Origin: Leptolyngbya sp. PCC 6406
GTDB lineage: Bacteria; Cyanobacteriota; Cyanobacteriia; Phormidesmidales; Phormidesmidaceae
Assembly (NCBI RefSeq): GCF_000332095.2
Contig: NZ_KI913949.1
Coordinates: 3,556,596 to 3,620,595, forward strand
DNA length: 64,000 nucleotides
Direction: 5' to 3'
A program made the position numbers and the translations under genes. Positions 1-64,000 of the stretch are shown in pieces (position 1 is the stretch's first letter; each line of letters opens with the position of its first letter). Under the pieces are notes generated by a model that was not told the origin of the DNA, did no database searches, and was given only the letters and a program-made list of their open reading frames with translations.

Positions 1-164
1 CGCGCCCCTACCAGACATTCAATTCAAAATTCAAAATTCAAAACTCCCTATCCCCTGTCACCCCCTGCATTGGGCGCGGAAACCACGCCCCTACCCTCAC
101 ACCCCCCTACCCTCAAACCCTCACACCCCCCTACCCCATCACCCCCCTACCCCCACCCCCTCCC
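1..164. repeat. C-rich degenerate repeats before urtD
   Basis: This stretch has no gene. It holds a copy of the inverted GGGCGCGG/CCGCGCCC-type repeat near 69-92 and short C-rich repeats of the form CCCCTACCC(T/A)CAC running into the urtD start. The same degenerate pattern appears in opposite orientation at 50141-50251 and 43455-43520. No Shine-Dalgarno sequence is visible before urtD, so translation may be coupled to an upstream urtC outside the window, or the repeat may have been inserted between the two genes. Confidence 0.6.
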
Positions 165-926
165 ATGTCCACCCCAATCCTTGAAATTGAAGATGTCACC
201 GTCAGCTTTGATGGATTCAAAGCCCTCAGGAATCTCACCTTCTCTATGACAGAAGGGGAACTGCGGGTGATTATTGGCCCCAACGGGGCGGGCAAAACCA
301 CCTTCTTGGACGTGATCACGGGGAAGGTGCAGCCCACAGAGGGCCAAGCCCGTTTCAAGGGCAAGGATCTACGAAAGCAGCGAGAGCACGAAATTGCGCG
401 TCTCGGCATTGGGCGCAAGTTCCAAACCCCACGGGTTTACCTGAACCTCACCCCCCGAGAAAATTTGGAGTTGTCCTGCAACCGCAACAAAAACGTCTTT
501 TCCACCCTGTTTAGCAAAACGCCCCCCGCTGAGAAGCGCAGTGTTGGGGGGCTACTAGAGACCATTGGCCTACAGGCCAAGGCGGATATTCCCGCCGCCC
601 TGCTGTCCCACGGGGAAAAGCAATGGTTGGAAATTGGCATGTTGGTGGCCCAGTCGCCGGATCTGCTCCTAGTGGATGAACCTGTGGCAGGGCTCACCGA
701 CGAAGAAACGGAGCAAACGGGAAGTCTGCTCATGTCCCTAGCGGAGAGCCACTCCATCATTGTGATTGAGCACGATATGGAATTTGTTCGCCAGATTGCC
801 CGTCAGGTGACCGTGCTCCACGAAGGCTCTGTTCTGTGCGAAGGCACCATGGACGAGGTCCAAAGCAATCCCCGAGTGATCGAGGTCTACTTGGGTGCAC
901 CAGAATCTGACCACCAAGCCGCTTAG
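165..926 (+). CDS. urtD: Urea ABC transporter ATP-binding protein UrtD
   Basis: UrtD is one of two ATPases that power high-affinity urea uptake with permeases UrtB and UrtC and periplasmic UrtA. The 253-residue protein has a Walker A motif GPNGAGKTT at 38-46, a signature LSHGEKQ at 147-153, Walker B LLLVDEP at 167-173 and the switch His at 203. The LSHGEKQWLEIG variant of the signature and the downstream UrtE separate it from the related LivG ATPases. The urtE start lies 19 bp after its stop, so the two form the end of an operon whose front (urtA, B, C) would lie left of the window. In cyanobacteria such operons are usually under NtcA nitrogen control; no site is visible here. Confidence 0.93.
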   Translation: MSTPILEIEDVTVSFDGFKALRNLTFSMTEGELRVIIGPNGAGKTTFLDVITGKVQPTEGQARFKGKDLRKQREHEIARLGIGRKFQTPRVYLNLTPRENLELSCNRNKNVFSTLFSKTPPAEKRSVGGLLETIGLQAKADIPAALLSHGEKQWLEIGMLVAQSPDLLLVDEPVAGLTDEETEQTGSLLMSLAESHSIIVIEHDMEFVRQIARQVTVLHEGSVLCEGTMDEVQSNPRVIEVYLGAPESDHQAA

Positions 927-945
927 GAGAGCTTAGGAGAATAGT

Positions 946-1701
946 ATGCAAACCGCCGCCGCGATCGCTGATCCCTTTGCCTCCAGTGGGCCGCCCATGG
1001 TGCGGGTACAGGGGCTGAATGTCTACTACGGTGAGAGTCACATTTTGCGAGATGTGGATCTGACCATTCCCCAGGGCAAGATGGTGTGCCTGATCGGGCG
1101 CAATGGCGTCGGCAAAACCACCTTCCTGAAAACCCTGATGGGGCTGTTGATTCCCCGCAGCGGCAGCATTGAGTACGAGGGCAAATCTCTTCTGCCCCTG
1201 CCTCCCTACCAGCGGGCAAAGTTGGGAATTGGCTATGTACCCCAAGGCCGGGAGATCATTCCCCGTCTGACGGTGCAGGAAAACCTGCTGATTGGCATGG
1301 AGGCGGATGCCCAGCGTAAGGGGGGGCTAAATCAGCCCATTCCCGAGGAGATTTTTGCCCTATTTCCAGTGCTGAAAACCATGCTGTCCCGGATGGGGGG
1401 AGACCTGAGCGGCGGTCAACAACAGCAACTTGCGATCGCCCGTGCCCTCATGGGGCGGCCCAAATTACTGGTGCTGGATGAACCAACGGAAGGAATTCAA
1501 CCCTCGATTATTTTGGATATTGAGGCTGCCGTGCGCCACATTGTCGAAACCACGGGCATTTCCGTCCTACTCGTAGAGCAACACCTGCATTTTGTCCGGC
1601 AAGCCGACTTTTACTACGCCATGCAAAAGGGCGGCATTGTTGCCTCAGGCTCGACAACAGAACTCAGCAACGATGTGATTCAGAAGTTCCTCGCTGTCTA
1701 G
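946..1701 (+). CDS. urtE: Urea ABC transporter ATP-binding protein UrtE
   Basis: UrtE is the second cytoplasmic ATPase of the urea transporter. The 251-residue protein shows Walker A GRNGVGKTT at 51-59, signature LSGGQ at 154-158, Walker B LLVLDEP at 174-180 followed by TEGIQPS, and a switch His at 213. The TEGIQPSII segment is typical of the LivF/UrtE branch, and pairing with UrtD settles the assignment. The ATG at 946 follows AGGAGA at a good distance. The first 17 residues lie outside the ABC fold and contain a HIP1 octamer (961-968); Met18 is an alternative start without an evident ribosome binding site. It is probably the last gene of the urt operon. Confidence 0.93.
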   Translation: MQTAAAIADPFASSGPPMVRVQGLNVYYGESHILRDVDLTIPQGKMVCLIGRNGVGKTTFLKTLMGLLIPRSGSIEYEGKSLLPLPPYQRAKLGIGYVPQGREIIPRLTVQENLLIGMEADAQRKGGLNQPIPEEIFALFPVLKTMLSRMGGDLSGGQQQQLAIARALMGRPKLLVLDEPTEGIQPSIILDIEAAVRHIVETTGISVLLVEQHLHFVRQADFYYAMQKGGIVASGSTTELSNDVIQKFLAV

Positions 1702-2022
1702 AGGAGATATAGCAGTTCCCTAATGTATGAGGTACACCTCAACTTAATGACACTTTGGCGAGCAAGGGGCTTAAGCCCCTTGCCTGTACTTAACCCGAGT
1801 GAGAACCGCTATATTCCCCAGGAAAATCCCTTGAAAAATGCCTGTATTTTCCGAGCCCAAGACCAAGAACTTCATCAAAGCTTTATAGTGCTTTTCTGGA
1901 ACTTCACATAGGAGCGCTTATAGTTGAGGCGATATCATGGGGTAATTACGGACCAGTGGAAAGGACGCTATCCCTAGGGTTTGCATTTGCTAAGCAACTT
2001 GCTGAATGTTAGAGAAAGTCTA
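1702..2022. other. Intergenic region with a MITE-like palindromic element
   Basis: No convincing gene is present. From 1708 to 1813 lies a small element bounded by TATAGCAGTTC and GAACCGCTATA, which are imperfect inverted repeats. It includes a perfect 20-bp palindrome at 1763-1782 (arms CAAGGGGCTT/AAGCCCCTTG). The right end of the element recurs at 12965-12989. The remaining 200 bp presumably carry the promoter of the PEP-CTERM gene, but no clear -10/-35 pair stands out. Confidence 0.6.
1708..1813. repeat. Small inverted-repeat element, family with end at 12965-12989
   Basis: The left end TATAGCAGTTC and the right end GAACCGCTATA pair with one mismatch. The right-hand 25 bases, CTTAACCCGAGTGAGA followed by (A/T)CGCTATA, are repeated almost exactly at 12965-12989. 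The strong internal palindrome at 1763-1782 could also end urt transcription. No transposase is encoded, so this is a non-autonomous element or a REP-type sequence. Confidence 0.55.
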
Positions 2023-2790
2023 ATGCTGATAGAACTGAATAATTACTGGCGTTGTGGTCTAGTAGCTGGAGTGTTTGGCCTGACTGGCAGCGCCCTGATT
2101 GCCCCCCTACCGGCCCAGGCAGCATCGCTGACCCAGGTGAGTTATCAAGGGGACATTATCCTCAGTAGTGACAGCCCTCTTTTTCTTTTGTCGGGTGTGC
2201 TACCGGCCACATTTACCCTTGATGAAACCGTTGAGGTTGATGATTTAGCAAATAGACTGGTTTCTGGTGCTAGCCTTACCCCCGAAATCGGCCCACTCCA
2301 AACCCTGTTGCGAGATTTTGCCATCCAGGCAGTAGCCGGACTCCCCTTTGAAAATCTGGTAAGCACCGTAATGTTGTCTAGTCTCAATGGTGTTGGCAAC
2401 ATCTTCGATGCTGCCAACAATCCTCTGACAAGCTTTCAATTCAGCTATAGCGGCGGCCCAGAACTATTGATTGATGGCTACATTGATGCCTTCAATGCGG
2501 GCGAACTCAATAGTTGCCTGGTGGGTCTTTGTTTTATAAAAGGGAGTGGCAGCGGCAGTTTAAGTTCAGATACGTTGAATCTGCCCTTCGAGATTGCTTT
2601 TAACTTAGCTCAAACTGCAACACCTCTGGGGGGTGATCCTGACCCCTCGGATCCTGACCTCTCGGATCCTGACCCCTCGGATCCTGACCCTGACGACAGT
2701 GTGGCGGTGCCGGAACCGACTTCGATTTTGGGGCTACTCGCGATCGCGGGGGGTGGGCTTACCCTGAAGCGGCGACGGAGCCACTCTTAA
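2023..2790 (+). CDS. PEP-CTERM sorting domain protein
   Basis: This is an exported protein of unknown function with a C-terminal PEP-CTERM signal. From the ATG at 2023 it has 255 residues. A signal peptide covers roughly residues 1-34, with a hydrophobic stretch ending in PAQAAS. The C-terminus shows VPEPTS, a short hydrophobic helix and the basic tail KRRR, which is the recognition signal for exosortase processing. Before it lies an Asp/Pro/Ser linker built from four related DPDxSDP units encoded by a tandem DNA repeat (about 2634-2690). The body (SVLPATFTLDE-like strands) matches no family I can name. An in-frame TTG at 1981 is a less likely start. A strong terminator follows at once. Confidence 0.85.
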   Translation: MLIELNNYWRCGLVAGVFGLTGSALIAPLPAQAASLTQVSYQGDIILSSDSPLFLLSGVLPATFTLDETVEVDDLANRLVSGASLTPEIGPLQTLLRDFAIQAVAGLPFENLVSTVMLSSLNGVGNIFDAANNPLTSFQFSYSGGPELLIDGYIDAFNAGELNSCLVGLCFIKGSGSGSLSSDTLNLPFEIAFNLAQTATPLGGDPDPSDPDLSDPDPSDPDPDDSVAVPEPTSILGLLAIAGGGLTLKRRRSHS

Positions 2791-2834
2791 TCGTCGGAGA
2801 GTCCTAGCAATTCTCCGCATCAGATAGACAATAG

Positions 2835-2880
2835 TAGAGGGGCGATACCCACAGGTATCGCCCCTCTATTTGTTTATTTC
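2835..2880 (+). terminator. Intrinsic terminator after PEP-CTERM gene
   Basis: A perfect 15-bp stem (2835-2849 pairs with 2854-2868, core GGGGCGATACC) with a 4-base loop is followed by TTTGTTTATTT. This is a textbook Rho-independent terminator for the gene ending at 2790. It also insulates the amine oxidase gene that starts at 2904. Confidence 0.92.
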
Positions 2881-2903
2881 GTCGATGGCGATTCCACCTC
2901 CCT

Positions 2904-4802
2904 ATGGCCCTCTCTGCTCCCCTGCATCCCCTCGAACCCCTATCCATTGAAGAAGTCCAAATAGCAGTAGCCTTGGTCCGTGAACAGAAGGGGGTAGGCG
3001 ATCGCTGGCGCTTCCCCACGGTGACCCTGAAGGAACCCCCGAAGGCGGCGGTGCTGACTTACCAACCAGGGGAACCGTGGGATCGGCAAGCCTTTCTGGT
3101 GCTGTTGGATAACGAGACAGGCCACACCTACGAAGCTGTTGTCTCCCTGAGTCAAGGTCAGGTGGTGAGTTGGACCCATTTACCGGGGATTCAGCCCAAC
3201 ATCATGGCGGATGAACTGGTGGACTGTGAGGCGGTGGTGCGCGCCCACCCCGACTTCCAAGCTGCGGTGGCGCGGCGGGGGCTAGACCTGGAGCAGGTGG
3301 TAGTAGATCCCTGGGCGATCGGCAACTTTGGCTTCCCAGAGGAAGATGGACTGCGCCTGTCTCGCTGCCTCTGCTACGTGCGTACCACCCCAGAGAGTAA
3401 CTTCTACGCCCGCCCCATCGATGGTCTCGTGCCCGTGGTGGACTTGAACCGGATGGCGGTGGTGCGGATTGAGGATATCGGGGACGTGCCCGTGCCGCCG
3501 GAACCGGGGGAATATGCCAGAGAATTTTTCCAAGATCAGTACCGCCGGGACATCCAACCCCTGGCCATTACCCAGACTCAGGGGCCAAGCTTCGCCATTG
3601 AGGGCCATTTAATCCAATGGCAGCGCTGGCAAATCCGCATTGGCTTCACCCCCCGCGAAGGCTTAGTGCTGTACCAGGTGGGCTATGAAGATCAGGGTCG
3701 CCTACGCCCCATTCTCTATCGAGCCTCCATGGCAGAAATGGTCGTGCCCTATGGCGATCCCCGGCCCCAGCATTTTCGCAAAAATGCCTTTGACCTAGGG
3801 GAGCATGGGGTGGGAATGTTGGCCAATTCCCTTACCAATGGCTGCGATTGCCTGGGGGAGATCCGCTACTTTGACGCGGTGCTGACCGATAGCCGGGGCA
3901 ATGTGGCGGTGACGGAAAATGCCGTCTGTCTCCATGAGGAGGATTTTGGCCTTCTCTGGAAGCATACGGACTGGCGGCGAGACCATGTGGATGTGCGGCG
4001 ATCGCGTCGTCTCGTCCTCTCCTTCATTGCCACCGTGGACAACTATGAATACGGCTTCTACTGGTACTTCTACCAGGACGGCACCATTCAATACGAGATT
4101 AAATTAACAGGGATTTTGCTGGTGGGGGCTCTGGCGGATCAGGGCAAGTACGGCACCCTGGTAGCCCCAGAGGTGAACGCCCTCAACCACCAGCATTTCT
4201 TCGCCATGCGCTTGGATTTCGATGTGGATGGCTGTGCCAACAGCGTGTACGAAGTGAATTCCCAGGCGGAACCCCTAGGGCCAGACAACCCCCAGGGCAA
4301 CGGCTGGTATGCCGTACCCACCCTGCTGGATACCGAAAAATCGGCCCAACGCCGTATCGATCCCCTGGTGGGCCGCTACTGGAAGGTGGTCAATCCCCAG
4401 GTCACCAATCGCCTGGGGCAACCGGTGGGGTTCAAGCTGATTCCAGGGGAAAATATCCTCCCCTTTGCCCACCCAGAAGCGCCAATCATGAAACGGGCTG
4501 GGTTCTTGAACCAACACCTGTGGGTTACCCCCTACCAGGCAGCGGAAAACTTCCCCGCTGGCCCCTACCCCAACCAACATCCCGGCGGTGAGGGCTTACC
4601 GCAGTGGACGGTGGCGGATCGGCCTCTGGAGAATACTGATGTGGTGCTGTGGTACGTCTTTGGCCACCACCACATCCCTCGCCCGGAGGATTGGCCGGTG
4701 ATGCCCGTGGCCTACAGTGGCTTTACCCTAAAGCCGTTAGGCTTCTTTGATCAAAACCCGGCCCTGGATGTGCCCCCCAGTCCCAAAGCCCATTGTCATT
4801 AA
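2904..4802 (+). CDS. Copper-containing primary amine oxidase (TPQ type)
   Basis: The enzyme oxidises primary amines to aldehydes, releasing ammonia and hydrogen peroxide, using copper and a topaquinone made from its own tyrosine. The 632-residue length fits bacterial enzymes. The topaquinone precursor is Tyr381 in VDNYEYGFYW, the catalytic base is Asp297 in NAFDLGE, and the copper ligands are His429 and His431 in NHQHFF and His590 in the GHHHIPREDW-like segment. These numbers nearly coincide with the Arthrobacter globiformis enzyme (298, 382, 431, 433, 592), so all catalytic residues are intact. No signal peptide is seen, so it is probably cytoplasmic. The gene is monocistronic between two strong hairpins. 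The physiological amine is unknown. Confidence 0.93.
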   Translation: MALSAPLHPLEPLSIEEVQIAVALVREQKGVGDRWRFPTVTLKEPPKAAVLTYQPGEPWDRQAFLVLLDNETGHTYEAVVSLSQGQVVSWTHLPGIQPNIMADELVDCEAVVRAHPDFQAAVARRGLDLEQVVVDPWAIGNFGFPEEDGLRLSRCLCYVRTTPESNFYARPIDGLVPVVDLNRMAVVRIEDIGDVPVPPEPGEYAREFFQDQYRRDIQPLAITQTQGPSFAIEGHLIQWQRWQIRIGFTPREGLVLYQVGYEDQGRLRPILYRASMAEMVVPYGDPRPQHFRKNAFDLGEHGVGMLANSLTNGCDCLGEIRYFDAVLTDSRGNVAVTENAVCLHEEDFGLLWKHTDWRRDHVDVRRSRRLVLSFIATVDNYEYGFYWYFYQDGTIQYEIKLTGILLVGALADQGKYGTLVAPEVNALNHQHFFAMRLDFDVDGCANSVYEVNSQAEPLGPDNPQGNGWYAVPTLLDTEKSAQRRIDPLVGRYWKVVNPQVTNRLGQPVGFKLIPGENILPFAHPEAPIMKRAGFLNQHLWVTPYQAAENFPAGPYPNQHPGGEGLPQWTVADRPLENTDVVLWYVFGHHHIPRPEDWPVMPVAYSGFTLKPLGFFDQNPALDVPPSPKAHCH

Positions 4803-4856
4803 CCTGAGTTTGGCTTAAGCTTCGCTGCCCATCCGCCAGGGATGTGCACGTAAACA

Positions 4857-4894
4857 GGAGTTACGGATTGACAGTCCTGTCAATCCGTAACTCC
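4857..4894. terminator. Bidirectional hairpin between convergent genes
   Basis: A perfect 17-bp inverted repeat (4857-4873 with 4878-4894, core GTTACGGATTGACA) with a 4-base loop lies between the convergent amine oxidase and ftsX genes. It probably stops transcription from both sides. The T-tract is weak on both strands. Confidence 0.75.
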
Positions 4895-4933
4895 TAAGCT
4901 ATCTGTTCAGAATGGCCAGACCAGCCCCTACCT

Positions 4934-5836
4934 TTATCGCAGGGCAAACTTCCTCACAGCTACCAAGCTCCCCATTAGCCCTATCGTTGTCCCCAAACCC
5001 ACGAGGGAGACCGGCAGCATCCAGGTCTGCTGAGGGCTGATTTGCAGACCATCGACAAGGAATTTCACGAAGTCCGGCTGCTGGGAGGCAATTTCATCCA
5101 AAAAGTGATGGATGGCGCTGAGCAGTCCCCAGGAAATACCAGCCCCTACGAGGCCAAAGGTCGCCCCTTGGAGGATGAAGGGCAGATAAATCCAAACGGT
5201 GGTGGCTCCCACCAACTGCATCACCTCAATTTCTCGACGGCGGGCCATGACAATTAGGCGAATCGTGGTAGTGATCACCGCGATCGCAGTTAGGCTAAGG
5301 ACACCAATCACCACTAGACCCGCCCACCGCAGACCGTCGTTGAGTTGGGCCAACCGTTTCACTGCCTCATCCACGTACAGCACTTCATTGACCCCCTGAA
5401 GGGCCGAGAGCTTACTGGCCAGGATAGGGACATCCTCAGAACGGTTGGCCTTGACCCGGAGGGCATCCACGAGGGGGTTGCCGTTGAGCTGTTCCGTCGC
5501 TCCCTCAATATCCGAGATGCCCAGTTCACTAACCAAATCCTGCCATGCCGATTCCTTAGAGATGGGTTGCACCGCCGTCACCTCCGACATTGCCGCGACA
5601 GTACCCTGAAGGGAGTCGGCCTGAACGCCAGAATCCAGGTATACCGACACCTCAAGTTGGCTGCCAAATTGATTCAGTAATCCCTCTAGCTGCCAGGTGG
5701 CCTGGAGGCTGATGCCAAAGAGAAATAGCAGCACGGTCATAGTGCTAATGGCGGCCCAGTTCATCCAACCGCCCCGCTGGATCCCCAGGAGGGTCTCCCG
5801 CAGTAAATAGTCTGTTTTTGTAAACGCTTTTAGCAT
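4934..5836 (-). CDS. ftsX: Cell division ABC transporter permease FtsX
   Basis: FtsX is a membrane protein that, with the ATPase FtsE, transmits a signal across the inner membrane to activate peptidoglycan hydrolases at the septum. The 300-residue protein has the expected plan: a cytoplasmic N-terminus with RETLLGIQRGGW, a first membrane segment (about 28-48), a periplasmic loop of about 110 residues, then three more membrane segments near 170-200, 215-245 and 272-295. The motif RRREIEVMQLVGAT after the second membrane segment is characteristic of FtsX. ftsE is not adjacent, which is common in cyanobacteria. The start is an ATG at 5836. Confidence 0.9.
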   Translation of the reverse strand: MLKAFTKTDYLLRETLLGIQRGGWMNWAAISTMTVLLFLFGISLQATWQLEGLLNQFGSQLEVSVYLDSGVQADSLQGTVAAMSEVTAVQPISKESAWQDLVSELGISDIEGATEQLNGNPLVDALRVKANRSEDVPILASKLSALQGVNEVLYVDEAVKRLAQLNDGLRWAGLVVIGVLSLTAIAVITTTIRLIVMARRREIEVMQLVGATTVWIYLPFILQGATFGLVGAGISWGLLSAIHHFLDEIASQQPDFVKFLVDGLQISPQQTWMLPVSLVGLGTTIGLMGSLVAVRKFALR

Positions 5837-6198
5837 GGGTCTAGTGTAATTCTGCCCGCCCCCCAGGGGTTTCTGTTTTGAAGCAGGGGTGTCCCAATTG
5901 GATTCCGGAATTGTCCGTAATTGGTATTTGGATTCCGTAATTGTCCCTAATGGGTATTGAATACTCCCCAGGAATGATGGTCTAAGCTATTCATCCTGGC
6001 TTGTTCTTGTCAAGGAACTTGATAGAGTTAGAGCCCAACGGTAGACATCGTTCCTGATCTGTCCTATTCTGCATGGAGCTTGGCGGCGCAGTTTCCTACG
6101 GAATTTTCAATGGTTTTTGCCATAGAAGACCTGAAATGTTATCGCATCGCCATAAAGACTGCATTGTTTCCGTTTAGAAACGCAGCCTGAAGGGTCTA
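5837..6198. other. Intergenic region with a 30-bp tandem duplication
   Basis: This 362-bp gap separates the divergent ftsX and wecA-like genes and should hold both promoters. A direct repeat of 30 bp (5898-5927 and 5928-5957, starting TTGGATTCCG) matches at 27 of 30 positions. No gene or RNA is recognised. Confidence 0.6.
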
Positions 6199-7272
6199 AT
6201 GCCTTCCCACCTTTTCCATTTGTTCGCCTTCATTATTTCAGCCCTTGTGGTTCTAGCGACGACGCCCTTGGTACGTCGGATTGGCCTCAAGAGTGGCCGT
6301 GTTGATTTGCCGGGAGGCCGCAAGGTCCACGACCAGCCCATGGTACGCCTAGGGGGCATTTCCATTTTTCTGGGAACCCTAGTCGCCCTACTGTTGGTGT
6401 GGGGCGCTGGCGGTTTCATAGATGGTAGCGGCGAGCACCTGAGCCCAACCCAAGAATATGCGATTTGGGGCTTGACCTTAGGAGGACTAGCCTCCTTCCT
6501 AATTGGTCTGATGGATGACCTTTTTGGCCTCTCTTCCCTGAGCCGTCTGCTGATGCAGGCCCTGGTTGCTGGAATTGCATGGCACGTCGGCGTCAGTATC
6601 GACTTTTTGACTATTCCCTTTTTGGGACTGGTTCAACTCCCGATTTGGGTTAGCTTACCCATCACAGTGATATGGCTGGTAGGGATGACCAACGCCATTA
6701 ACTGGATTGACGGGTTGGATGGATTGGCGGCAGGCGTATCTGGCATTGCCGCCATCATCATGCTGGTGATGTGCCTGTTTATGAACCAGCCCGCCGCCGC
6801 TCTGATTGCAGCGGCCTTAGCAGGGGGAGCCCTGGGCTTTCTGCGCTATAACTTCAACCCCGCCAAGATCTTCATGGGGGATGGTGGATCCTATTTTATG
6901 GGCTTTACCCTGGCGGGGGTGGGCATCATTGGCCTGGTTAAAAGTGTGACCACGGTAGCGGTCCTGTTGCCCTACCTCATCTTGGCGGTCCCGATCCTCG
7001 ATATGTCAGCGGTGATTCTGGACCGACTGCGCTCCGGTAATTCTCCCTTCGTGGCCGATAAACGCCATCTACACCACCGTCTCCTCAACGCGGGCCTCTC
7101 CCATCGCTGGGCTGTGCTCTTTATCTATGCCCTCACCCTTTGGGTCGGCAGTCTGGCCCTAGCCTTTTCCGGCCTGCCCAGCGGCATCGCCTATGCCATT
7201 GGTGCAACCCTGCTAATGACCTACACCACCTGGCGGGTGTACCGTCTGTCTCGTCGTCGCCTCTCGCGATAG
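6199..7272 (+). CDS. WecA-type undecaprenyl-phosphate GlcNAc-1-phosphate transferase
   Basis: Members of this polytopic family transfer a sugar-1-phosphate from a UDP-sugar to undecaprenyl phosphate, the first step in making surface polysaccharides. The 357-residue protein has about ten membrane segments and all family motifs: MDD at 105-107, NAINWIDGLDGL at 165-176, FMGDGG at 225-230 and HLHHRLL at 290-296. The H-x-HH motif and GRKVHDQPMVRLGG (38-53) point to the WecA/TagO branch, not MraY. The exact sugar cannot be read from the sequence. The stop lies 4 bp before the next gene, so the two are co-transcribed. Confidence 0.88.
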   Translation: MPSHLFHLFAFIISALVVLATTPLVRRIGLKSGRVDLPGGRKVHDQPMVRLGGISIFLGTLVALLLVWGAGGFIDGSGEHLSPTQEYAIWGLTLGGLASFLIGLMDDLFGLSSLSRLLMQALVAGIAWHVGVSIDFLTIPFLGLVQLPIWVSLPITVIWLVGMTNAINWIDGLDGLAAGVSGIAAIIMLVMCLFMNQPAAALIAAALAGGALGFLRYNFNPAKIFMGDGGSYFMGFTLAGVGIIGLVKSVTTVAVLLPYLILAVPILDMSAVILDRLRSGNSPFVADKRHLHHRLLNAGLSHRWAVLFIYALTLWVGSLALAFSGLPSGIAYAIGATLLMTYTTWRVYRLSRRRLSR

Positions 7273-7276
7273 GCCC

Positions 7277-7708
7277 GTGCATCAGGTTTTTGTCTACGGA
7301 ACCCTGAAGCCGGGGGAAGCTTTCCACGATCGCTACTGCGCGCCCTATCTGGAAGCAACTTGCCCTGCCCAGGTTCAGGGGCGTCTCTACCATCTGCCCC
7401 AGGGTTACCCCGCCCTCACCGATGAACCAGGCTGGGTGACTGGGACACTCCTAACCCTTATGGATGGGGCGGTCTTAGGGATGTTGGACGAGTTTGAAGA
7501 GTATGATCCCACGCGATCGCAGTTAGAAAATCTCTATATTCGCCTCCAGCGTCCCGTATTTACCCCCGAGGGAGCTGATCTTGGTACAGCTTGGATGTAT
7601 GTGATGGCAACGGAGCAGGTAGAACGCTGCCAGGGCATTTGGATTCCCACCGGAGTTTGGAATCAGACCACATGGCCAACGATTAGCCCTAAGCAGGGTG
7701 GAAATTGA
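7277..7708 (+). CDS. Gamma-glutamylcyclotransferase-like (GGCT/AIG2 fold) protein
   Basis: The 143-residue protein has the family's N-terminal substrate-binding loop YGTLKPGE at 7-14 and an acidic DEFEEYDP segment at 71-78 that holds the likely catalytic glutamate. Relatives release 5-oxoproline from gamma-glutamyl amines or act on modified peptides; the actual substrate here is unknown. The start is a GTG only 4 bp after the wecA-like stop codon, so translation is probably coupled. Repeats follow immediately after the stop. Confidence 0.8.
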   Translation: MHQVFVYGTLKPGEAFHDRYCAPYLEATCPAQVQGRLYHLPQGYPALTDEPGWVTGTLLTLMDGAVLGMLDEFEEYDPTRSQLENLYIRLQRPVFTPEGADLGTAWMYVMATEQVERCQGIWIPTGVWNQTTWPTISPKQGGN

Positions 7709-8044
7709 GGCCCCGCCTACATTAGGCGCGAAAACCTCACCTCTACGAGACATCCTACATTGGGCGCGGTTTCCGCGCCCCTACGGAACACAGGGGAGGC
7801 AGAGCCTCCGGCAGAGATACCCAGGCAGAGGCAGGGCACCAGAAAACACCTGCCACCCCAACCCCCCAACCCCTATCACCCGGCAACAACAGGGCGGGTT
7901 TTGAGCCTCCCATCCTGAATTACCCGCTACATACGGGCTAAACCCGCCCCTACGGGATTTACCCCATCACCCCCCACCCTTCACCACACCCCCACACCCC
8001 CCAACACTCCGTACCATAGAAAGACCCCCTCACGCCTACCGCCC
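7709..8044. repeat. Intergenic region with REP-like dispersed repeats
   Basis: The 336-bp gap contains the inverted repeat GGGCGCGGTTTCCGCGCCC (7758-7776). Next to it is a segment reading GGCAGAGCCTCCGGCAGAG near 7797-7815. Both recur together, on the other strand, at 50241-50345, and in part at 43660-43800. The last 80 bp are C-rich (CCCCATCACCCCCCACCC and similar). No gene is seen. Confidence 0.7.
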
Positions 8045-9226
8045 ATGCTCGACCGGATTCATGCGATCGCAGATAAGCTTGCTCCCCGCCTGATTGAAAT
8101 TCGTCACCATCTCCACAGCCAGCCGGAATTGAGTGGCCAAGAATATCAAACCGCTGCCTACATTACCGGGGTATTGTCCTCCTGTGGCCTCAAGGCCCAG
8201 GAACTGGTGGGGAAAACGGGGGTGGTGGCAGAACTACCGGGGGTGGACGCGGCGGCAGACTATCTGGCCATTCGCACAGATATGGACGCCCTGCCAATTT
8301 TAGAGCGAGCGGAGGTTGAATTTATTTCCCAAAAGCCGGGGGTGATGCATGCCTGCGGCCACGACATCCACACCACGGTAGGACTAGGAACCGCCATGGT
8401 CCTCGCCGCCCTAGAGACACCGCTACCGGGACCCGTACGGTTTCTCTTTCAGCCAGCGGAGGAAACCGCCCAGGGGGCGCGATGGATGATCGGTGATGGC
8501 GTGATGACAGGGGTCGCAGCGATTCTGGGGGTGCATGTTTACCCCTCAATTCCAGGGGGAACTATCGGCATTCGCTACGGGGCGCTGACGGCAGCGGCGG
8601 ATGACCTGGAAATTGAAATTGTGGGGGAATCGGGTCACGGGGCGCGACCCCATGAGGCCGTGGATGCCATCTGGATTGCGGCCCAGGTGATCACGACGCT
8701 GCAACAGTCCATCAGTCGCACCCAAAATCCCCTCCATCCCGTAGTGTTGACCATTGGCCAGATCCAGGGAGGACGGGCTCCCAATGTGATTGCCGACCAT
8801 GTCCGGTTGATAGGGACGGTGCGATCGCTCCATCCCGACACCCGCACGGCCCTACCCGGTTGGATCGAAGCTATTGTCGCCGCCACCTGCCAGCCCTATG
8901 GGGCCAAATACAAGGTGAAGTACCGTCCCGGTGTGCCCTCGGTGCAAAATGATCCGGCCCTGACCCAACTTACCGCCGCCTGCGCTGAAGCAGCCTGGGG
9001 CAATGATCGGGTGCAGTTGATCCTAGAACCCTCCCTGGGGGCCGAGGATTTTTCCCTCTACCTAGACCACGCGCCGGGGACGATGTTTCGACTGGGGGTG
9101 GGCTTCCCCGACCGGACTAACCCTCCCCTGCACCATCCCCAGTTTCAGGCCAATGAAGATGCCATCGTGACGGGGGTGGTCACCCTAGCCTACTCGGCCT
9201 ATCGCTATTGGCAGCAGCGGGGCTAA
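8045..9226 (+). CDS. M20 family metallopeptidase / amidohydrolase
   Basis: This cytoplasmic zinc or manganese hydrolase belongs to the M20D group that splits N-acyl amino acids or auxin-amino acid type amides. In 393 residues it shows RHHLHSQPELSGQE (20-33), RTDMDALP (77-84), the metal-binding MHACGHDIHT (101-110, with Cys104, His106 and His109), QPAEE (136-140, the catalytic glutamate pair) and GAEDFSLY near the C-terminus. These cover the metal site and the lid domain. The substrate cannot be inferred. It begins at an ATG at 8045 and stands apart from its neighbours by short gaps, with pepA downstream on the same strand. Confidence 0.88.
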   Translation: MLDRIHAIADKLAPRLIEIRHHLHSQPELSGQEYQTAAYITGVLSSCGLKAQELVGKTGVVAELPGVDAAADYLAIRTDMDALPILERAEVEFISQKPGVMHACGHDIHTTVGLGTAMVLAALETPLPGPVRFLFQPAEETAQGARWMIGDGVMTGVAAILGVHVYPSIPGGTIGIRYGALTAAADDLEIEIVGESGHGARPHEAVDAIWIAAQVITTLQQSISRTQNPLHPVVLTIGQIQGGRAPNVIADHVRLIGTVRSLHPDTRTALPGWIEAIVAATCQPYGAKYKVKYRPGVPSVQNDPALTQLTAACAEAAWGNDRVQLILEPSLGAEDFSLYLDHAPGTMFRLGVGFPDRTNPPLHHPQFQANEDAIVTGVVTLAYSAYRYWQQRG

Positions 9227-9310
9227 GGCTGTGATAGGGTCAGGGGAATCTGGGGGTTTTCGCATTTTTCGTCAACCTCTAATGAACCTGTCGCCCCTAA
9301 ATTTGCTAGC

Positions 9311-10720
9311 GTGACTGCCATTTCCGCCCCTTCCGCCTCCACCTCCGTCATTCCCCTCCACCTCATCACTGCGGCCCAACTCCAGGATCCCCAATTTCAG
9401 GATCCCCAATTCCAAGAACAATTAGTGAGATCGCGGGATTGGTTCCAGGCCACCGGGTTCCAAGCCCAACCCGGTTCCTTTTGCCTGCTGCCCAATGAAT
9501 CCGGGGGATTGGCCCTGGTTCTTGTGGGCCGATCTCGCCGCCTCGACACCTGGACCCTGGCCGCTCTGCCCTCCTCTCTCCCCCCCCATCGCTACCGTCT
9601 TCAGGGAAAGTTCACGCCGGAGGAGGCCACCCAACTGGGTCTAGGATGGCGACTGGGGGAATATCGTTTCACCCGCTACAAGGAAAAATCTCCCGATCCC
9701 CTGGCGGAGCTGGAACTTCCCCCCGAGGCGGATCGAGACTATATTGAGGCGGCGGTGGAGGCCACCTATTTGGTCCGGGATCTGATCACTACCCCTGCCA
9801 ATGATCTGGGACCAGCCCAACTAGAAGAGGCGGCTCAGGTCCTCGCCGTGACCTATGGGGCGGATTTGCAGGTGATCACGGGGGAAAGCCTAGAAACCCA
9901 GAACTATCCGCTGATCTATGCCGTCGGCAAGGCCAGCGATCGCGAACCCCGACTGCTGGACCTGCACTGGGGAGATTTAGATGCCCCTAAGGTGACCCTG
10001 GTAGGTAAGGGCGTGTGCTTTGACTCCGGTGGGCTGGACATCAAACCCTCTCGGGGCATGTTGACGATGAAAAAGGACATGGGGGGTGCGGCCCATGTTC
10101 TGGGGCTGGCCCAGATGATTATGAAGCTGGCGGTGCCGGTGCGGTTGCGGGTGTTGATCTCGGCGGTGGAGAATAGCATCGCGGGCAATGCCATGCGGCC
10201 CCTAGATGTTTTGCCCTCGCGCAAGGGGACGACAGTGGAGGTGGGCAACACGGATGCAGAGGGGCGTCTGGTGCTGGCGGATGCCCTCTGGGAAGCCTGC
10301 CAGGATCAGCCCAGATTACTGGTGGATTTTGCCACTTTGACGGGGGCAGCGCGGGTGGCCTTGGGATCGGAATTGCCTGCCTTTTTCTGCAACCATGGGG
10401 AAACGGCGACAGCGTTGCAGAGCGCCGCCGCGATCGCAGAAGATCCCCTCTGGCAACTGCCCCTCCATAGCCCCTACCGAGACATGCTCAGTAGTAAGGT
10501 GGCGGACCTGTCGAATATATCCAACAGCCCCTACGGCGGCGCGATTACCGCTGCTCTCTTCTTGCAGGAGTTTGTCAAGTCCGATATTCCCTGGGTGCAC
10601 ATTGATGTAATGGCCTGGAATGTACGCAGCCTACCAGGGCGTCCGGAAGGGGGCGAAGCCATGGGGATGCGAGCCCTCTTTGAGTTGATTCGTCAACGCC
10701 TAGGGATGACTCACCACTGA
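9311..10720 (+). CDS. M17 leucyl aminopeptidase family protein
   Basis: This metalloexopeptidase removes N-terminal residues from peptides. The 469-residue protein has the M17 active site: VGKGVCFDSGGLDIKPSRGM (231-250) with metal ligands Lys233 and Asp238, KKDMGGAA (254-261) and NTDAEGRL (313-320). The N-terminal domain is present but somewhat short for PepA. The start is a GTG at 9311. Residues 25-35 contain a duplicated QDPQF unit encoded by a 15-bp tandem repeat (9383-9412). The last 10 bp overlap the 3' end of the convergent FAD oxidoreductase gene. Confidence 0.88.
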   Translation: MTAISAPSASTSVIPLHLITAAQLQDPQFQDPQFQEQLVRSRDWFQATGFQAQPGSFCLLPNESGGLALVLVGRSRRLDTWTLAALPSSLPPHRYRLQGKFTPEEATQLGLGWRLGEYRFTRYKEKSPDPLAELELPPEADRDYIEAAVEATYLVRDLITTPANDLGPAQLEEAAQVLAVTYGADLQVITGESLETQNYPLIYAVGKASDREPRLLDLHWGDLDAPKVTLVGKGVCFDSGGLDIKPSRGMLTMKKDMGGAAHVLGLAQMIMKLAVPVRLRVLISAVENSIAGNAMRPLDVLPSRKGTTVEVGNTDAEGRLVLADALWEACQDQPRLLVDFATLTGAARVALGSELPAFFCNHGETATALQSAAAIAEDPLWQLPLHSPYRDMLSSKVADLSNISNSPYGGAITAALFLQEFVKSDIPWVHIDVMAWNVRSLPGRPEGGEAMGMRALFELIRQRLGMTHH

Positions 10721-12705
10721 TAGCGCAACCCTTGTTCTATGAGGTGGGCTTGGACGAGGGCTATCTGATCGGTTACGAGAATTTGGGCTGGGGTCAAATC
10801 TGCGGGCTGACCGTCATGAATCAGCCAACCTGCGATCGCACCTGCGGCCCCCCCGGTACTCCATTCCGGCTGATGGACTCGGGTCATGGCATTGGCAATG
10901 TGGGAAACCGCCATGGTTTTCCCACCGATGAGGACATTGTCTAAGCCAATGGGAATCATGCTCTCCAGTGGGATCTGGAGGGGACGCACTCGCCCCTCCG
11001 TCATCCCCGCCCCCGTAGCCTCAAAGGAGGGTTGCCAGTTGCGGTAGCGGCAACCATGGATATCGATGTCGTAGTGGCCTAGACCCACAGCGGTGGGGCT
11101 GAAATCACGGCCCCCCGCCATATCCCTGCGGAGATCCGCCTCCCGAATCATAAATTCCTCTTGGCCATAGGCAGGACGCCCGATAATGCGCCGCCCTTCG
11201 CGAATATAGGGCAGCATACTGAGACCAGACACCGTACCTAGGGGAGCCTTCACCCCTGTCAGTAGGGCCAGCGGACGATCGGGGGTGGCCTGGGTATCCA
11301 TCAGCCATTCGGCAAAGCGAAAGGCATGATTTTCGGCATTTTGCAGCGCCACCACCGAGAGTCCCCCCATCCAGTTTTGCCGTTGGCCCGCTTCATCAAT
11401 GGCCTCCTGGGTCAGAATTAGGGGGTCATCCATAATGTTCCAGTCATTGCCTTGGTTCCAGTTCACCAAAGTCATTTCCCCCGGTAGAGAGGGGCTGGCA
11501 TGGGCAGGACCAGCGGCAAAGCTGACAATACGGCGATAGTTAAACAGACTGCGGTTGTCGAACATGGGAAAACCCTCCATGCCAAAGGCACGGCGGTGTT
11601 CGGCTCGGGACATACCCGTTTCTAACTTTTGTAGGGCTTGGTAGCTAGCTCCTTTGTCATCTGCGATCGCGATGACAAAGGGGTAGGTAAAAGCTTGGGT
11701 ACAGTCAGGGTTACTCTGTTTTGGAGCATTCACTTCCCCCAAGAGAGACTGGGCATCGGAGCCAATGCGATGGGGTACCCGGCTCCAGGCCACCAGTTCC
11801 CCAGTGTCAGTGGCATCAATCACCACCATACGCCCTTCTGGAGGAGCCTCTAAGCGGATCGGCACCTTCTCAAAGGTGTCATCACTGGACCAGGCATACC
11901 AATGGAACAGCTCTCGGGAAAACCGACCCTGGGGAGCATAGTCAGCGGCACGAGGAATCCGTTGAACGGCGTAGATAGCCGTGATATTCCGGCCCGACGG
12001 ATCAAAGGCGGCTCCCTTAAAGGCTGTAGCGGTGGCCCAGCGGCTGTTGGGAGCTTTCCGAGACGCAGTTTCAAGCCACTGTTGAGATGAGATCGCGCCC
12101 GCCTCAGGGAGAAAGCACAGATCCCCCACCCAGCAATTGTTTAGGCGATGGACAGGCTCCGGCGTGGTCAGCCCAGTCCAGTCCGGTAGAGTCACCACCT
12201 GACTACGGATCAAACGCTTGAATCCATCCCAACTAGGGGAAAAACTAGGGGAAGACCGAATAACCCGCGATTCATCAATCGCCGACACCCCCTGGGAGCT
12301 GATCTGGCCTCCCAGCCAAGGGCTCAGCTCAATCAGACAGGTCTGGGCTCCGGTCTGCATAGCATGGAAGGCTGCGGCAACCCCCCCCAGGGATCCCCCC
12401 ACTACCACCACTTCGCATTGCCACACCTCCGCCGCTGGGGGCAGAGGCCACAGTTGAGGTCGCCCATTGGCCGCCTGAAGCTCCGCTAGACCCGTCACGG
12501 TACTACCGCCCATCATGCTGGCCCCTAGGGGCTCAACAGTAACCCCCAAAGGTATTTCTAGATAGCTATTGGCCACATGAAAGGCTTCGAGAAAGAAGGT
12601 ACCGCTAATCAGTCCCGCTAAGGCAGCAATAGAGACGAGGGTAATGCGGCGCTGGCGTCGAGTGTGATTAAGGGGCAGAGACTCATAGAGACGCGGGTGA
12701 ACCAT
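10711..12705 (-). CDS. FAD-dependent oxidoreductase, membrane-anchored
   Basis: From the ATG at 12705 the protein has 664 residues. An N-terminal hydrophobic segment (about 20-42, TLVSIAALAGLISGTFF) is a signal anchor. It is followed near residue 95 by an FAD Rossmann motif VVVVGGSLGGVAAA. The rest resembles the FAD_oxidored (PF12831) family of secreted or surface flavoproteins; the substrate is unknown. The frame stays open to 12927, but that extension is translated from an 18-bp tandem repeat (SPLSPQ units) and a dispersed element, so I place the start at 12705. The gene converges on pepA with a 10-bp overlap and no terminator between them. Confidence 0.75.
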   Translation of the reverse strand: MVHPRLYESLPLNHTRRQRRITLVSIAALAGLISGTFFLEAFHVANSYLEIPLGVTVEPLGASMMGGSTVTGLAELQAANGRPQLWPLPPAAEVWQCEVVVVGGSLGGVAAAFHAMQTGAQTCLIELSPWLGGQISSQGVSAIDESRVIRSSPSFSPSWDGFKRLIRSQVVTLPDWTGLTTPEPVHRLNNCWVGDLCFLPEAGAISSQQWLETASRKAPNSRWATATAFKGAAFDPSGRNITAIYAVQRIPRAADYAPQGRFSRELFHWYAWSSDDTFEKVPIRLEAPPEGRMVVIDATDTGELVAWSRVPHRIGSDAQSLLGEVNAPKQSNPDCTQAFTYPFVIAIADDKGASYQALQKLETGMSRAEHRRAFGMEGFPMFDNRSLFNYRRIVSFAAGPAHASPSLPGEMTLVNWNQGNDWNIMDDPLILTQEAIDEAGQRQNWMGGLSVVALQNAENHAFRFAEWLMDTQATPDRPLALLTGVKAPLGTVSGLSMLPYIREGRRIIGRPAYGQEEFMIREADLRRDMAGGRDFSPTAVGLGHYDIDIHGCRYRNWQPSFEATGAGMTEGRVRPLQIPLESMIPIGLDNVLIGGKTMAVSHIANAMTRVHQPEWSTGGAAGAIAGWLIHDGQPADLTPAQILVTDQIALVQAHLIEQGLRYQW

Positions 12706-13056
12706 GAAAATCGTGCGGTAAAGGCTTAGGAAGTGTATCAACTTGGAGGACGTATCGCGCAAAATTTTACCCACTTTTCCCCGTGGCCAGGTTTTCTCCC
12801 TTCGGGAGACGCTACGCGAACGACTCCGCTCAACCTTCAGTGATTGAGGGCTGAGCGGAGATTGAGGGCTGAGCGGAGATTGAGGGCTGAGCGGAGTCGT
12901 TCCTGTAAGGGCTCCCAGAGGGAGCAAGCCCGATCAGCGGGGCACCTTATTTTTCTGCGAGTCCCTTAACCCGAGTGAGAATCGCTATAGATGCGGTCTC
13001 TGACCGCCGCTCCGTCAATAATGTGCCCTAGAGAGGCCCTAGAGATCACGTTGCTT
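12706..13056. repeat. Intergenic region with 18-bp tandem repeats and dispersed elements
   Basis: Three perfect copies of an 18-bp unit GATTGAGGGCTGAGCGGA lie at 12842-12895. They sit inside a larger element that begins GTGGCCAGGTTTTCTCCC (12783-12800) and ends in CTGCGAGTC (12963). The two ends recur at 30431-30450 and 30484-30520. Right after it, 12965-12989 repeats the end of the element at 1708-1813. No gene is present, although the 5' extension of the oxidoreductase reading frame runs into it. Confidence 0.75.
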
Positions 13057-13848
13057 TCAGCTTCCCTGGTGGAGGGCCACCTCTAGCGCCGTGATGTAAT
13101 TCTGAATTTCGTGGTCCTTAAATTTGCGGCTAAAGACATTCCAAGAAAAGCTAGGCCCATAATTGATGGCAGTAGGCACATGGCGGTAGCCCTGCCAGAC
13201 ACGGGGAATGTGGGTAACAAGGTCGTGGCCATAGACATAGCGGTAGCTGTGGGGAACCCGTTGCTCAAAGGACTCAACTAGGGCCGCATTACCCACACGG
13301 GGAGCGCCAAAGCTGTAAACCGCAAGGGGCTGTTGGGTGTGCTGGGTAATGTTGTATTGCACATCTAGGGCAGCAACGGTGGCCAGGGCTCCCCCCAAGC
13401 TGTGGCCTGTCACGATCACAGTGGCACTAGGGTGTTGCTTCATGACGTCGAGGACGCGATCGCGGACGGCAAAATAGGCCGCCATGAAACCCCGGTGGAG
13501 CCGGACATCCGTTTTGCTCTCATCCCCGTAGGGATAGATCTGCTGGCGAAATTGAATGTTGCTGCGCCAGTCATCCTTGCTGTCGCTGCCTCGAAAAGCA
13601 AGGAAGATCCGGCTGTGTTCCTCTTGATAGAGCACAGCGGCCTGGGTATCGATGCCCTTTGTTTCGCTGGGCAGAAGGGTGACCTTAGCATTGGGGGTAG
13701 AGGGAAAACGAATATCAGCAAAATCTCGGTAGATTTCGGCGCTAAGGCGGACACAATGAAGGGCCAACTCGGGGTTAAACATGGCGGACATGGCGGTTAC
13801 CGAGAAAGGGGCAATGGGGGATACAGTGGCAGGCAACCCTGCTCCCAA
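13057..13848 (-). CDS. Class 3 lipase family protein, probably exported
   Basis: This alpha/beta hydrolase of the class 3 lipase family has nucleophile Ser150 in GHSLGG, catalytic Asp209 in YGHDLVTH and His223 in YRHVP, plus the LAFRGSDS oxyanion segment at 83-90. The start is problematic. The longest conventional frame begins with TTG at 13848. The in-frame codons upstream, back to a stop at 13899, encode LRGLLGIAAIILGAGLP, which would complete a good signal peptide, but they offer only a CTG (13869) or ATT/ATA as start. ATG codons at 13791 and 13782 would remove the signal. The gene follows ftsY directly and is probably co-transcribed with it. Confidence 0.82.
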   Translation of the reverse strand: MGAGLPATVSPIAPFSVTAMSAMFNPELALHCVRLSAEIYRDFADIRFPSTPNAKVTLLPSETKGIDTQAAVLYQEEHSRIFLAFRGSDSKDDWRSNIQFRQQIYPYGDESKTDVRLHRGFMAAYFAVRDRVLDVMKQHPSATVIVTGHSLGGALATVAALDVQYNITQHTQQPLAVYSFGAPRVGNAALVESFEQRVPHSYRYVYGHDLVTHIPRVWQGYRHVPTAINYGPSFSWNVFSRKFKDHEIQNYITALEVALHQGS

Positions 13849-13877
13849 AATTATCGCGGCTATTCCCAGTAATCCTC

Positions 13878-15458
13878 TTAACTGCTGAGTAAAGCTTCAA
13901 CAAATTCATAACTGGAAAAGGGGCGCAGATCTTCGATGCCTTCCCCAGCGCCGATGAAGCGGATGGGCAGGCCCAGTTGCTGGACCACAGCGAGGGCGAC
14001 CCCCCCTTTCGCGGTACCGTCTAGCTTGGTCAGGACAACACCACTAAGGCTGGCGGCTTCGGCAAAAACCTGGGCCTGCCGCAGTCCGTTTTGTCCCAGG
14101 GTGGCATCCAGCACCAGCAGGGACTCAATCCGGGCATTGGGGGCTTTCTTGTCAATAATGCGCCGCACCTTGGTCAATTCGTCCATCAGGTTCTTCTTGT
14201 TTTGCAAGCGGCCAGCGGTGTCCACCAGCAGCAGTTCCACCCCTCGGGACTGGGCCGCCGCGATCGCGTCAAACACCACGGAGGCGGGATCCGTATTTTG
14301 GCCGGGATTAGAGATCACCTGAACATTGCTCCGGGCTCCCCACGCTTTGACCTGTTCTACGGCGGCGGCGCGGAAGGTGTCGGCGGCGGCAATCAAACAG
14401 GTATAGCCGGACTTGGTGGCGATGTGGGCCAGCTTGCCGATAGTGGTGGTTTTGCCCGCCCCATTCACCCCCGTCATCAGCCACACATTCAGGGTTTCCT
14501 TGTCGGGAACAAAGGTGAGGTTATGGTCTTCCCCTAGGGGCCGATCCAGCATGTCTCGCAGGAGCTGTTTCAGGAAGGCAATGGCCTGCTCTGGGGGCAG
14601 GGTTTCCTCCCGTAGCCGCTGTTGTAGTCCTTGGATAATGGTGTCGGTGGCCTCCACACCTACATCCGCCTGAAGTAGAAGGGCTTCAATTTCTAATACG
14701 GCGTCGTCGTTGAGTGGCCCCTGACCTACGATGGCCTTGAGCTGATTCACCAAACTACGGCGGGTTTTGTCTAGCCCTTGGCGCAATCGGTTCAGCCAGG
14801 TGATTTCTTCAACGGAGATATCCTCCGCCCGTCGGCCCTGGGCCGCGAGTACCTCCGCTGACCAGAGAAAGGCTTCGTCAAAATTCAGATCCGGTAGCAC
14901 CGGGGTTGGGGCAACCGGCGTGGAGGAACCGGACCGGGGCTGGGGATTCGGTTCGGGTTCGGGTTCCGCGATCGCAGTTTCCCGGAGCCGTTCCAGACGG
15001 GCCTGTCGCTCGGCATTGGCCTGCATCCAGGCGGGCACGGCAGGCTGGGGGTCCGCCTCAGGTTCTGGTTTGGGTTCGGGGTCCGCGATGGCCCCTTTGG
15101 GCCGGTCTGTGACCATCGCTGCTGGGAGCGTCTCAGGGGAAGTCTCTGCCGTTAGTGTTTCTGGTGCCACTGGCGGTTCAGGCCGCTCAGTCACCTTAGT
15201 AGCGTCTGGTGCAGTCGCTGCCTCAGGGTCGGCTTCCGGGGAAGAACTTTCCTCGGGGGAACTTGCTTCGGGGGAAGCGGCGGCAACAGCCTGCTGTTTC
15301 TGAATATTTTGGTAGGCCGCCTTGGCCCAGGCCAAGTAATCCTCAGCAGCGGGGACAGGGGTTTCTGCTGGTGCGGGTTCCGAAGACTGGGGCTCCGCCG
15401 GAGACTCCCCGGCTGGGGCCGCACTATGGCTGCGGCTAAACCAGTTGAACTCTGCCAT
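13878..15458 (-). CDS. ftsY: Signal recognition particle receptor FtsY
   Basis: FtsY is the GTPase that docks ribosome-SRP complexes on the membrane for cotranslational insertion. The C-terminal NG domain is complete: G1 GVNGAGKTT (330-338), DTAGR (413-417) and TKLDGTAKGG (477-486). The preceding about 190 residues form an acidic Pro/Glu/Ala-rich A domain with repeated PEPEPEP-type segments, ending at the conserved FDEAFLWSAEVLA. A long low-complexity A domain is usual in cyanobacterial FtsY. The gene is in a leftward run after nusB (60-bp gap) and before the lipase gene. The start is an ATG at 15458. Confidence 0.95.
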   Translation of the reverse strand: MAEFNWFSRSHSAAPAGESPAEPQSSEPAPAETPVPAAEDYLAWAKAAYQNIQKQQAVAAASPEASSPEESSSPEADPEAATAPDATKVTERPEPPVAPETLTAETSPETLPAAMVTDRPKGAIADPEPKPEPEADPQPAVPAWMQANAERQARLERLRETAIAEPEPEPNPQPRSGSSTPVAPTPVLPDLNFDEAFLWSAEVLAAQGRRAEDISVEEITWLNRLRQGLDKTRRSLVNQLKAIVGQGPLNDDAVLEIEALLLQADVGVEATDTIIQGLQQRLREETLPPEQAIAFLKQLLRDMLDRPLGEDHNLTFVPDKETLNVWLMTGVNGAGKTTTIGKLAHIATKSGYTCLIAAADTFRAAAVEQVKAWGARSNVQVISNPGQNTDPASVVFDAIAAAQSRGVELLLVDTAGRLQNKKNLMDELTKVRRIIDKKAPNARIESLLVLDATLGQNGLRQAQVFAEAASLSGVVLTKLDGTAKGGVALAVVQQLGLPIRFIGAGEGIEDLRPFSSYEFVEALLSS

Positions 15459-15518
15459 ACCCGTATTCTCAGCTCCCGTATTCCCAGCTAATAAGTCTCA
15501 TAATTCTTAGCCAACAGC

Positions 15519-16196
15519 CTACACCAGGGAGGATTGGGGATCGGTGGGGGCAGCCGTTTTCGGGCCATCTTCCTGGGGAAGTTGGTTCCGAAACTGCTCT
15601 AGCCAACGTCGCAGCACTCCATTGATAAAGCGATAGCCATCCTCATCGCTGTAGCGCTTGGCTAGTTCCACCGCCTCGTTGATGGCCACCCGGTCGGGTA
15701 CTCCCAGAAACTGCATCTCCACCACCGCCAGTCGCAGCAGATCCCGATCAATTTGGGCCAGCCGCTTCACCTGCCATGCCACCATGACTTGGTCTAGCTC
15801 GGCGTCCACCGCTTGCCGATGGAGAGCGGCTACACTGAGCACCTCCACCGCATAGCTGCGAACCGCCTTCTGGTTCGATCCCTGAACCAATTCAGGGATC
15901 TGGAGGGAGCCCCCCAAATTATTAATGGCCTGCTGGGTGCCTGCGATCGCATCCTGCACCATGGCGCGGGCTCCAGCCAGTTGCGTTGTCCGGGTTTCGC
16001 TTTCCAAGAGTTGCTCTTGGCTGCGCTGCAAATCACCAGACGCCTTTTCTAAGGCATCCTGTACCTCCCCAACCAAAGACCGTACCGCTGCCGCCAGCAG
16101 ACCTTCTAGATCTTGGGCCGACAGTTTTTCAGGCTTGGTGGGCAGTTGCCCCATACTCAGCAGGGCTAACTCACGGGCAATACGACGAGCCTGCAT
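15519..16196 (-). CDS. nusB: Transcription antitermination factor NusB
   Basis: NusB binds boxA in rRNA leaders with NusE and supports antitermination of rRNA operons. From the ATG at 16196 the protein has 225 residues and begins MQARRIARELALLSMGQ, which is the conserved first helix. The C-terminal half carries IDRDLLRLAVVEMQFL and AINEAVELAKRYSDEDG(Y)RFINGVL, the standard NusB core. A cyanobacterial insertion of about 70 residues separates the two. An ATG four codons upstream (16208) is the alternative start. It sits between the DUF502 gene and ftsY on the same strand with short gaps. Confidence 0.92.
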   Translation of the reverse strand: MQARRIARELALLSMGQLPTKPEKLSAQDLEGLLAAAVRSLVGEVQDALEKASGDLQRSQEQLLESETRTTQLAGARAMVQDAIAGTQQAINNLGGSLQIPELVQGSNQKAVRSYAVEVLSVAALHRQAVDAELDQVMVAWQVKRLAQIDRDLLRLAVVEMQFLGVPDRVAINEAVELAKRYSDEDGYRFINGVLRRWLEQFRNQLPQEDGPKTAAPTDPQSSLV

Positions 16197-16226
16197 GGTT
16201 TTCCCCACAGAGACAGCTTTGACATC

Positions 16227-17006
16227 TTAGCAGTCTTCTTCCAGAGGCATCATGGACAGGGAGCGGTTGAGGTCCGTCAAGGGTTGATTGAGCTGAAGCA
16301 CCGGAGCCGAGGGCGGCTCTTCGGGTTCTGGCCCTGCCTGGGCAGCGACGAGAGCTTCCGCCAAGTTAGGACCGACAATCCCACCAGAGAGCAGCACCTT
16401 GAAGGCATCCTCAATGGAAATAGAGAGATTGACCACGTCACTGTCAGGCACTACCGCGTACCAACCGCTAGTGGGGTTGGGGGTGGTGGGGATAAACACG
16501 CTCAACATTTGGTTGGCTACCCCCCCCGTCACCTGAGTGGCGACGGATCCGGTGACAAAGGCCACAGCCCACAAACCCCGGCGGGGATATTCGACCAGAA
16601 TTACACGCCGAAAACGGGTCTTAGAGTCTTGGAAGACCGTTTGGAGCAACTGCTGAATCGTTTTGTAGAGGGAGCCCGCTAGGGGAATGGATTGGAGAAT
16701 GCGCTCCCCCAGATCTAGCAACCATCGGCCCGCAATATTCCGCGCCATAAGGCCGATCAGCAGGATGCTGAACAGGGGCACGGCAAGGCCCACGCTAAAG
16801 TTCAGAAAGTCTCCTAACAGGGGCGGCAACCCGGTGAAGGGGTTGAGCTGCTTAGGAAACCGAGTCAGAAAGTTAATCACCCAGTTGGCGATGGTGATGG
16901 TAAGCCAGATGGTTGTCGCCAGCGGAATTACCACCAATAGACCCGCGATCAGGTCATTTTTCAGGTCTTGCTTGAATTTTTGCAGCACAGGCAACCCGAA
17001 TCCCAC
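16227..17006 (-). CDS. DUF502 family membrane protein
   Basis: The 259-residue protein belongs to the conserved DUF502 family of unknown function, which also occurs in plants. Two membrane segments are visible (about 19-45, LIAGLLVVIPLATTIWLTITI, and 70-90, GLAVPLFSILLIGLMA). They are followed by ERILQSIPLAGSLYKTIQQL and a soluble beta-rich domain with VILVEYPRRGLWAVAFVTG. The C-terminal 30 residues are acidic and variable. The start is a GTG at 17006. It is the first gene of a leftward cluster DUF502-nusB-ftsY-lipase, with an 18-30 bp gap before nusB. Confidence 0.85.
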   Translation of the reverse strand: MGFGLPVLQKFKQDLKNDLIAGLLVVIPLATTIWLTITIANWVINFLTRFPKQLNPFTGLPPLLGDFLNFSVGLAVPLFSILLIGLMARNIAGRWLLDLGERILQSIPLAGSLYKTIQQLLQTVFQDSKTRFRRVILVEYPRRGLWAVAFVTGSVATQVTGGVANQMLSVFIPTTPNPTSGWYAVVPDSDVVNLSISIEDAFKVLLSGGIVGPNLAEALVAAQAGPEPEEPPSAPVLQLNQPLTDLNRSLSMMPLEEDC

Positions 17007-17464
17007 TCAATACAAATAGAACAAGGTCAGCGGTGGTTTGGCGTGGGGGCTACGCTCAGGTACCCCCGCCATAGCCCCTATCAGCGGCCCCAGTCCTAGA
17101 CGCTCAATCGACATCGATTTTGCTGGTGGCTTATAAGCCCTTGGATTTCTTGACGCTTGATGTGTGATCGATTGTTTTGTTAACTATTGTAAACATATTT
17201 TGGGCTTGTGGCCTACGCCTGGGGTTAGGCGACATCGCGATGATCTCCGACCGGCCTTTGGCCATCGCACTATTCCTGTTCCTATTTCCCGTTTCTGGGT
17301 TCCCCGATTTTACGGCAATCCATTGCGATCGCTGGTGATATTCCTGGAAAAGGGGATATTAACTGTATTTGTATTGTATTTAGCGTAACAATTCTCGTCT
17401 CAGGTAACAATTCCTCCCCAGCCAGACCAAGTATGGCTGGAGACGTTTTATTTCTGGCAACGTT
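17007..17464. other. Intergenic region, no gene recognised
   Basis: This 458-bp gap between two leftward genes should hold the promoter of the DUF502-nusB-ftsY cluster. An open frame of 74 codons on the plus strand (17164-17388) has no coding character. At 17418-17440 an inverted repeat CCAGCCA/TGGCTGG with a 9-base loop lies just beyond the 3' end of the copper ATPase gene and may end its transcription, though there is no good T-tract. Confidence 0.5.
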
Positions 17465-19882
17465 CTAACGGCGATGGAAGCGCAGCAGCAGGGAATTGAC
17501 CACTACTGTGACGGAACTAGCAGCCATTAATCCTGCCGCCACCGCTGGACTGAGACTAAGGCCAGTGGTGGGTAGCAATGCACCTGCGGCGAGAGGAATA
17601 CCCACTGCGTTGTAGACCAAGGCCCAGCCAAGGTTTTGCCGAATCTTGCTGACCGTAGCTGCACCTAACTTTAGGGCAGCGACTACATCGGAGAGGCGAT
17701 TCCCCATCAATACCACCCCTGCCGCCGCCGCTGCGATGTCTGTACCAGACCGGAGGCTGATGCCCACATCCGCTTGGGCCAGCACCGGAGCATCATTAAT
17801 CCCGTCACCGACAAAGGCTACCCGATGACCTGCTTGCTGCAAGGTCTGAACCACTTGGACCTTGCCCTGGGGCAGAACCTCAGCGGTAATGGCAGTGGTG
17901 GGAAGGGCTATGGCTTCAGCCACAGCCTCGGCCACAGGGGCGCGATCCCCTGTCAGGATATGGACCCCTATCCCCACGGCCTGAAGTGCCGCCACAGTAG
18001 CTGCCGCTTCGGGCCGGAGGGCATCGGCGACGGTGATCAGCCCCAGAATGCCGACGTGAGTGGCCAAATAGATGGCAGTGTCCCCCGCTGGTACGGTTGA
18101 CATTGCTGCTTCGGCAGCAGAATTCAGCTCAATCCCTTGGACGGTCAGCCAAGGGGCATTGCCCAGCCAGACCCGCTGATGTTGCCCTTGCCAGGAAACG
18201 GTTGCCGCTGCTCCCAGTCCTGCCTCGGTTTGAAATTCGGTGGCGGTCAGGGGGGGTAAATCCTGGGCCTGGGCTGCCCGTTGAATCGCGATCGCAAGGG
18301 GATGCTGAGTGCCCTGCTCCACCGCAGCGGCCATTTGCAATAGATCCTCTCCCGTCACCCCCTCTCTCAGGGGATAACAGTCTCTCACCTGGGGTTGCCC
18401 CTGGGTGAGGGTGCCGGTTTTGTCGAAAACAACGGTGTCAATCGTGCTGAGGGCCTCTAGGATGTCTCCACCCCGAATCAACAGCCCCCGCTCTGCACCC
18501 AGGCCGGAACCGACCAGGATGGCGGTGGGGGTCGCCAACCCCAGGGCACAGGGACAGGCGACGACCAGAACCGCGATCGCAAGTTTCAGGCTCACGAGTA
18601 GGGCCGAAGATTGAGTGGTCATTAAGTGCCCGCTATGACCACTCCCCAGGACCAAGGGCAGCACCTCAGGCCACAGAGTCAGCCCCCAGCCATACCAGAA
18701 TCCCCAAGTGAGGACAGCTAGAGCCAGAACGCCGTAGGTGAAATAGCCCGCAATGCCATCGGCAAGACGCTGAATTGGAGCCTTGCGGGTTTGGGCCGTT
18801 TCCACCAGGCGAATCATCTGGGCCAGCACCGTATCGCCGCCGGTATGGGTCACCTTCAGAGCAATGGCTCCCGTTTGGTTGACCGTGCCCGCCACTACCG
18901 CATCTCCAGGCTGTTTCACCACAGGCAAGGATTCCCCCGTCACCATGGCCTCATCCACGGTGGTTTGCCCCGTCTCTAGAATCCCATCGGCGGGAATGGT
19001 TTCCCCTGGCAGCACCCGTAGCCATTCCCCCACCTGCACACAGCCAGCGGGAATCTCTACCCCGACCTGGGGCGCGGCATCGCCATTCGCTGGGGGAATC
19101 AGGCGAGCCTGGACGGGTTGGAGAGCCATGAGCGATCGCAGGGCATCGCTGGCCCGAAATCGAGCCCGTTGCTCCAGAGTGCGCCCCAGCAAAATAAAGC
19201 TGAGCAGCATCACCGGCTCGTCAAAAAAGCATTCCCACCCCAGCCCCGGCCACACCAGGGCCACCACACTGGCCAAGTAGGCACTGAGGGTTCCCAGCCC
19301 CACCAGAGTATCCATGGTGGGAGCCCCATGGCGCAGTCCCTTCCAGCCATCCACGAGGATGGGTCGCCCCGGCCCAGCCAGGGCTATCGTGGCCAGGGCA
19401 AAGTGGAAGCCCAGATCACTGATCAGGGGAATATCTAAGCTGCCAAAATGTTTCAGGTGGCCGAGGGTAGAGAAGGCTAGGAGAATCAGGGCGATCGCCA
19501 GTCGCTGGGTTTGGGCGCGGGTTTCCTCGCGCTTGCGGTGAACCCAATCCGCCTCTGTCCCCGCTGGGGAGCTTCCCCCTGGGTGCGATGGCCTCTTGGG
19601 GTCGGTCTCTGACCATCGCGGTTGGCTGGGAAACCCCGCCGCCGTCAGTTTGGCCGCTAGGGCTTGGGCATCCACGGAGGTCTCCGGCCCGGTTTCCACC
19701 ACCGCCACCTCGGTGACCAGGTTCACCGTGGCACTCAACACCCCCTCGTAGGTCGTTAATTGCCTCTCCACCGCCCGTACACAACCCGCACATTTCATAC
19801 CCCCCACATCTAAAACCAGGACTGGCGTGATAGTGAGGGACTCAGGGGCAGTAACGGAGGGGGAAAGGGGCGTTTTGACCAT
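17465..19882 (-). CDS. Copper-transporting P1B-type ATPase (CtaA/PacS family)
   Basis: This pump moves Cu(I) across a membrane, either into the cell for thylakoid delivery (CtaA) or into the thylakoid lumen (PacS). The 805-residue protein has one N-terminal metal-binding domain with GMKCAGC (Cys31 and Cys34), the actuator motif TGES (315-318), the intramembrane CPC (443-445), the phosphorylation site DKTGT (487-491), HP (527-528) and GDGINDAP (692-699). The Cu(I) signature is present: Asn750 with YN at 757-758, and MAASS near 786-790. These mark subgroup P1B-1. The sequence alone does not decide CtaA against PacS. A small membrane protein gene lies 85 bp upstream on the same strand. Confidence 0.92.
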
Positions 19883-19967
19883 GGAGTAGCAAGGGCTGTA
19901 TTTTTAGAGGCCGTATTTCTAGAGAGAGAAATAAGGGATCTGAACCCCAAAAATCTCTGCGGGAAAC

Positions 19968-20165
19968 CTAATTTCCCCGGTCAACGGGGAGAGAGCGGCG
20001 ACGATACCAGTAAAAAACGTACAGTAGTGCCGCCCCCTGAAGCGGCACCAGTAGGGCATAGCCCTTGAACAGCGTGGGGATATCGAGCTGCGCGATCGCA
20101 CTCAGGCTACCGCCCCCCAGCGCCATACAGAGGGCCAGAATCCACCATTTTTGGAGCTTCATCAT
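19968..20165 (-). CDS. Small two-helix membrane protein of unknown function
   Basis: A 65-residue product with a hydrophobic segment at 8-26 (WILALCMALGGGSLSAIA), a second at 36-52 (GYALLVPLQGAALLYVFYW) and a basic tail YRRR. This pattern suggests a real small membrane protein and not a chance frame. I do not recognise a family. It lies 85 bp upstream of the copper ATPase on the same strand, so the two may be co-transcribed; a role with the ATPase would be inference only. The first codon is ATG at 20165, and the next codon is also ATG. Confidence 0.55.
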   Translation of the reverse strand: MMKLQKWWILALCMALGGGSLSAIAQLDIPTLFKGYALLVPLQGAALLYVFYWYRRRSLPVDRGN

Positions 20166-20239
20166 AATTGGAGCTTTATCGTAAACAATTTGCCTGTCCC
20201 AGCCTTTGGGCCAGTGTTGGTCCCGATTTCCCCATCATG

Positions 20240-23200
20240 TCATTCTTCTGAAACAGGGGTGGGAAACTTCAAACCGGGATGGCCTAGGAGGACTTCGGTA
20301 GCAGGGCCACTGAGGGGGTGTGAAAAGAAATGACCCTGGGCGAATTTATAGCCCAAGTCCTGCAAGTGCTCAAGCTGCTCCTGGGTTTCACTGCCTTCAG
20401 CGATGACATCTAACTCTAACTGATTGCCAAGGGCCATGATGGTGGCCAAAATTTGATGATTGCGCTTATCCGTATGGATGTGCTGCACAAAGGAGCGATC
20501 GACCTTGAGGCTATCCACGGGCAATCGATGCAAATAGCTGAGGGAGGAATAGCCAATGCCAAAGTCATCAATGGTGATGTGGACCCCCCGTTCCTTGAGT
20601 TGCTCTAGCGCCACAATCGTGGCTTCAACATCATCAATCAGCATACTTTCCGTAATCTCTAGGACGAGACAGTATCCTGCCAGACCCGTTTGACCCAGAA
20701 CCCGATCTACCTCGGTCAACAGATCAGGGCGACGGAGATCCTGCACAGAGAGATTCACACTCATTTTTAAGTCGGCAAGGTGCGGAAACTGGGCTTGCCA
20801 CTGAGCCAACTGTCCACAGGCGGTGGCGAGTGCCCAGTAGTCCAAGGTGCTGACGAGTCCGGTTTCTTCGGCAACGGGAATAAATGTTCCAGGCAGCTTT
20901 AACCCCTGGGTAGGATGGTGCCAGCGAATCAGGGCCTCCAATCCCACCAGGTATCCCGTATCTAGGGCCACTATGGGCTGGTAATGGAGGATGAGTTCCT
21001 GGCGAGTAATGGCCTGCCTCAGATCATTTTCTAGGTGGAGTCGCTCTAGGGCTTGGGCGTGCATAGCCGCATTGAAGACCTCGTAGCGCGATCGGCCTTG
21101 GCTTTTGGCGCGATACATAGCGGTGTCGGCATCCCGCAACAAATGGGAGGCTTGATCATAGTCCCCCGACCCCAGCACAATGCCAATGCTGGCGGTACTG
21201 TATACCTGTCGTCCTTCAATTTCCAGAGGACTGCGCAGCGCAGCAAAAATTCGCTCCGTGGCTCGAACCGCTTCCTGAATCCCTTGAATTTCATCTAGCA
21301 AGATGACAAATTCATCGCCCCCGAGGCGGGCGGCCAGATCGGTGCTCCGCAAAATCGACCTAATTCTTTGGGCTATGGCGATCAGCAGCAGATCCCCCGT
21401 TAAATGCCCGAGGCTGTCGTTAATTACCTTGAACCGATCGAGGTCCAAAAATAAAACTGCAAACCTATAGTTGGGGGAGCGGTGGGCACGGTTGAGGGCT
21501 AACGCCAAGCGCTCCATCAGGAGGTTACGGTTAGGCAATCCGGTGAGGCTATCGTGGAGTGCCTCATGGTGGATCTGGGCTTGGGCTTGAATGCGCTCGG
21601 TTACATCCCGCGATGTGGTTTGCAATTGCACCACTTGCCCTTGGAAATTCAGAATCGGTTTTGTCAAGGTTTCAAACCAGATATACTGGCCCGATTTTTG
21701 CCGCATTCGATAGGTGGTGGGTTTGGGCTGACCAGACAGCGCTGCGCCATAGCAGTCTGCCACCATGCGATCGCGATCCTCAGGGTGGACAAAATCATAG
21801 GGATCTTGGCCTACCATATCCCCATAGCAATAGCCCAAAAGGGACTCGCAGGAGGGACTGACATAGAGATATCGCCGATCCAAGTCATGGAGACAGACTA
21901 GATCATGGATATTCTCTGCTAACAGGCGATAGCGCTCCTCGCTCTCCCGCAGGGCCGTTTCCGCCCGTTTCCGATCGCGCAGATCAATATCCACGCAGTA
22001 CAGTTCCTTTTCCGCCGCCGCATTGGTGAGCAGGAGATGGCTAGAGTAGACCGCAACGGTGGATCCATCCTTTCGCATCAGGTTCAGTTCATCGGCGGGA
22101 ATCGCCTCATCCTCCACCAGCCAACGGTTGATAGCCTCGATGACGGCGGGCCGCATCTGCGGCGGAATAATGAGGTCTTCAAGTTGTTGACCGCAGGCTT
22201 CTTCGCGAGTGTAGCCATAGAGCAGCTCACTGGCCTGATTCCAATAAATGACCTGACGATGGCGGTTGTATCCCTGGACTGCAATTTTGGGGGTTGATTC
22301 AAATAAATGGCGAAACCGAGTTTCACTTTCTCGCAGGGCCGTTTCAACCCGGCGACGTTCCACTAGTTCTAAATGAACCTTGTGGTAGAGATTGGACTGC
22401 TGAATCGCAATTTCGAGCTGTTCTGCCACAAATTGGGCCAGTTCAACCTGATCCTCTTGCCATCTAAAAGCGGGCTGAGTGGCATTGAGGCTAAAACTGC
22501 CCCAGAGTTTCCCCTCGACCGCCAGGGGAATCAGCAACCAGGCTCCCGGCATCGCTTCGGCCACCGAACAATTGATCTCGTCTTCAGTGGCGCTGATGTC
22601 CTCCACCCGCAGCACCTGAAACCGCTTTAGGTGCTCAGCAAAGGGGGTATCAGTATCAGCAATGGTAAAGCCTATCGTGGTGGGAGAATGGGGATCGTGA
22701 CGGAATTCGGCCACGTGCCGCCATACCGCCTGATCGGAGTCATACTGCACCACAAAGCAGTCGAGGGGGGCAAGCAGTTGAGCAGTTTCCGCCGTGGCTG
22801 TGGCAAAGATGGTCTCTAGATCGAGGGAATTGCGAATGGCCTGGAAGACTCGATTCAGGGCCTTTTCCCGACGAACCTGTTCTTGCAGAGCGGTGACATC
22901 TCTACCCACCGACTGGATTTCCAGCAACCTTCCCTGGGAATCAAAAATGCCTAAACTGATCCACTGGGTCCATCCGATTTGCTGATTAGCCCGCTGGTCG
23001 CGGTTGATGTTTTCAAAGATAGGGGCATCGGGAGTGAGGGCAGCAATCTTGCCATGAATCTCCTCTACCTCATCTTCTGGAACGAAAGCGTCCCACTTTA
23101 GCCCAATGACTTTGTCTAGCGGTTGCCCTAGGGCAAAGCATAGGGCTTCGTTGGCAAAGGTGATGGTAGTGTCTGGTCGCGATCGCAATATCAAGTCGGT

Positions 23201-23791
23201 CTGGGTTTGGACCACCTGGCGATAGCGGATCTCGCTTTCCCGCAAGGCATTTTGTGTGGCTTGGTACTGGACCTCTCGCCGTTTGCGATCGCTGATGTCT
23301 TGAAAAGTTGCGATCGCATAGATGACTTGACCGTGGGAGTCAAAAATAGGGCGGGCACAAACCTCTAGGGGAATGACCCGATCCGGGTGATGCACTTCCA
23401 GATCATCCACCTGAATGGATTCTCCCCCCAGGGCACGGGTACTGGGCAATGCCTCGGGAGGATAGAGGGTTTGACTATCCTCCCGATACACCTGAAACAA
23501 CTCAGGGAGATGATTCAGGTTCGACTCTAGCCCACAGGTGCGGCCCAAAAGCGCCTGCCCCATTTGATTCAGATAGATCAGGTTCCCCGTGGCATCATGG
23601 ACCGCAATTCCCATGGGAGCGGCGTCCAAAAATGGTCCCGGCATGAATGGCCCTGGGATGAGTGGATTGCCCTGCTCCACCAGATCCATCTTGGTGAGCA
23701 GTTCCGTCAGCAAACGCTTGACCCGATCCGGGATCTGTTCCCATTCGGCAGGGGAAACTTGACCGGCTAAGAGAGGATCTTCATTATCCAT
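20240..23791 (-). CDS. PAS-PAS-GAF-PAS-PAS-GGDEF-EAL signalling protein
   Basis: This large sensor probably makes and/or breaks cyclic di-GMP. From the ATG at 23791 it has 1183 residues. In order: two PAS domains (about 50-300, the second opening LRESEIRYRQVV), a GAF domain (about 310-480), two further PAS domains opening LRESETRF and LRESEERY (about 490-740), GGDEF (intact active site GGDEF near 821) and EAL (about 930-1180). The EAL domain keeps EALIRW (near 949), NLSVQDL, ITES and DDFGIGYSSL; AEGSET replaces the usual AEGVET. Both enzymes could be active. No membrane segment is seen, so it is cytoplasmic. The frame is open to 24028, but that extension overlaps the divergent antiporter promoter region. 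Confidence 0.88.
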   Translation of the reverse strand: MDNEDPLLAGQVSPAEWEQIPDRVKRLLTELLTKMDLVEQGNPLIPGPFMPGPFLDAAPMGIAVHDATGNLIYLNQMGQALLGRTCGLESNLNHLPELFQVYREDSQTLYPPEALPSTRALGGESIQVDDLEVHHPDRVIPLEVCARPIFDSHGQVIYAIATFQDISDRKRREVQYQATQNALRESEIRYRQVVQTQTDLILRSRPDTTITFANEALCFALGQPLDKVIGLKWDAFVPEDEVEEIHGKIAALTPDAPIFENINRDQRANQQIGWTQWISLGIFDSQGRLLEIQSVGRDVTALQEQVRREKALNRVFQAIRNSLDLETIFATATAETAQLLAPLDCFVVQYDSDQAVWRHVAEFRHDPHSPTTIGFTIADTDTPFAEHLKRFQVLRVEDISATEDEINCSVAEAMPGAWLLIPLAVEGKLWGSFSLNATQPAFRWQEDQVELAQFVAEQLEIAIQQSNLYHKVHLELVERRRVETALRESETRFRHLFESTPKIAVQGYNRHRQVIYWNQASELLYGYTREEACGQQLEDLIIPPQMRPAVIEAINRWLVEDEAIPADELNLMRKDGSTVAVYSSHLLLTNAAAEKELYCVDIDLRDRKRAETALRESEERYRLLAENIHDLVCLHDLDRRYLYVSPSCESLLGYCYGDMVGQDPYDFVHPEDRDRMVADCYGAALSGQPKPTTYRMRQKSGQYIWFETLTKPILNFQGQVVQLQTTSRDVTERIQAQAQIHHEALHDSLTGLPNRNLLMERLALALNRAHRSPNYRFAVLFLDLDRFKVINDSLGHLTGDLLLIAIAQRIRSILRSTDLAARLGGDEFVILLDEIQGIQEAVRATERIFAALRSPLEIEGRQVYSTASIGIVLGSGDYDQASHLLRDADTAMYRAKSQGRSRYEVFNAAMHAQALERLHLENDLRQAITRQELILHYQPIVALDTGYLVGLEALIRWHHPTQGLKLPGTFIPVAEETGLVSTLDYWALATACGQLAQWQAQFPHLADLKMSVNLSVQDLRRPDLLTEVDRVLGQTGLAGYCLVLEITESMLIDDVEATIVALEQLKERGVHITIDDFGIGYSSLSYLHRLPVDSLKVDRSFVQHIHTDKRNHQILATIMALGNQLELDVIAEGSETQEQLEHLQDLGYKFAQGHFFSHPLSGPATEVLLGHPGLKFPTPVSEE

Positions 23792-24055
23792 AATCTCAGT
23801 CTGGATAAGCCCTTGATCTCCCTTGAGTGTAGCCCCTACGCCTAGGGAGATCTGGTGAGGTCGCGGTGAGGTTGTAGATGCACGGATTGAACTGCGGCGA
23901 AGAAACTTTGGAGCCTCTATCCCAAAAGGGATTGGGTTGTCAGTCTGCGGACCCATGGCATAGCCTAACCCATGGCCTACAATCATCGGGGTTACGATCC
24001 CTGTTCCCCGACTCCCCCACTCCCCCACTCCCCGACTCCCCCACTCCCCTGCACC
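23792..24055. other. Divergent promoter region with C-rich simple repeats
   Basis: Between the cyclic-di-GMP gene and the antiporter lie 264 bp that must hold two divergent promoters. The last 50 bp are a degenerate run of (A/G)CTCCCC(C)-type units (24002-24052) right before the antiporter ATG. Both flanking reading frames run openly into this region, but the translated repeats are not credible protein. Confidence 0.55.
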
Positions 24056-26068
24056 ATGACTTTCATGCCCCTCCCCCTCGCCCAGCTCTCAGGGCCAATC
24101 ACAGACCCGGTGCAGGTCTTCCTAATCATCATCGCCATCATGTTGGTGGCTCCCCTATTGGTGGAGCGCCTGAAGATGCCCGGTTTGATTGGTCTAATCA
24201 TTGCTGGGGTCATTGTCGGTCCCCATGGTCTCAATATTCTGGAGCGGGACGCCACCATTGAACTGCTGGGCACCGTGGGGCTGCTGTTCCTCATGTTCCT
24301 GGGGGGGTTGGAAACCAGCCTGGATGACCTCAAGGGCAATGCCAAACAGGCGATCAGCTTTGGCCTTGCCACCTTTGGGTTGCCGATGATCCTAGGGACC
24401 GGGGCCATGCTGGCCATTGGCTATGAGCCCCTAGCGGCGATTCTCGTAGCCTCCTGCTTTGCCTCCCATACCCTGGTGGCGCTGCCGATTCTGTCTCGAC
24501 TGGGCATTATGCGATCGCGGGTCGTCACCATCACCCTGGGGGGCACCCTGATCACCAACATCCTAGCCCTGCTGGTACTGGCCGTCGTGGTACGGGCCAC
24601 AGAGGGAGAACTGACCCTAGGGTTTTGGCTCTTTTTGATCCCAGCCCTGACCATATACACCCTGGCGGTTCTCATCGGTGTCCCAATTCTGGGTCGGTGG
24701 TTTTTCCGCAAGTTTGGCCATGACGAGAACGCCGAATTCATCTTCGTCCTCGCCACCCTGTTTGTGGTCTCCTCCATTGCCGGCCAGATCCAGGTAGAGC
24801 CCATTGTGGGCGCTTTTCTGGCAGGAATTGCCCTGACCCAACTGATTCCCCAACTCAGCCCCCTGATGAACCGGATTCAGTTCATCGGCAACACCCTATT
24901 TGTGCCCTTTTTCCTGATTTCTGTAGGCATGTTGGTGGATCCCCTAGTCCTCCTGCGAGAACCCCAGTCTCTGCTGGTGGCGGGGGTGATGATCGGGGCG
25001 GAACTGGTGAGCAAATACGGAGCCGCCTGGGGTATTGGCAAGCTGTTTCGCATCCCCGCCAATGGGGTGATGGTGATGTTTGGCCTATCGGTGGCCCAAG
25101 CCGCCTCCACCCTGGCGGCGGTTACCGTCGCCTTCAACATCGACCTTGTAGACGAGCTGACGGTGAACGGTACCATTGCCATGATCCTCGTCAGTTGCAT
25201 CGCCTCCCCCTGGATTACAGCCCGCTGGGGGCGGGATTTTCAGCCCCAAGAGTCCTCAGAGACAGAGGCTAAATCCGATGCTCTTTGGGGAGGCCGCGTC
25301 TTGGTGCCTGTAGCTAACCCCAATACAGAAAACAACCTGCTGCAATTGGCTCTGATCCTAGTGAAGCGGGGGGAAGGAACTCTCCTGCCCATCCATGTCG
25401 TCTCCGACGCGGGGGAAGCGGTCCCAGCCCATGCCCTGACCCAGCAGACCCAACTGCTGGCGGCGGCGGAGCAGATGGCCCATGCTGCCGTCGCTCAGGT
25501 TGAGACCATTGGTCGGGTGGATGATTCCGTGGACAAAGGCATCATTCGGGCAGTGGCGGAGCGCCACGCCAGTCTGATTATCTGTGGCTGGAAGGGCTAC
25601 TCCTCCTATCGGGAAAATTTCCTGGGCGGTGTCTTGGACAATGTGGTCCGTATGGCTCTGGTGCCGGTACTGATCACCCGCTTTCCCGCCCCCTTGAAAA
25701 ACACTCAGCGCCTAGTGCTTGCGGTGGCGGAGGTGGAAACCACTCAGGAGGAATTTGAGCAGGCCATTGATTTAGCCCAACTGCTGGCGACGGAACTCAA
25801 GGCCAGTTTGGAGATTATTCAAATGAAACCGGGGCGCAGTCCTAGCCGCTACCATGACCTGGATCTAGACCCCGACCTGAACCTGCAATTAATGGCAGGC
25901 AGTTCCCTAGTGCGGGTGTCGCGGCAACTTCAAACCGGAGACTTGCTGCTCCTCACCGCCAGTGGTCGCCGTATTGGCCAGCCGGTGGTGGGGCGGGCTC
26001 CCGAGGCCATCGCCCGTCGTTCCCCTGAGGTCTCGATGATCATCATTCATTACCCACGCTTAGCGTGA
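24056..26068 (+). CDS. CPA2-type cation/proton antiporter with C-terminal USP-like domains
   Basis: This is a monovalent cation/H+ antiporter of the KefB/NapA (CPA2) family. From the ATG at 24056 it has 670 residues. The first about 390 form 12-13 membrane segments, including [16 protein letters not shown] and [17 protein letters not shown], which are family landmarks. After about 410 comes a soluble region with two universal-stress-protein-like halves ([20 protein letters not shown], and [21 protein letters not shown]). Such tails often sense nucleotides or redox state. The stop codon lies inside a small inverted repeat AGCGTGAG/CTCACGCT (26062-26084). The frame extends upstream to 23972 through C-rich repeats; I reject that extension. 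Confidence 0.88.
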
Positions 26069-26138
26069 GGCGAAATCTCACGCTGCTGAAATCCCACGCT
26101 ACTATTTAAGATTGCGACCTCCTTTGCCTAGACCTACC

Positions 26139-27500
26139 ATGTCCCCCTCCCCCCGGCAATACCACATCACCACCTTCGGCTGCCAGATGAACAAGGCCGA
26201 CTCTGAACGCATGGCGGGGATTTTGGAAACCATGGGACTGACTTGGACGGAGGATCCCAATGACGCCAATGTGGTGCTTTACAACACCTGCACCATTCGC
26301 GACAACGCGGAGCAAAAGGTCTATTCCTACCTGGGGCGACAGGCCAAGCGCAAGCATGAGCAGCCGAACTTGACGCTGATTGTGGCGGGTTGTGTAGCCC
26401 AGCAGGAAGGGGAGGCGCTATTGCGACGGGTGCCAGAGTTAGATCTGGTGATGGGACCACAACACGCCAACCGTCTTCAGGATTTGCTGGAGCAGGTTTT
26501 TGCGGGCAATCAGGTGGTGGCCACCGAGGCCATCCATATCATGGAGGACATCACTAAGCCCCGCCGCGATAGCCAGGTGACAGCTTGGGTGAATGTGATC
26601 TATGGCTGCAATGAGCGCTGCACCTACTGCGTGGTGCCGGGGGTGCGGGGGGTAGAGCAGTCCCGCCCGCCGGAGGCGATTCGGGCAGAGATGGTGCAAC
26701 TGGGACAGCAGGGCTTTCGGGAAGTCACGTTGCTGGGGCAGAATATCGACGCCTACGGACGCGATCTGCCGGGGATTACCCCTGAAGGGCGGCGGCAAAA
26801 TACCCTCACGGATCTGCTCTATGCTGTCCACGATGTACCGGGAATTGAGCGCCTTCGCTTTGCCACCAGCCACCCCCGCTACTTCACTGAGCGGCTGATT
26901 CAAGCCTGTGCGGAGTTGCCTAAGGTCTGTGAGCATTTCCACATCCCCTTCCAGTCGGGGGATAACGATGTGCTCAAGGCGATGGCGCGGGGCTATACCC
27001 AGGAAAAGTATCGCCGCATTATCGACTTGGTTCGCCAGTACATGCCGGATGCGGCCATTAGTGCCGATGCCATTGTGGGCTTCCCAGGGGAAACGGAGGA
27101 ACAGTTCCAAAACACGCTGGAATTGGTGGCGGATATTGGCTTCGACCAGCTCAACACAGCGGCCTATTCCCCCCGCCCCAATACCCCAGCGGCCCTCTGG
27201 GACAATCAGTTGTCGGAGGAGATCAAAAGTGATCGCCTGCAACGGCTGAACCACCTCGTCAACCAGCAAGCCGCACTGCGATCGCAGCGCTACCAGAACC
27301 GAGTCGAGGAGGTACTTGTGGAGGACAGGAATCCCAAAAACCCTGCCCAAGTCATGGGCCGCACCCGAGGCAACCGTCTCACCTTCTTCGAGGGAGACAT
27401 CAACGCCCTGCGGGGACAAATCATCGCGGTTCGCATTACCGAAGTCCGCCCCTTTAGCCTCACAGGTATTCCCCTCGTTGCCGCTATGGCGACCCTTTAG
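26139..27500 (+). CDS. miaB: tRNA-2-methylthio-N6-dimethylallyladenosine synthase MiaB
   Basis: MiaB is a radical-SAM methylthiotransferase that adds a methylthio group to i6A37 in tRNAs reading UNN codons. From the ATG at 26139 it has 453 residues. The UPF0004 domain shows Cys15, Cys51 and Cys85 for the auxiliary cluster. The radical-SAM motif is Cys157-x3-Cys161-x2-Cys164 in GCNERCTYC. The core ends with [20 protein letters not shown] and a C-terminal TRAM domain ([11 protein letters not shown] onward). The TTG at 26112 is a less likely start. Only 5 bp separate its stop from the next gene, so they are probably co-transcribed. Confidence 0.95.
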
Positions 27501-27505
27501 ACGAG

Positions 27506-28249
27506 ATGGACGTTCGTGGCACCTTTGTCCCGCCCCTGATGGGCCATGACACCGTGCCGATCCCAATTGTGGGGCCGGGGCAGATAGAGATTTGCGCCCA
27601 GGGACTATCTCTGCTCGGCTATCGCATTCCCCGGCGTCTGCGGATGCAGTTGGCCCGTCGCTTTACGGCTGCGGGGGTAGGGTTGGTGCTGCTGCTGATT
27701 CTGACCTTTGTCGGCATGGATCAAGCGATCACCTACCTGACCACCGCCGAGCGGTTTATGCAGCCCGCCGTGAACGAGTTTTCCTCTCCCCAGTCCCAAT
27801 TTAGCGACCAAGAGGCGGCGAAACTGGTGGAGGGCGTGGGGTCTTTGATCTATACCGCGATCGCGGCGGCAGGATTGTTGTGGCTGTGGCATGAGGTGAA
27901 AGCCATTCACCACCGCTCCGTAGATCCTCAAGCCCGCATCGAGTTGTTGATTCCCTGGAGCTGTGTCCAGGGGATCCGGACCGCTACAGAGCCTCGGCGG
28001 CGTCACTCCAGACAGCATCTTTTTTCCCTGGCCATGGCTCCCCAGCAGGCTAGACCTCAGGATCCCTTCTCTCCGGGGAGGGATGACCTTTTGATCGACA
28101 TTGCCCATTTTGACTTTGGGGGCCGCCTGCCCTTCTTCCACCGCTCCGGTGGAGCGCTATATTTTCGTCCTGCTGAGGGGACTGATACCGCTGAGCACCT
28201 ATTGGCAGCAGTCAACACCTATGCCGTCTTCCGGCTCAAGGATGGCTGA
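27506..28249 (+). CDS. Conserved-looking two-helix membrane protein, unknown function
   Basis: The 247-residue protein is not recognised. It has a membrane segment at about 54-72 (AAGVGLVLLLILTFVG) and another at 111-128 (GSLIYTAIAAAGLLWLW). Between them is a 40-residue loop, and a soluble C-terminal region contains ARIELLIPW and DLLIDIAHFDFGG. The two-helix plus soluble plan resembles proteins with a small bPH-like domain, but this is only a resemblance. It starts 5 bp after miaB and is followed by crr7, so the three may form one transcript. Confidence 0.65.
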   Translation: MDVRGTFVPPLMGHDTVPIPIVGPGQIEICAQGLSLLGYRIPRRLRMQLARRFTAAGVGLVLLLILTFVGMDQAITYLTTAERFMQPAVNEFSSPQSQFSDQEAAKLVEGVGSLIYTAIAAAGLLWLWHEVKAIHHRSVDPQARIELLIPWSCVQGIRTATEPRRRHSRQHLFSLAMAPQQARPQDPFSPGRDDLLIDIAHFDFGGRLPFFHRSGGALYFRPAEGTDTAEHLLAAVNTYAVFRLKDG

Positions 28250-28305
28250 AAGCCCCAGTACTGTAGAGAGATTCATTACCGCACATTACCGCAAGGAATT
28301 CCTCC

Positions 28306-28563
28306 ATGGCCCATCCGCTCATGTATCAGGAAGAGATGTTTGTGCTCCTCGTGCCCGGTCAGGAGGAGGAAATCCTCAGCGCTGAGGAACTACTGGAGCG
28401 CCTACAGGGGATGCTGGGAGACCATCAAGATGACCTCCCCCGTGACTTGGCTAAGTTCGCCACCATCGCCGAGCAGGCCCGTTGCCTGCGGGATACCGCC
28501 TGTGAGTTTGAACAGCAACCCGGTCAAACCTGGCAGTGGTATGCCATTCGATTAGAAAAATAG
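28306..28563 (+). CDS. CRR7-family protein (chlororespiratory reduction 7 homologue)
   Basis: The 85-residue protein matches the small CRR7 family: MYQEEMFVLLVPGQEEE, EELLERLQ, LPRDLAKF and the C-terminal WQWYAIRLEK. In plant chloroplasts CRR7 is needed to assemble the peripheral arm of the NDH complex; cyanobacterial members are assumed to help the NDH-1 complex of photosynthetic cyclic electron flow. No membrane segment or signal is present, so it is soluble. AAGGA lies before the ATG at 28306. It follows the unknown membrane protein by 56 bp. Confidence 0.78.
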   Translation: MAHPLMYQEEMFVLLVPGQEEEILSAEELLERLQGMLGDHQDDLPRDLAKFATIAEQARCLRDTACEFEQQPGQTWQWYAIRLEK

Positions 28564-28850
28564 GGTGAAAAAGTAGGGCCAAAACCGTGAAAACACTCAG
28601 GTCATGCCCCCGAGCCTTGGCCGAGGATGGTTCGGGGTGGACCGGCTATCCCCTCTGGACTCAGGTGAGTATCTGCCCCAGCTAGGGCGGATACTGAAAA
28701 GATTTGACACAACCTCAAAGATCTACCAAAAGCCTTAGCTATAACCAGAGAAACTGAGCCTGTCGCCAGAGGCTGGACCCTAGGGGTATCGCCTATCTTT
28801 ACACAAGGGTGTGAGGGATCCAATGGCTGTCATTATTTGAGGTATAGGCA
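28564..28850. other. Intergenic region without recognised feature
   Basis: These 287 bp between crr7 and the small exported protein show several short inverted repeats, for example GAGCCTTGGCCGAGG near 28612-28626 and CCCCGAGCC/GGTTCGGGG at 28608-28640. They are compact enough to fold, but I cannot assign them to a known RNA. The last part presumably contains the promoter of the gene at 28851. Confidence 0.35.
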
Positions 28851-29192
28851 ATGCAGAAGTCTACTCTGCTCGCGATCGCGATTTTGACCCTGGGCTTTAA
28901 TGGCGGAACTGCCCTAGCAGACAACGCCCCTGGCACCGCCACCAGTCTGCTGCCCCTGGAAACCCGAGACCTGTCTCCAGATGTCGATCCCGAACGCCTC
29001 CAATCCATCTCCACCCAGGTAAATGAAGCCACCTTTGGCAGAAAAGAGCCCTCGGAAGGGGTTTTTGATCCTGCTAATATGCCCTGGCTACGGGGATTCA
29101 TTGGGGAAAATGGTGAGGCTAAATTGCCTTTGGGACTTACGGTTTTTAGCACCATGGGGGATCCCTCAGTGGGCTTCGGTGGTAGCTTTTAG
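28851..29192 (+). CDS. Small exported protein, unknown function
   Basis: A 113-residue product begins with a clean signal peptide (MQKSTLLAIAILTLGFNGG, cleavage expected after TALA near residue 23). The mature part of about 90 residues has no cysteine and no known motif; RLQSISTQVNEATFGRKEP is the most ordered-looking stretch. I do not recognise a family. It lies between crr7 and the phosphoribosyltransferase gene on the same strand, with 27 bp before the latter. Location is periplasm or thylakoid lumen. Confidence 0.65.
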   Translation: MQKSTLLAIAILTLGFNGGTALADNAPGTATSLLPLETRDLSPDVDPERLQSISTQVNEATFGRKEPSEGVFDPANMPWLRGFIGENGEAKLPLGLTVFSTMGDPSVGFGGSF

Positions 29193-29219
29193 CGATCCCT
29201 TGGTCCACAAAACGGTGTC

Positions 29220-29879
29220 ATGGTGACTCGCTTTCCTAATCGCGCGATCGCGGGGCAACAGCTTGCCCAGCAACTCCTTTCACAAACAGCAGCGTTGTTG
29301 CCCCCGACGAGTTTAGTGCTGGCACTGCCTCGGGGCGGTGTGCCCGTAGCCCATGCCATCGCAACAACCCTAGACTTGCCCCTAGAACTGTGGTTAGTGC
29401 GCAAACTAGGGGTACCAGGACAACCAGAACTGGCCATGGGAGCCCTTGCCCTGCCTCGGTCACGGCTCCTCAACACCGCCATCTTAGCCCAGTGCGACGT
29501 TTCGCCTCGGCAGGTGGAATTGGTTACTGACCAGGAATATCAAGAACTACACCGGCGCAACCAGCTCTATCGTCAGGGACGCCCTGCGCCCTCGGTGACT
29601 GGGCGCACCGTGATCTTGGTGGACGACGGCATCGCCACCGGGGCGACGATGCAGGTGGCGGTGTCCACCCTCAGCGCCCAGCATCCTGCCGCTATTGTCA
29701 TTGCGGTACCCGTAGCCTCCCCAATGGCCCTGAGAATTTTGCAGCCCCAAGTGGCCCAAATTCTCTGTCCTTTAGTGCCCGAGTTCCTACGGTCCATCAG
29801 CCTATGGTATGACAATTTTGACCAGACCTCCGATGACGAGGTGCAGACCTTACTCCAGTCCCATAGCAATCCGAATTGA
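29220..29879 (+). CDS. Phosphoribosyltransferase family protein
   Basis: The 219-residue protein has a type I phosphoribosyltransferase fold. The PRPP-binding loop is VILVDDGIATGATM (about 134-147), and LALPRGGVPVAHAIA (about 37-51) is the pyrophosphate loop region. This set (ALPRGG, DDGIATGAT) is typical of stand-alone phosphoribosyltransferase domain proteins annotated only at family level, found alone or fused to hydrolases. The base or other acceptor is unknown. It begins with an ATG at 29220, 27 bp after the preceding small exported protein. Confidence 0.83.
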   Translation: MVTRFPNRAIAGQQLAQQLLSQTAALLPPTSLVLALPRGGVPVAHAIATTLDLPLELWLVRKLGVPGQPELAMGALALPRSRLLNTAILAQCDVSPRQVELVTDQEYQELHRRNQLYRQGRPAPSVTGRTVILVDDGIATGATMQVAVSTLSAQHPAAIVIAVPVASPMALRILQPQVAQILCPLVPEFLRSISLWYDNFDQTSDDEVQTLLQSHSNPN

Positions 29880-29944
29880 TGCTTGGAGGTCGGATGGGCA
29901 TCTTGCTCGTGCAGGCGAGACGCTTGAAGGCGGCAGTAATTTAC

Positions 29945-30334
29945 CTAGGAATCTGCATCCTGACTATTCCGCCGCCCCAGTTCATAGATGCCACTTCCCA
30001 TCAGCACAATTAGGCTGAGGCTGATGGACCAGCTTGTGCCCAGCCCCCCCTCAATCCCGTAGTGCAGCAGGAACCCCACTATCAGAAACGGCACAATGCT
30101 CAGGACAGAGGCCCAAAAGGCGTTTTGGGATTCTCGACCTTTGCGGGTGCGCTCGAACTCTTCCTCAGACATATACAACGATCGCTCGGCAAAGTTGAAC
30201 CAACGGTTGAGGCCGTTGCTGACCCACTGCCCCAGGGTGGCAAAGGTGAGATACAGGCCCAAGGCCCACAGGGCTGACCCTGCGATCGCAACTTTGTCCA
30301 AGGAAAATTGAAAGGGCAGTGAATCAATCAACAT
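29945..30334 (-). CDS. Three-helix membrane protein, unknown function
   Basis: A 129-residue protein with membrane segments at about 16-36 (IAGSALWALGLYLTFATLG), 73-92 (FWASVLSIVPFLIVGFLLHY) and 100-120 (SWSISLSLIVLMGSGIYELG). Between the first two is a charged cytoplasmic loop with EEEFERTRKGRE. No family is recognised. Its codon use and hydrophobic pattern look genuine. It is transcribed leftward and converges on the phosphoribosyltransferase gene. Confidence 0.6.
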   Translation of the reverse strand: MLIDSLPFQFSLDKVAIAGSALWALGLYLTFATLGQWVSNGLNRWFNFAERSLYMSEEEFERTRKGRESQNAFWASVLSIVPFLIVGFLLHYGIEGGLGTSWSISLSLIVLMGSGIYELGRRNSQDADS

Positions 30335-30521
30335 GGATAGGCGTAAGCAACAGCACGGGAAGCACAGGACCGGGAGTCAGGAGACGATAGTGATAGTCAG
30401 ACTTAGGGATCTGCGGGTTAATAGTGTAACCAGTGGCCAGGTTTTCTCCCCAAAGGAGAAAGCTAACGTCTTCTGAAGGGAGAAAGCCCGATCAACCGGT
30501 ACGTTATTTTCCTGCGAGTCT
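30335..30521. repeat. Dispersed element, second copy
   Basis: The segment from 30431 begins CAGTGGCCAGGTTTTCTCCC and ends AAGCCCGATCA...CTGCGAGTC (30484-30520). It shares both ends with the element at 12783-12963 but lacks the 18-bp tandem insert, carrying a short CAAAGGAGAAAGC stretch in its place. No gene is seen. Confidence 0.65.
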
Positions 30522-31874
30522 CTATGGAGAGTCAGATCCATCGAGACGCTTCAGCCACTCCGCATCCAGCTTCTCCTTCTGATCCGCCTCCTGCTCAATC
30601 AGATCCTGATCAGTGGTATAGGCCAGATCGTCTTTGGTAACTACGGTTTGGGTCACAAACTTCTGGGCGTAGTCAATCTTGTCCTGCACTACCTCCGAAA
30701 TCTGGTTGAGGGCGATCGCCCGTTCCTGACGCCATTCATTATGGGTTTCAATGCGACGGTTTTGACGCTTCACCCAGAAATAGCGCACCGCAGGCACCGC
30801 TAGGAAGGCCGTTCCATAACCCAGCAGCAACCAGTAAATGCTGTTGACAAAGGCAATAAAACCCCCCAGTTCCGCCACAAGAGCCGGATCCTGCATCAGT
30901 GCCCCCAGCACAATGGCGGCAACAAAATTGAAGATACCCAACCCTGCCGCCATCGTCAGCTTACCGCTGCTGGCTTGGCTAAAGCGCCAAGATGCCTCCT
31001 TCAAATAGGCGGCGACGGAACTGGATTTGCGATAGCTCCTAGAGGCTACTCCCTGACCCTCGTTTGCCGTCACCTGCAACTCAGGAAAATGGTAAATGAT
31101 ATTGCCCTGGGGACTGACCTGGGGAACGCCATTGAAGCGGAGCAGCACCGGCATCATGTAGTCGTCATCATCCTTGGCCCAGCTTTCCCCAAACCCATCC
31201 AGATAGGGGGTAATCTGCTCCGCCGCTACCGCCCCGCCGTTGTTGCGAATGACAGTGCCAATCGTCTGCCAACGCCTCTCCTCCAGATCAGCATTGGGAT
31301 CCCCGTCTCCAAACAGAAAGGAAAACACCGCCTCCAGGAAATTCATGTCATCATCGTCGCCACTGCGCCCGGTCTGGCGCTGGGGCTGCTGTCGCTGGCG
31401 ATTGGGACTGTAGTGAAAGAACCAAAACAGATCTCCCACCCAAAAGCGAGGAATAAACATCATGCCGCCGCCGCCACTCCGGCTGCTGGAGCGGTTATCA
31501 TCCTTTTGCGAGGAGTTGAGTGCAACGATAATCACCACAATCGCTGCCACGATGATCAAAATCGACAGCAGCAGCAAAATGCCGAAGGAAATGCGAATCA
31601 GGTAGAACAGTACGCCCCAGATTCGATCCCAGGTTTCTTGTAGGCGCACTCGCCAATACTTGTTGCGCAACACAGCCCGGAAGTTCTTGGGGAACTCGTA
31701 GGCAATTTCGCCAGCCTCTGAGACCTGAAGGTGGGCTTGGGTATCTGCCGCCAGAGTAATCAACCCCCGTTGGGCCGTGTTGAGATCAAGGCCAGCGCTG
31801 GCCGCCAAATCACCCACGGTCACCCGGTAGTCCAGGGACTCGACAGCTTCCATTACAGCGGGGTTAGGAGTCAT
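30522..31874 (-). CDS. Large membrane protein with N-terminal winged-helix-like region, unknown function
   Basis: From the ATG at 31874 the protein has 450 residues. The first about 60 residues look like a helical DNA-binding-like or regulatory fold (VTVGDLAASAGLDLNTAQRGLITLAA). A strong membrane segment at about 88-115 (LIRISFGILLLLSILIIVAAIVVIIVAL) follows, then a Ser/Gly- and Gln-rich linker and DDDDMNFLEAVFSFLFGDGDPN. A second soluble part (WQTIGTVIRNNGGAVAAEQITPYL) precedes two more membrane segments (about 310-370) and a charged C-terminal tail. I know this layout from conserved cyanobacterial proteins without assigned function. A TTG at 31880 is the alternative start. Confidence 0.72.
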   Translation of the reverse strand: MTPNPAVMEAVESLDYRVTVGDLAASAGLDLNTAQRGLITLAADTQAHLQVSEAGEIAYEFPKNFRAVLRNKYWRVRLQETWDRIWGVLFYLIRISFGILLLLSILIIVAAIVVIIVALNSSQKDDNRSSSRSGGGGMMFIPRFWVGDLFWFFHYSPNRQRQQPQRQTGRSGDDDDMNFLEAVFSFLFGDGDPNADLEERRWQTIGTVIRNNGGAVAAEQITPYLDGFGESWAKDDDDYMMPVLLRFNGVPQVSPQGNIIYHFPELQVTANEGQGVASRSYRKSSSVAAYLKEASWRFSQASSGKLTMAAGLGIFNFVAAIVLGALMQDPALVAELGGFIAFVNSIYWLLLGYGTAFLAVPAVRYFWVKRQNRRIETHNEWRQERAIALNQISEVVQDKIDYAQKFVTQTVVTKDDLAYTTDQDLIEQEADQKEKLDAEWLKRLDGSDSP

Positions 31875-32140
31875 GGGCAATTGCTCGATAGAACCGCAGG
31901 GGCACTTCCAAGGTCAGGAAAAAACCCTACCCATCCAGTATAGAAAGGGAGGCTCCTTCTCTAGAGGCTATCCAACAGCCCAACCGGGTACGGAAACCCC
32001 CACTATCGGCAGTGTATGGCAGTATTCATCTCACTCCAGTAGGGGCGCAATCCAACTGCATGTCGCTACATATCAGTCGCCAGTCGGTTTAGGACAGGAA
32101 CGAGTGGGGAGGGTAGAGGCTTGCTTGGGGATCAATATCC

Positions 32141-33139
32141 CTAGACCCCATAGAGATCGGCGACGTATTCGCCGTAGCCGTTGTAGATCACCGTGGGTTG
32201 GACCTCCCAGTTAAAGGGATTGGTTCCGGAGCCGACAATGCGCTCACGGGATTGGGACCAGCGGGGGTGAGGCACTTCCGGCTCCACATTCGCCTCGAAC
32301 TTGTACTCATTGGGAGAGATCATGTTCCAGTAGGTGGCGGGCTGCTCCCGTAGAAATTCGATTTTCACGATGGACTTGCCCCCCTTGAAACCATATTTCC
32401 AGGGCAACACCATGCGAATGGGAGCCCCGTGTTGCTTGGGTAGGGTGCGGCCATAGAGTCCCACGGCAAAGAAGGCCAGTTCATTGGCCATTTCTTCAAT
32501 TCTCAACCCCTCCACGTAGGGCCAGGGCAGATTCAGAGCAAATTCCCAGGCGGGTCCCGGTGTGACTTTGGGGTCGTAGAAGGAGGTGAAGCTGACGAAC
32601 TTGGCGTCGCTAGTGGGCTCTACATCCTCTAGCAACGCCCGCATGGGGAACCCAATCCAGGGCACCACCATGGCCCATGCCTCCACACAGCGAAAGCGGT
32701 AAACCCGCTCCTCTAGGGGAAAGCGCCGGGTCAGATCCGCCAGGTCATAGGTACGAGGATTGTTCACCAGCCCGCCGACCTCTAGGGTCCAGGGGTCGGT
32801 GGGCAGTTTTTGGGCATTTTGCCAGATGTTTTTTGTGCCGCCGAACTCGTAAAAGTTGTTGTAGCGGCTGGCATGGACCTGCTCGGTGATGGGGCGACCG
32901 CCATCTCGAAAGTCGGGGTTGGGGCGCACTGAGTTCAGCGGGCGACCCAGGGTTTGACGTAGAGCCGGGTCAATGTCGCCATTACGGGCCTGACCGCAGG
33001 CGTTGAGCCCCAGGGCAGACGCCCCAATGCCCGCTCCCACAAGGGTTTTGATAAACCTACGGCGATTCCAGAACGCCGTTTCCGGGGTGGCGGCGCTGTC
33101 GGGCAGTTGCCAGGATGGGGGGATATGGGTAAAGGGCAT
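32141..33139 (-). CDS. msrP: Methionine-sulfoxide reductase catalytic subunit MsrP
   Basis: MsrP (YedY) is an exported molybdopterin enzyme that repairs oxidised methionines in envelope proteins. The 332-residue precursor has a Tat signal with RRRFIKTLVGAG at about 27-38. The catalytic core contains FRCVEAWAMVVPWIGFPM; its Cys is the molybdenum ligand. GAPIRMVLPWKYGFKGGKS is a second landmark. The membrane partner MsrQ is not adjacent in this window. The start is an ATG at 33139, and the 78-bp gap to the divergent DUF72 gene should hold both promoters. Confidence 0.93.
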   Translation of the reverse strand: MPFTHIPPSWQLPDSAATPETAFWNRRRFIKTLVGAGIGASALGLNACGQARNGDIDPALRQTLGRPLNSVRPNPDFRDGGRPITEQVHASRYNNFYEFGGTKNIWQNAQKLPTDPWTLEVGGLVNNPRTYDLADLTRRFPLEERVYRFRCVEAWAMVVPWIGFPMRALLEDVEPTSDAKFVSFTSFYDPKVTPGPAWEFALNLPWPYVEGLRIEEMANELAFFAVGLYGRTLPKQHGAPIRMVLPWKYGFKGGKSIVKIEFLREQPATYWNMISPNEYKFEANVEPEVPHPRWSQSRERIVGSGTNPFNWEVQPTVIYNGYGEYVADLYGV

Positions 33140-33217
33140 AGTGCGATCGCGATTCTAGGGCTACCGTCCTGATTGTGACACCCTATTCTCTAGGGAGCGA
33201 GTTCAGGAGACGGCAGG

Positions 33218-34081
33218 ATGTTTTACCTTGGCTGTGCCGTGTGGGCCTTCAAAGACTGGGTAGGGAATTTTTACCCCACGACTGCTCTCCCCAGACAATT
33301 TCTTCAGCTCTATTGCGATCGCATCACCGCCGTCGAAGGCAACACCACCTTTTACAACATTCCCGACGCAGACACCGTCGATCGCTGGGCCGCCCACACC
33401 CCAGAAACCTTTCGGTTTTGCCCCAAACTCCCCCGGCTCTACTCCCACCAAGGGCCACTGCTGCCCCACCTAGAAGGCACCCAAAAATTCCTCCAGACCT
33501 TGCAACGGCTGGGTCCCCGCCTCGGCCCTATCTTTGTCCAACTCCCTCCCAGCTATGGCCCCGATCGCCTCTCGGATCTGCAAGACTTTCTAACCCAATG
33601 GCCCCGAGCCACAGTGCCCGTAGCCGTGGAAGTCCGTCACGCAGCCTGGTTCCAAGAGCCCCATACCGCTCGCTTAACGGACTTGCTTACCCGTCTAGGG
33701 GTAGGCAGGGTGCTACTGGATAGTCGCCCCATGTACGACGGACTTGGGGACGGACTAGAGGATCCCCAGCTCACCTCCCAGCGCCGCAAGCCCAAGGTGC
33801 CACTACAGCCCATCATCACGGCTCCCTTTACCCTGGTGCGTTACATCAGTCATCCCCACCGCCCCACCAACGAGCCCTATATCCAGGAGTGGATCCCTCG
33901 CCTTACGGACTGGATTACCCAGGGCATCGATACCTACCTGTTTATCCACTGCCCCGACGAGGTCCAATCCCCCGCGATCGCGCGGCACTTCTACCACCAC
34001 CTACAGACTGCACTGCCAACCCTTCCCCCACTTCCCTGGGACGCGATTCCCCCCGACCCCAGTCAACTCACCCTGTTTTAA
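33218..34081 (+). CDS. DUF72 domain protein (YecE-like)
   Basis: The 287-residue protein belongs to the DUF72 family with a TIM-barrel fold and no settled function. It opens with the conserved GCAVWAFKDWVGNFYP and has AVEGNTTFYNIP (about 38-49), FRFCPKLPR (about 65-73) and FVQLPPSYGP (near 106-115). VAVEVRHAAWF and the C-terminal HCPDEVQSPAIARHF are also family hallmarks. AGGAGA precedes the ATG at 33218. A strong terminator stands downstream. Confidence 0.87.
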   Translation: MFYLGCAVWAFKDWVGNFYPTTALPRQFLQLYCDRITAVEGNTTFYNIPDADTVDRWAAHTPETFRFCPKLPRLYSHQGPLLPHLEGTQKFLQTLQRLGPRLGPIFVQLPPSYGPDRLSDLQDFLTQWPRATVPVAVEVRHAAWFQEPHTARLTDLLTRLGVGRVLLDSRPMYDGLGDGLEDPQLTSQRRKPKVPLQPIITAPFTLVRYISHPHRPTNEPYIQEWIPRLTDWITQGIDTYLFIHCPDEVQSPAIARHFYHHLQTALPTLPPLPWDAIPPDPSQLTLF

Positions 34082-34105
34082 GATTTTGTAGGTTAATTAA
34101 AAAGA

Positions 34106-34139
34106 CCTAGGGGATAATGTTGCAGCATTATCCCCTAGG
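34106..34139. terminator. Bidirectional terminator between DUF72 gene and psbK
   Basis: A perfect 14-bp inverted repeat (34106-34119 and 34126-34139, core CTAGGGGATAATG) with a 6-base loop lies between the convergent genes. On the minus strand it is followed by TCTTTTTAATTAACC, a good T-tract, so it is an efficient terminator for psbK and plausibly also for the plus-strand gene. Confidence 0.85.
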
Positions 34140-34185
34140 CCAGAATTAAGTCTGTTACCACAGCCAGGGCTGGTGATCAGCAGGC

Positions 34186-34323
34186 TTATCTAAAGCCCAC
34201 TGCGGCTTGCCACACAAAGGCCAACAGCAGGAAAAAGATCGGAATTACGGGCAGGACATCCACTAGGGGATCAAAGATAGAGTATGCCTCAGGCAGTTTT
34301 GCGAGCAGGAGTGCGGCTTCCAT
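34186..34323 (-). CDS. psbK: Photosystem II reaction centre protein K
   Basis: PsbK is a single-helix thylakoid subunit near CP43 that stabilises photosystem II and plastoquinone binding. The 45-residue precursor has the nearly invariant mature sequence [20 protein letters not shown] followed by the helix [17 protein letters not shown]. Residues 1-8 form the short leader removed on maturation. The ATG at 34323 follows AGAGGTGGA, a good ribosome binding site; the longer frame to 34377 has no support. tgt lies 82 bp upstream on the same strand, a common cyanobacterial arrangement. Confidence 0.96.
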
Positions 34324-34405
34324 CGACGTTTCCACCTCTTCAACACAGTTTCTCAGAATTGCCACACATTTTAACACGACCGCACCCGGTAGCCCCGGCC
34401 AACAG

Positions 34406-35524
34406 TTAGATTTCCGGAAGTTCCGAAGTCAGCCAGGGGCTGAATTCCTCAGCAAAGCGATCGCGGAGGATGGCATCGCGAATACGCTGGGTAAACCTCA
34501 CCAGCTCTGTAATGTTATGGATTGACAGCAGGGTGAAGGCCAGTAACTCATGGGCATGGATCAGGTGGCAGAGGTAGGCACGACTAAAGGTTTGACAGGT
34601 ATAGCAGGGGCAGGTGGCATCTAAGGGGGCAAAGTCTCGGCGAAAGCGAGCATTTTTCAAGTTCCACCGCTCCCCCGCCACCAAAGCGGTGCCGTGGCGC
34701 GCCAGCCGGGTAGGAATGACACAATCGAATAGGTCCATACCCGCTGCGATCGCACGCACCATTTCCCGATAGGTGCCCACCCCCATCAGGTAGCGGGGCT
34801 TGTGCTGCGGCAGTAGCGGCGTAATCGCCTGGACAATTTTTTCGATCAACTCCGGTGGCTCACCGACACTCACACCGCCAATGGCATACCCCGGCAGATC
34901 CAGCGCGGTCAGAGCCACCGCCGCCTCTCGACGCAGATCCAGATACACCCCCCCCTGAACAATGCCAAAAAGTGCCTGGTGGGGAGCTTGGTGAGATGCC
35001 ATACAACGTTGCAGCCAGCGGTAGGTACGATCCGTCGCCACCTTCACCGCCTCCCAACTGGCGGGATAGGGCGGACATTCATCAAAGGCCATCACCACAT
35101 CCGCCCCCAGCTCCATCTGAATCCGCATCGACTCCTCTGGAGTGAGGTTAATAATACGACCATCCTTAGGGGAACGAAAAGTCACCCCCTGCTCCGAGAT
35201 GCTGCGCATCTCACTCAGGCTAAAGACCTGAAACCCGCCCGAGTCCGTCAACATGGGACCATTCCAGCCCATAAAGCGATGCACGCCCCCCGCCCCCGCC
35301 ACAATGTCTTCCCCCGGTTGCAGGTGCAGATGGTAGGTGTTAGCCAGCACCATCTGGGCTCCGGTGGTCTGGAGCTGAGCCGGGGTAACGGTTTTGACAT
35401 TGGCCAAGGTTCCCACGGGCATGAACCGAGGGGTCTGGACAGGACCATGGGGGGTGGTGAAGGTGCCTGCTCGGGCCTCGGTGTGGCTACAGCGGCCTTC
35501 GCATTGGTAGGTAAAGACTGACAA
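34406..35524 (-). CDS. tgt: tRNA-guanine(34) transglycosylase
   Basis: Tgt exchanges guanine-34 for preQ1 in tRNAs with GUN anticodons, on the path to queuosine. The 372-residue protein shows [15 protein letters not shown], the catalytic [11 protein letters not shown] (nucleophile region) with DECPPYPAS, the substrate segment [12 protein letters not shown] and the zinc site [22 protein letters not shown]-like (three Cys and one His). All key residues look intact. It is upstream of psbK on the same strand. The start is an ATG at 35524; upstream DNA is repeat-rich. Confidence 0.96.
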
Positions 35525-35994
35525 CGTGGTATTTCCGAAGATTCAGGTGTTTCCCGCTGAGCGGACTGGGGCAAAAATTGACAGAACCTCAATCTTAAAG
35601 CCCAGCGTCAAGCCAATGTTGGCCTCCCGCAAAAATGTCTCAGCGATTCCACGGCGAGTTCCCCCACAGACAATCTCCGCCATAGAAACTAGCACTCTGC
35701 GGCGTAAATACTCTGACCGTTCTATCGTGGCACACTCAGCCCCTCACCCTAGCCCTCTCCCACGGGGAGAGGGAACCGGAAAATGTTGGGCTGACACGAC
35801 AATCGTGGACTGATTTACGCCTGCGGTACTAGCACCTGACCAAACGGTCCTCCCTAGGGGTTGCAGGGCTGTGCGCTCCATGGGGAAACTTTCTTTTCGG
35901 GAAATGGCCTAAAGACAGCGATGGGTGGGTTACGGTGAATCGTGGTAATCGTTAAGCTAAATCCACATCTAAGTTCATAACTTCAAGAACCACT
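35525..35994. other. Divergent promoter region of tgt and chlG with a MITE copy
   Basis: This 470-bp gap contains the 144-bp inverted-repeat element at 35689-35832. The remaining 160 bp before chlG (35833-35994) probably hold its promoter. No other gene or RNA is recognised. Confidence 0.6.
35689..35832. mobile_element. 144-bp MITE-like element, copy 1
   Basis: The element starts CTAGCACTCTGCGGCGTAAA and ends TTTACGCCTGCGGTACTAG, forming terminal inverted repeats of about 20 bp bounded by CTAG. The interior contains TCGTGGCACACTC, a C-rich stretch CCCTCACCCTAGCCC with a paired CTCTCCC/GGGAGAG hairpin, and ATGTTGGGCTGAC. A nearly full-length copy lies at 58406-58550 and a truncated one at 47540-47636. 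No transposase is encoded, so a non-autonomous element is likely. Confidence 0.8.
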
Positions 35995-37005
35995 ATGGCT
36001 GAGCCCGCCCCCACCACGACTACACCGAGTCAGGATCCCCCCCCCTCGGACCCACGCGGCAGCAAAGCCCGCCAACTTCTAGGGATGAAGGGTGCTGGCG
36101 CTGGGGAAACCTCCATCTGGAAGATTCGCCTGCAACTCATGAAGCCCATTACCTGGATTCCCCTAATCTGGGGTGTCCTCTGCGGCTCCGCTTCCTCCGG
36201 ACAGTTCACCTGGAGTGTGGAAACCGTCTTGGTGGTGGCGGCCTGTATGTTACTGTCGGGTCCCCTGCTGACGGGCTATACCCAAACCCTCAACGACTTC
36301 TACGATCGCGACATTGACGCCATCAACGAACCCTATCGCCCCATTCCCTCGGGGGCAATTTCCGTTCCCCAAGTGGTGGTGCAAATTTTGCTTCTCTTGG
36401 GGGCTGGTATTGCCGTTGCCTATGGTTTGGATCGCTGGGCAGGTCATACTTTTCCCACGATTACCGCTCTGTCCCTGGGGGGATCGTTTTTGTCCTACAT
36501 CTATTCCGCGCCGCCCCTGAAACTGAAGCAAAATGGCTGGCTGGGCAACTATGCCCTCGGAGCCAGCTATATTGCCCTACCTTGGTGGGCGGGTCATGCT
36601 CTGTTTGGGGAGTTAAACCTGACCATTGTGCTGCTAACCCTGTTCTACAGCATGGCGGGGTTGGGGATTGCGGTAGTCAATGACTTCAAAAGTGTGGAGG
36701 GTGATCGCCAGATGGGGCTCGCTTCCCTACCGGTAATGTTCGGAGTCGGCACCGCCGCCTGGATCTGTGTGCTGATGATTGATATTTTCCAGGGGGGCAT
36801 CGCAGCCTATCTGGTGGCGGTACACCAGAATCTCTACGCCGTGCTGTTGGTGCTGCTGATTATTCCCCAGATTACCTTTCAAGACATGTACTTTCTACGG
36901 AATCCCCTGGAAAACGATGTGAAGTATCAAGCTAGTGCCCAACCCTTCTTGGTTTTGGGTATGTTGGTGACGGCATTGGCCCTGGGTCACAGCACGGTAG
37001 TCTAG
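35995..37005 (+). CDS. chlG: Chlorophyll a synthase
   Basis: ChlG attaches the geranylgeranyl or phytyl tail to chlorophyllide a in the thylakoid membrane, the last step of chlorophyll synthesis. The 336-residue protein is a UbiA-type prenyltransferase with about eight or nine membrane helices. The first Asp-rich motif is NDFYDRDIDAINEPYRPIPSG (about 101-121), split here as NDFYDRD and INEPYRPIP. The second is NDFKSVEGDRQMG (about 228-240). LKPITWIPLIWG-like residues near 48-59 fit the ChlG branch. A Pro/Thr-rich N-terminus of about 35 residues is variable. A penicillin-binding protein gene follows on the same strand. Confidence 0.96.
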   Translation: MAEPAPTTTTPSQDPPPSDPRGSKARQLLGMKGAGAGETSIWKIRLQLMKPITWIPLIWGVLCGSASSGQFTWSVETVLVVAACMLLSGPLLTGYTQTLNDFYDRDIDAINEPYRPIPSGAISVPQVVVQILLLLGAGIAVAYGLDRWAGHTFPTITALSLGGSFLSYIYSAPPLKLKQNGWLGNYALGASYIALPWWAGHALFGELNLTIVLLTLFYSMAGLGIAVVNDFKSVEGDRQMGLASLPVMFGVGTAAWICVLMIDIFQGGIAAYLVAVHQNLYAVLLVLLIIPQITFQDMYFLRNPLENDVKYQASAQPFLVLGMLVTALALGHSTVV

Positions 37006-37136
37006 GACGATGGAGGCTGGTAGAATCTGCGCAGTTATGGGCAGGAGCTGCAACCCAGCGTCCGATTGTAGGGGTGCCGTTTTAATAACCATTGCAATAC
37101 CGGAACCATTGCAGTACAGAGGCATGGGGGCATAAG

Positions 37137-39524
37137 GTGACGAGCGTCTTCTCTAGGTTTCGAGGATTCTGGGCCGTACAACACCAGAAGACTGGGGGTT
37201 CAGATTCCCTGCATCAGAATTTTGCCCAAGCCGATGTGGCGGGGGCAGCCCTATCCCCTGAGGCCAAACCTCAAAAAGTACGATCGCCTCGCTATCGGCG
37301 ACCCCTGCACTATCGACCTTTGTTTTGGCTGGTACTCTTGGTGGGGGCCATGGGCACGGGGGGAGCCCATCGGGTCCATCGGGTCTGGCGATCTACGGAT
37401 GCCCAACTGCCAGATACGGCTAAGCTCCTCACCTATGAACGGGGTGGCACCATCACCATCAGAGCGGGGGATGGCAGGGTTTTACAGAAACTTGGTCCCG
37501 CTACCCGCGACAAGGTCGCCTACGATGACATTCCTCCGGATCTTCTGGAAGCTTTCATTGCGGCTGAGGATCGGCGGTTCTATGAGCATAGTGGTGTAGA
37601 CTTTCAGGCTATTGTCCGGGCTGGTTTGGCTAATGTGCGCCAGCAGGATGTGGTGGAAGGGGCCAGCACCATCACCCAGCAGGTGGCCCGCATTGTTTTT
37701 CTGGATCAAGACCGCAACTTTCAACGCAAGGTTCGGGAAGCCCTGATCGCGTTGAAAATTCAGCAGGACTACGACAAGTCGGTAGTGCTAGAGCGCTATC
37801 TGAATTTGGTCTATCTGGGGGCCGGGGCCTACGGGGTAGCTGATGCTGCCTGGATTTACTTTGGTAAAGCCGTAGATGAGTTGACCTTAGCGGAGTCCGC
37901 CATGATTGCGGGGATGGCCCCAGCTCCTAGTGTTTACTCTCCCCTTGTGGATCCGGTTGCTGCCCTGCGCCAGCGTAATTTGGTCATTGGTCGGATGCTA
38001 GAGACGGGGGTCATTACCCAGGCGGAAGCGGATACCGCCCGTGCCGCTGAATTGCTGACCACCCCCAAGGAACCGAGGTATCTCTACAGCGAGTTTCCCT
38101 ATTTCACCATCTACATTCAGAGACAACTGGCGGAACTCCTGCCCCCGGAGGTGATTGAAGCCGGGGGACTGGAAGTTGAAACCACGCTGAATATAGACTG
38201 GCAACGCAAGGCCCAGAGCACCATTGAGGAAACTGTCGAGGTCCAAGGGCAACGGCAGCGCTTTGGCCAGGGTTCTCTGGTGGCGGTGGATCCCCGCAAT
38301 GGCGAGATTAAGGCCATGGTGGGGGGCACTGATTTTAATGAGAGTCAGTTCAACCGAGCCACCCAGGCCCAGCGGCAGCCCGGATCTACCTTCAAAACGT
38401 TTGTTTATACCACTGCGATCGCGGCAGGGTTTGACCCCTCCAAGAGCTATGCCGACGCTAAGTTTGTGGTGGATGGCTATGAGCCCAAAAACTATGGCGG
38501 TAGCTATAGCGGCAATGTCTCCATTCAGCGGGCGCTAACTTCCTCTATTAACATCGTGGCGGTGAAGGTCTTAATTGACGTGGGCTTCGACCCCGTAATC
38601 GAGATGGCTCAGCGGATGGGTATTGAGTCCCCCCTCAATGCCACCTACTCCATGGCCCTGGGAGCCTCCGAGGTCAATCTGCTGGAAATTACCAGCGCCT
38701 ATGGCACCTTGGCCACGGCGGGTAAGCATGTCCAAGCCCATGGAATTCGGCGGATTGTAGACAGTGCTGGGAATGTCCTCTATAGCGTCGATGCGACGCC
38801 CCAACAGGCGGTGGATGCCGACACCGCCGCGATTATGACCTGGATGCTCCGAGGGGTGGTGGAAGGGGGCACCGGTGCAAGAGCTGCCATTGGCCGCCCA
38901 GTGGCGGGTAAGACGGGCACCTCTGAACGCAACCGCGATCTGTGGTTCATCGGCTACATCCCCCAATTGGTGGTGGGGGTTTGGCTAGGCAATGATGACA
39001 GTAGTCCCACCTATGGTGCCAGCAGCACCGCTGCTTACACTTGGAGACAGTTTGTTTCCCAACTGTTGGACGAGATTCCCGTTGAAGAATTCCCGCCCCT
39101 GCCCCAACTGGCGGGACGGCGGGGCAGCATTGAGGCGGAGCCCGTGAAGCCTGGTCGGGTGACAGCTAGTCCCAACAGTGACGAGAGTAGGGACGATCGC
39201 CCGGAGGGTGAATCCTCTGGGGTAGCCGAACAGGAGCCGACGCCTGCGAGTTCTGAGGAATCCGCCACACCTGCTGCCCCCAGCAGCGGCGGGGGCAGCG
39301 GTAGCCGTCCGGCCCCGAGTGGGGGATCCAGTGGCGGGGGGAGCTCTCCTCCGGCTCCGGCCCCCGCTCCGGCCCCGGCTCCGGCCCCGGCTCCGTCTCC
39401 AGAACCTGCCCCGGCTCCGGCCCCCGCTCCGGCCCCAGAACCTGCCCCAGCCCCGGCCCCAGCTCCGGCTCCCCCACCCACCCCTGCGCCCAGTGGCGGC
39501 AGCGGGGACTCGGCAGGGGAGTAG
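37137..39524 (+). CDS. Class A penicillin-binding protein (PBP1A-type)
   Basis: A bifunctional peptidoglycan synthase. The 795-residue product has one membrane anchor (about 60-80, LFWLVLLVGAMGTGGA). The glycosyltransferase domain shows AAEDRRFYEHSGVD and EGASTITQQVAR. The transpeptidase has SxxK as STFK, SxN as SSIN and KTGTS. The C-terminal 120 residues are low complexity: Ser/Gly-rich and then long Ala-Pro repeats encoded by repeated CCGGCTCCGGCC units, perhaps spanning the wall. I choose the GTG at 37137, which follows a GGGGG-rich ribosome-binding-like stretch; the TTG at 37092 has none. It follows chlG by 131 bp and precedes psb35. Confidence 0.88.
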   Translation: MTSVFSRFRGFWAVQHQKTGGSDSLHQNFAQADVAGAALSPEAKPQKVRSPRYRRPLHYRPLFWLVLLVGAMGTGGAHRVHRVWRSTDAQLPDTAKLLTYERGGTITIRAGDGRVLQKLGPATRDKVAYDDIPPDLLEAFIAAEDRRFYEHSGVDFQAIVRAGLANVRQQDVVEGASTITQQVARIVFLDQDRNFQRKVREALIALKIQQDYDKSVVLERYLNLVYLGAGAYGVADAAWIYFGKAVDELTLAESAMIAGMAPAPSVYSPLVDPVAALRQRNLVIGRMLETGVITQAEADTARAAELLTTPKEPRYLYSEFPYFTIYIQRQLAELLPPEVIEAGGLEVETTLNIDWQRKAQSTIEETVEVQGQRQRFGQGSLVAVDPRNGEIKAMVGGTDFNESQFNRATQAQRQPGSTFKTFVYTTAIAAGFDPSKSYADAKFVVDGYEPKNYGGSYSGNVSIQRALTSSINIVAVKVLIDVGFDPVIEMAQRMGIESPLNATYSMALGASEVNLLEITSAYGTLATAGKHVQAHGIRRIVDSAGNVLYSVDATPQQAVDADTAAIMTWMLRGVVEGGTGARAAIGRPVAGKTGTSERNRDLWFIGYIPQLVVGVWLGNDDSSPTYGASSTAAYTWRQFVSQLLDEIPVEEFPPLPQLAGRRGSIEAEPVKPGRVTASPNSDESRDDRPEGESSGVAEQEPTPASSEESATPAAPSSGGGSGSRPAPSGGSSGGGSSPPAPAPAPAPAPAPAPSPEPAPAPAPAPAPEPAPAPAPAPAPPPTPAPSGGSGDSAGE

Positions 39525-39571
39525 CCCCATCTCTTCTCTACAGAATACCCAGACGCACTAGCAAGGAAAAT

Positions 39572-39793
39572 ATGACGATGTCCCTAATCTGGATGACCGA
39601 GCTGGCTACCGCTGAGGCGGCCAGCTTTCCCTACTTCACCGCTGTCTATGTGGTGGGATTTGTTGCAGCAGTGGCCATTGGCTCTCTGGCTTGGTACAAC
39701 TCCAAACGACCCGCAGGTTGGGAAGACAAAGATCGCCCAGATTTTATTCCCAAGGTCGATTCACCAAAGGATGAGACGGAGACAGGCACCTAA
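39572..39793 (+). CDS. psb35: Probable photosystem II assembly protein Psb35
   Basis: The 73-residue protein has one membrane segment (about 20-40, YFTAVYVVGFVAAVAIGSLAW) followed by the conserved YNSKRPAGWEDKDRPDFIPK. This pattern matches the small cyanobacterial family named Psb35 (Ssl2148 in Synechocystis), reported to stabilise the CP47 module and high-light-inducible proteins during photosystem II assembly. I assign it from recalled sequence pattern, without a search. The ATG at 39572 has AAGGA upstream. It lies 47 bp after the penicillin-binding protein stop. Confidence 0.68.
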   Translation: MTMSLIWMTELATAEAASFPYFTAVYVVGFVAAVAIGSLAWYNSKRPAGWEDKDRPDFIPKVDSPKDETETGT

Positions 39794-39801
39794 TCGCAGG
39801 T

Positions 39802-42078
39802 TTATGCCGCGATCGCTAAAGCGGCCCAGGTTTCCATCTTGAGATGGAAGAAGCGATCGTCTTCGGGAGCGATCGTCGGTTTGCTCTCAGTTTGAGCATT
39901 CTCGCGCCCCGCGCTATCCAGATCTGCTAAAAGGGCTTGGGCGACGGCAAGGGGTTGGGACAAGGTGATCAGACGGTCTCCCTGCAATACGATGCCCTGC
40001 TGCCGCAGGGTATCCCAGGTGTGGTGAAAGGGGGTCATACTCAGGACTGCAAAGACTTCCAGGGTGCCCGCTGGATGCTTGAAAAGCCATCCCCCATCGC
40101 TCTCTGGAAAAACACGTTGATCATCGGGACCGATTTTGGCCGCTGTGACCAGGGTTTCTAAGGGTTCATCGGGTAGGGGCGGCTCGACCAAGGTGGGGCA
40201 GTAGAGAGAAAAACGCCCATGGCGATCAAAGGTGGCTAATAGGGCATAGACGGGACGACGGCTAAAGTTATGGAGCCGGAACCGCAGTCGTTGGACTGTC
40301 TCTGGCTCTGGGATATTGGCAATACCCGCTAGGGCAGCGGAGGGTTTACTCTGCCGCCGTTCCGACAGGCAGGCTGTGGCCGCTTGGGCCAGAATTTGCC
40401 GAGGTTTACCGACGGCTTCTAGGGTGAACTGGATGGGCAGGTTGGAGGATACCGGATTGTGGGTTAGACGCAGTAGTTTTGCCGCCAACAGACTTTGTAA
40501 CTGATGGTTCAAACGCCCTACAGCAGTTTTGACCGCCTCTTCCTGGTCTGTGGTGGTGCCTGGAATCAGGGTGCGATCGGGGGCAAACAACCCATAACCG
40601 TTTTGGCTGATCTCCCCGGCTGCTGGAGCCGATTTCATGGGGGTAACGTTTTGGTCTGTGGGAACTGCTGCGGTCAGGGTGGGTGCGGTCTGGAGCTGAA
40701 CTCGGCCAAAGAGACAATCGGCCATTTGCTCTCCCGCGATCGCAGTTGCCACATAGGGAATGCTCGCCAAGGCGCTGGTGGCATCTACCCGTTCAATTCG
40801 CGCCAAGTCTCCATCCAGGGCCACCGTCAGAGAGAGATTACGGGGCAAGAGCCGCACCGCCTCCACGACCCCCATACCCATGGCGGGGGCGGGGGGCGTC
40901 ACGATCTGCACGGTCGCCGTGAGCCCTTGACGCGACTGTACCACCACGGTTTCAGGGGAAGTAGGGAGGGTGGATTGGGGGGTAACAGGGCGTAAGCGGG
41001 TGCCTGCTTCGCAGTGGGCCAGAATTGCAGGCTCTAGCCCCCCCAGCCAAACTGTAGCCGTCTTGCCCTCCTTCCCCAGGGACTGAATGGCTCCCACAAC
41101 TGGAGTCATGCGATCGCTGCCCCCACCATAGAAACCCAGAGATACATTAGGACTTGCCCCTCCCTCTATCTGGGCTGTGGTCCCGGTTTTAAGCCAGCGG
41201 GTCATGGCTTGGCGGATACCTTGCCACACCTCCTGGGGGAAACGCCCCGATCGCGACACCCACAGTTGCTGGGTCAGGGCGTAGGTCAACAACCCAGCGC
41301 TAAAGCCGGACCAATCACTCTCTAGTGCCACCCGGTCTGGCCCACTCGCCCGTAACACCAAACCGGGCCAAGAAGGATGGGCCAAGACCTCTGGCTTCAT
41401 GTCCGCCTCTGGCTGTCTCTGGGGCAACTCTCCAGTGGGGACCACAGGGCGCGATCGCACCCGCAAATTACCCTGGAGCCATCCCAGGGGCTCCGCTCGA
41501 CTGGCATCAATTACCGTTGTAATTTGGGCACTGGAAATTTGATGCAGGCGGGCCGCCAGCCCCGCTTCAAACAAATCCTGAATCTCCGGACGATTGGCCT
41601 GGGGCAAATGACTGTCCACCGCCACCAGCGTGGGGATCGCCTGCTGGGGGCGATCGCTGAGGTAGACTTGGCCCCCCAACCCACTGAAGTGGAACACCAC
41701 CAGATCCCCTGGCTGAGCCTGGGCCACCAGATGGTCCTCCAGCGCCTGCAAAATACCCTGGCGTGTAGCCTGACCGTCCACCAGAGTCACCACATCCTCC
41801 GGCAAAAATCCAAACCGCTGGATCAACAGCGATCGCTGGAGCATCACATCCGTAGTGCACCCCCGCAGAGGAGCCCCCCGTCCGGCTCCGCCATCCCCCT
41901 GCCACACCGTCTCAGGGTAGTTATCAATGCCAACTAAGAGCGCCAAACGACGCCCAGCCGACTGAGCCAAGGCCCGTTGATAGGCCCCCGCCCAGCCGGT
42001 CAAACTGCTATCGGCTAATCCCAGTGCGGCTAGGACCAGCCCTAGCCGTTGCCCAAATGCTCGTCGTCCCAGCGCCAC
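39802..42078 (-). CDS. Caspase-fold (orthocaspase-like) protein with lost catalytic dyad
   Basis: The 758-residue protein has a signal-like N-terminus (RRAFGQRLGLVLAALGL, to about residue 40) and then a caspase p20-like fold: RLALLVGIDNYP (about 44-55), LRGCTTDVMLQRSLLIQRFGF and DLVVFHFSGLGGQVYLSD. In active caspases and metacaspases the His lies in the HG of a (H/Y)SGHG motif and the Cys in DxCxSG. Here the positions read HFSGLG and IDASRAE, so both catalytic residues are replaced (His by Leu, Cys by Ser). The 500-residue C-terminal part is beta-rich and unassigned. It is probably an inactive, exported pseudocaspase with a structural role. Confidence 0.78.
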   Translation of the reverse strand: MALGRRAFGQRLGLVLAALGLADSSLTGWAGAYQRALAQSAGRRLALLVGIDNYPETVWQGDGGAGRGAPLRGCTTDVMLQRSLLIQRFGFLPEDVVTLVDGQATRQGILQALEDHLVAQAQPGDLVVFHFSGLGGQVYLSDRPQQAIPTLVAVDSHLPQANRPEIQDLFEAGLAARLHQISSAQITTVIDASRAEPLGWLQGNLRVRSRPVVPTGELPQRQPEADMKPEVLAHPSWPGLVLRASGPDRVALESDWSGFSAGLLTYALTQQLWVSRSGRFPQEVWQGIRQAMTRWLKTGTTAQIEGGASPNVSLGFYGGGSDRMTPVVGAIQSLGKEGKTATVWLGGLEPAILAHCEAGTRLRPVTPQSTLPTSPETVVVQSRQGLTATVQIVTPPAPAMGMGVVEAVRLLPRNLSLTVALDGDLARIERVDATSALASIPYVATAIAGEQMADCLFGRVQLQTAPTLTAAVPTDQNVTPMKSAPAAGEISQNGYGLFAPDRTLIPGTTTDQEEAVKTAVGRLNHQLQSLLAAKLLRLTHNPVSSNLPIQFTLEAVGKPRQILAQAATACLSERRQSKPSAALAGIANIPEPETVQRLRFRLHNFSRRPVYALLATFDRHGRFSLYCPTLVEPPLPDEPLETLVTAAKIGPDDQRVFPESDGGWLFKHPAGTLEVFAVLSMTPFHHTWDTLRQQGIVLQGDRLITLSQPLAVAQALLADLDSAGRENAQTESKPTIAPEDDRFFHLKMETWAALAIAA

Positions 42079-42186
42079 AATGCTGCTGTTTCACTCCTAG
42101 CGGTCGTTTCAACTATCAGGCCCAGAGCAGACGACCGTGCCATGGAGATTGGGGGTAGTACCAAACCAAGCCCCATGAAGAGGAAT

Positions 42187-43365
42187 CTAGACGCCCTGGG
42201 GAGCCCGCATTGCCCGAGCCAGTTCCGTGGCCACCTCAGGTCGAGAAAACTCTGGTGGGGGCAATTCTCCCCGGCGCAGCATCTCCCGAACCTTGGTCCC
42301 AGAAAGGTGTACCCGCTCCTCTGGGGTACTGGGGCTGGTTTTGGTTGTTGCCATTGTCCCCGTGCGCTTGCAATAAAAAGCATGCTCAAACTTGAGGGGA
42401 GTAATGCCCAACTCACCGGGCTCAAACTCGTCAAAAATGTATTGGGCGTCGTAGGTTCCGTAGTAGTCCCCTACCCCGGCATGGTCGCGGCCCACAATAA
42501 AGTGGGTACAGCCGTAGTTCTTGCGAACGATAGCATGAAAAATGGCCTCTCTAGGACCAGCGTACCGCATGGCTGAGGGATTAATGGCCAGAATTACCCG
42601 ATCTTGAGGGAAGTAGCGATCCACCATGATTTCGTAACACCGCATCCGCACATCAGCGGGAATGTCATCGGATTTGGTGGCCCCCACAAGGGGATGGAGA
42701 AAGAGGCCATCCACGATTTCCAAGGCGCACTTTTGGATGTACTCGTGGGCGCGGTGAATGGGATTGCGGGTTTGAAAACCCACCACAGTTGTCCATCCTT
42801 TGGCCGCAAATTGTGCCCGCGAAACCGCCGGATCAATCTGGTAGGTAGGAAATAGGGGATGGGGATCTCGCTGGAGTAGCCACACAGGGCCAGCTAAGTT
42901 GATCGGTCCCTGGTCGTACACCACCTTGACTCCAGGGTGCTTCTCCTCATCCGTGCGGTAGACGTGGGTGGCTTCCTTGACCTTGTCGTAGGTGTACTTT
43001 TGGGTCAGCTCTAAGACTCCCACAAAGCGGCCACTACTATCATCTAGGCGCACCAGGGTGCCTTCCTCTAGGGGGGCGGCAATGGCCTCATCCACAGACA
43101 GGGTGACGGGCACCGACCAGGGCAAACCGTTGGCAAGACGCATATCCGTCACGACGGTCTCGTAGTCCGCTTGGGCCATAAATCCGGTCAGGGGGCTAAA
43201 GCCACCGATGGCGATCATCACCAAGTCAGAAAAGGCACGATCGTCTAAGGGCACTACGGGCAAGTGATCTGCCTTGGCAAGAAACTCTTGACGCTGCTCT
43301 GGGGACACGATGCGATTGATCAGGGTGCCGCCGTGGGGGGCATTGTCACCAATGGAATGACTCAA
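42187..43365 (-). CDS. sat: Sulfate adenylyltransferase
   Basis: Sat (ATP sulfurylase) activates sulfate to APS, the first step of sulfate assimilation. The 392-residue protein has the nucleotide-binding [12 protein letters not shown] (about 198-209), [12 protein letters not shown] (about 296-307) and the C-terminal [26 protein letters not shown]. All are diagnostic for the dissimilatory-like Sat group used by cyanobacteria. There is no kinase domain. It is followed leftward by the caspase-fold gene after a 108-bp gap. The start is an ATG at 43365. Confidence 0.96.
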
Positions 43366-43916
43366 GATATCGTCCTCTGTGTCTACTGCTTATTGACTAC
43401 TTTTAATCCACTGAAATCTATTGAACACCAATGAGTTATCCGTGGGGGAGATTTAATACTCACTGGAGGGGGTGGGGGAGTGATGGGGTGGGGGAGTGAT
43501 GGAGTGATGGGGTGGGGGTTGTAGGGTGCATAGCGCTAAGGCGTGGCTTCGCCCACGCGAAGCAATGCACCGTCTTCGTTGCCGGGTGACCCCTGATGGG
43601 GTGTGTTGGCGAAGCCTGCCCAAAGGGCTTGGGTAATGGGGTGTTGGGGTGGATGGGTAGGGGCGCGGTTTCCGCGCCCAATGCAGAGGGTGACAGGTGT
43701 GAACGGTAGGGGCGGGTTTGGTTCGCATTTGGCGGACTGTTCAGAACTGTTTCTGGTGCCCTGGCTCTGCATCCCCTGTGTTCTGTAGGGGCAATCCCTT
43801 GTGGTTGCCCGGTGAGCGGGTGACCGATATTGGGCGGGTAGTGGGGTGTTATTTAGATGGATCTTGGCTCTTCCCGCAGGGTGGGCCTACGGAGATGACT
43901 GTTGAGGTGGAAGCTT
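43366..43916. repeat. Intergenic region built of dispersed repeats
   Basis: This 551-bp gap contains G-rich degenerate repeats (units of GTGGGGGAGTGATGG, 43468-43520) and the inverted repeat GGGGCGCGGTTTCCGCGCCC (43660-43680). It also holds CTGGTGCCCTGGCTCTGC (43755-43772), which also occurs at 50300-50318 and, reversed, at 7820-7840. Several reading frames cross it on both strands but are translated repeats. It probably includes the sat promoter at its left end. Confidence 0.7.
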
Positions 43917-44522
43917 CTAAACCGAGGCAAAAAACTCCTTGGACTTCACCGGGTCGGGGTTCATGGTCTTTTCCCCTGGTTGCCAGCCCACAGGGCACAC
44001 CTCATCGGGGTAAGCCTGGACATGTTGGATCGCCTGCAACACCCGCAGCGTCTCATCCACACTGCGTCCGAAGGAAAGATTGTTGATGGTGGCATGTTGA
44101 ACCACCCCTTCCTTATCGATGATGAAAAGGCCGCGCAGGGCAACACCTGCATCGGGATCCAAAACGTTATAGGCGGTACTGATTTCCTTCTTGATATCAG
44201 ACACGAGGGGATAGTTCAGATCACCAACTCCTCCGAGTGTCCGTTCTGTCTGAATCCAAGCCAGGTGGGAAAATTCACTGTCTACTGAGATACCTAAGAC
44301 CTCGGCATTGAGGTCTTTGAACTCACTGTAGCGATCGCTGAAGGCGGCGATTTCTGTGGGACAGACAAAGGTGAAATCCAGAGGATAGAAAAACAGGACG
44401 ACGTATTTACTGCGAAAATCGGATAACTTGAGGGTTTTGAACTGTTGATCGACCACTGCCGTCGCGGTGAAGTCGGGAGCGGCTTGGCCCACTCGCAAAC
44501 AGCCTTCTGCCGGACTGGTCAT
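43917..44522 (-). CDS. 2-Cys peroxiredoxin
   Basis: This thiol peroxidase reduces hydrogen and alkyl peroxides and is recycled by thioredoxin or NTRC. From the ATG at 44522 it has 201 residues. The peroxidatic cysteine is in [14 protein letters not shown] (about Cys56) and the resolving one in [11 protein letters not shown] (about Cys178). The GGVG-type loop and the C-terminal helix ending KEFFASV mark the sensitive, typical 2-Cys type of plastids and cyanobacteria. AGGAG lies 10 bp before this ATG; the upstream frame to 44591 lacks support. Confidence 0.95.
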
Positions 44523-44877
44523 AATACACATTCTCCTAAAACCGTATTGATGCAACGCAACCGAATGGACTGACCAGAAGACACCCTGCATGACGGAGCT
44601 TGAGTCGTAGTCCTGGATGCCCTTAGGTCCACCACCGCTACAGGTCTTTTTGACTATATCACCACAGCCATTCTGCCTGTTTTTCGGGCTCTCCCTGCCC
44701 CTAGAACAAGGGATTGGGGGGTTCCAATCGTTGCCAAATCGTCGCTAGGATGGAGGGCAAGATGGCAGTTGTCGTTCACGATAGCAGTCGCTAGTCCGGG
44801 GGGCACTGAGCATCAGAAAGGTGCTCGGTATCTGGAGCAAATTAGCCCAAGCGATTATTCACAAGGGAACTTAACTC
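44523..44877. other. Divergent intergenic region, no feature recognised
   Basis: These 355 bp separate the leftward peroxiredoxin gene from the rightward TPR gene and must carry both promoters. I see no repeat, RNA or operator that I can support. Confidence 0.4.
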
Positions 44878-45744
44878 TTGAACAACCCCGCTCTAGGGTC
44901 AATTAGGGGCCAAGGGAATTCCCTGTGCACCGATCGGGTTCAGGGGGGACGCCCACAACGGCAGGGACCATCGGTCGGTGGGTATGTCGGTAGGTATGTC
45001 GGTGGGTATAGTTGTGTCTTGCTGGGGGTGATCACCCTACTGGGGGTGGGGGGCTGTGACCAGGGGGCTACCTCCCTACAGGGGATGGAATTCCCTCAAC
45101 TGGCAACCCTGGGGCAGCCTGCTTTCTTGCAGAATCCTGCCGCTGCCGCCGCCTATCGTCAGCGAGGACTCCAACTCCGGCAAGGAGGGGAGATGACGGA
45201 TGCGATCGCAACTCTGAAAACAGCCGTGGCCCTGGATCCCAATCACATCCCTGGGCAAGTGCTTCTGGGCTGGACCCAACACCTAGCGGGTCAGCGACCT
45301 CAGGCCATTGCCACCCTGCAACGGGCTCTGACCCAACAGCCAGAGGATATTCCCGCCCTCAATGCTCTGGGCATCGTGTACTTGGTGGAAGGGGATTTGG
45401 CTGCCGCGATCGCAACCCACACCCAGGCGAAGACCCTGAAGCCAGACAATGAAATTGCCCATTACAACCTGAGTCTGGCCTATCAGCGCTGGCCAGACCT
45501 GCCCCAGGCCATTGCCCATGCTCAGCAAGCCACGGAACTAGAACCCTATAACCCCCATCCCTGGGTAGCGCTAGCCCTGGCCCATTGGAGTGCAGGTGAT
45601 AGGGCTGCGGCCCAAACCGCCTACGGTACAGCCCTGGCCCTAGATGGGCGCTACCGAGATCGCGCCCACCTAGACCACCTCAGCCGCGCCGGGTTTAGTC
45701 CCGAACAAATCACCACCGTAACGGCCCTGTGGCAAGCCCGATAG
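44878..45744 (+). CDS. TPR-repeat lipoprotein
   Basis: The 288-residue product has a hydrophobic segment ending in a lipobox LLGVGGC with Cys60, so it is probably a membrane-anchored lipoprotein. At least four tetratricopeptide repeats follow: AAAYRQRGLQLRQGGEMTDA, PGQVLLGWTQHLAGQRPQAI, IPALNALGIVYLVEGDLAAAI and EIAHYNLSLAYQRWPDLPQAI, then a fifth degenerate one. TPRs mediate protein contacts; the partner is unknown. The TTG at 44878 follows AAGGG at 10 bp and gives an unusually long n-region containing a short GGTATGTCGGT tandem repeat, so the true start is uncertain. Confidence 0.75.
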   Translation: MNNPALGSIRGQGNSLCTDRVQGGRPQRQGPSVGGYVGRYVGGYSCVLLGVITLLGVGGCDQGATSLQGMEFPQLATLGQPAFLQNPAAAAAYRQRGLQLRQGGEMTDAIATLKTAVALDPNHIPGQVLLGWTQHLAGQRPQAIATLQRALTQQPEDIPALNALGIVYLVEGDLAAAIATHTQAKTLKPDNEIAHYNLSLAYQRWPDLPQAIAHAQQATELEPYNPHPWVALALAHWSAGDRAAAQTAYGTALALDGRYRDRAHLDHLSRAGFSPEQITTVTALWQAR

Positions 45745-45986
45745 GAGCATGCCATCCACCACAATTTCCCCGTAATCTCAAAGAAAACCTGAGGGTGTCT
45801 AGGAGAGACAAATAAAGTTGACTACTCTAAACACAGCTTGTGGCCCTAGGGCGCTGGAATTGGGCAAGGTAATTACCCCAATGGAGCTAACATCCAATTG
45901 GGCAATCCCATTGGACTAGCCGATTCCCCCGCAGCGTATCCAGGCGTGAGCGATCCTTCCCCGTCCTCAACCCCCTAAACAGACCT

Positions 45987-47411
45987 ATGGCACAGAGTTT
46001 TGGTGTAATTGGCCTCGCCGTGATGGGCGAGAACCTCGCCCTCAACGTCGAGCGCAATGGTTTCCCCGTCGCCGTGTACAACCGCTCCCGCGACAAAACT
46101 GATCTCTTCATGGCGAAACGCGCCCAGGGCAAAAATGTCCAGGCCACCTATTCCCTCGAAGAATTTGTCACCGCTCTGGAGCGGCCCCGGCGCATCCTGG
46201 TGATGGTCAAAGCCGGTGGCCCCGTAGATGCGGTGATTAACCAGCTCAAGCCCCTCCTCGATGAAGGAGACATGATCATCGATGGCGGCAACTCTCTATA
46301 CAACGATACGGAACGCCGGGTGGAGGAACTAGAGTCCACGGGCCTCCGATTTATCGGCATGGGGGTCAGCGGCGGTGAGGAAGGAGCCTTGAATGGTCCC
46401 AGCCTCATGCCCGGTGGTACCCGCGCCGCCTACGATTCCATCGCCCCCATTGTGCAGAAGATTGCCGCCCAAGTGGATGATGGTCCCTGCGTCACCTACA
46501 TTGGTCCCGGTGGCTCTGGTCACTACGTCAAGATGGTCCACAACGGCATCGAGTACGGCGACATGCAGCTCATTGCCGAAGCCTATGACCTGATGAAGAA
46601 CGTCCTAGGTCTGGGGCATGAACAGCTCCATGATGTCTTTGCCGAATGGAACCTGACGGACGAGCTGAACTCCTTTTTGATTGAAATCACCACGGACATC
46701 TTCACCAATCTGGATGAAGAGACCGGGACGCCCTTGGTGGAATTAATCCTAGACGCGGCGGGACAAAAGGGCACCGGGCGCTGGACCGTCATGAGCGCCC
46801 TGGAAATGGGGGTGGCGATCCCCACCATTACCGCTGCGGTAAACGCCCGCATCATGTCCTCCATTAAGGCCGAACGGGTCGCCGCCGCCAAGGAACTCAA
46901 CGGCCCCCCTGATCGCTTTGAGGGGGATGTGAAAGCCACCATCAACAAGATTCGCGACGCCCTGTACTGCTCCAAAATCTGTTCCTATGCCCAGGGTATG
47001 GCGCTGATCGACAAGGCGTCCCAAACCTATAACTACGGGGTAGATCTGGGGGAAACTGCCCGCATCTGGAAGGGGGGCTGCATCATTCGTGCCCGCTTTT
47101 TGAACAAGATCAAACAGGCTTACGATGAGAACAGTAGCCTTGCTAACCTGCTGCTGGCTCCGGAATTCAAGCAGACCATCCTCGATCGCCAATCGGCATG
47201 GCGCGAGGTGATTGCCATGGCAGCCCAACTGGGTATTCCCGTCCCGGCCTTTAGCGCATCCCTGGACTACTTCGATAGCTATCGCCGCGATCGCTTGCCC
47301 CAGAACCTAACCCAGGCCCAGCGGGATTATTTCGGTGCCCACACCTATGACCGAGTAGACAAGGAGGGTGCATTCCATACGGAATGGACCAAGGCTCCAG
47401 CCCATGTCTAG
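45987..47411 (+). CDS. gnd: 6-phosphogluconate dehydrogenase (decarboxylating)
   Basis: Gnd oxidises 6-phosphogluconate to ribulose-5-phosphate, producing NADPH and CO2, in the oxidative pentose phosphate pathway that cyanobacteria use in the dark. The 474-residue protein has the NADP-binding GLAVMGENLALNVE near the N-terminus, MGVSGGEEGALNGPSLMPGG (about 126-145), GPGGSGHYVKMVHNGIEYGDMQ (split here: GPGGSGHYVKM and VHNGIEYGDMQ) and the C-terminal YFGAHTYDRVD. All are standard. The stop codon TAG lies inside the CTAG that begins an inverted-repeat element (47408-47543). Confidence 0.97.
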   Translation: MAQSFGVIGLAVMGENLALNVERNGFPVAVYNRSRDKTDLFMAKRAQGKNVQATYSLEEFVTALERPRRILVMVKAGGPVDAVINQLKPLLDEGDMIIDGGNSLYNDTERRVEELESTGLRFIGMGVSGGEEGALNGPSLMPGGTRAAYDSIAPIVQKIAAQVDDGPCVTYIGPGGSGHYVKMVHNGIEYGDMQLIAEAYDLMKNVLGLGHEQLHDVFAEWNLTDELNSFLIEITTDIFTNLDEETGTPLVELILDAAGQKGTGRWTVMSALEMGVAIPTITAAVNARIMSSIKAERVAAAKELNGPPDRFEGDVKATINKIRDALYCSKICSYAQGMALIDKASQTYNYGVDLGETARIWKGGCIIRARFLNKIKQAYDENSSLANLLLAPEFKQTILDRQSAWREVIAMAAQLGIPVPAFSASLDYFDSYRRDRLPQNLTQAQRDYFGAHTYDRVDKEGAFHTEWTKAPAHV

Positions 47412-47543
47412 TGGTCTGTCAAACCTAATTTTGTAGGTTGGGTGCAGTGCTAGCGGAACCCAACATGGCCCACCGCTGTTGGGTGACCCTTCGTTTCACC
47501 CAATCTACGCAGACTCACAAAGGTAAGGTTGACAGACCACTAG
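47408..47543. mobile_element. 136-bp inverted-repeat element at the gnd stop codon
   Basis: The left end CTAGTGGTCTGTCAAACC (47408-47425) pairs with the right end GGTTGACAGACCACTAG (47527-47543). A second internal inverted repeat is GTAGGTTGGGTG/CACCCAATCTAC, so the whole unit can fold into one long hairpin. It carries no gene. The left CTAG supplies the gnd stop codon, and the hairpin may serve as the gnd terminator. Confidence 0.78.
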
Positions 47544-47907
47544 TACTGGGCGGCGTAAATACCCTGGCCGTTCCATCGTGGCACACTCGGCCCCTCACCC
47601 TAGCCCTCTCCCACGGGGAGAGGGGACCGGAAAATGAACGAAAGCCCAAGTTTGGGAGAGGGGTTAGGAGAGATACCTTCCAGGCTGTGAGGGAGATTAT
47701 GGGGTGAGTCACCCCACCCCATAATCTGGGAACTGGTCATAATTTTGTAGCGGTCATATAAACTTGACTCTAACCTTAAAGTTGGCTCCTAAGATGTACC
47801 AGGATTGTCGCAGGCTGCGCTATCCTCTAAGGCGCTATCCTTAAACCCATTCCACCATCTTGGGTGGTAAACCTGCCTCGTCCGAGGGCTTTTTAAACTC
47901 CAATGGT
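47412..47907. repeat. Intergenic region made of two abutting MITE-like elements
   Basis: The gap holds the element at 47408-47543 and, sharing the same CTAG, a truncated copy of the 144-bp element (47540-47636). After 47636 the sequence continues as an unrelated repeat reading AGCCCAAGTTTGGGAGAGGGG. The last 150 bp presumably contain the promoter of the next gene. Confidence 0.65.
47540..47636. mobile_element. 144-bp MITE-like element, truncated copy 2
   Basis: It begins CTAGTACTGGGCGGCGTAAA and follows copies 1 and 3 closely through CCCACGGGGAGAGGGGACCGG up to AAAATG, where similarity stops. The right terminal repeat is missing. Its first four bases are also the last four of the neighbouring element. 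Confidence 0.75.
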
Positions 47908-48573
47908 ATGAGCGACACCTCAGCATTTATTGCAGGTTGTGCCACCACTGGCGCTGCGGCGCTAATGTTGTTGTTGGCTCGGATTGGGGTGAGCGAATCC
48001 TCTCCGAATGTGGATCTAGCCTCACCGCCTGCGTTAAATGAGGCGGTGATTCCAGTGCCCTCGCCGCCGCCCGGACTAGAGATGAATACCGAGGCCCAGG
48101 AAAAGTTGCTGGAAGCGCTGAAACAGCAACAGGCTTTAACCACCACCCTAGAGACCCAACTCAATGAGCAACAGGGCCTAATCCGAGATCTGGAGTCCCA
48201 ACTTCAGGAGGAGCGCTTGGAAACCCGTGCGATCGCGACTCGCCTGGATGCCTATGAGCGATCGGTTAATAACCTGACCTCCCAACAACAGCAGTTGGCT
48301 GGCGTGCAGCAAGATACCGACAAAACCCAGACTTCCCTCCTCTGGGTGGGCGCAGGGTTGGTGATTGTGGTCCTCGTGGGCGGGGCCGTTGTGCTGCTGA
48401 TTTTAGTAATACTGGTGGCCTTCCAAGCCCGTAGTCGGTCTCAGCGCCCCAGCCAAATCGTCTACGCACCGGATATCCCACCCCCCAGCTATCCCTACTA
48501 TCAACAGGAATTCTTGCCTACAGCTCCCCGCCCCCGTCGGGTCCAGGCCCAAGACATCTATGATTACGATTAG
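47908..48573 (+). CDS. Membrane protein with coiled coil between two helices
   Basis: From the ATG at 47908 the protein has 221 residues. An N-terminal hydrophobic segment (about 5-24, AFIAGCATTGAAALMLLLA) is followed by a Pro-rich linker and a long Gln/Glu/Leu-rich coiled coil (about 60-135, with EKLLEALKQQQALTTTLETQ). A strong second membrane segment lies at about 142-172, and a Tyr/Pro-rich C-terminal tail follows with PPPSYPYYQQEF. No enzyme motif is visible. Such proteins may act as envelope scaffolds, but this is a guess. It stands alone between gnd and the ATP-grasp gene. Confidence 0.65.
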   Translation: MSDTSAFIAGCATTGAAALMLLLARIGVSESSPNVDLASPPALNEAVIPVPSPPPGLEMNTEAQEKLLEALKQQQALTTTLETQLNEQQGLIRDLESQLQEERLETRAIATRLDAYERSVNNLTSQQQQLAGVQQDTDKTQTSLLWVGAGLVIVVLVGGAVVLLILVILVAFQARSRSQRPSQIVYAPDIPPPSYPYYQQEFLPTAPRPRRVQAQDIYDYD

Positions 48574-48703
48574 ACTGCTCCGTCTCGCCTCCATTCAGGG
48601 TAATCCGTAGCTCTCACTACAAACCGTGGGACGGTGAGCCCGTATTCCAATAAAGCATAGACAAATACAGGCGGTCAGTGATCCGTCTGTCAGGAGGTTG
48701 GTG

Positions 48704-50137
48704 GTGCTGTTCAATGACTATGATCCCGGTGATTTCTATGACGAACTCTTTGTTCGTCAGCAGGAACCTCGCCCTGAGGCTAGGCTGCTAATTGACCGCA
48801 TTAACGAACTGTCCCTAGAGGATTTGCAGCAGCGGCAACGGGCCGCCCAACATGCCCTCTTCAAGTTGGGCGTGACCTTCAATGTCTATAGCGACGATGA
48901 AGGGACTGAGCGCATTTTTCCCTTTGATGTGGTGCCTCGGGTGGTGGCGGCCCAGGAATGGGAATGGCTAGCGCGGGGGCTTCAGCAGCGGATTCAGGCA
49001 TTGAACTGCTTTATCCACGATGTCTACAACGATCAAAAGATTCTCAAGGATAATGTCATTCCCCGTCATGTGGTGGAATCGGCTCCAGGGTTTCTGAAAC
49101 CCTGTATGGGGCTCCAGCCACCGGAGGGAATCTGGTGCCACATCACGGGTACCGATCTGGTGCGCGATCGCGATGGCCGTTGGTACGTTTTGGAGGACAA
49201 CCTGCGCTGCCCCTCTGGCGTTTCCTATGTGCTGGAAAATCGGCGGGTGATGAAGAGTACCTTCCCCCAGCTTTTTTCGGTGCTGGATATTCAGCCCGTG
49301 GATGACTACGCCAGCCAGCTCCTGGAAACCCTACTCAACCTGGCTCCCCCTGCCCTCAGCGATCCCCGCGTGGTGGTCCTCACCCCTGGCATTTACAACT
49401 CCGCCTATTTTGAGCATTCTTTCCTAGCCCAGCAGATGGGGGCGGAACTGGTGGAGGGACGAGACTTGGTGGTGTCAAACGGTTACTTGCAGATGCGGAC
49501 CACCAAGGGTCTCCAGCGGGTGGATGTGGTCTATCGGCGCATCGATGATGACTTCATCGATCCCCTCGCCTTTCGCCCCGATTCCCTCCTCGGGGTGCCC
49601 GGTCTGATGGAGGTCTACCGTCAGGGTCGAGTTGCGATCGCAAATGCCATGGGTACTGGCGTCGCCGATGACAAGCTCATCTATGCCTACGTGCCCGAGA
49701 TGGTGCGCTACTACTTAGACGAAGATCAGATCATCCCCAACGTCCCCACCTACTTCTGCGAAGATCCCCAACAGCAAGCCCATGTCCTGGCCAACCTGGA
49801 CCAATTGGTGGTGAAAGCCACCAACGCCTCCGGAGGCTACGGCATGTTAGTCGGCCCCCAATCCACCCCAGCGGAGCAAGCCGAATTTGCAGAACTGATC
49901 CAAGCCAATCCCCGAGGCTACATCGCCCAACCCACCCTCTGCCTCTCCCGCGTCCCCACCCTCATCGGCGACACCTTTGAAGGTTGCCACGTCGATCTGC
50001 GGCCCTACATCCTCTTTGGCAAAAAAATCCACGTCAATCCCGGTGGCCTCACCCGTGTCGCCCTCCGCAAAGGGTCTCTCGTGGTCAACTCTTCCCAAGG
50101 GGGAGGGAGTAAAGACACTTGGGTTGTTAAAGGTTAG
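48704..50137 (+). CDS. Circularly permuted type 2 ATP-grasp protein (DUF404/407)
   Basis: The 477-residue protein belongs to the circularly permuted ATP-grasp family, predicted to form amide bonds in an uncharacterised peptide or amino acid ligation pathway. It has CFIHDVYNDQKIL (about 106-118), TDLVRDRDGRWYVLEDNLRCPSG (split: TDLVRDRDG, WYVLEDNLRCPSG), VVVLTPGIYNSAYFEH, and near the C-terminus VVKATNASGGYGMLVGP and PYILFGKK. AGGAGG (48692-48697) fits the GTG at 48704 best; GTG 48701 and TTG 48698 are too close to it. It is followed, after a block of tandem repeats, by its usual partner, the alpha-E gene. The third usual partner, a transglutaminase-like gene, is absent. Confidence 0.88.
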   Translation: MLFNDYDPGDFYDELFVRQQEPRPEARLLIDRINELSLEDLQQRQRAAQHALFKLGVTFNVYSDDEGTERIFPFDVVPRVVAAQEWEWLARGLQQRIQALNCFIHDVYNDQKILKDNVIPRHVVESAPGFLKPCMGLQPPEGIWCHITGTDLVRDRDGRWYVLEDNLRCPSGVSYVLENRRVMKSTFPQLFSVLDIQPVDDYASQLLETLLNLAPPALSDPRVVVLTPGIYNSAYFEHSFLAQQMGAELVEGRDLVVSNGYLQMRTTKGLQRVDVVYRRIDDDFIDPLAFRPDSLLGVPGLMEVYRQGRVAIANAMGTGVADDKLIYAYVPEMVRYYLDEDQIIPNVPTYFCEDPQQQAHVLANLDQLVVKATNASGGYGMLVGPQSTPAEQAEFAELIQANPRGYIAQPTLCLSRVPTLIGDTFEGCHVDLRPYILFGKKIHVNPGGLTRVALRKGSLVVNSSQGGGSKDTWVVKG

Positions 50138-50405
50138 GGGGTGATGGGGTATTGGGGTGATGGGGTATTGGGGTGATGGGGTATTGGGGTGATGGGGTAT
50201 TGGGGTGATGGGGTATTGGGGTGATGGGGGTAGGGGTGATGGGGGTAGGGGCGCGGAAACCGCGCCCAATGCAGGATGTCGCCCATGGAATTTGTGTTCT
50301 GGTGCCCTGGCTCTGCCTGGGTACCTCTGCCGGAGGCTCTGCCTCCCCTGTGTTCCGTAGGGGCAATCCCTGTTCTGTTCTGTTCGCGTATTTGAATTAA
50401 TCACC
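50138..50405. repeat. 16-bp tandem repeats plus REP-like repeat
   Basis: Five perfect copies of GTGATGGGGTATTGGG (50141-50220) are followed by two diverged copies, GTGATGGGGGTAGGGG (50221-50252 region). The inverted repeat GGGCGCGGAAACCGCGCCC comes next. Then a block shared with 7797-7850 and 43750-43790 follows. The array lies between two genes that elsewhere form an operon, so copy-number change could alter their coupling. Confidence 0.85.
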
Positions 50406-51353
50406 ATGCTCAGTCGTGTTGCCGATTCCATCTACTGGATTAACCGCTATGTAGAGCGGGCAGAAAATGTGGCCCGCTTTGTGGATGTGAATCTGAATTT
50501 GCTGCTGGATTGTCCCCCAGGGGTGACCCAGCAGTGGGAACCCCTAGTGGTCACAACGGGGGATTTAGAGGTATTTCGGGAGCGCTATGGCGAGGCGAGC
50601 GCGGAGAACGTGCTCCAATTCTTTACCTTTGATCGCGAATATCCCAATTCCATCCTGTCCTGTCTTCAGCGGGCGCGGGAAAGTGCTCGCTCGGTGCGGG
50701 AGATTATTTCTTCAGAGATGTGGGAGCAGGTCAACGACTTTTACCTCAAGGTCATGGAGGCAGCCAAGGCGGGGTCACTGTCTAATATCCACGAATTTTA
50801 TCCCCAGGTGAAAATGGCCAGTCACCTATTTGCCGGGGTAATGGATGCCACGATGGCCCACAACGAAGGCTGGCACTTTGGGCAACTGGGGCGGCTGTTG
50901 GAGCGGGCGGACAAGACAGCGCGAATCTTGGATGTCAAATACTACATTCTGCTGCCCTCGGCCAAGGCGGTGGGGACACCACTGGATGATCTCCAGTGGA
51001 TTGCTCTGCTCAAGTCCGCCAGCGCCTATGAGATGTATCGCAAAAATCAGTACCGCATTACCCCAACGGGGGTGACGGAGTTCTTACTCTTAAACCGGGA
51101 ATTTCCCCGGTCTATCCACTTTTGTTTACTGGAGGCGGAGCGATCGCTCCATAGCATTTCCGGGACAGCAGCGGGAACCTGGAGCACCCCCAGCGATCGC
51201 GCCCTCGGACGCCTGCGATCGGAGTTGGAGTACGTCACCATTGAGGAAATCTTCCAGGACGGCCTCCATGAATTCCTAGATGGTCTTCAGAGCCGCCTAA
51301 ACGGAGTGGGGGGCTGTATTTTTGAGGATTTCTTTTCCCTCCAATCGGCCTAG
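50406..51353 (+). CDS. Alpha-E domain protein (DUF403)
   Basis: The 315-residue all-helical protein starts with the family signature MLSRVADSIYWINRYVERAENVARFVDVN (split: MLSRVADSIYWINRY, ERAENVARFVDVN). Typical segments follow, including FLQ-like FDREYPNSILSCLQRARESAR and REIISSEMWEQVNDFYL, and in the middle LGRLLERADKTARILDVKY. DUF403 proteins occur next to ATP-grasp and transglutaminase-like genes in a predicted peptide-forming system; the biochemical role is unknown. Here the ATP-grasp gene is directly upstream. The coding region ends where the defence island begins. Confidence 0.88.
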   Translation: MLSRVADSIYWINRYVERAENVARFVDVNLNLLLDCPPGVTQQWEPLVVTTGDLEVFRERYGEASAENVLQFFTFDREYPNSILSCLQRARESARSVREIISSEMWEQVNDFYLKVMEAAKAGSLSNIHEFYPQVKMASHLFAGVMDATMAHNEGWHFGQLGRLLERADKTARILDVKYYILLPSAKAVGTPLDDLQWIALLKSASAYEMYRKNQYRITPTGVTEFLLLNREFPRSIHFCLLEAERSLHSISGTAAGTWSTPSDRALGRLRSELEYVTIEEIFQDGLHEFLDGLQSRLNGVGGCIFEDFFSLQSA

Positions 51354-51355
51354 GC

Positions 51356-51532
51356 GTGGGGCAATTCATCATTGCCAGATCGCTGAAATCCTGGAAGCGT
51401 ATTCGGAATGCTGGGGTGCCCCTGCGGGTGATTCAGGAGATTAGCGGCCACCGGAGCTTGGCTAGTTTGCAACGGTATCTGGAGGTGAGCCCCGAGCAGA
51501 AGAAGGCAGCGATCGCGGCTCTGGGGTATTAA
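51356..51532 (+). pseudogene. C-terminal stump of a tyrosine recombinase/integrase
   Basis: A 58-codon frame starting with GTG at 51356 encodes VPLRVIQEISGHRSLASLQRYLEV near its C-terminus (split: VPLRVIQEISGHRS, LASLQRYLEV). This is the standard end of a tyrosine recombinase, with the conserved GH box and the nucleophile Tyr in QRYL. The catalytic Arg and the whole N-terminal part are missing, and no relative fold precedes it. It lies 2 bp after the alpha-E gene and its TAA shares the TTAA with the convergent metallopeptidase stop. It marks the left edge of the island and is probably dead. Confidence 0.82.
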
Positions 51533-52308
51533 TGCTCCCAGGTCTCATGTCCTAACGGAGCGTACGCGAGTAGGTCGCGCCGGATGCGCCAGGGGGGCAA
51601 AAACTCATCCATCAGGGCTTTGAAGCGGTCATTGTGATGACGTTCGAGCAGGTGCACGAGTTCGTGAACCATCACGTATTCCAGGCACTCGGGGGGCTTT
51701 TTGGCTAGCTCTAGGTTGAGCCAGATGCGGCGCTGCTGACTGTTACAACTGCCCCACTTAGTTTTCATTTTCTTGACGCCCCAGGCGCTAACCTGTTGGC
51801 CAATGATCGGCTGCCAGAACACTAGCAAGGGGGGGATACGAGCTTTGAGCTGCTGGCGATACCACTCGATTAAAACCCTAGTTCGGTTTGCGGGGGTGGT
51901 GCCAGGATTCACAAACAGTTGGAGGGTACTGTTGTTTTTCACAACCACCTCGTGGCGACCGCGCCGTTCGATCACCTCCAGGCGATAGCGCTGGCCAAAC
52001 AGGTAGTGGCTCTCGCCGCTGACCATTTCTCGCGCTGACTGGCGGGGCTGAGCCTGAAACGCCGCCTGCTGCTTGCGAATCCAACTGAGACGGGAAATTA
52101 CGGCGAGGCGAATGTTGTCGTCGGTGAGGTGTTCGGGAGCCGAGACTCGCACTTGGCCATCGGGGGGGTAGACGCCCAGGTGCAGATTTTTGATCGGCTT
52201 GCGCATGACCTGCACGGGAATGTCGCGAATCACGATGGCGGTCGTCCCGGCGGCTGGATTAGGAGCTGAATTGGGGGCTGGATCTAAGGTGAGACTATTG
52301 GTACTCAC
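51529..52308 (-). CDS. YgjP/SprT-like M48-type metallopeptidase
   Basis: The 259-residue protein has the zinc motif HELVH at 215-219 with a third ligand candidate at His224/225 (ERHHNDRF) and the preceding KWGSCNSQQRRIWLN, which are hallmarks of the DUF45 (YgjP) metallopeptidases. These genes often follow hsdR in type I restriction loci; their role is unknown. The GTG at 52308 overlaps the end of hsdR by 14 bp, so translation is coupled. The N-terminal 25 residues are Ala/Pro-rich and variable. The stop abuts the integrase stump. Confidence 0.88.
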   Translation of the reverse strand: MSTNSLTLDPAPNSAPNPAAGTTAIVIRDIPVQVMRKPIKNLHLGVYPPDGQVRVSAPEHLTDDNIRLAVISRLSWIRKQQAAFQAQPRQSAREMVSGESHYLFGQRYRLEVIERRGRHEVVVKNNSTLQLFVNPGTTPANRTRVLIEWYRQQLKARIPPLLVFWQPIIGQQVSAWGVKKMKTKWGSCNSQQRRIWLNLELAKKPPECLEYVMVHELVHLLERHHNDRFKALMDEFLPPWRIRRDLLAYAPLGHETWEH

Positions 52309-55300
52309 GTTGGTTCTTTAGCAATTCCATCACCTGGTCGAGGTTGACATTGTAGCCTGCGGATTCTTCGCGCACGGCGCGGGCCACTTCTCGTTCTTTG
52401 AATTTGTTGCCAATCCAGTCAGCTTTCTTGGTGTAGCGTACCGCTGTGTCGATGCGCAGAGCTAAGGCTTCATTTTGGCCCAAGTTGTCGTAGAGCGATC
52501 GCTTGGCTGGGGTATCCAGGGATGTGGGATAGCTGTCTAGGTCAGCGTCAGCAGCGGGCTTGACTTGGCCTGCAAGCTGTTTCACCTGCTCTAGGTACTC
52601 CTGGTAGCTGATGGCCTGTTGTCGTCGTTGCTGGATCAGAGCGTCCAGCAGCTCGGACATGCGATCGTAGTATTTGGGGTTGACCGGGCTTTCCTCGGTG
52701 ATCACCCGCCGCAAGTTGTTCTCGATGGTTTCGGCTACGGCATCTTGGTTGTCGCGGATGCCCTTGGGCAGTTGCTCACAGGCAGCGGTAGTGCCTCGCT
52801 GGACGATCAGATCGATCAAGCCCATCTCGTCGAGGTCGGAGATGGTCTCGCTGGGGTCGGCGCGAATGTAGCTGTCGAGCAGGCGGCGCATGGCGGGCTC
52901 GTACTGCTTCATGTCGATGTAGTCGCCGCTGGCAATTTTGACCTCGTGGCCCATCGTTTCATAATGCTTGACCTCGGCCTGGATGGTGGCGATTTCCTGG
53001 GGCGAGTAGCCTGCTGCGGCCATTTCGTTGGCCAGGTTGGCATAGGCGCGTACCAGGGCCGCGACTACCTGGTAGAGGGCGACGCGCTTGGGTTCGTTGG
53101 CGGCTAGGGCGGTTTTGTCGGCGGTGTCTTCGGCGCAGAAGTAGTGCAGGTAGTCGAGCCTTTCGCGGGGCAGGCGCACGGGCTCGCAGAGGGCTTTGAC
53201 CTGTTCGCGCAGGTCTTCGAGGCGATCGCGGCCTTTTTCAATGCGATCGCACAGCAGTCCAGCGACATCCTCGGCGTCATAGTTCTCGAACGCGCCGCTG
53301 GTGTAGTCGGTGATCGCCCCCTCTAGGGACTTAAACAGGTCTTTGTAGTCCACGATGTAGCCGTATTCTTTGTCGTCGCCGTCGAGGCGATTGACCCGGC
53401 AAATGGCCTGAAACAGGCCGTGATCCTGCATATTTTTGTCGATGTAGAGGTAGGTGGCGCTGGGGGCATCGAAGCCGGTGAGCAGCTTATCCACCACAAT
53501 CAGCAGGCGCATCTGGCCCGGTTCTTTTTTGAAGCGATCCTTCACCTGCTGTTCAAACTCTGCCACCCGGTGCATGGCCCGGTCTTCGGGTTCATTAAAG
53601 TACTCCGCTAACATGCGGCGGTAGATGGCGTACTGGTTCAGCTTCTCGGTTTCGCCTTCGCCGGTTTCTTCGCCTTTGATGTCGGCGGGGCCGGGTTTGT
53701 AGCTGGTGACGATCGCACATTTCCCCGCCAGGTCAGTATGGCTGAAGATCTCGTAGATTTTGCAGGCTTGGTAAATGCTGGCGCACACCAGGATGGCGTT
53801 ACCGCGCCCGTCCATCAGCCGGGGCTTGGTCTCCATATCCATCAAGATGTCGTTAGCGATCATCTCCAGGCGCGACTGGCTAGAGAGCACGTTGCGCATT
53901 GTGCCCCAGCGCTTTTTCAGTTGTGACTTGGCCAGTTCTGAAAGGCTGCGGGTTTTGGCCTCAAACCACTGATCGACTTTCTGCTGGGAGGTGAGGTGCT
54001 GGTCAATGTCGCGAGCCTCGTAGCGCAGGTCGAGCACCACCCCGTCGCTGACGGCTTCATCAAATTTGTAGGTGTGGATGTAGGTGCCGAACACCTCTAG
54101 GCTGGTCTGTTGGTCGGCTTTGAGCAACGGCGTACCAGTAAAGCCGATGAACATGGCCCCCGGCAGCAGGGTGGTCATGGCGGTGTGGAGCTTGCCTGAC
54201 TGGGTGCGGTGGCACTCGTCTACAAAGACAAACAGGTTGCCCTTGGGGCTAAAGTTGCTGGGCAGGTTGCGCTGTAGGTCTTGAATGAATTCGTCTGTGC
54301 TCTGGCTGGAGTCGGCCTCGTCGCGGTTGCCGAATTTGTGGACGAGGGAGCACAGCAGCCAGGGAGTAGGGCTGTTGAGTTTGGCGATCAGGTCGGTGCC
54401 GCTGGTGGTGCGGTAGATGGCTTCGTCTACGCCGTGGAAGACGCCTTCAATTTGTTCGTCTAGTTCGGTGCGATCGGTGATGATCAACACGCGGGCATCG
54501 GTGGCGTTTTCGCGCAGCCACTTGGCCAGCCACACCATGGTCAAGCTTTTGCCTGAGCCCTGGGTGTGCCAGATAATTCCCCCTTCGCGCTGCGGCACCC
54601 GCTGCTGGGCGGCTTTGATACCGAAGTATTGGTTGTGGCGGCAGGTCTTTTTGATGCCTGCATCAAAGACGGTGAAGTCATGGATCAGTTCGAGCAGGCG
54701 ACCTTTGGCACAGAGGCGCACCAGGGCGGTGTCGAGGGCATTGTCGCTAATCGCGGGGTCGATGGTGGGTAGGTATTTGTGGCTTTTGGGGTCGGTTTTG
54801 GGGGTGTAGCGGGGGTTTTCTTCTTTCCAGGTGAGGTAATACTTCTCGGCGGTTTCGATGGTGCCGTAGCGCAGGCCCTGGGTGTCGTTCCCGGCCATGA
54901 CGAGCTGCTGGGTGGTGAAGAAGGCGCGGTTAAACTCTTTGCGCTGGTTGTCGAGGTTTTGGCGAATGCCTTTGGCGACATCGACGCTGCCCTTTTTCAG
55001 TTCAAGAATGCCCAGGGCAATGCCGTTGACGTAGAGCACAAGGTCGGGTCGGCGGTTGTTTTGGCCTTTGAGGGTGACTTCTTCGGCCAGGGCAAAGTCG
55101 TTATTTTCGGGCTGCTGCCAGTCGATGAGCGGTACGGTCTGGGTTTGCTCTCCGGCTCCGGCTTTGACTTTGATGCCGTAGCGCAGCAGGCCATAGACGG
55201 CTTTGTTGGCGTCGTAGAGGTTTTGGCTATCGCCCAGGGCGGCGGCTTGGTCTAGCTCCCGCAGGGCTTTGGCGATCAGGGTTTCGCTAACGCCCTGGCG

Positions 55301-55450
55301 GGTGAGCCACGATCGCAGTAGGTCGGCCTCGATGTTGCGGTTGTTGGGGCGGGCCTCCCAGTTGCCTAGGTAGCGGTAGCCTAGGTGGGTTTGAAACAAC
55401 TGGACGACTCGATTTTGGGTGGCTCGTTCCCGTTGGCCGACGGTGCTCAC
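52295..55450 (-). CDS. hsdR: Type I restriction enzyme R subunit HsdR
   Basis: HsdR is the translocating and cleaving subunit of a type I restriction-modification complex. From the GTG at 55450, which has AAGGAG 8 bp upstream, it has 1051 residues. The PD-(D/E)XK nuclease is at RRPDLVLYVNGIALGILELKK (about 133-153, split as PD 135-136 and ELK 150-152). Helicase motifs are GSGKS (298-302), DECH (411-414) and FTGTP. All look intact. The frame is open to 55567, but the extra 39 residues lack a ribosome binding site. hsdM and hsdS lie 5-8 kb away on the same strand, separated by foreign genes. The length fits the family. Confidence 0.93.
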   Translation of the reverse strand: MSTVGQRERATQNRVVQLFQTHLGYRYLGNWEARPNNRNIEADLLRSWLTRQGVSETLIAKALRELDQAAALGDSQNLYDANKAVYGLLRYGIKVKAGAGEQTQTVPLIDWQQPENNDFALAEEVTLKGQNNRRPDLVLYVNGIALGILELKKGSVDVAKGIRQNLDNQRKEFNRAFFTTQQLVMAGNDTQGLRYGTIETAEKYYLTWKEENPRYTPKTDPKSHKYLPTIDPAISDNALDTALVRLCAKGRLLELIHDFTVFDAGIKKTCRHNQYFGIKAAQQRVPQREGGIIWHTQGSGKSLTMVWLAKWLRENATDARVLIITDRTELDEQIEGVFHGVDEAIYRTTSGTDLIAKLNSPTPWLLCSLVHKFGNRDEADSSQSTDEFIQDLQRNLPSNFSPKGNLFVFVDECHRTQSGKLHTAMTTLLPGAMFIGFTGTPLLKADQQTSLEVFGTYIHTYKFDEAVSDGVVLDLRYEARDIDQHLTSQQKVDQWFEAKTRSLSELAKSQLKKRWGTMRNVLSSQSRLEMIANDILMDMETKPRLMDGRGNAILVCASIYQACKIYEIFSHTDLAGKCAIVTSYKPGPADIKGEETGEGETEKLNQYAIYRRMLAEYFNEPEDRAMHRVAEFEQQVKDRFKKEPGQMRLLIVVDKLLTGFDAPSATYLYIDKNMQDHGLFQAICRVNRLDGDDKEYGYIVDYKDLFKSLEGAITDYTSGAFENYDAEDVAGLLCDRIEKGRDRLEDLREQVKALCEPVRLPRERLDYLHYFCAEDTADKTALAANEPKRVALYQVVAALVRAYANLANEMAAAGYSPQEIATIQAEVKHYETMGHEVKIASGDYIDMKQYEPAMRRLLDSYIRADPSETISDLDEMGLIDLIVQRGTTAACEQLPKGIRDNQDAVAETIENNLRRVITEESPVNPKYYDRMSELLDALIQQRRQQAISYQEYLEQVKQLAGQVKPAADADLDSYPTSLDTPAKRSLYDNLGQNEALALRIDTAVRYTKKADWIGNKFKEREVARAVREESAGYNVNLDQVMELLKNQREYQ

Positions 55451-55576
55451 GGCTGTGCTCCTTGATGGGTGCCCGAGGTTGGGCTGCTTAACCAGTGTTC
55501 CCCAGTTATAGCAAGCCGTTTTTGGGCCAATCACTCGTTTGGGAAATGCCTCACGAAAACCAGACATTACCCGAAC

Positions 55577-56278
55577 TCATGCTGCCAGGGGAATTTCGCA
55601 CCGGATGGCTTCTTCGATCTGGCTGAAGTCACAATCGTAGTCTTCGACCAGGTCTTGCAGTGAGTCTCCAGCTTTGTACCGCTCGGCGATGATGTGGGTG
55701 GGGATGCCGGTGCCGTCGATGACCAAGCGACCGAAGGCGATGCGGGGGTCGATGACGACGATGCGGGGGTTGTGGGCTTCGTCGGAGCGGGTGAAAGGGT
55801 AGAGCTTGATGGCGAGGCCGGTGTCGTCGGGTTCGATGCGCTCTAGGTGTTGGGTGAGCACGGCTTTGAGCTGGGTTTGGCCCTGGGCAGAGGCGTTGAT
55901 CAGGGTGCCATAGCGCTCGATGAAGAGGCTAATGCCGTCGGTGCGAAATTCTTCGTGGGCTAGGGGGTGGGAGACCTGGAGCTGGGCTTCGAGGTAGTCG
56001 AGGGCGGTGCGGACGTTGTCGAGCTGAATTTTGTGGTGTTTGCGGATGGCGCGTAGAACGTGGATCTCGATCAGGTTGGTGAAGGAGAGCAGGCGGGGCG
56101 TTTGTGGGGGAACGGCGATCAGGGGCTCGAAGAAGCGTTTGCCCTGGCTGACGGGGTATGAGCGGCCAACTGTCCACGACCGAATGGTGCCCACGGGAAT
56201 GCGTAGGTAGCGGGCGGCATCGGGGAGGGTGTAGGTGGAGATGTCTCTCGGGTCGCGACCCTGGTAGAGATCGGTCAT
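55577..56278 (-). CDS. DUF433 protein with N-terminal HTH
   Basis: The 233-residue protein has an N-terminal helix-turn-helix of the MerR/AlpA sort (YTLPDAARYLRIPVGTIRSW, about 16-35) and a C-terminal DUF433 domain with RIVVIDPRIAFGRLVIDGTGIPTHIIAERY (split: RIVVIDPRIAFG, GTGIPTHIIAERY) and GDSLQDLVEDYD. DUF433 proteins are often antitoxin-like and pair with PIN-fold toxins; no PIN gene is next to it. It lies 126 bp before hsdR on the same strand and could regulate it. An hsdS tail fragment lies 77 bp upstream. Confidence 0.8.
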   Translation of the reverse strand: MTDLYQGRDPRDISTYTLPDAARYLRIPVGTIRSWTVGRSYPVSQGKRFFEPLIAVPPQTPRLLSFTNLIEIHVLRAIRKHHKIQLDNVRTALDYLEAQLQVSHPLAHEEFRTDGISLFIERYGTLINASAQGQTQLKAVLTQHLERIEPDDTGLAIKLYPFTRSDEAHNPRIVVIDPRIAFGRLVIDGTGIPTHIIAERYKAGDSLQDLVEDYDCDFSQIEEAIRCEIPLAA

Positions 56279-56354
56279 GGTGGCCTGGATAGTTCAGGGA
56301 TGGCTCTCATTATCAACCAGATAGGGGAATCGGAATAACTTATACCAACAGCAC

Positions 56355-56438
56355 TCACCCGGTAAGGATCTGCTGAATCATGCCCTGGTTGATGGCCTGT
56401 TTTTTGGCGCAGTGGGTCTCTAGGGGGGCGATCGCCCC
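56355..56438 (-). pseudogene. hsdS 3'-end fragment 1
   Basis: On the minus strand this stretch encodes AIAPLETHCAKKQAINQG followed by MIQQILTG and a stop (TGA at 56357-56355). It aligns with the C-terminus of the complete HsdS at 60558, which reads ALETRRTKTQAIKQG and MMQQLLTG. At least 15 of 23 positions agree. It has no start codon and is a decayed tail. It lies between the PD-(D/E)XK gene (ending 56445) and the DUF433 gene (starting 56278). Confidence 0.85.
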
Positions 56439-56444
56439 CCTTTT

Positions 56445-57668
56445 CTATCCCTGGGCTGTCCCAAAGGCTTGCACGATCGCCTCATCAATTCTAGGTAGCT
56501 CATTGGTAAGGAACTGCTGCCAGAACTGCCGCACGTCGTCTTCAATGTCACTGATAAACATCTCCGGGCGAAGGTCTTCGGAGATGATTCTTTCGACGAG
56601 AGCCAGCCATTTCACTTCTGGGCTCGGCTGTTGTGTGGTGAATCCGAGGATGTTGTGGTCTTTGATGGATAGGTAGATTGATTGGCGAATATTGGGATCG
56701 CCTGGTCCGAGGCAGAGAATGAGCTTGAGAATGGGGGGCTCGACATGGAACTGAAGTAGCAGAATTCGTTGCGATTTCGTCCAGCCTTGGCAGCTTGTAT
56801 AAGCAGGAAAGTCATCCCACCTGGGAACGGAAAAGCTGAGGATCTTTCTCGCGGTCCAGCTATCGTCAAAAACGATCTGATCCGGTGAAGCCTCGTTCAC
56901 CAACTTTTTGACCAGCTTATAGGCTTCGATATCTAGGGCCGGACGATGCTCGTAGATGAGGTCGATCGCTGCCTGATGCTTTAGGTAGATATCGCGGCAG
57001 AGCTTGGCGATTTCGGAGTCTTCCATGAGGTGTCGGTTGATGAGGGTGCTGTAGTGCTGCATGAGGGTGCAGACTTCGGGCTGGAGGGTGGCGCGGTGAC
57101 GATCGCACACCTCCCCAATCAAGTCTGCGACTTTGCGATAGCTGTAAACGCACCAGTGCTCTTGGTCTGCTTCGCCATCGGGAAAGATGCCTTGGGGCGT
57201 GAGGAAGACGAAGATTTGGCGGTAGTTGGGGAATTCCTGCTGAACGATTTGGCGGTAGCGCTGGAGCTGGTTAGAGTGCTCACCAGAATCGACCTTGTTC
57301 TCAATGGCACAGACGATTTGGCTACCGGGGGAAACCAGCAGGATGTCGATATTTTTCCACTCGCGGCGGACTTCGGTATCGGTGAGATCGGCAATGTCAA
57401 TGTCGATGGGGCTGACGGTGGCGTTGTTGGCTCCTAGCAAGAGCTGTTTGAGGAAGGCTTTGAGAAAGATATCGCGGAGGTGATGGGGAGCGTTGGGGTT
57501 GAGCAGGAAGGAGAGGAAGCGGGAGTGGCGGATCTCCTGCCGCACCATGCCCACGGCTTCAAAGATGTTGAACTGGTTGAGCAGGCTTTCTAGGCGTTCG
57601 AGGTCGGCGTTATTGACGACGAGCTGCTCTAGCAGCTTTTGGGGATCAGGGGCGGGCATATTCATCAT
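56445..57668 (-). CDS. PD-(D/E)XK nuclease superfamily protein
   Basis: The 407-residue protein has the active-site pattern of PD-(D/E)XK nucleases: WKNIDILLV with Asp108, then CAIENKVDSGEHSNQLQRY with Glu123 and Lys125. RHSRFLSFLLNPNAPHHL (about 48-65) is typical of the PDDEXK_4 family found in defence islands and prophages. The rest is helical and of unknown function. Its ATG overlaps the TGA of the truncated PIN toxin frame (TGATG at 57670-57666), so it is translationally coupled to that stump and the antitoxin upstream. Confidence 0.82.
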   Translation of the reverse strand: MMNMPAPDPQKLLEQLVVNNADLERLESLLNQFNIFEAVGMVRQEIRHSRFLSFLLNPNAPHHLRDIFLKAFLKQLLLGANNATVSPIDIDIADLTDTEVRREWKNIDILLVSPGSQIVCAIENKVDSGEHSNQLQRYRQIVQQEFPNYRQIFVFLTPQGIFPDGEADQEHWCVYSYRKVADLIGEVCDRHRATLQPEVCTLMQHYSTLINRHLMEDSEIAKLCRDIYLKHQAAIDLIYEHRPALDIEAYKLVKKLVNEASPDQIVFDDSWTARKILSFSVPRWDDFPAYTSCQGWTKSQRILLLQFHVEPPILKLILCLGPGDPNIRQSIYLSIKDHNILGFTTQQPSPEVKWLALVERIISEDLRPEMFISDIEDDVRQFWQQFLTNELPRIDEAIVQAFGTAQG

Positions 57669-57775
57669 CAGCTATCGGTATCGGCTTGAGCGATGAGCGT
57701 TTGAAGATTGCTGGAAAGCCGTTGGTCTTCTAAGGCATACCAGAGCCAGATGTGGGTATCGAGGAGTAGCTTCAC
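57668..57775 (-). pseudogene. Truncated PIN-domain (VapC-like) toxin
   Basis: A 35-codon frame begins with GTG at 57775, overlapping the antitoxin stop by 4 bp (GTGA). It encodes KLLLDTHIWLWYALEDQRLS, the classic first strand and helix of a PIN toxin with the first acidic active-site Asp. The frame stops after QADTDS, about a quarter of a normal VapC (about 130 residues), and the stop overlaps the nuclease start. It cannot be an active toxin. Confidence 0.85.
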
Positions 57776-58035
57776 TGAAGAACTTCCCAATCGCTTTCGG
57801 GCACTGCCGGGGAAATGATGTCGCCATGAATGACACCTGTGCCCTTCATGAAACCAAAGGCTGGGCGGTGGGGGCGGTTGGCAGGTTCAGCGTGAGACTC
57901 ACGATTTTGGATGAGTTCGTCTTTTAAGGACTGGAGCAGCAGCTCAATGACAGCAATGCGTTCTTCAATTGAAGCGCCATGCAGTTGATTCAAGATATCT
58001 ACGTCTAGCATGACCTGTGCCTCGTCGTTAGTCAT
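57772..58035 (-). CDS. VapB-type antitoxin A
   Basis: The 87-residue protein has a leading half with LDVDILNQLHGASIEERIAV and a C-terminal tail with RPAFGFMKGTG and SDWEVLQ, the layout of antitoxins that precede PIN toxins in cyanobacteria. It overlaps the truncated PIN frame by 4 bp. A paralogue at 59003-59224 matches it at about 32 of the first 41 positions. Upstream of the ATG is an hsdS tail fragment, whose stop TGA overlaps the ATG. It is now an orphan antitoxin. Confidence 0.8.
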   Translation of the reverse strand: MTNDEAQVMLDVDILNQLHGASIEERIAVIELLLQSLKDELIQNRESHAEPANRPHRPAFGFMKGTGVIHGDIISPAVPESDWEVLQ

Positions 58036-58079
58036 TGGCTGGCTGAGGCAATTGTAAGGCGCACTCGTCCGGTGAGGCG
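58032..58079 (-). pseudogene. hsdS 3'-end fragment 2
   Basis: The minus strand reads RLTGRVRLTIASASQ and stops at TGA (58034-58032), which overlaps the ATG of antitoxin A. RLTGRVRL corresponds to LLTGKVRL at the end of the complete HsdS, and its DNA agrees at 21 of 24 positions with fragment 3. It is short, but the match and position are the same as for fragments 1 and 3. Confidence 0.65.
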
Positions 58080-58126
58080 ATCGCTGTCGTTAAACCCCAA
58101 AAGTCTAGCGGTTCCATCCCCAATCC

Positions 58127-58363
58127 CTAGGATGCCGCAATGTATTGATAGGCGCGGGCTTTGGCTAGCCGCAGCAGGTGTTCTAGCATCAGGTACTGAT
58201 CTAGCTCGGCTTTTTCTTCGGCGGTGAGGGCTGCTGTTTTTTCACGAAAGATCAAATCGGCGACCTGCTCTTTTGCCACCTCAGAGGGCTGGAAGTTAAT
58301 CAGGCTTTGGGGGGTGGTGCCTGCTGCAATGAATTCAATAATTTCTTCGTATGCCCTGGTCAT
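58127..58363 (-). CDS. Small helical protein, antitoxin-like, unknown
   Basis: From the ATG at 58363 it has 78 residues: TRAYEEIIEFIAAGTTPQSL, then SEVAKEQVADLIFREKT, LTAEEKAELDQYLMLEHLLR and a C-terminal ARAYQYIAAS. This is the layout of short cyanobacterial proteins commonly found as stand-alone or first genes of toxin-antitoxin-like pairs. No partner follows it here. The ATG at 58378 is an alternative start. Function is not known. Confidence 0.7.
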   Translation of the reverse strand: MTRAYEEIIEFIAAGTTPQSLINFQPSEVAKEQVADLIFREKTAALTAEEKAELDQYLMLEHLLRLAKARAYQYIAAS

Positions 58364-58405
58364 GGCGGTGGGAGGCATTGGTGCGATCGCACTATTTCGG
58401 TGAAC

Positions 58406-58550
58406 CTAGTACTCTGCGGCGGAAATACCCTGGCCGTTCTATCGTGGCACACTCGGCCCCTCACCCTAGCCCTCTCCCAAGGGGAGAGGGGACCGGAAAA
58501 TGTTGGGCTGACGCGACAATAGTGGACTGATTTACGCCCTGCGGTACTAG
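58406..58550. mobile_element. 144-bp MITE-like element, copy 3
   Basis: This 145-bp copy begins CTAGTACTCTGCGGCGGAAA and ends TTTACGCCCTGCGGTACTAG. It matches copy 1 along its full length with few differences and lies between the antitoxin-like gene and mazE. No coding capacity. Confidence 0.82.
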
Positions 58551-58613
58551 CTCAATCTTAAGGGGTGTCCATTGGTGCTGGCCAAGCTCTGATACTTAAG
58601 ACTGGCTAGGATG

Positions 58614-58628
58614 TTATACAAAGTATAA
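58614..58628. promoter_or_regulatory. Candidate operator before mazE
   Basis: A perfect palindrome TTATAC-AAA-GTATAA (58614-58628) lies 13 bp before the mazE ATG. It overlaps a TATAAT-like promoter element. MazE-type antitoxins repress their own operon through palindromes of this size, so it may be the autoregulatory site. Confidence 0.5.
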
Positions 58629-58640
58629 TTTCTTGGCAAC

Positions 58641-58892
58641 ATGGATATTCAGCTTAAAAAGTGGGGCAATAGCCTTGGTCTGCGAATTCCCCATCGGCTG
58701 GTGGAGAGCTTTGGGTGGGATGAAAACTCTACGGTCGAAATGCTAGAGGTGGATGGGGCGTTGGTGATCCGTAAGAAAGCGGTGGCAACATCCCTCGATC
58801 AGCTGTTGGCGAGTATTCCTGCCGATTTTCGCTATTCCACTGATGTGGATCATTTTATGAACAGCGGGCCACAGGGACAAGAATTGCTATAG
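58641..58892 (+). CDS. mazE: MazE/AbrB-type antitoxin
   Basis: The 83-residue protein opens MDIQLKKWGNSLGLRIPHRL, the swapped-hairpin AbrB DNA-binding fold of MazE antitoxins, and has LEVDGALVIRKK. The C-terminal tail, which would bind MazF, ends DVDHFMNSGPQGQELL. It is on the plus strand, against its neighbours, with its own palindrome-containing promoter. The downstream mazF is truncated, so this antitoxin has no functional partner in the window. Confidence 0.85.
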   Translation: MDIQLKKWGNSLGLRIPHRLVESFGWDENSTVEMLEVDGALVIRKKAVATSLDQLLASIPADFRYSTDVDHFMNSGPQGQELL

Positions 58893-58907
58893 CGAAGGAG
58901 AGCATGA

Positions 58908-59030
58908 ATGCAGCTTCGCCGAGGTGAGGTGATTCGCGTCAACTTGAACCCGACCCAGAGTAGAGAGCAAGTGGGTATCCAGGACAATCATGCTGATGCT
59001 TCTCAGTCTTCGGCAGCGACGGGCTCGTAG
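58908..59030 (+). pseudogene. Truncated mazF toxin gene
   Basis: From the ATG at 58908, 15 bp after mazE, the frame encodes QLRRGEVIRVNLNPTQSREQ, the well-known MazF N-terminus. After about codon 27 the sequence leaves the MazF family and runs antisense into the end of antitoxin B, stopping at 59030. A deletion with its joint near 58980-59003 has removed at least 75 codons of the toxin. Confidence 0.85.
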
Positions 59031-59224
59031 GGATCTTCGTAGGAGCATACTGTGCCGCGAAGAGGACGCTGTTCAGCGCTAGATTGGGCGTTGCTAGCAC
59101 GAAGATCCTGCTTGAGGGACTTCAGAATCATCTCAATGACGGCAATGCGTTCTTCGATTGAGGCCCCGTTCAGTTGATTCAAGATGTCTGTGTCTAACAT
59201 GACCGGTGCCTTGTCGTTAGTCAT
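59003..59224 (-). CDS. VapB-type antitoxin B, C-terminally cut
   Basis: From the ATG at 59224 it has 73 residues and shares LDTDILNQLNGASIEERIAV with antitoxin A. Where A continues to a full tail, this one stops after EDPYEPVAAED, about 14 residues short, at the same joint that cuts mazF. Its toxin partner is missing. In the same frame the upstream DNA reads LLTGRVRLTKP (hsdS fragment 3), so an hsdS tail is fused in frame to it. Confidence 0.72.
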   Translation of the reverse strand: MTNDKAPVMLDTDILNQLNGASIEERIAVIEMILKSLKQDLRASNAQSSAEQRPLRGTVCSYEDPYEPVAAED

Positions 59225-59266
59225 GGGCTTGGTAAGGCGCACCCGCCCGGTGAGGAGCTGCTACAT
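59225..59266 (-). pseudogene. hsdS 3'-end fragment 3
   Basis: The minus strand reads ATG, TAG, then QLLTGRVRLTKP, continuing in frame into antitoxin B. The complete HsdS has MMQQLLTGKVRL here, so a CAG codon seems to have become TAG. The ATG overlaps the stop of the zeta partner gene (TGA at 59268-59266). Together with fragments 1 and 2 it shows repeated hsdS ends at cassette borders. Confidence 0.78.
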
Positions 59267-59532
59267 CACTTAATCACCTCATCGTATTGGGTGGTGTCGT
59301 CATCTTGCTGCTGTTCCATAGCCCCAAATATATCTTCTAAGGAAGTTTCATCAACCCATGCTCGACGCTCTTGGGTATAGTCGGCTGGGGCATCGTCGCC
59401 AATGATTAGAGGTTTGCCATCGCGCCAGATAACGGCATAGTGGCCCAGGCGGCGTTTGCGCTCTAGGGTATCGGCGGCAACTTGTCTTAGGGTCTCTAAG
59501 ATTTTTTGAGTGTCGGGGGGAATGCGGGTCAT
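59266..59532 (-). CDS. Small partner of the zeta-like ATPase
   Basis: The 88-residue protein begins with a helical stretch ([20 protein letters not shown]) followed by [20 protein letters not shown], which recalls small proteins accompanying zeta-like toxins in cyanobacteria. It overlaps the upstream zeta-like gene by 4 bp (ATGA), so the two are translationally coupled. It may be the antitoxin of the pair; this rests on context only. An hsdS tail fragment starts at its stop codon. Confidence 0.72.
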
Positions 59533-60113
59533 TGTTCTGCCTCCTGGGTTAGCTGCTGGAATAGTTCAGGATTAAGGATTTCGCGGGTTTCCCCTTGCTG
59601 GATGAAGACGGGCTGGGGAGTGTCGCCGTTGTTCATAAAGCATTGGGTACGGTCAACGGCATGGCTGAACTCATGGAGCAGGTTTCGCAGGCTGCGGGGA
59701 AAGCGGCGTTCGATGTCTTCTAGGGGGATGTTGTGACCACCGTGGGCAACTCGCTCGGCAACTCGCAGTCTAGACAGTTCTACACTCGGCAGGGCCAGGT
59801 AAATGAGTTCTACTCGCCACCCTTCTGATCGTAATCGTCGGATGAGCCTGAGATAGCTGCGACCCGCCAGGGTGGTTTCAAAGGCAAAGTCTTGTCGGGC
59901 CTGGATGCGGTTTTCGATTTCTCGAAGAAAGATGCGGCTGGCGGCCAGTAGTTCGGCTTCTGGGGCTAGGGGCGACAGGCCAGCGGCGATCAGGTCAGCG
60001 TTGACGAAGTTACGGCAGTTGGCGGCAGTGGGCAAATAGGACAGGGCAAAGGTGGTTTTGCCTGCGCCGTTGGGGCCAGCGATAATCCAGCAGGTGGGGG
60101 GAGCAATGAACAT
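59529..60113 (-). CDS. Zeta-toxin-like P-loop ATPase
   Basis: The 194-residue protein has a Walker A motif [12 protein letters not shown] (11-22) and the zeta-family order: [33 protein letters not shown] and [21 protein letters not shown]. Zeta toxins phosphorylate UDP-GlcNAc and block cell wall synthesis; many chromosomal relatives have unknown targets. The Asp and Glu next to the nucleotide site (NADLIA, FET) are present. It is the first gene of a two-gene unit with the small partner. Confidence 0.83.
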
Positions 60114-60140
60114 ACTGGCAGGATTCTAGAGTAGGGATTC

Positions 60141-60190
60141 AATTAACAATTGACAATTGACAATTGACAATTAATAATTATCAATTGTTA
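60141..60190. repeat. CAATTGA-type short tandem repeat, border 1
   Basis: Heptamers CAATTGA repeat about three times, followed by TTAATAATTATCAATTG. This AT-rich array is bounded by the zeta-like gene and the stop codon of the S23-type gene, whose TAA lies inside it. The same repeat family occurs at 60541-60570, 61831-61863, 61884-61917 and 63110-63142. Confidence 0.85.
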
Positions 60191-60541
60191 GCTTGCTTTG
60201 GTGGATTTGACGATCGCTGTGAGGAGCTTGAGGAGTTCGATACAGTCCTGGTTGATAGACTCGAAGCCTTTAATATCAATATAATCGGCCTGATGCAGCA
60301 ATTCTAGCCAGTATTGGGTTTCGTTGGCTTCTTTGAGGGCGATCGCTAGTTTGTGAACAAAGTCAGCTCGACTCTCAGCATGTTCTGACTCTCGAACTAA
60401 AGCCCCAATCGCGGTGCCGCTGCGTAAAAGCTGTTTGGTTAGCACGTATTCACGTTTCTCTTGATTGAGATGCTGTGACAGTTTCACAATCCGCAACGCA
60501 AACGCAAATGATTTTTCCTTTGCAATATTTTTCCGCACCAT
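60188..60541 (-). CDS. S23/four-helix-bundle protein
   Basis: From the ATG at 60541 it has 117 residues and matches the four-helix-bundle family that includes the 23S rRNA intervening-sequence protein: FAFALRIVKLSQHL, LTKQLLRSGTAIGALVRE, SRADFVHKLAIALKEANETQ and the C-terminal LLKLLTAIVKSTK. Members outside rRNA genes are common next to diversified or defence genes; function is unknown. It is precisely enclosed by two AT-rich tandem repeats (60141-60190 and 60541-60570) behind hsdS, so it looks like a separate cassette. Confidence 0.83.
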   Translation of the reverse strand: MVRKNIAKEKSFAFALRIVKLSQHLNQEKREYVLTKQLLRSGTAIGALVRESEHAESRADFVHKLAIALKEANETQYWLELLHQADYIDIKGFESINQDCIELLKLLTAIVKSTKAS

Positions 60542-60570
60542 TATCAATTGTCAATTATTAATTATCAATT
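60541..60570. repeat. CAATTGA-type short tandem repeat, border 2
   Basis: The run TTATCAATTGTCAATTATTA and its continuation lie between the S23-type gene and hsdS. It overlaps the first codon of the former and supplies the last codons and stop of hsdS (GIDN). Confidence 0.85.
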
Positions 60571-61874
60571 CCCTCATCCAACAATCTCACTTTCCCCGTT
60601 AACAACTGTTGCATCATGCCTTGTTTGATGGCTTGGGTTTTGGTGCGGCGGGTTTCTAGGGCAGAGATCGCAGCATCCATGTCGGAGAGGACAGTTGCGA
60701 TCGCACGTTGTTCTTCAAGCGGCGGCAAGCATAGTTGTAATCTTGCTAAATTCTTTGCCTGAATATGAACAACAGCATCTCCTTGGCCCATTCTTGCCTT
60801 CTGCCTAACAATCGACTCGTGATTCATGAGATATCCCAAAAACAATGAATCTTGATTTTGAGGGGAAAATATAACTATATCACCCCCTGCATAAGTCATC
60901 TTTTCATCGAGAAAGGCCACACATTTACCTATTTCTTCAGACGTTTCACCTGAACCAGTGAATAAGAGATCGCCCTTCTTTAAAGACTGACATTGACTAG
61001 CAACTTCTGGCGATATGAACGAATATATTTCTCGAATAAAATCATGATGTCTAGTATAAATTTCTCCGTACCTGATGCAGGGTAATCCATAATCTAAGAC
61101 TTCATCTTTTCTGATTCCTGCTCCTTTTGAGAAGCTTCCCAGCTCACTAAGCTCAACACGAAGCCATTTTTCACCAAACCCCGGCAGGCGTTTCTTGCCG
61201 GTGAGGAGTTGCTGCATGGTGGCGGTTTTGAGGTGGCGTTGCTTGGCGATGAGCTTGTCTAGCGCGGCAATCAGGGCATCTACGTCGGATAGGGTAGTTG
61301 CGATCGCGCGTTGTTCTTCAGTAGATGGCATAGGAACCAACATTTGCCGCAACTTAGCGCCGCTGATTTTCGGCATGCTCCCCGTAGAACCTGCGGCAGC
61401 GCTTAGGAAAAAGCGTCTACCATTTGCGCTATTTGCATACTTCCAGAACCAGTGGGCAGTCAATCTATTGCTGAATCGCAACCGCATCATCAGGTCTGGA
61501 TAGACGTATATACTAGGTGGCCCATTGAAAACAGCAGTCGTTCCAACAAGCTCATAGGTATTAGATCTCTGAATCAGAACGTCACCTGGCTGTAAGAATA
61601 GTTCTGATCCTTGATGTATGGTTTCATCTAAATGTTTTACAGTCTCATTATTGATAATTAAGTAGCCAGACGAAGTGGCTGTGAGTCGTAAGGTTGGAGT
61701 CCCTTTCGCGTCTTCTCCTACTTGACCTGAATAACCATTCTTTGGACCAGAAGTAATCAAGCGAGCTAACTCTACAACATCCCAATCCTCAGGAATCACC
61801 CCAACCTCAGTCTGCTTATAGCCCTTGGGTAATTGATAATTAATAGTTGATAATTGATAATTCGACACGTCCAC
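60558..61874 (-). CDS. hsdS: Type I restriction enzyme specificity subunit HsdS
   Basis: HsdS recognises the bipartite DNA target of the type I complex. The 438-residue protein has two target-recognition domains (about 20-180 and 230-390). They are separated by the conserved EEQRAIATTLSDVDALIAAL and LKTATMQQLLTGKKRLPGF, and closed by the second repeat EEQRAIATVLSDMDAAISAL with MMQQLLTGKVRL. The recognition domains look more AT-rich than the flanks, consistent with exchange between strains. The start is a GTG at 61874; residues 5-15 (NYQLSTINYQL) are translated from an AT-rich tandem repeat, so a start closer to GYKQTEVGVIPEDW is possible, though no ATG is there. Confidence 0.93.
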   Translation of the reverse strand: MDVSNYQLSTINYQLPKGYKQTEVGVIPEDWDVVELARLITSGPKNGYSGQVGEDAKGTPTLRLTATSSGYLIINNETVKHLDETIHQGSELFLQPGDVLIQRSNTYELVGTTAVFNGPPSIYVYPDLMMRLRFSNRLTAHWFWKYANSANGRRFFLSAAAGSTGSMPKISGAKLRQMLVPMPSTEEQRAIATTLSDVDALIAALDKLIAKQRHLKTATMQQLLTGKKRLPGFGEKWLRVELSELGSFSKGAGIRKDEVLDYGLPCIRYGEIYTRHHDFIREIYSFISPEVASQCQSLKKGDLLFTGSGETSEEIGKCVAFLDEKMTYAGGDIVIFSPQNQDSLFLGYLMNHESIVRQKARMGQGDAVVHIQAKNLARLQLCLPPLEEQRAIATVLSDMDAAISALETRRTKTQAIKQGMMQQLLTGKVRLLDEGIDN

Positions 61875-61917
61875 ATCTCCCCCTAATTGTTAATTATCAA
61901 TTGTCAACTATCAATTG
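61831..61917. repeat. CAATTGA-type short tandem repeats, border 3
   Basis: Two AT-rich arrays (61831-61863 and 61884-61917) flank the hsdS start. The left one is translated as the HsdS N-terminal NYQLSTINYQL, the right one encodes the last codons of YhcG (AIDS) and its stop. The repeat thus lies exactly at the yhcG-hsdS border. Confidence 0.85.
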
Positions 61918-62938
61918 CATCTAAAAGTCGTTGCCAATCCTCATCCGTTGGCAACATGCCCTCATACTCCTCCGGCACCTGTGGGTATAGCTGATACGTC
62001 GCCACTCCAATCGGGTTTGCCTTCGACTTTAGGCTAAACTCCACCTCCAGCCGATCCTTCTCGGCACAGAGAATAATGCCGATCGCAGGGTTATCATCCG
62101 GGGCGCGTTCCTGATCATTCAGCACCTCCAGATAAAAATCCATCTTGCCCGCATACTCCGGACGAAAGCGTCCAGTTTTTAGCTCGATCGCCACCAAACA
62201 CTTCAAAAAGCGATGATAAAACAGCAAATCGAGAAAATACTCGTTTTCCCCCAGAGTCAGCCGATACTGGCTGCCAATAAAGCAAAACCCATAGCCCAGC
62301 TCAATCATAAAATCCTTCAGGCGGGCAATCAGGCTGCGCTCCAGATCCCGCTCGTGGATAGCCTGGGTTAACCCCAAAAACTCCAGGCTATATTGGCTCT
62401 TAAGCGTTTCCTCCGCCTGCTCAGCCAGGTATTCTGGCAGCACCGCCGCAAAATTGTGGCTCTTGTCTTGCAGGCTCACCTCGTAGGCTCCTGCCTTGAT
62501 TTGATTCAGCAGAACATTGCGCGTCCAGCCCAGACGAGCCGTGGCCTCCAGGTAATAGCGTCGGGCCGTCTCATCCTTAATCCGCTGCATAATCAGAATG
62601 TTGTGCCCCCAAGGAATTTCTCCAACAAGCTGTTGGAGATTTGGCATTTGCTGATACTCCGTGTAGAACTGGCGAATCAGCCACAGATTCTGGGGAGAAA
62701 AACCCCTCATTTCAGGAAACTCAGCTTTCAGGCCAGCCGACAGCCGTTCCACCACTGCCTTGCCCCAGCCCAACGCCGCCTGTCGCTCTACAATCAGTTG
62801 TCCCAACGACCAATACAGCCCAATCAAAGACCGATTAACCGCCCGTGCAGCCCCAATCCGGCTTTGCACCACCTGGCTTTTGATCGCCTGCAAAAAGTCC
62901 TGATAGGCTCTGTCTGAAGCTGGTTGAATGGTTCCCAT
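61904..62938 (-). CDS. YhcG/DUF1016 PD-(D/E)XK nuclease-domain protein
   Basis: The 344-residue protein has the N-terminal DUF1016 helical domain (ARAVNRSLIGLYWSLGQLIV, GWGKAVVERLSAGLKAEFP, SPQNLWLIRQFY) and a C-terminal PD-(D/E)XK domain with YFLDLLFYHR (Asp237) and LVAIELKTGRF (Glu252, Lys254). The family is widespread, is often found inside type I restriction loci and has been linked to DNA recombination or defence. All active-site residues are present. It lies between hsdM and hsdS on the same strand. The start is an ATG at 62938. Confidence 0.9.
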   Translation of the reverse strand: MGTIQPASDRAYQDFLQAIKSQVVQSRIGAARAVNRSLIGLYWSLGQLIVERQAALGWGKAVVERLSAGLKAEFPEMRGFSPQNLWLIRQFYTEYQQMPNLQQLVGEIPWGHNILIMQRIKDETARRYYLEATARLGWTRNVLLNQIKAGAYEVSLQDKSHNFAAVLPEYLAEQAEETLKSQYSLEFLGLTQAIHERDLERSLIARLKDFMIELGYGFCFIGSQYRLTLGENEYFLDLLFYHRFLKCLVAIELKTGRFRPEYAGKMDFYLEVLNDQERAPDDNPAIGIILCAEKDRLEVEFSLKSKANPIGVATYQLYPQVPEEYEGMLPTDEDWQRLLDAIDS

Positions 62939-62973
62939 AAATTGCCCTGTTTCCCTTCCCTCAATAGCTTCGT

Positions 62974-63002
62974 CGATTGGTCAGATGCCTTCTGACCAAT
63001 CG
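62974..63002. promoter_or_regulatory. Inverted repeat upstream of yhcG
   Basis: A perfect 12-bp inverted repeat CGATTGGTCAGA (62974-62985) and TCTGACCAATCG (62991-63002) with a 5-base loop lies 36 bp before yhcG. It can act as an operator or as an attenuator between hsdM and yhcG. There is no T-tract on the minus strand, so a terminator is less likely. Confidence 0.5.
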
Positions 63003-63043
63003 AAACGTGAGGCCACAGCACTACCCCACCCTTATCTCAAAAA

Positions 63044-63061
63044 TGTGCGACGTGTCGCACA
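63044..63061. promoter_or_regulatory. Palindrome TGTGCGAC-GT-GTCGCACA
   Basis: This 18-bp near-perfect palindrome (8-bp arms, 2-bp spacer) lies about 105 bp upstream of yhcG. The symmetry and spacing fit a dimeric repressor site. No regulator for it can be named from the window. Confidence 0.5.
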
Positions 63062-63109
63062 CATCAACCCCACCGCCCCCTTATTGTTCTATTCAGATCC
63101 TAGCCACCT

Positions 63110-63142
63110 TAATAATTAATAATTGACAATTATCAATTATTA
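63110..63142. repeat. CAATTGA-type short tandem repeat, border 4
   Basis: AT-rich array TAATAATTAATAATTGACAA and its continuation between yhcG and the duplicated hsdM end. It supplies the TAA that ends the hsdM-tail fragment. Confidence 0.82.
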
Positions 63143-63194
63143 ATTCCACTCCGACCCCATCTTTTTCAGGTGCTTCGCCACCCGGCTCGTTAGC
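63140..63194 (-). pseudogene. Duplicated hsdM 3'-end fragment
   Basis: The minus strand reads LTSRVAKHLKKMGSEWN and a stop (TAA 63142-63140). The real HsdM ends LSSRVEEHLKKMGLVWD. At DNA level 63153-63194 matches 63690-63731 at 37 of 42 positions in direct orientation. The fragment has no start and lies in another frame from the overlapping end of the DUF2283 gene. Confidence 0.85.
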
Positions 63195-63402
63195 TTGCCG
63201 TCTTTGCCGTCTCAATCACATAACTTATCGCCTGCGGATTATCCACCCGCTTTGATGCCGATAGCACCTCCAGCCCCACCACATTACCCGCTGCGTCATA
63301 GTCGAAGATGATTCCCGACTCATCCTCATCGCTTTCCGCAATAGGCACCTCCTGAAACAGGATGCGCAGCACATCCACCGCTGGGTCGTACACGATTTTC
63401 AT
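63190..63402 (-). CDS. DUF2283 protein (probable antitoxin)
   Basis: From the ATG at 63402 it has 70 residues: MKIVYDPAVDVLRILFQE, ESGIIFDYDAAGNVVGLEVL and SYVIETAK. This is the standard DUF2283 layout. The ATG overlaps the stop of the DUF4258 gene (ATGA), and DUF4258-DUF2283 pairs are regarded as likely toxin-antitoxin modules. It is the second gene of that pair. A start four codons upstream (63414) is possible. Confidence 0.85.
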   Translation of the reverse strand: MKIVYDPAVDVLRILFQEVPIAESDEDESGIIFDYDAAGNVVGLEVLSASKRVDNPQAISYVIETAKTAS

Positions 63403-63686
63403 TCTGTTCTCCAATATTTCTGCACCTTGCTCGTGCGATATACCGTAATCACCACAGGCGGATCGATCTGCTCATCCACCACGACCCGAATTAAATAGAC
63501 CCTTTCCACTTCCCCCTCCTCAACTGGCATCTGGATAGAGCGAGACTGGTAAATAGTGCGATTCTCTTGACCCGCTACCACTTGCTCTGGGCCGTTCAAG
63601 ATGCTTTCTACAATCACACGATGGATATCACGCCGATCCATCTCCTGTAGGGCATGGTTCGAGAAGACATAGGAAGTCAATCCCAT
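63399..63686 (-). CDS. DUF4258 protein (probable toxin)
   Basis: The 95-residue protein shows FSNHALQEMDRRDIHRVIVE, LNGPEQVVAGQENRTIYQS and PPVVITVYRTSKVQKYW, the DUF4258 pattern, which recalls small RelE-like or BrnT-like RNase folds. Its activity is not established. It overlaps the end of hsdM by 10 bp on the upstream side and the DUF2283 antitoxin by 4 bp on the other, so all three are translationally coupled. Confidence 0.85.
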   Translation of the reverse strand: MGLTSYVFSNHALQEMDRRDIHRVIVESILNGPEQVVAGQENRTIYQSRSIQMPVEEGEVERVYLIRVVVDEQIDPPVVITVYRTSKVQKYWRTE

Positions 63687-64000
63687 ACCAACCCCATCTT
63701 CTTCAGGTGCTCCTCCACCCGGCTCGATAGCCCCTCCACCGTCTGCACCAGTTCCGGCAGCGGCTCCGCGTAGCGCTCCTCCAAATCCTTCACCCGGTTC
63801 GCCAACTGCTGCGTCACCCGCTCAATCTCCGCCGCCACGGCCCCCTTCAGCGTGGCCTGCCACTTGTCCTCCACCACCAGGGCTTTAATCTCCGCCTCGC
63901 TCAGCTTCGAGTACTGACCAAACACCGCTTTATCCAGCGCTTCGGTAGCGGCCTTCACCGCCTTCTTCATCGCCGCCTCCTGGTCAAACAGCTTTAGCAC
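63677..64000 (-). CDS. hsdM: Type I modification methyltransferase HsdM, C-terminal end (partial)
   Basis: The frame enters at the right edge of the window and encodes the last 107 residues of HsdM, the methyltransferase subunit: KLSEAEIKALVVEDKWQATL, AVAAEIERVTQQLANRVKDL and the end LSSRVEEHLKKMGLVWD. This helical tail follows the catalytic domain in HsdM and contacts HsdS. The catalytic motifs lie outside the window. The stop overlaps the DUF4258 start by 10 bp. Confidence 0.88.
   Translation of the reverse strand: MLKLFDQEAAMKKAVKAATEALDKAVFGQYSKLSEAEIKALVVEDKWQATLKGAVAAEIERVTQQLANRVKDLEERYAEPLPELVQTVEGLSSRVEEHLKKMGLVWD

Follow-up and report, generated by a model that had tools for sequence, protein, structure and literature searches.

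A vapC remnant between an orphan antitoxin and a PD-(D/E)XK nuclease gene in a type I restriction-modification locus of Leptolyngbya sp. PCC 6406

Within the window analyzed here, a stretch of 64,000 nucleotides of Leptolyngbya sp. PCC 6406, an intact antitoxin gene (antitoxin A) is followed by a vapC-like frame of 35 codons and then by an intact gene for a PD-(D/E)XK nuclease. We consider it probable that the short frame is the scar of toxin purging in a restriction-modification locus with reshuffled accessory genes, that A is apparently still selected, likely as an antidote, and that the nuclease is independent. Judging from related genomes, the window most likely documents a toxin loss with the antitoxin spared, one of many that arose independently, and not a new toxin-antitoxin pair.

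The surroundings are those of a type I restriction-modification locus, as hsdS, hsdR and the end of hsdM are all present together (Table 1). The gene order is the hsdM end, a DUF4258/DUF2283 pair, a DUF1016/YhcG nuclease gene, hsdS, a 23S-IVP protein gene, a zeta-like kinase gene and its 88-aa partner, followed by antitoxin B, mazE, an 83-aa ORF, A, the vapC stump, the PD-(D/E)XK nuclease gene, the HTH-DUF433 gene and hsdR.

Table 1. Features of the window, state of vapC at antitoxin loci that lack an intact toxin, and lone copies of the hsdS 3' end.
Feature	Position	Strand	Remark
hsdR	52295..55567	minus	PADLOC; next beyond HTH-DUF433 in locus order
HTH-DUF433 protein	55577..56278	minus	Pfam; antitoxin-like
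hsdS 3'-end copy	56352..56435	minus	between nuclease and HTH-DUF433; left edge at HIP1 GCGATCGC
PD-(D/E)XK nuclease gene	56445..57668	minus	PDDEXK_4, PADLOC candidate PDC-S26; intact, 407 aa
vapC stump	57668..57775	minus	35 codons + stop; GTG overlaps A stop, TGA overlaps nuclease ATG
antitoxin A	57772..58035	minus	87 aa, intact (ORF and relatives); tail FGFMKGTGxIxGDIxSPxxPESDWEVLQ as in VapC-bearing relatives
mazE antitoxin	58641..58892	plus	intact, toxin gone
mazF stump	58908..58976	plus	23 codons, 86-91% to 5' end of complete MazF (L106-L111); meets opposite-strand vapC-B stump
vapC-B stump	58968..58991	minus	8 codons (MIVLDTHL)
antitoxin B	59003..59242	minus	79 aa, intact, toxin also gone
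partner of zeta-like kinase	59266..59532	minus	88 aa, no Pfam family; named from position alone
zeta-like kinase	59529..60113	minus	Pfam; open frame
hsdS	60558..61874	minus	PADLOC
hsdM 3' end	63677..64000	minus	MTase_I, model positions 706-810 of 810; cut by window end
vapC, window A			35 codons left
vapC, window B			8 codons left
vapC, G017:C362			last 15 codons left
vapC, G030 and G054			11 codons, one common event; start lost in G054
vapC, G082			TGA at codon 48
vapC, G124			TAG at codon 12 and a cut near 33; second antitoxin follows
vapC, G334			about 5 codons, then kinase-like gene
vapC, G099			25 codons left
vapC, G376			B type, 8 codons left
vapC, G212			TAG at codon 36
no recognisable vapC			G050 (antitoxin itself frameshifted); G077; G151 (hsdR-like gene next)
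lone hsdS 3' copy, window	56352-56435		
lone hsdS 3' copies, L043	114-188, 1435-1545, 2416-2482		
lone hsdS 3' copies, L044	2877-2956, 3995-4079		
lone hsdS 3' copy, L006	1380-1487		
lone hsdS 3' copy, L061	155-272		
lone hsdS 3' copies, L096 and L097			

The vapC stump and its junction with the nuclease gene

Antitoxin A ends in CAG TGA, across which an internal GTG starts the 35-codon frame VKLLLDTHIWLWYALEDQRLSSNLQTLIAQADTDS. The A that closes the TGA of this frame is also the first letter of the nuclease start codon ATG (TGATG, at 57668). Aligned with a full VapC of 129 aa, the frame is 71% identical to residues 1-35 (E 2.6e-10) and is therefore not a chance ORF. That VapC, from locus L043, is a PIN protein (PF01850, 3.7e-16); a PDB search with it gave no useful match. 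The stump alone hit no Pfam family, as expected at 35 residues. The initial annotation had described A as kept, overlapping the GTG of a truncated VapC-like frame whose TGA overlaps the nuclease start, and both the sequence and the VapC match bear this out. Behind A, the window contains only this stump and no complete PIN-domain toxin. Moreover, a search of the same genome with the full VapC returned only the stump and two distant PIN-like matches (29% and 36% identity). By this search, A is thus without a cognate toxin in its own genome; A itself is intact and has 93% identity with its counterpart in the intact L043 pair.

The last codons of the stump, GAT AGC TGA, resemble the end of vapC in relatives (ATT AGC TAA or TAG), which makes an internal deletion likelier than replacement of the 3' three quarters of the gene by the nuclease. 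The stump looks like an internal deletion of vapC, whose exact endpoints in the window are not fixable as there is no close undeleted relative. HIP1 is absent from the A-stump-nuclease joint.

Two relatives bear on how this joint arose. L043, from Leptolyngbya ULC186bin1 (G053:C37), is the closest relative with an intact A-vapC pair. Its order is hsdS 3' copy, nuclease, hsdS 3' copy, A, complete vapC, hsdS 3' copy and HTH-DUF433, so that the nuclease gene lies upstream, on the other side of A from vapC and behind an hsdS 3' copy. A complete vapC in a relative with the nuclease elsewhere had been named at the outset as evidence against the proposed pairing of A with the nuclease. L043 has this arrangement, but the A-nuclease order itself is shared by Halomicronema CCY15110 (G017:C362, locus L045). 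There, zeta, its partner and an antitoxin with a B-like front joined to an A-like tail come first; of vapC only the final 15 codons follow, with no start, and then the nuclease gene. Hence, the expectation that other genomes carry A directly before the nuclease holds for one of them, with an A-tailed antitoxin, but the vapC remnant in that genome is the opposite end from that kept in the window.

The junction reads TAGCTAATGATGA in G017 and TAGCTGATGATGA in the window. Over a wider stretch, the joints are ACAATTAGCTAATGATGAGTGAG and ACCGATAGCTGATGATGAATATG, respectively, with TAGCT(G/A)ATGATGA in common, amounting to about 13 shared positions. In three of the four complete genes compared, vapC ends in ACCATTAGC, ACGATTAGC or ACAATTAGC plus a stop, and the last codons of the window stump are thus most simply the vapC end. 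Given the common junction and the opposite remnants, the nuclease gene was probably appended at the vapC stop before vapC was cut, and the toxin was then lost separately in the window and G017 lineages. No extant operon of A, complete vapC and nuclease was found among the genomes searched, and we infer this ancestor from the short common junction.

The initial annotation had instead supposed that a nuclease took the place of three quarters of the toxin. Insertion of the nuclease gene, or of the DNA carrying it, into vapC would fit with the vapC 5' end being the only part readily recognisable before the nuclease. However, the last codons of the stump read like the vapC 3' end, and its junction agrees with that in G017, a genome that keeps this 3' end before the nuclease; nor did the search of the same genome with full VapC turn up a 3' piece displaced to beyond the nuclease. 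We consequently regard such a displacement as quite unlikely, and the claim of replacement is not sustained.

Under the deletion model, a vapBC pair would have come to adjoin a PD-(D/E)XK nuclease gene that had stood alone, inside a type I restriction-modification locus with reshuffled accessory genes, where, judging from the common junction, the nuclease start would have come to lie at the stop of a complete vapC. An in-frame internal deletion of about 280 bp would then have taken the catalytic body of vapC in the window lineage, and a separate deletion would have removed the 5' part in the G017 lineage. The surviving deletions would be those confined to the toxin, since loss of the antitoxin before the toxin would leave the latter unchecked. 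Once toxinless, the antitoxin would have been maintained by selection, most likely for its use as an antidote to an incoming VapC of the same family, and translation of the nuclease may still be coupled by way of the stump.

A further reading, compatible with a scar, is that the stump is functional, as a leader that feeds the nuclease start and is kept as a 5' cistron. The GTGA and TGATG overlaps on both sides of the stump agree with it, as does the amino acid identity of the first 15 codons with L043 despite changes at 8 of 10 synonymous sites; the dN/dS of the stump is unusable, synonymous sites being saturated against L043. Yet the conservation of these 15 codons also fits selection before toxin loss, stumps elsewhere range from about 5 to 35 codons, one of them without a start, and the vapC remnant of G017 likewise has no start codon. 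A leader function is therefore unlikely in our estimate.

The nuclease with and without antitoxin A

The nuclease matches PF14281 (PDDEXK_4) at 1e-30, with 107.5 bits against a curated cut-off of 22.3, and PADLOC PDC-S26 at 4.6e-147 (488 bits). A PDB search gave no useful match for it, and a literature search for PDC-S26 found no paper. It is present in 9 of the 63 family genomes and 19 of the 388 class genomes, own genome included. Its dN/dS is about 0.2 to relatives, and on this ratio the gene is under selection.

To count as a nuclease place, the gene start and upstream DNA had to be in view, which was so for 17 of 22 places (about 250 bases only in L050 and 100 bases only in L055); broken or edge places (L002, L003, L009/L011, L061) and L060 were left out. 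Upstream ORFs of at least 55 aa were judged by reading their translations, without profiles. An A-type antitoxin or a vapC remnant stands directly upstream at two of the 17 places, the window and G017, and is absent at the other 15. At L059, the nuclease is preceded, at a distance of about 335 bases, by the end of a VapBC-like pair that is unrelated. A conserved association of A with the nuclease across lineages, beyond that of toxinless A generally, was thus not found.

These counts tell against the proposal of a new pair, in which A would bind or repress the nuclease and the stump would serve translational coupling. In its favor, two genomes that differ in their vapC deletion both have A before the nuclease, the stop/start overlaps preserve coupling, and conservation is stronger in A than in the nuclease (dN/dS 0.07 vs 0.2). 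But close relatives of the nuclease (L043, L006 and L050) have no A directly upstream, most nuclease genes in the 388 class genomes stand alone, and toxinless A, with its broken vapC, also adjoins unrelated genes. In addition, the tail that A has kept is the part conserved in genomes where VapC is still present, which suggests a VapC-binding role. We hold such a pair to be very improbable and did not retain it; the nuclease gene is intact and, in our reading, independent and probably defensive.

One-sided toxin loss and selection on orphan antitoxins

The toxin side was examined at 34 of 60 A/B-type antitoxin places, those with sequence available (L046, at a contig end, lies outside this count), and 8 further places have an intact vapC according to the VapC search. 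An intact vapC is present at 20 of the 34 loci; at another 11 the gene is cut or interrupted, and at 3 it is not recognisable, which leaves 14 of 34 without an intact toxin (Table 1). Their neighbors are varied: the gene after the stump is the nuclease in the window and G017 only, and elsewhere a DUF4058 gene (PF13267), a kinase-like gene, a second antitoxin or others.

In two genomes (L016 and L017), an orphan A with an 11-codon vapC stump stands beside a DUF4058 gene, with strong purifying selection on the antitoxin. In other families (L126/L128), a toxinless A-type antitoxin is flanked by hsdS-like and hsdR-like genes in G124 and is immediately followed by an hsdR-like gene in G151, these neighbors being named from reading translations.

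As a reverse control, 376 class genomes were searched with the complete VapC (E<=1e-30), which gave 28 A-type hits. Twenty-four of them are intact, and all 24 have an antitoxin directly upstream, recognized by the tail pattern in 18 cases and by the coordinates of antitoxin matches in 6 (G036, G311, G292, G163:4506, G205 and G229). The other four comprise two with a nonsense codon behind the antitoxin, one at a contig edge and one with both genes damaged (G308). The PD-(D/E)XK nuclease is nearby at a single hit, in G053. Since all 24 intact toxins keep their antitoxin while 14 of 34 antitoxins lack an intact toxin, loss is one-sided, as addiction predicts. These loci show the frequency and direction of toxin-antitoxin decay inside one antitoxin family.

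The window itself contains further losses. Antitoxin B ends before 8 codons of its own vapC, and mazE is followed by a mazF stump that is 86-91% identical to MazF of 111-123 aa in six loci, L106-L111 (PF02452 in L107). The 40-aa ORF holding this stump gave nothing in Pfam or PDB searches and was identified by comparison with complete mazEF loci. The mazF and vapC-B stumps meet at GTGGGT, a 6-nt microhomology that fits both genes (58641-58991 region). It appears that one deletion between two convergent toxin genes removed mazF and vapC-B and spared both antitoxins. Within about 1.6 kb (57668-59242), three antitoxins outlive three toxins.

In their front parts (57914-58049 and 59103-59238), the genes of antitoxins A and B are 80% identical over 136 nt, a likeness that suggests gene conversion.

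Selection after toxin loss could be gauged in G030 and G054, one genome pair in which the nuclease is absent. Because they have the 11-codon stump in common, their antitoxins have most simply been toxinless since before they diverged. Over 80 codons, 7 of the changes between them are synonymous and 1 is nonsynonymous (dN/dS 0.035), against about four fifths nonsynonymous (189 of 240 sites) expected if such changes were free. Between A of the window and A of L043, there are 26 synonymous to 9 nonsynonymous changes (dN/dS 0.068), a ratio that mixes the times before and after toxin loss. The orphan antitoxin thus seems to be still under selection, and of the options first put forward for the stump, we favor that of a scar. 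Furthermore, the best-kept part of A, FG.MK.TG.I.GD, is the tail common to VapC-bearing genomes, which makes an antidote role the simplest inference: orphan A would probably counter the VapC of incoming same-family copies, in the manner of anti-addiction. Orphan antitoxins have been considered as possible anti-addiction modules without being demonstrated to be in common use as such, according to PMC7354431, and PMC2654758 and PMC7167474 treat the decay of chromosomal toxin-antitoxin systems (ccdO157) and the same idea. The loci described here offer natural orphan antitoxins, some apparently selected, as material for it.

hsdS tails, HIP1 and comparison with known systems

Outside full hsdS genes, lone copies of the hsdS 3' end (41 residues, ...LETRRTKTQAIKQGMMQQLLTGKVRL) occur at 10 places in 7 of the 63 family genomes, a count made from reading open-frame lengths. 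They precede the nuclease, A-vapC or relatives, HTH-DUF433 and other accessory genes. The left edge lies at HIP1 in 8 of the 10 copies, with related junctions counted separately; sorted by eye, the junctions fall into about 7 distinct types, of which 5 lie at HIP1. The chance of 8 in 10 is about 5e-6 if 1 in 7 positions is counted as a hit, a figure weakened by the relatedness of some junctions. In L043 and L061, the nuclease end is joined to the hsdS tail at the first HIP1 of that tail; in the window, the same nuclease end meets the tail's second HIP1. A nuclease end found at two different HIP1 sites, together with the HIP1 edges, points to exchange at HIP1.

The hsdM gene has a similar copy: a 53-nt repeat of its 3' end (63142-63194 vs 63679-63731, 85%) follows the DUF4258/DUF2283 pair and stands to this pair as the hsdS copies stand to other accessory genes.

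Tentatively, the locus might be an exchange array, in which toxin-antitoxin and nuclease genes are added as well as swapped at the hsdS 3' end by recombination at HIP1, each unit with its hsdS tail, while toxins are purged and antitoxins kept, leaving a library of antidotes and defense nucleases. We see this as possible rather than probable. Should HIP1-bounded hsdS tails be exchange sites, they would give a role to a palindrome of unsettled function.

Compared with VapBC type II systems, the window likewise has an antitoxin with a conserved toxin-binding-like tail followed by an overlapping PIN-domain gene, but only 35 codons of about 129 remain in this gene, which presumably lacks all the acidic positions of the PIN domain except the first. 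The nuclease belongs by profile to PDDEXK_4 / PDC-S26 and its gene is intact; such nucleases are usually encoded by a single gene without A, whereas here the gene stands behind A and the stump. Decaying chromosomal toxin-antitoxin systems and orphan antitoxins such as ccdO157 (PMC2654758, PMC7167474 and PMC7354431) are alike in having a dead toxin, a remaining antitoxin and a proposed antidote role. Unlike them, the present case involves a PIN toxin, a type I restriction-modification locus, about ten separate losses in one family and a candidate defense nuclease downstream. Finally, HIP1 was earlier linked to site-specific and illegitimate recombination in cyanobacteria (PMC4390886). Among the papers listed by literature searches, no description of HIP1-bounded hsdS tails was found, and none of the matches listed pairs HIP1 with hsdS. 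In both settings GCGATCGC lies at recombination joints, but here the joints connect accessory genes to copies of the hsdS 3' end in a restriction-modification locus.
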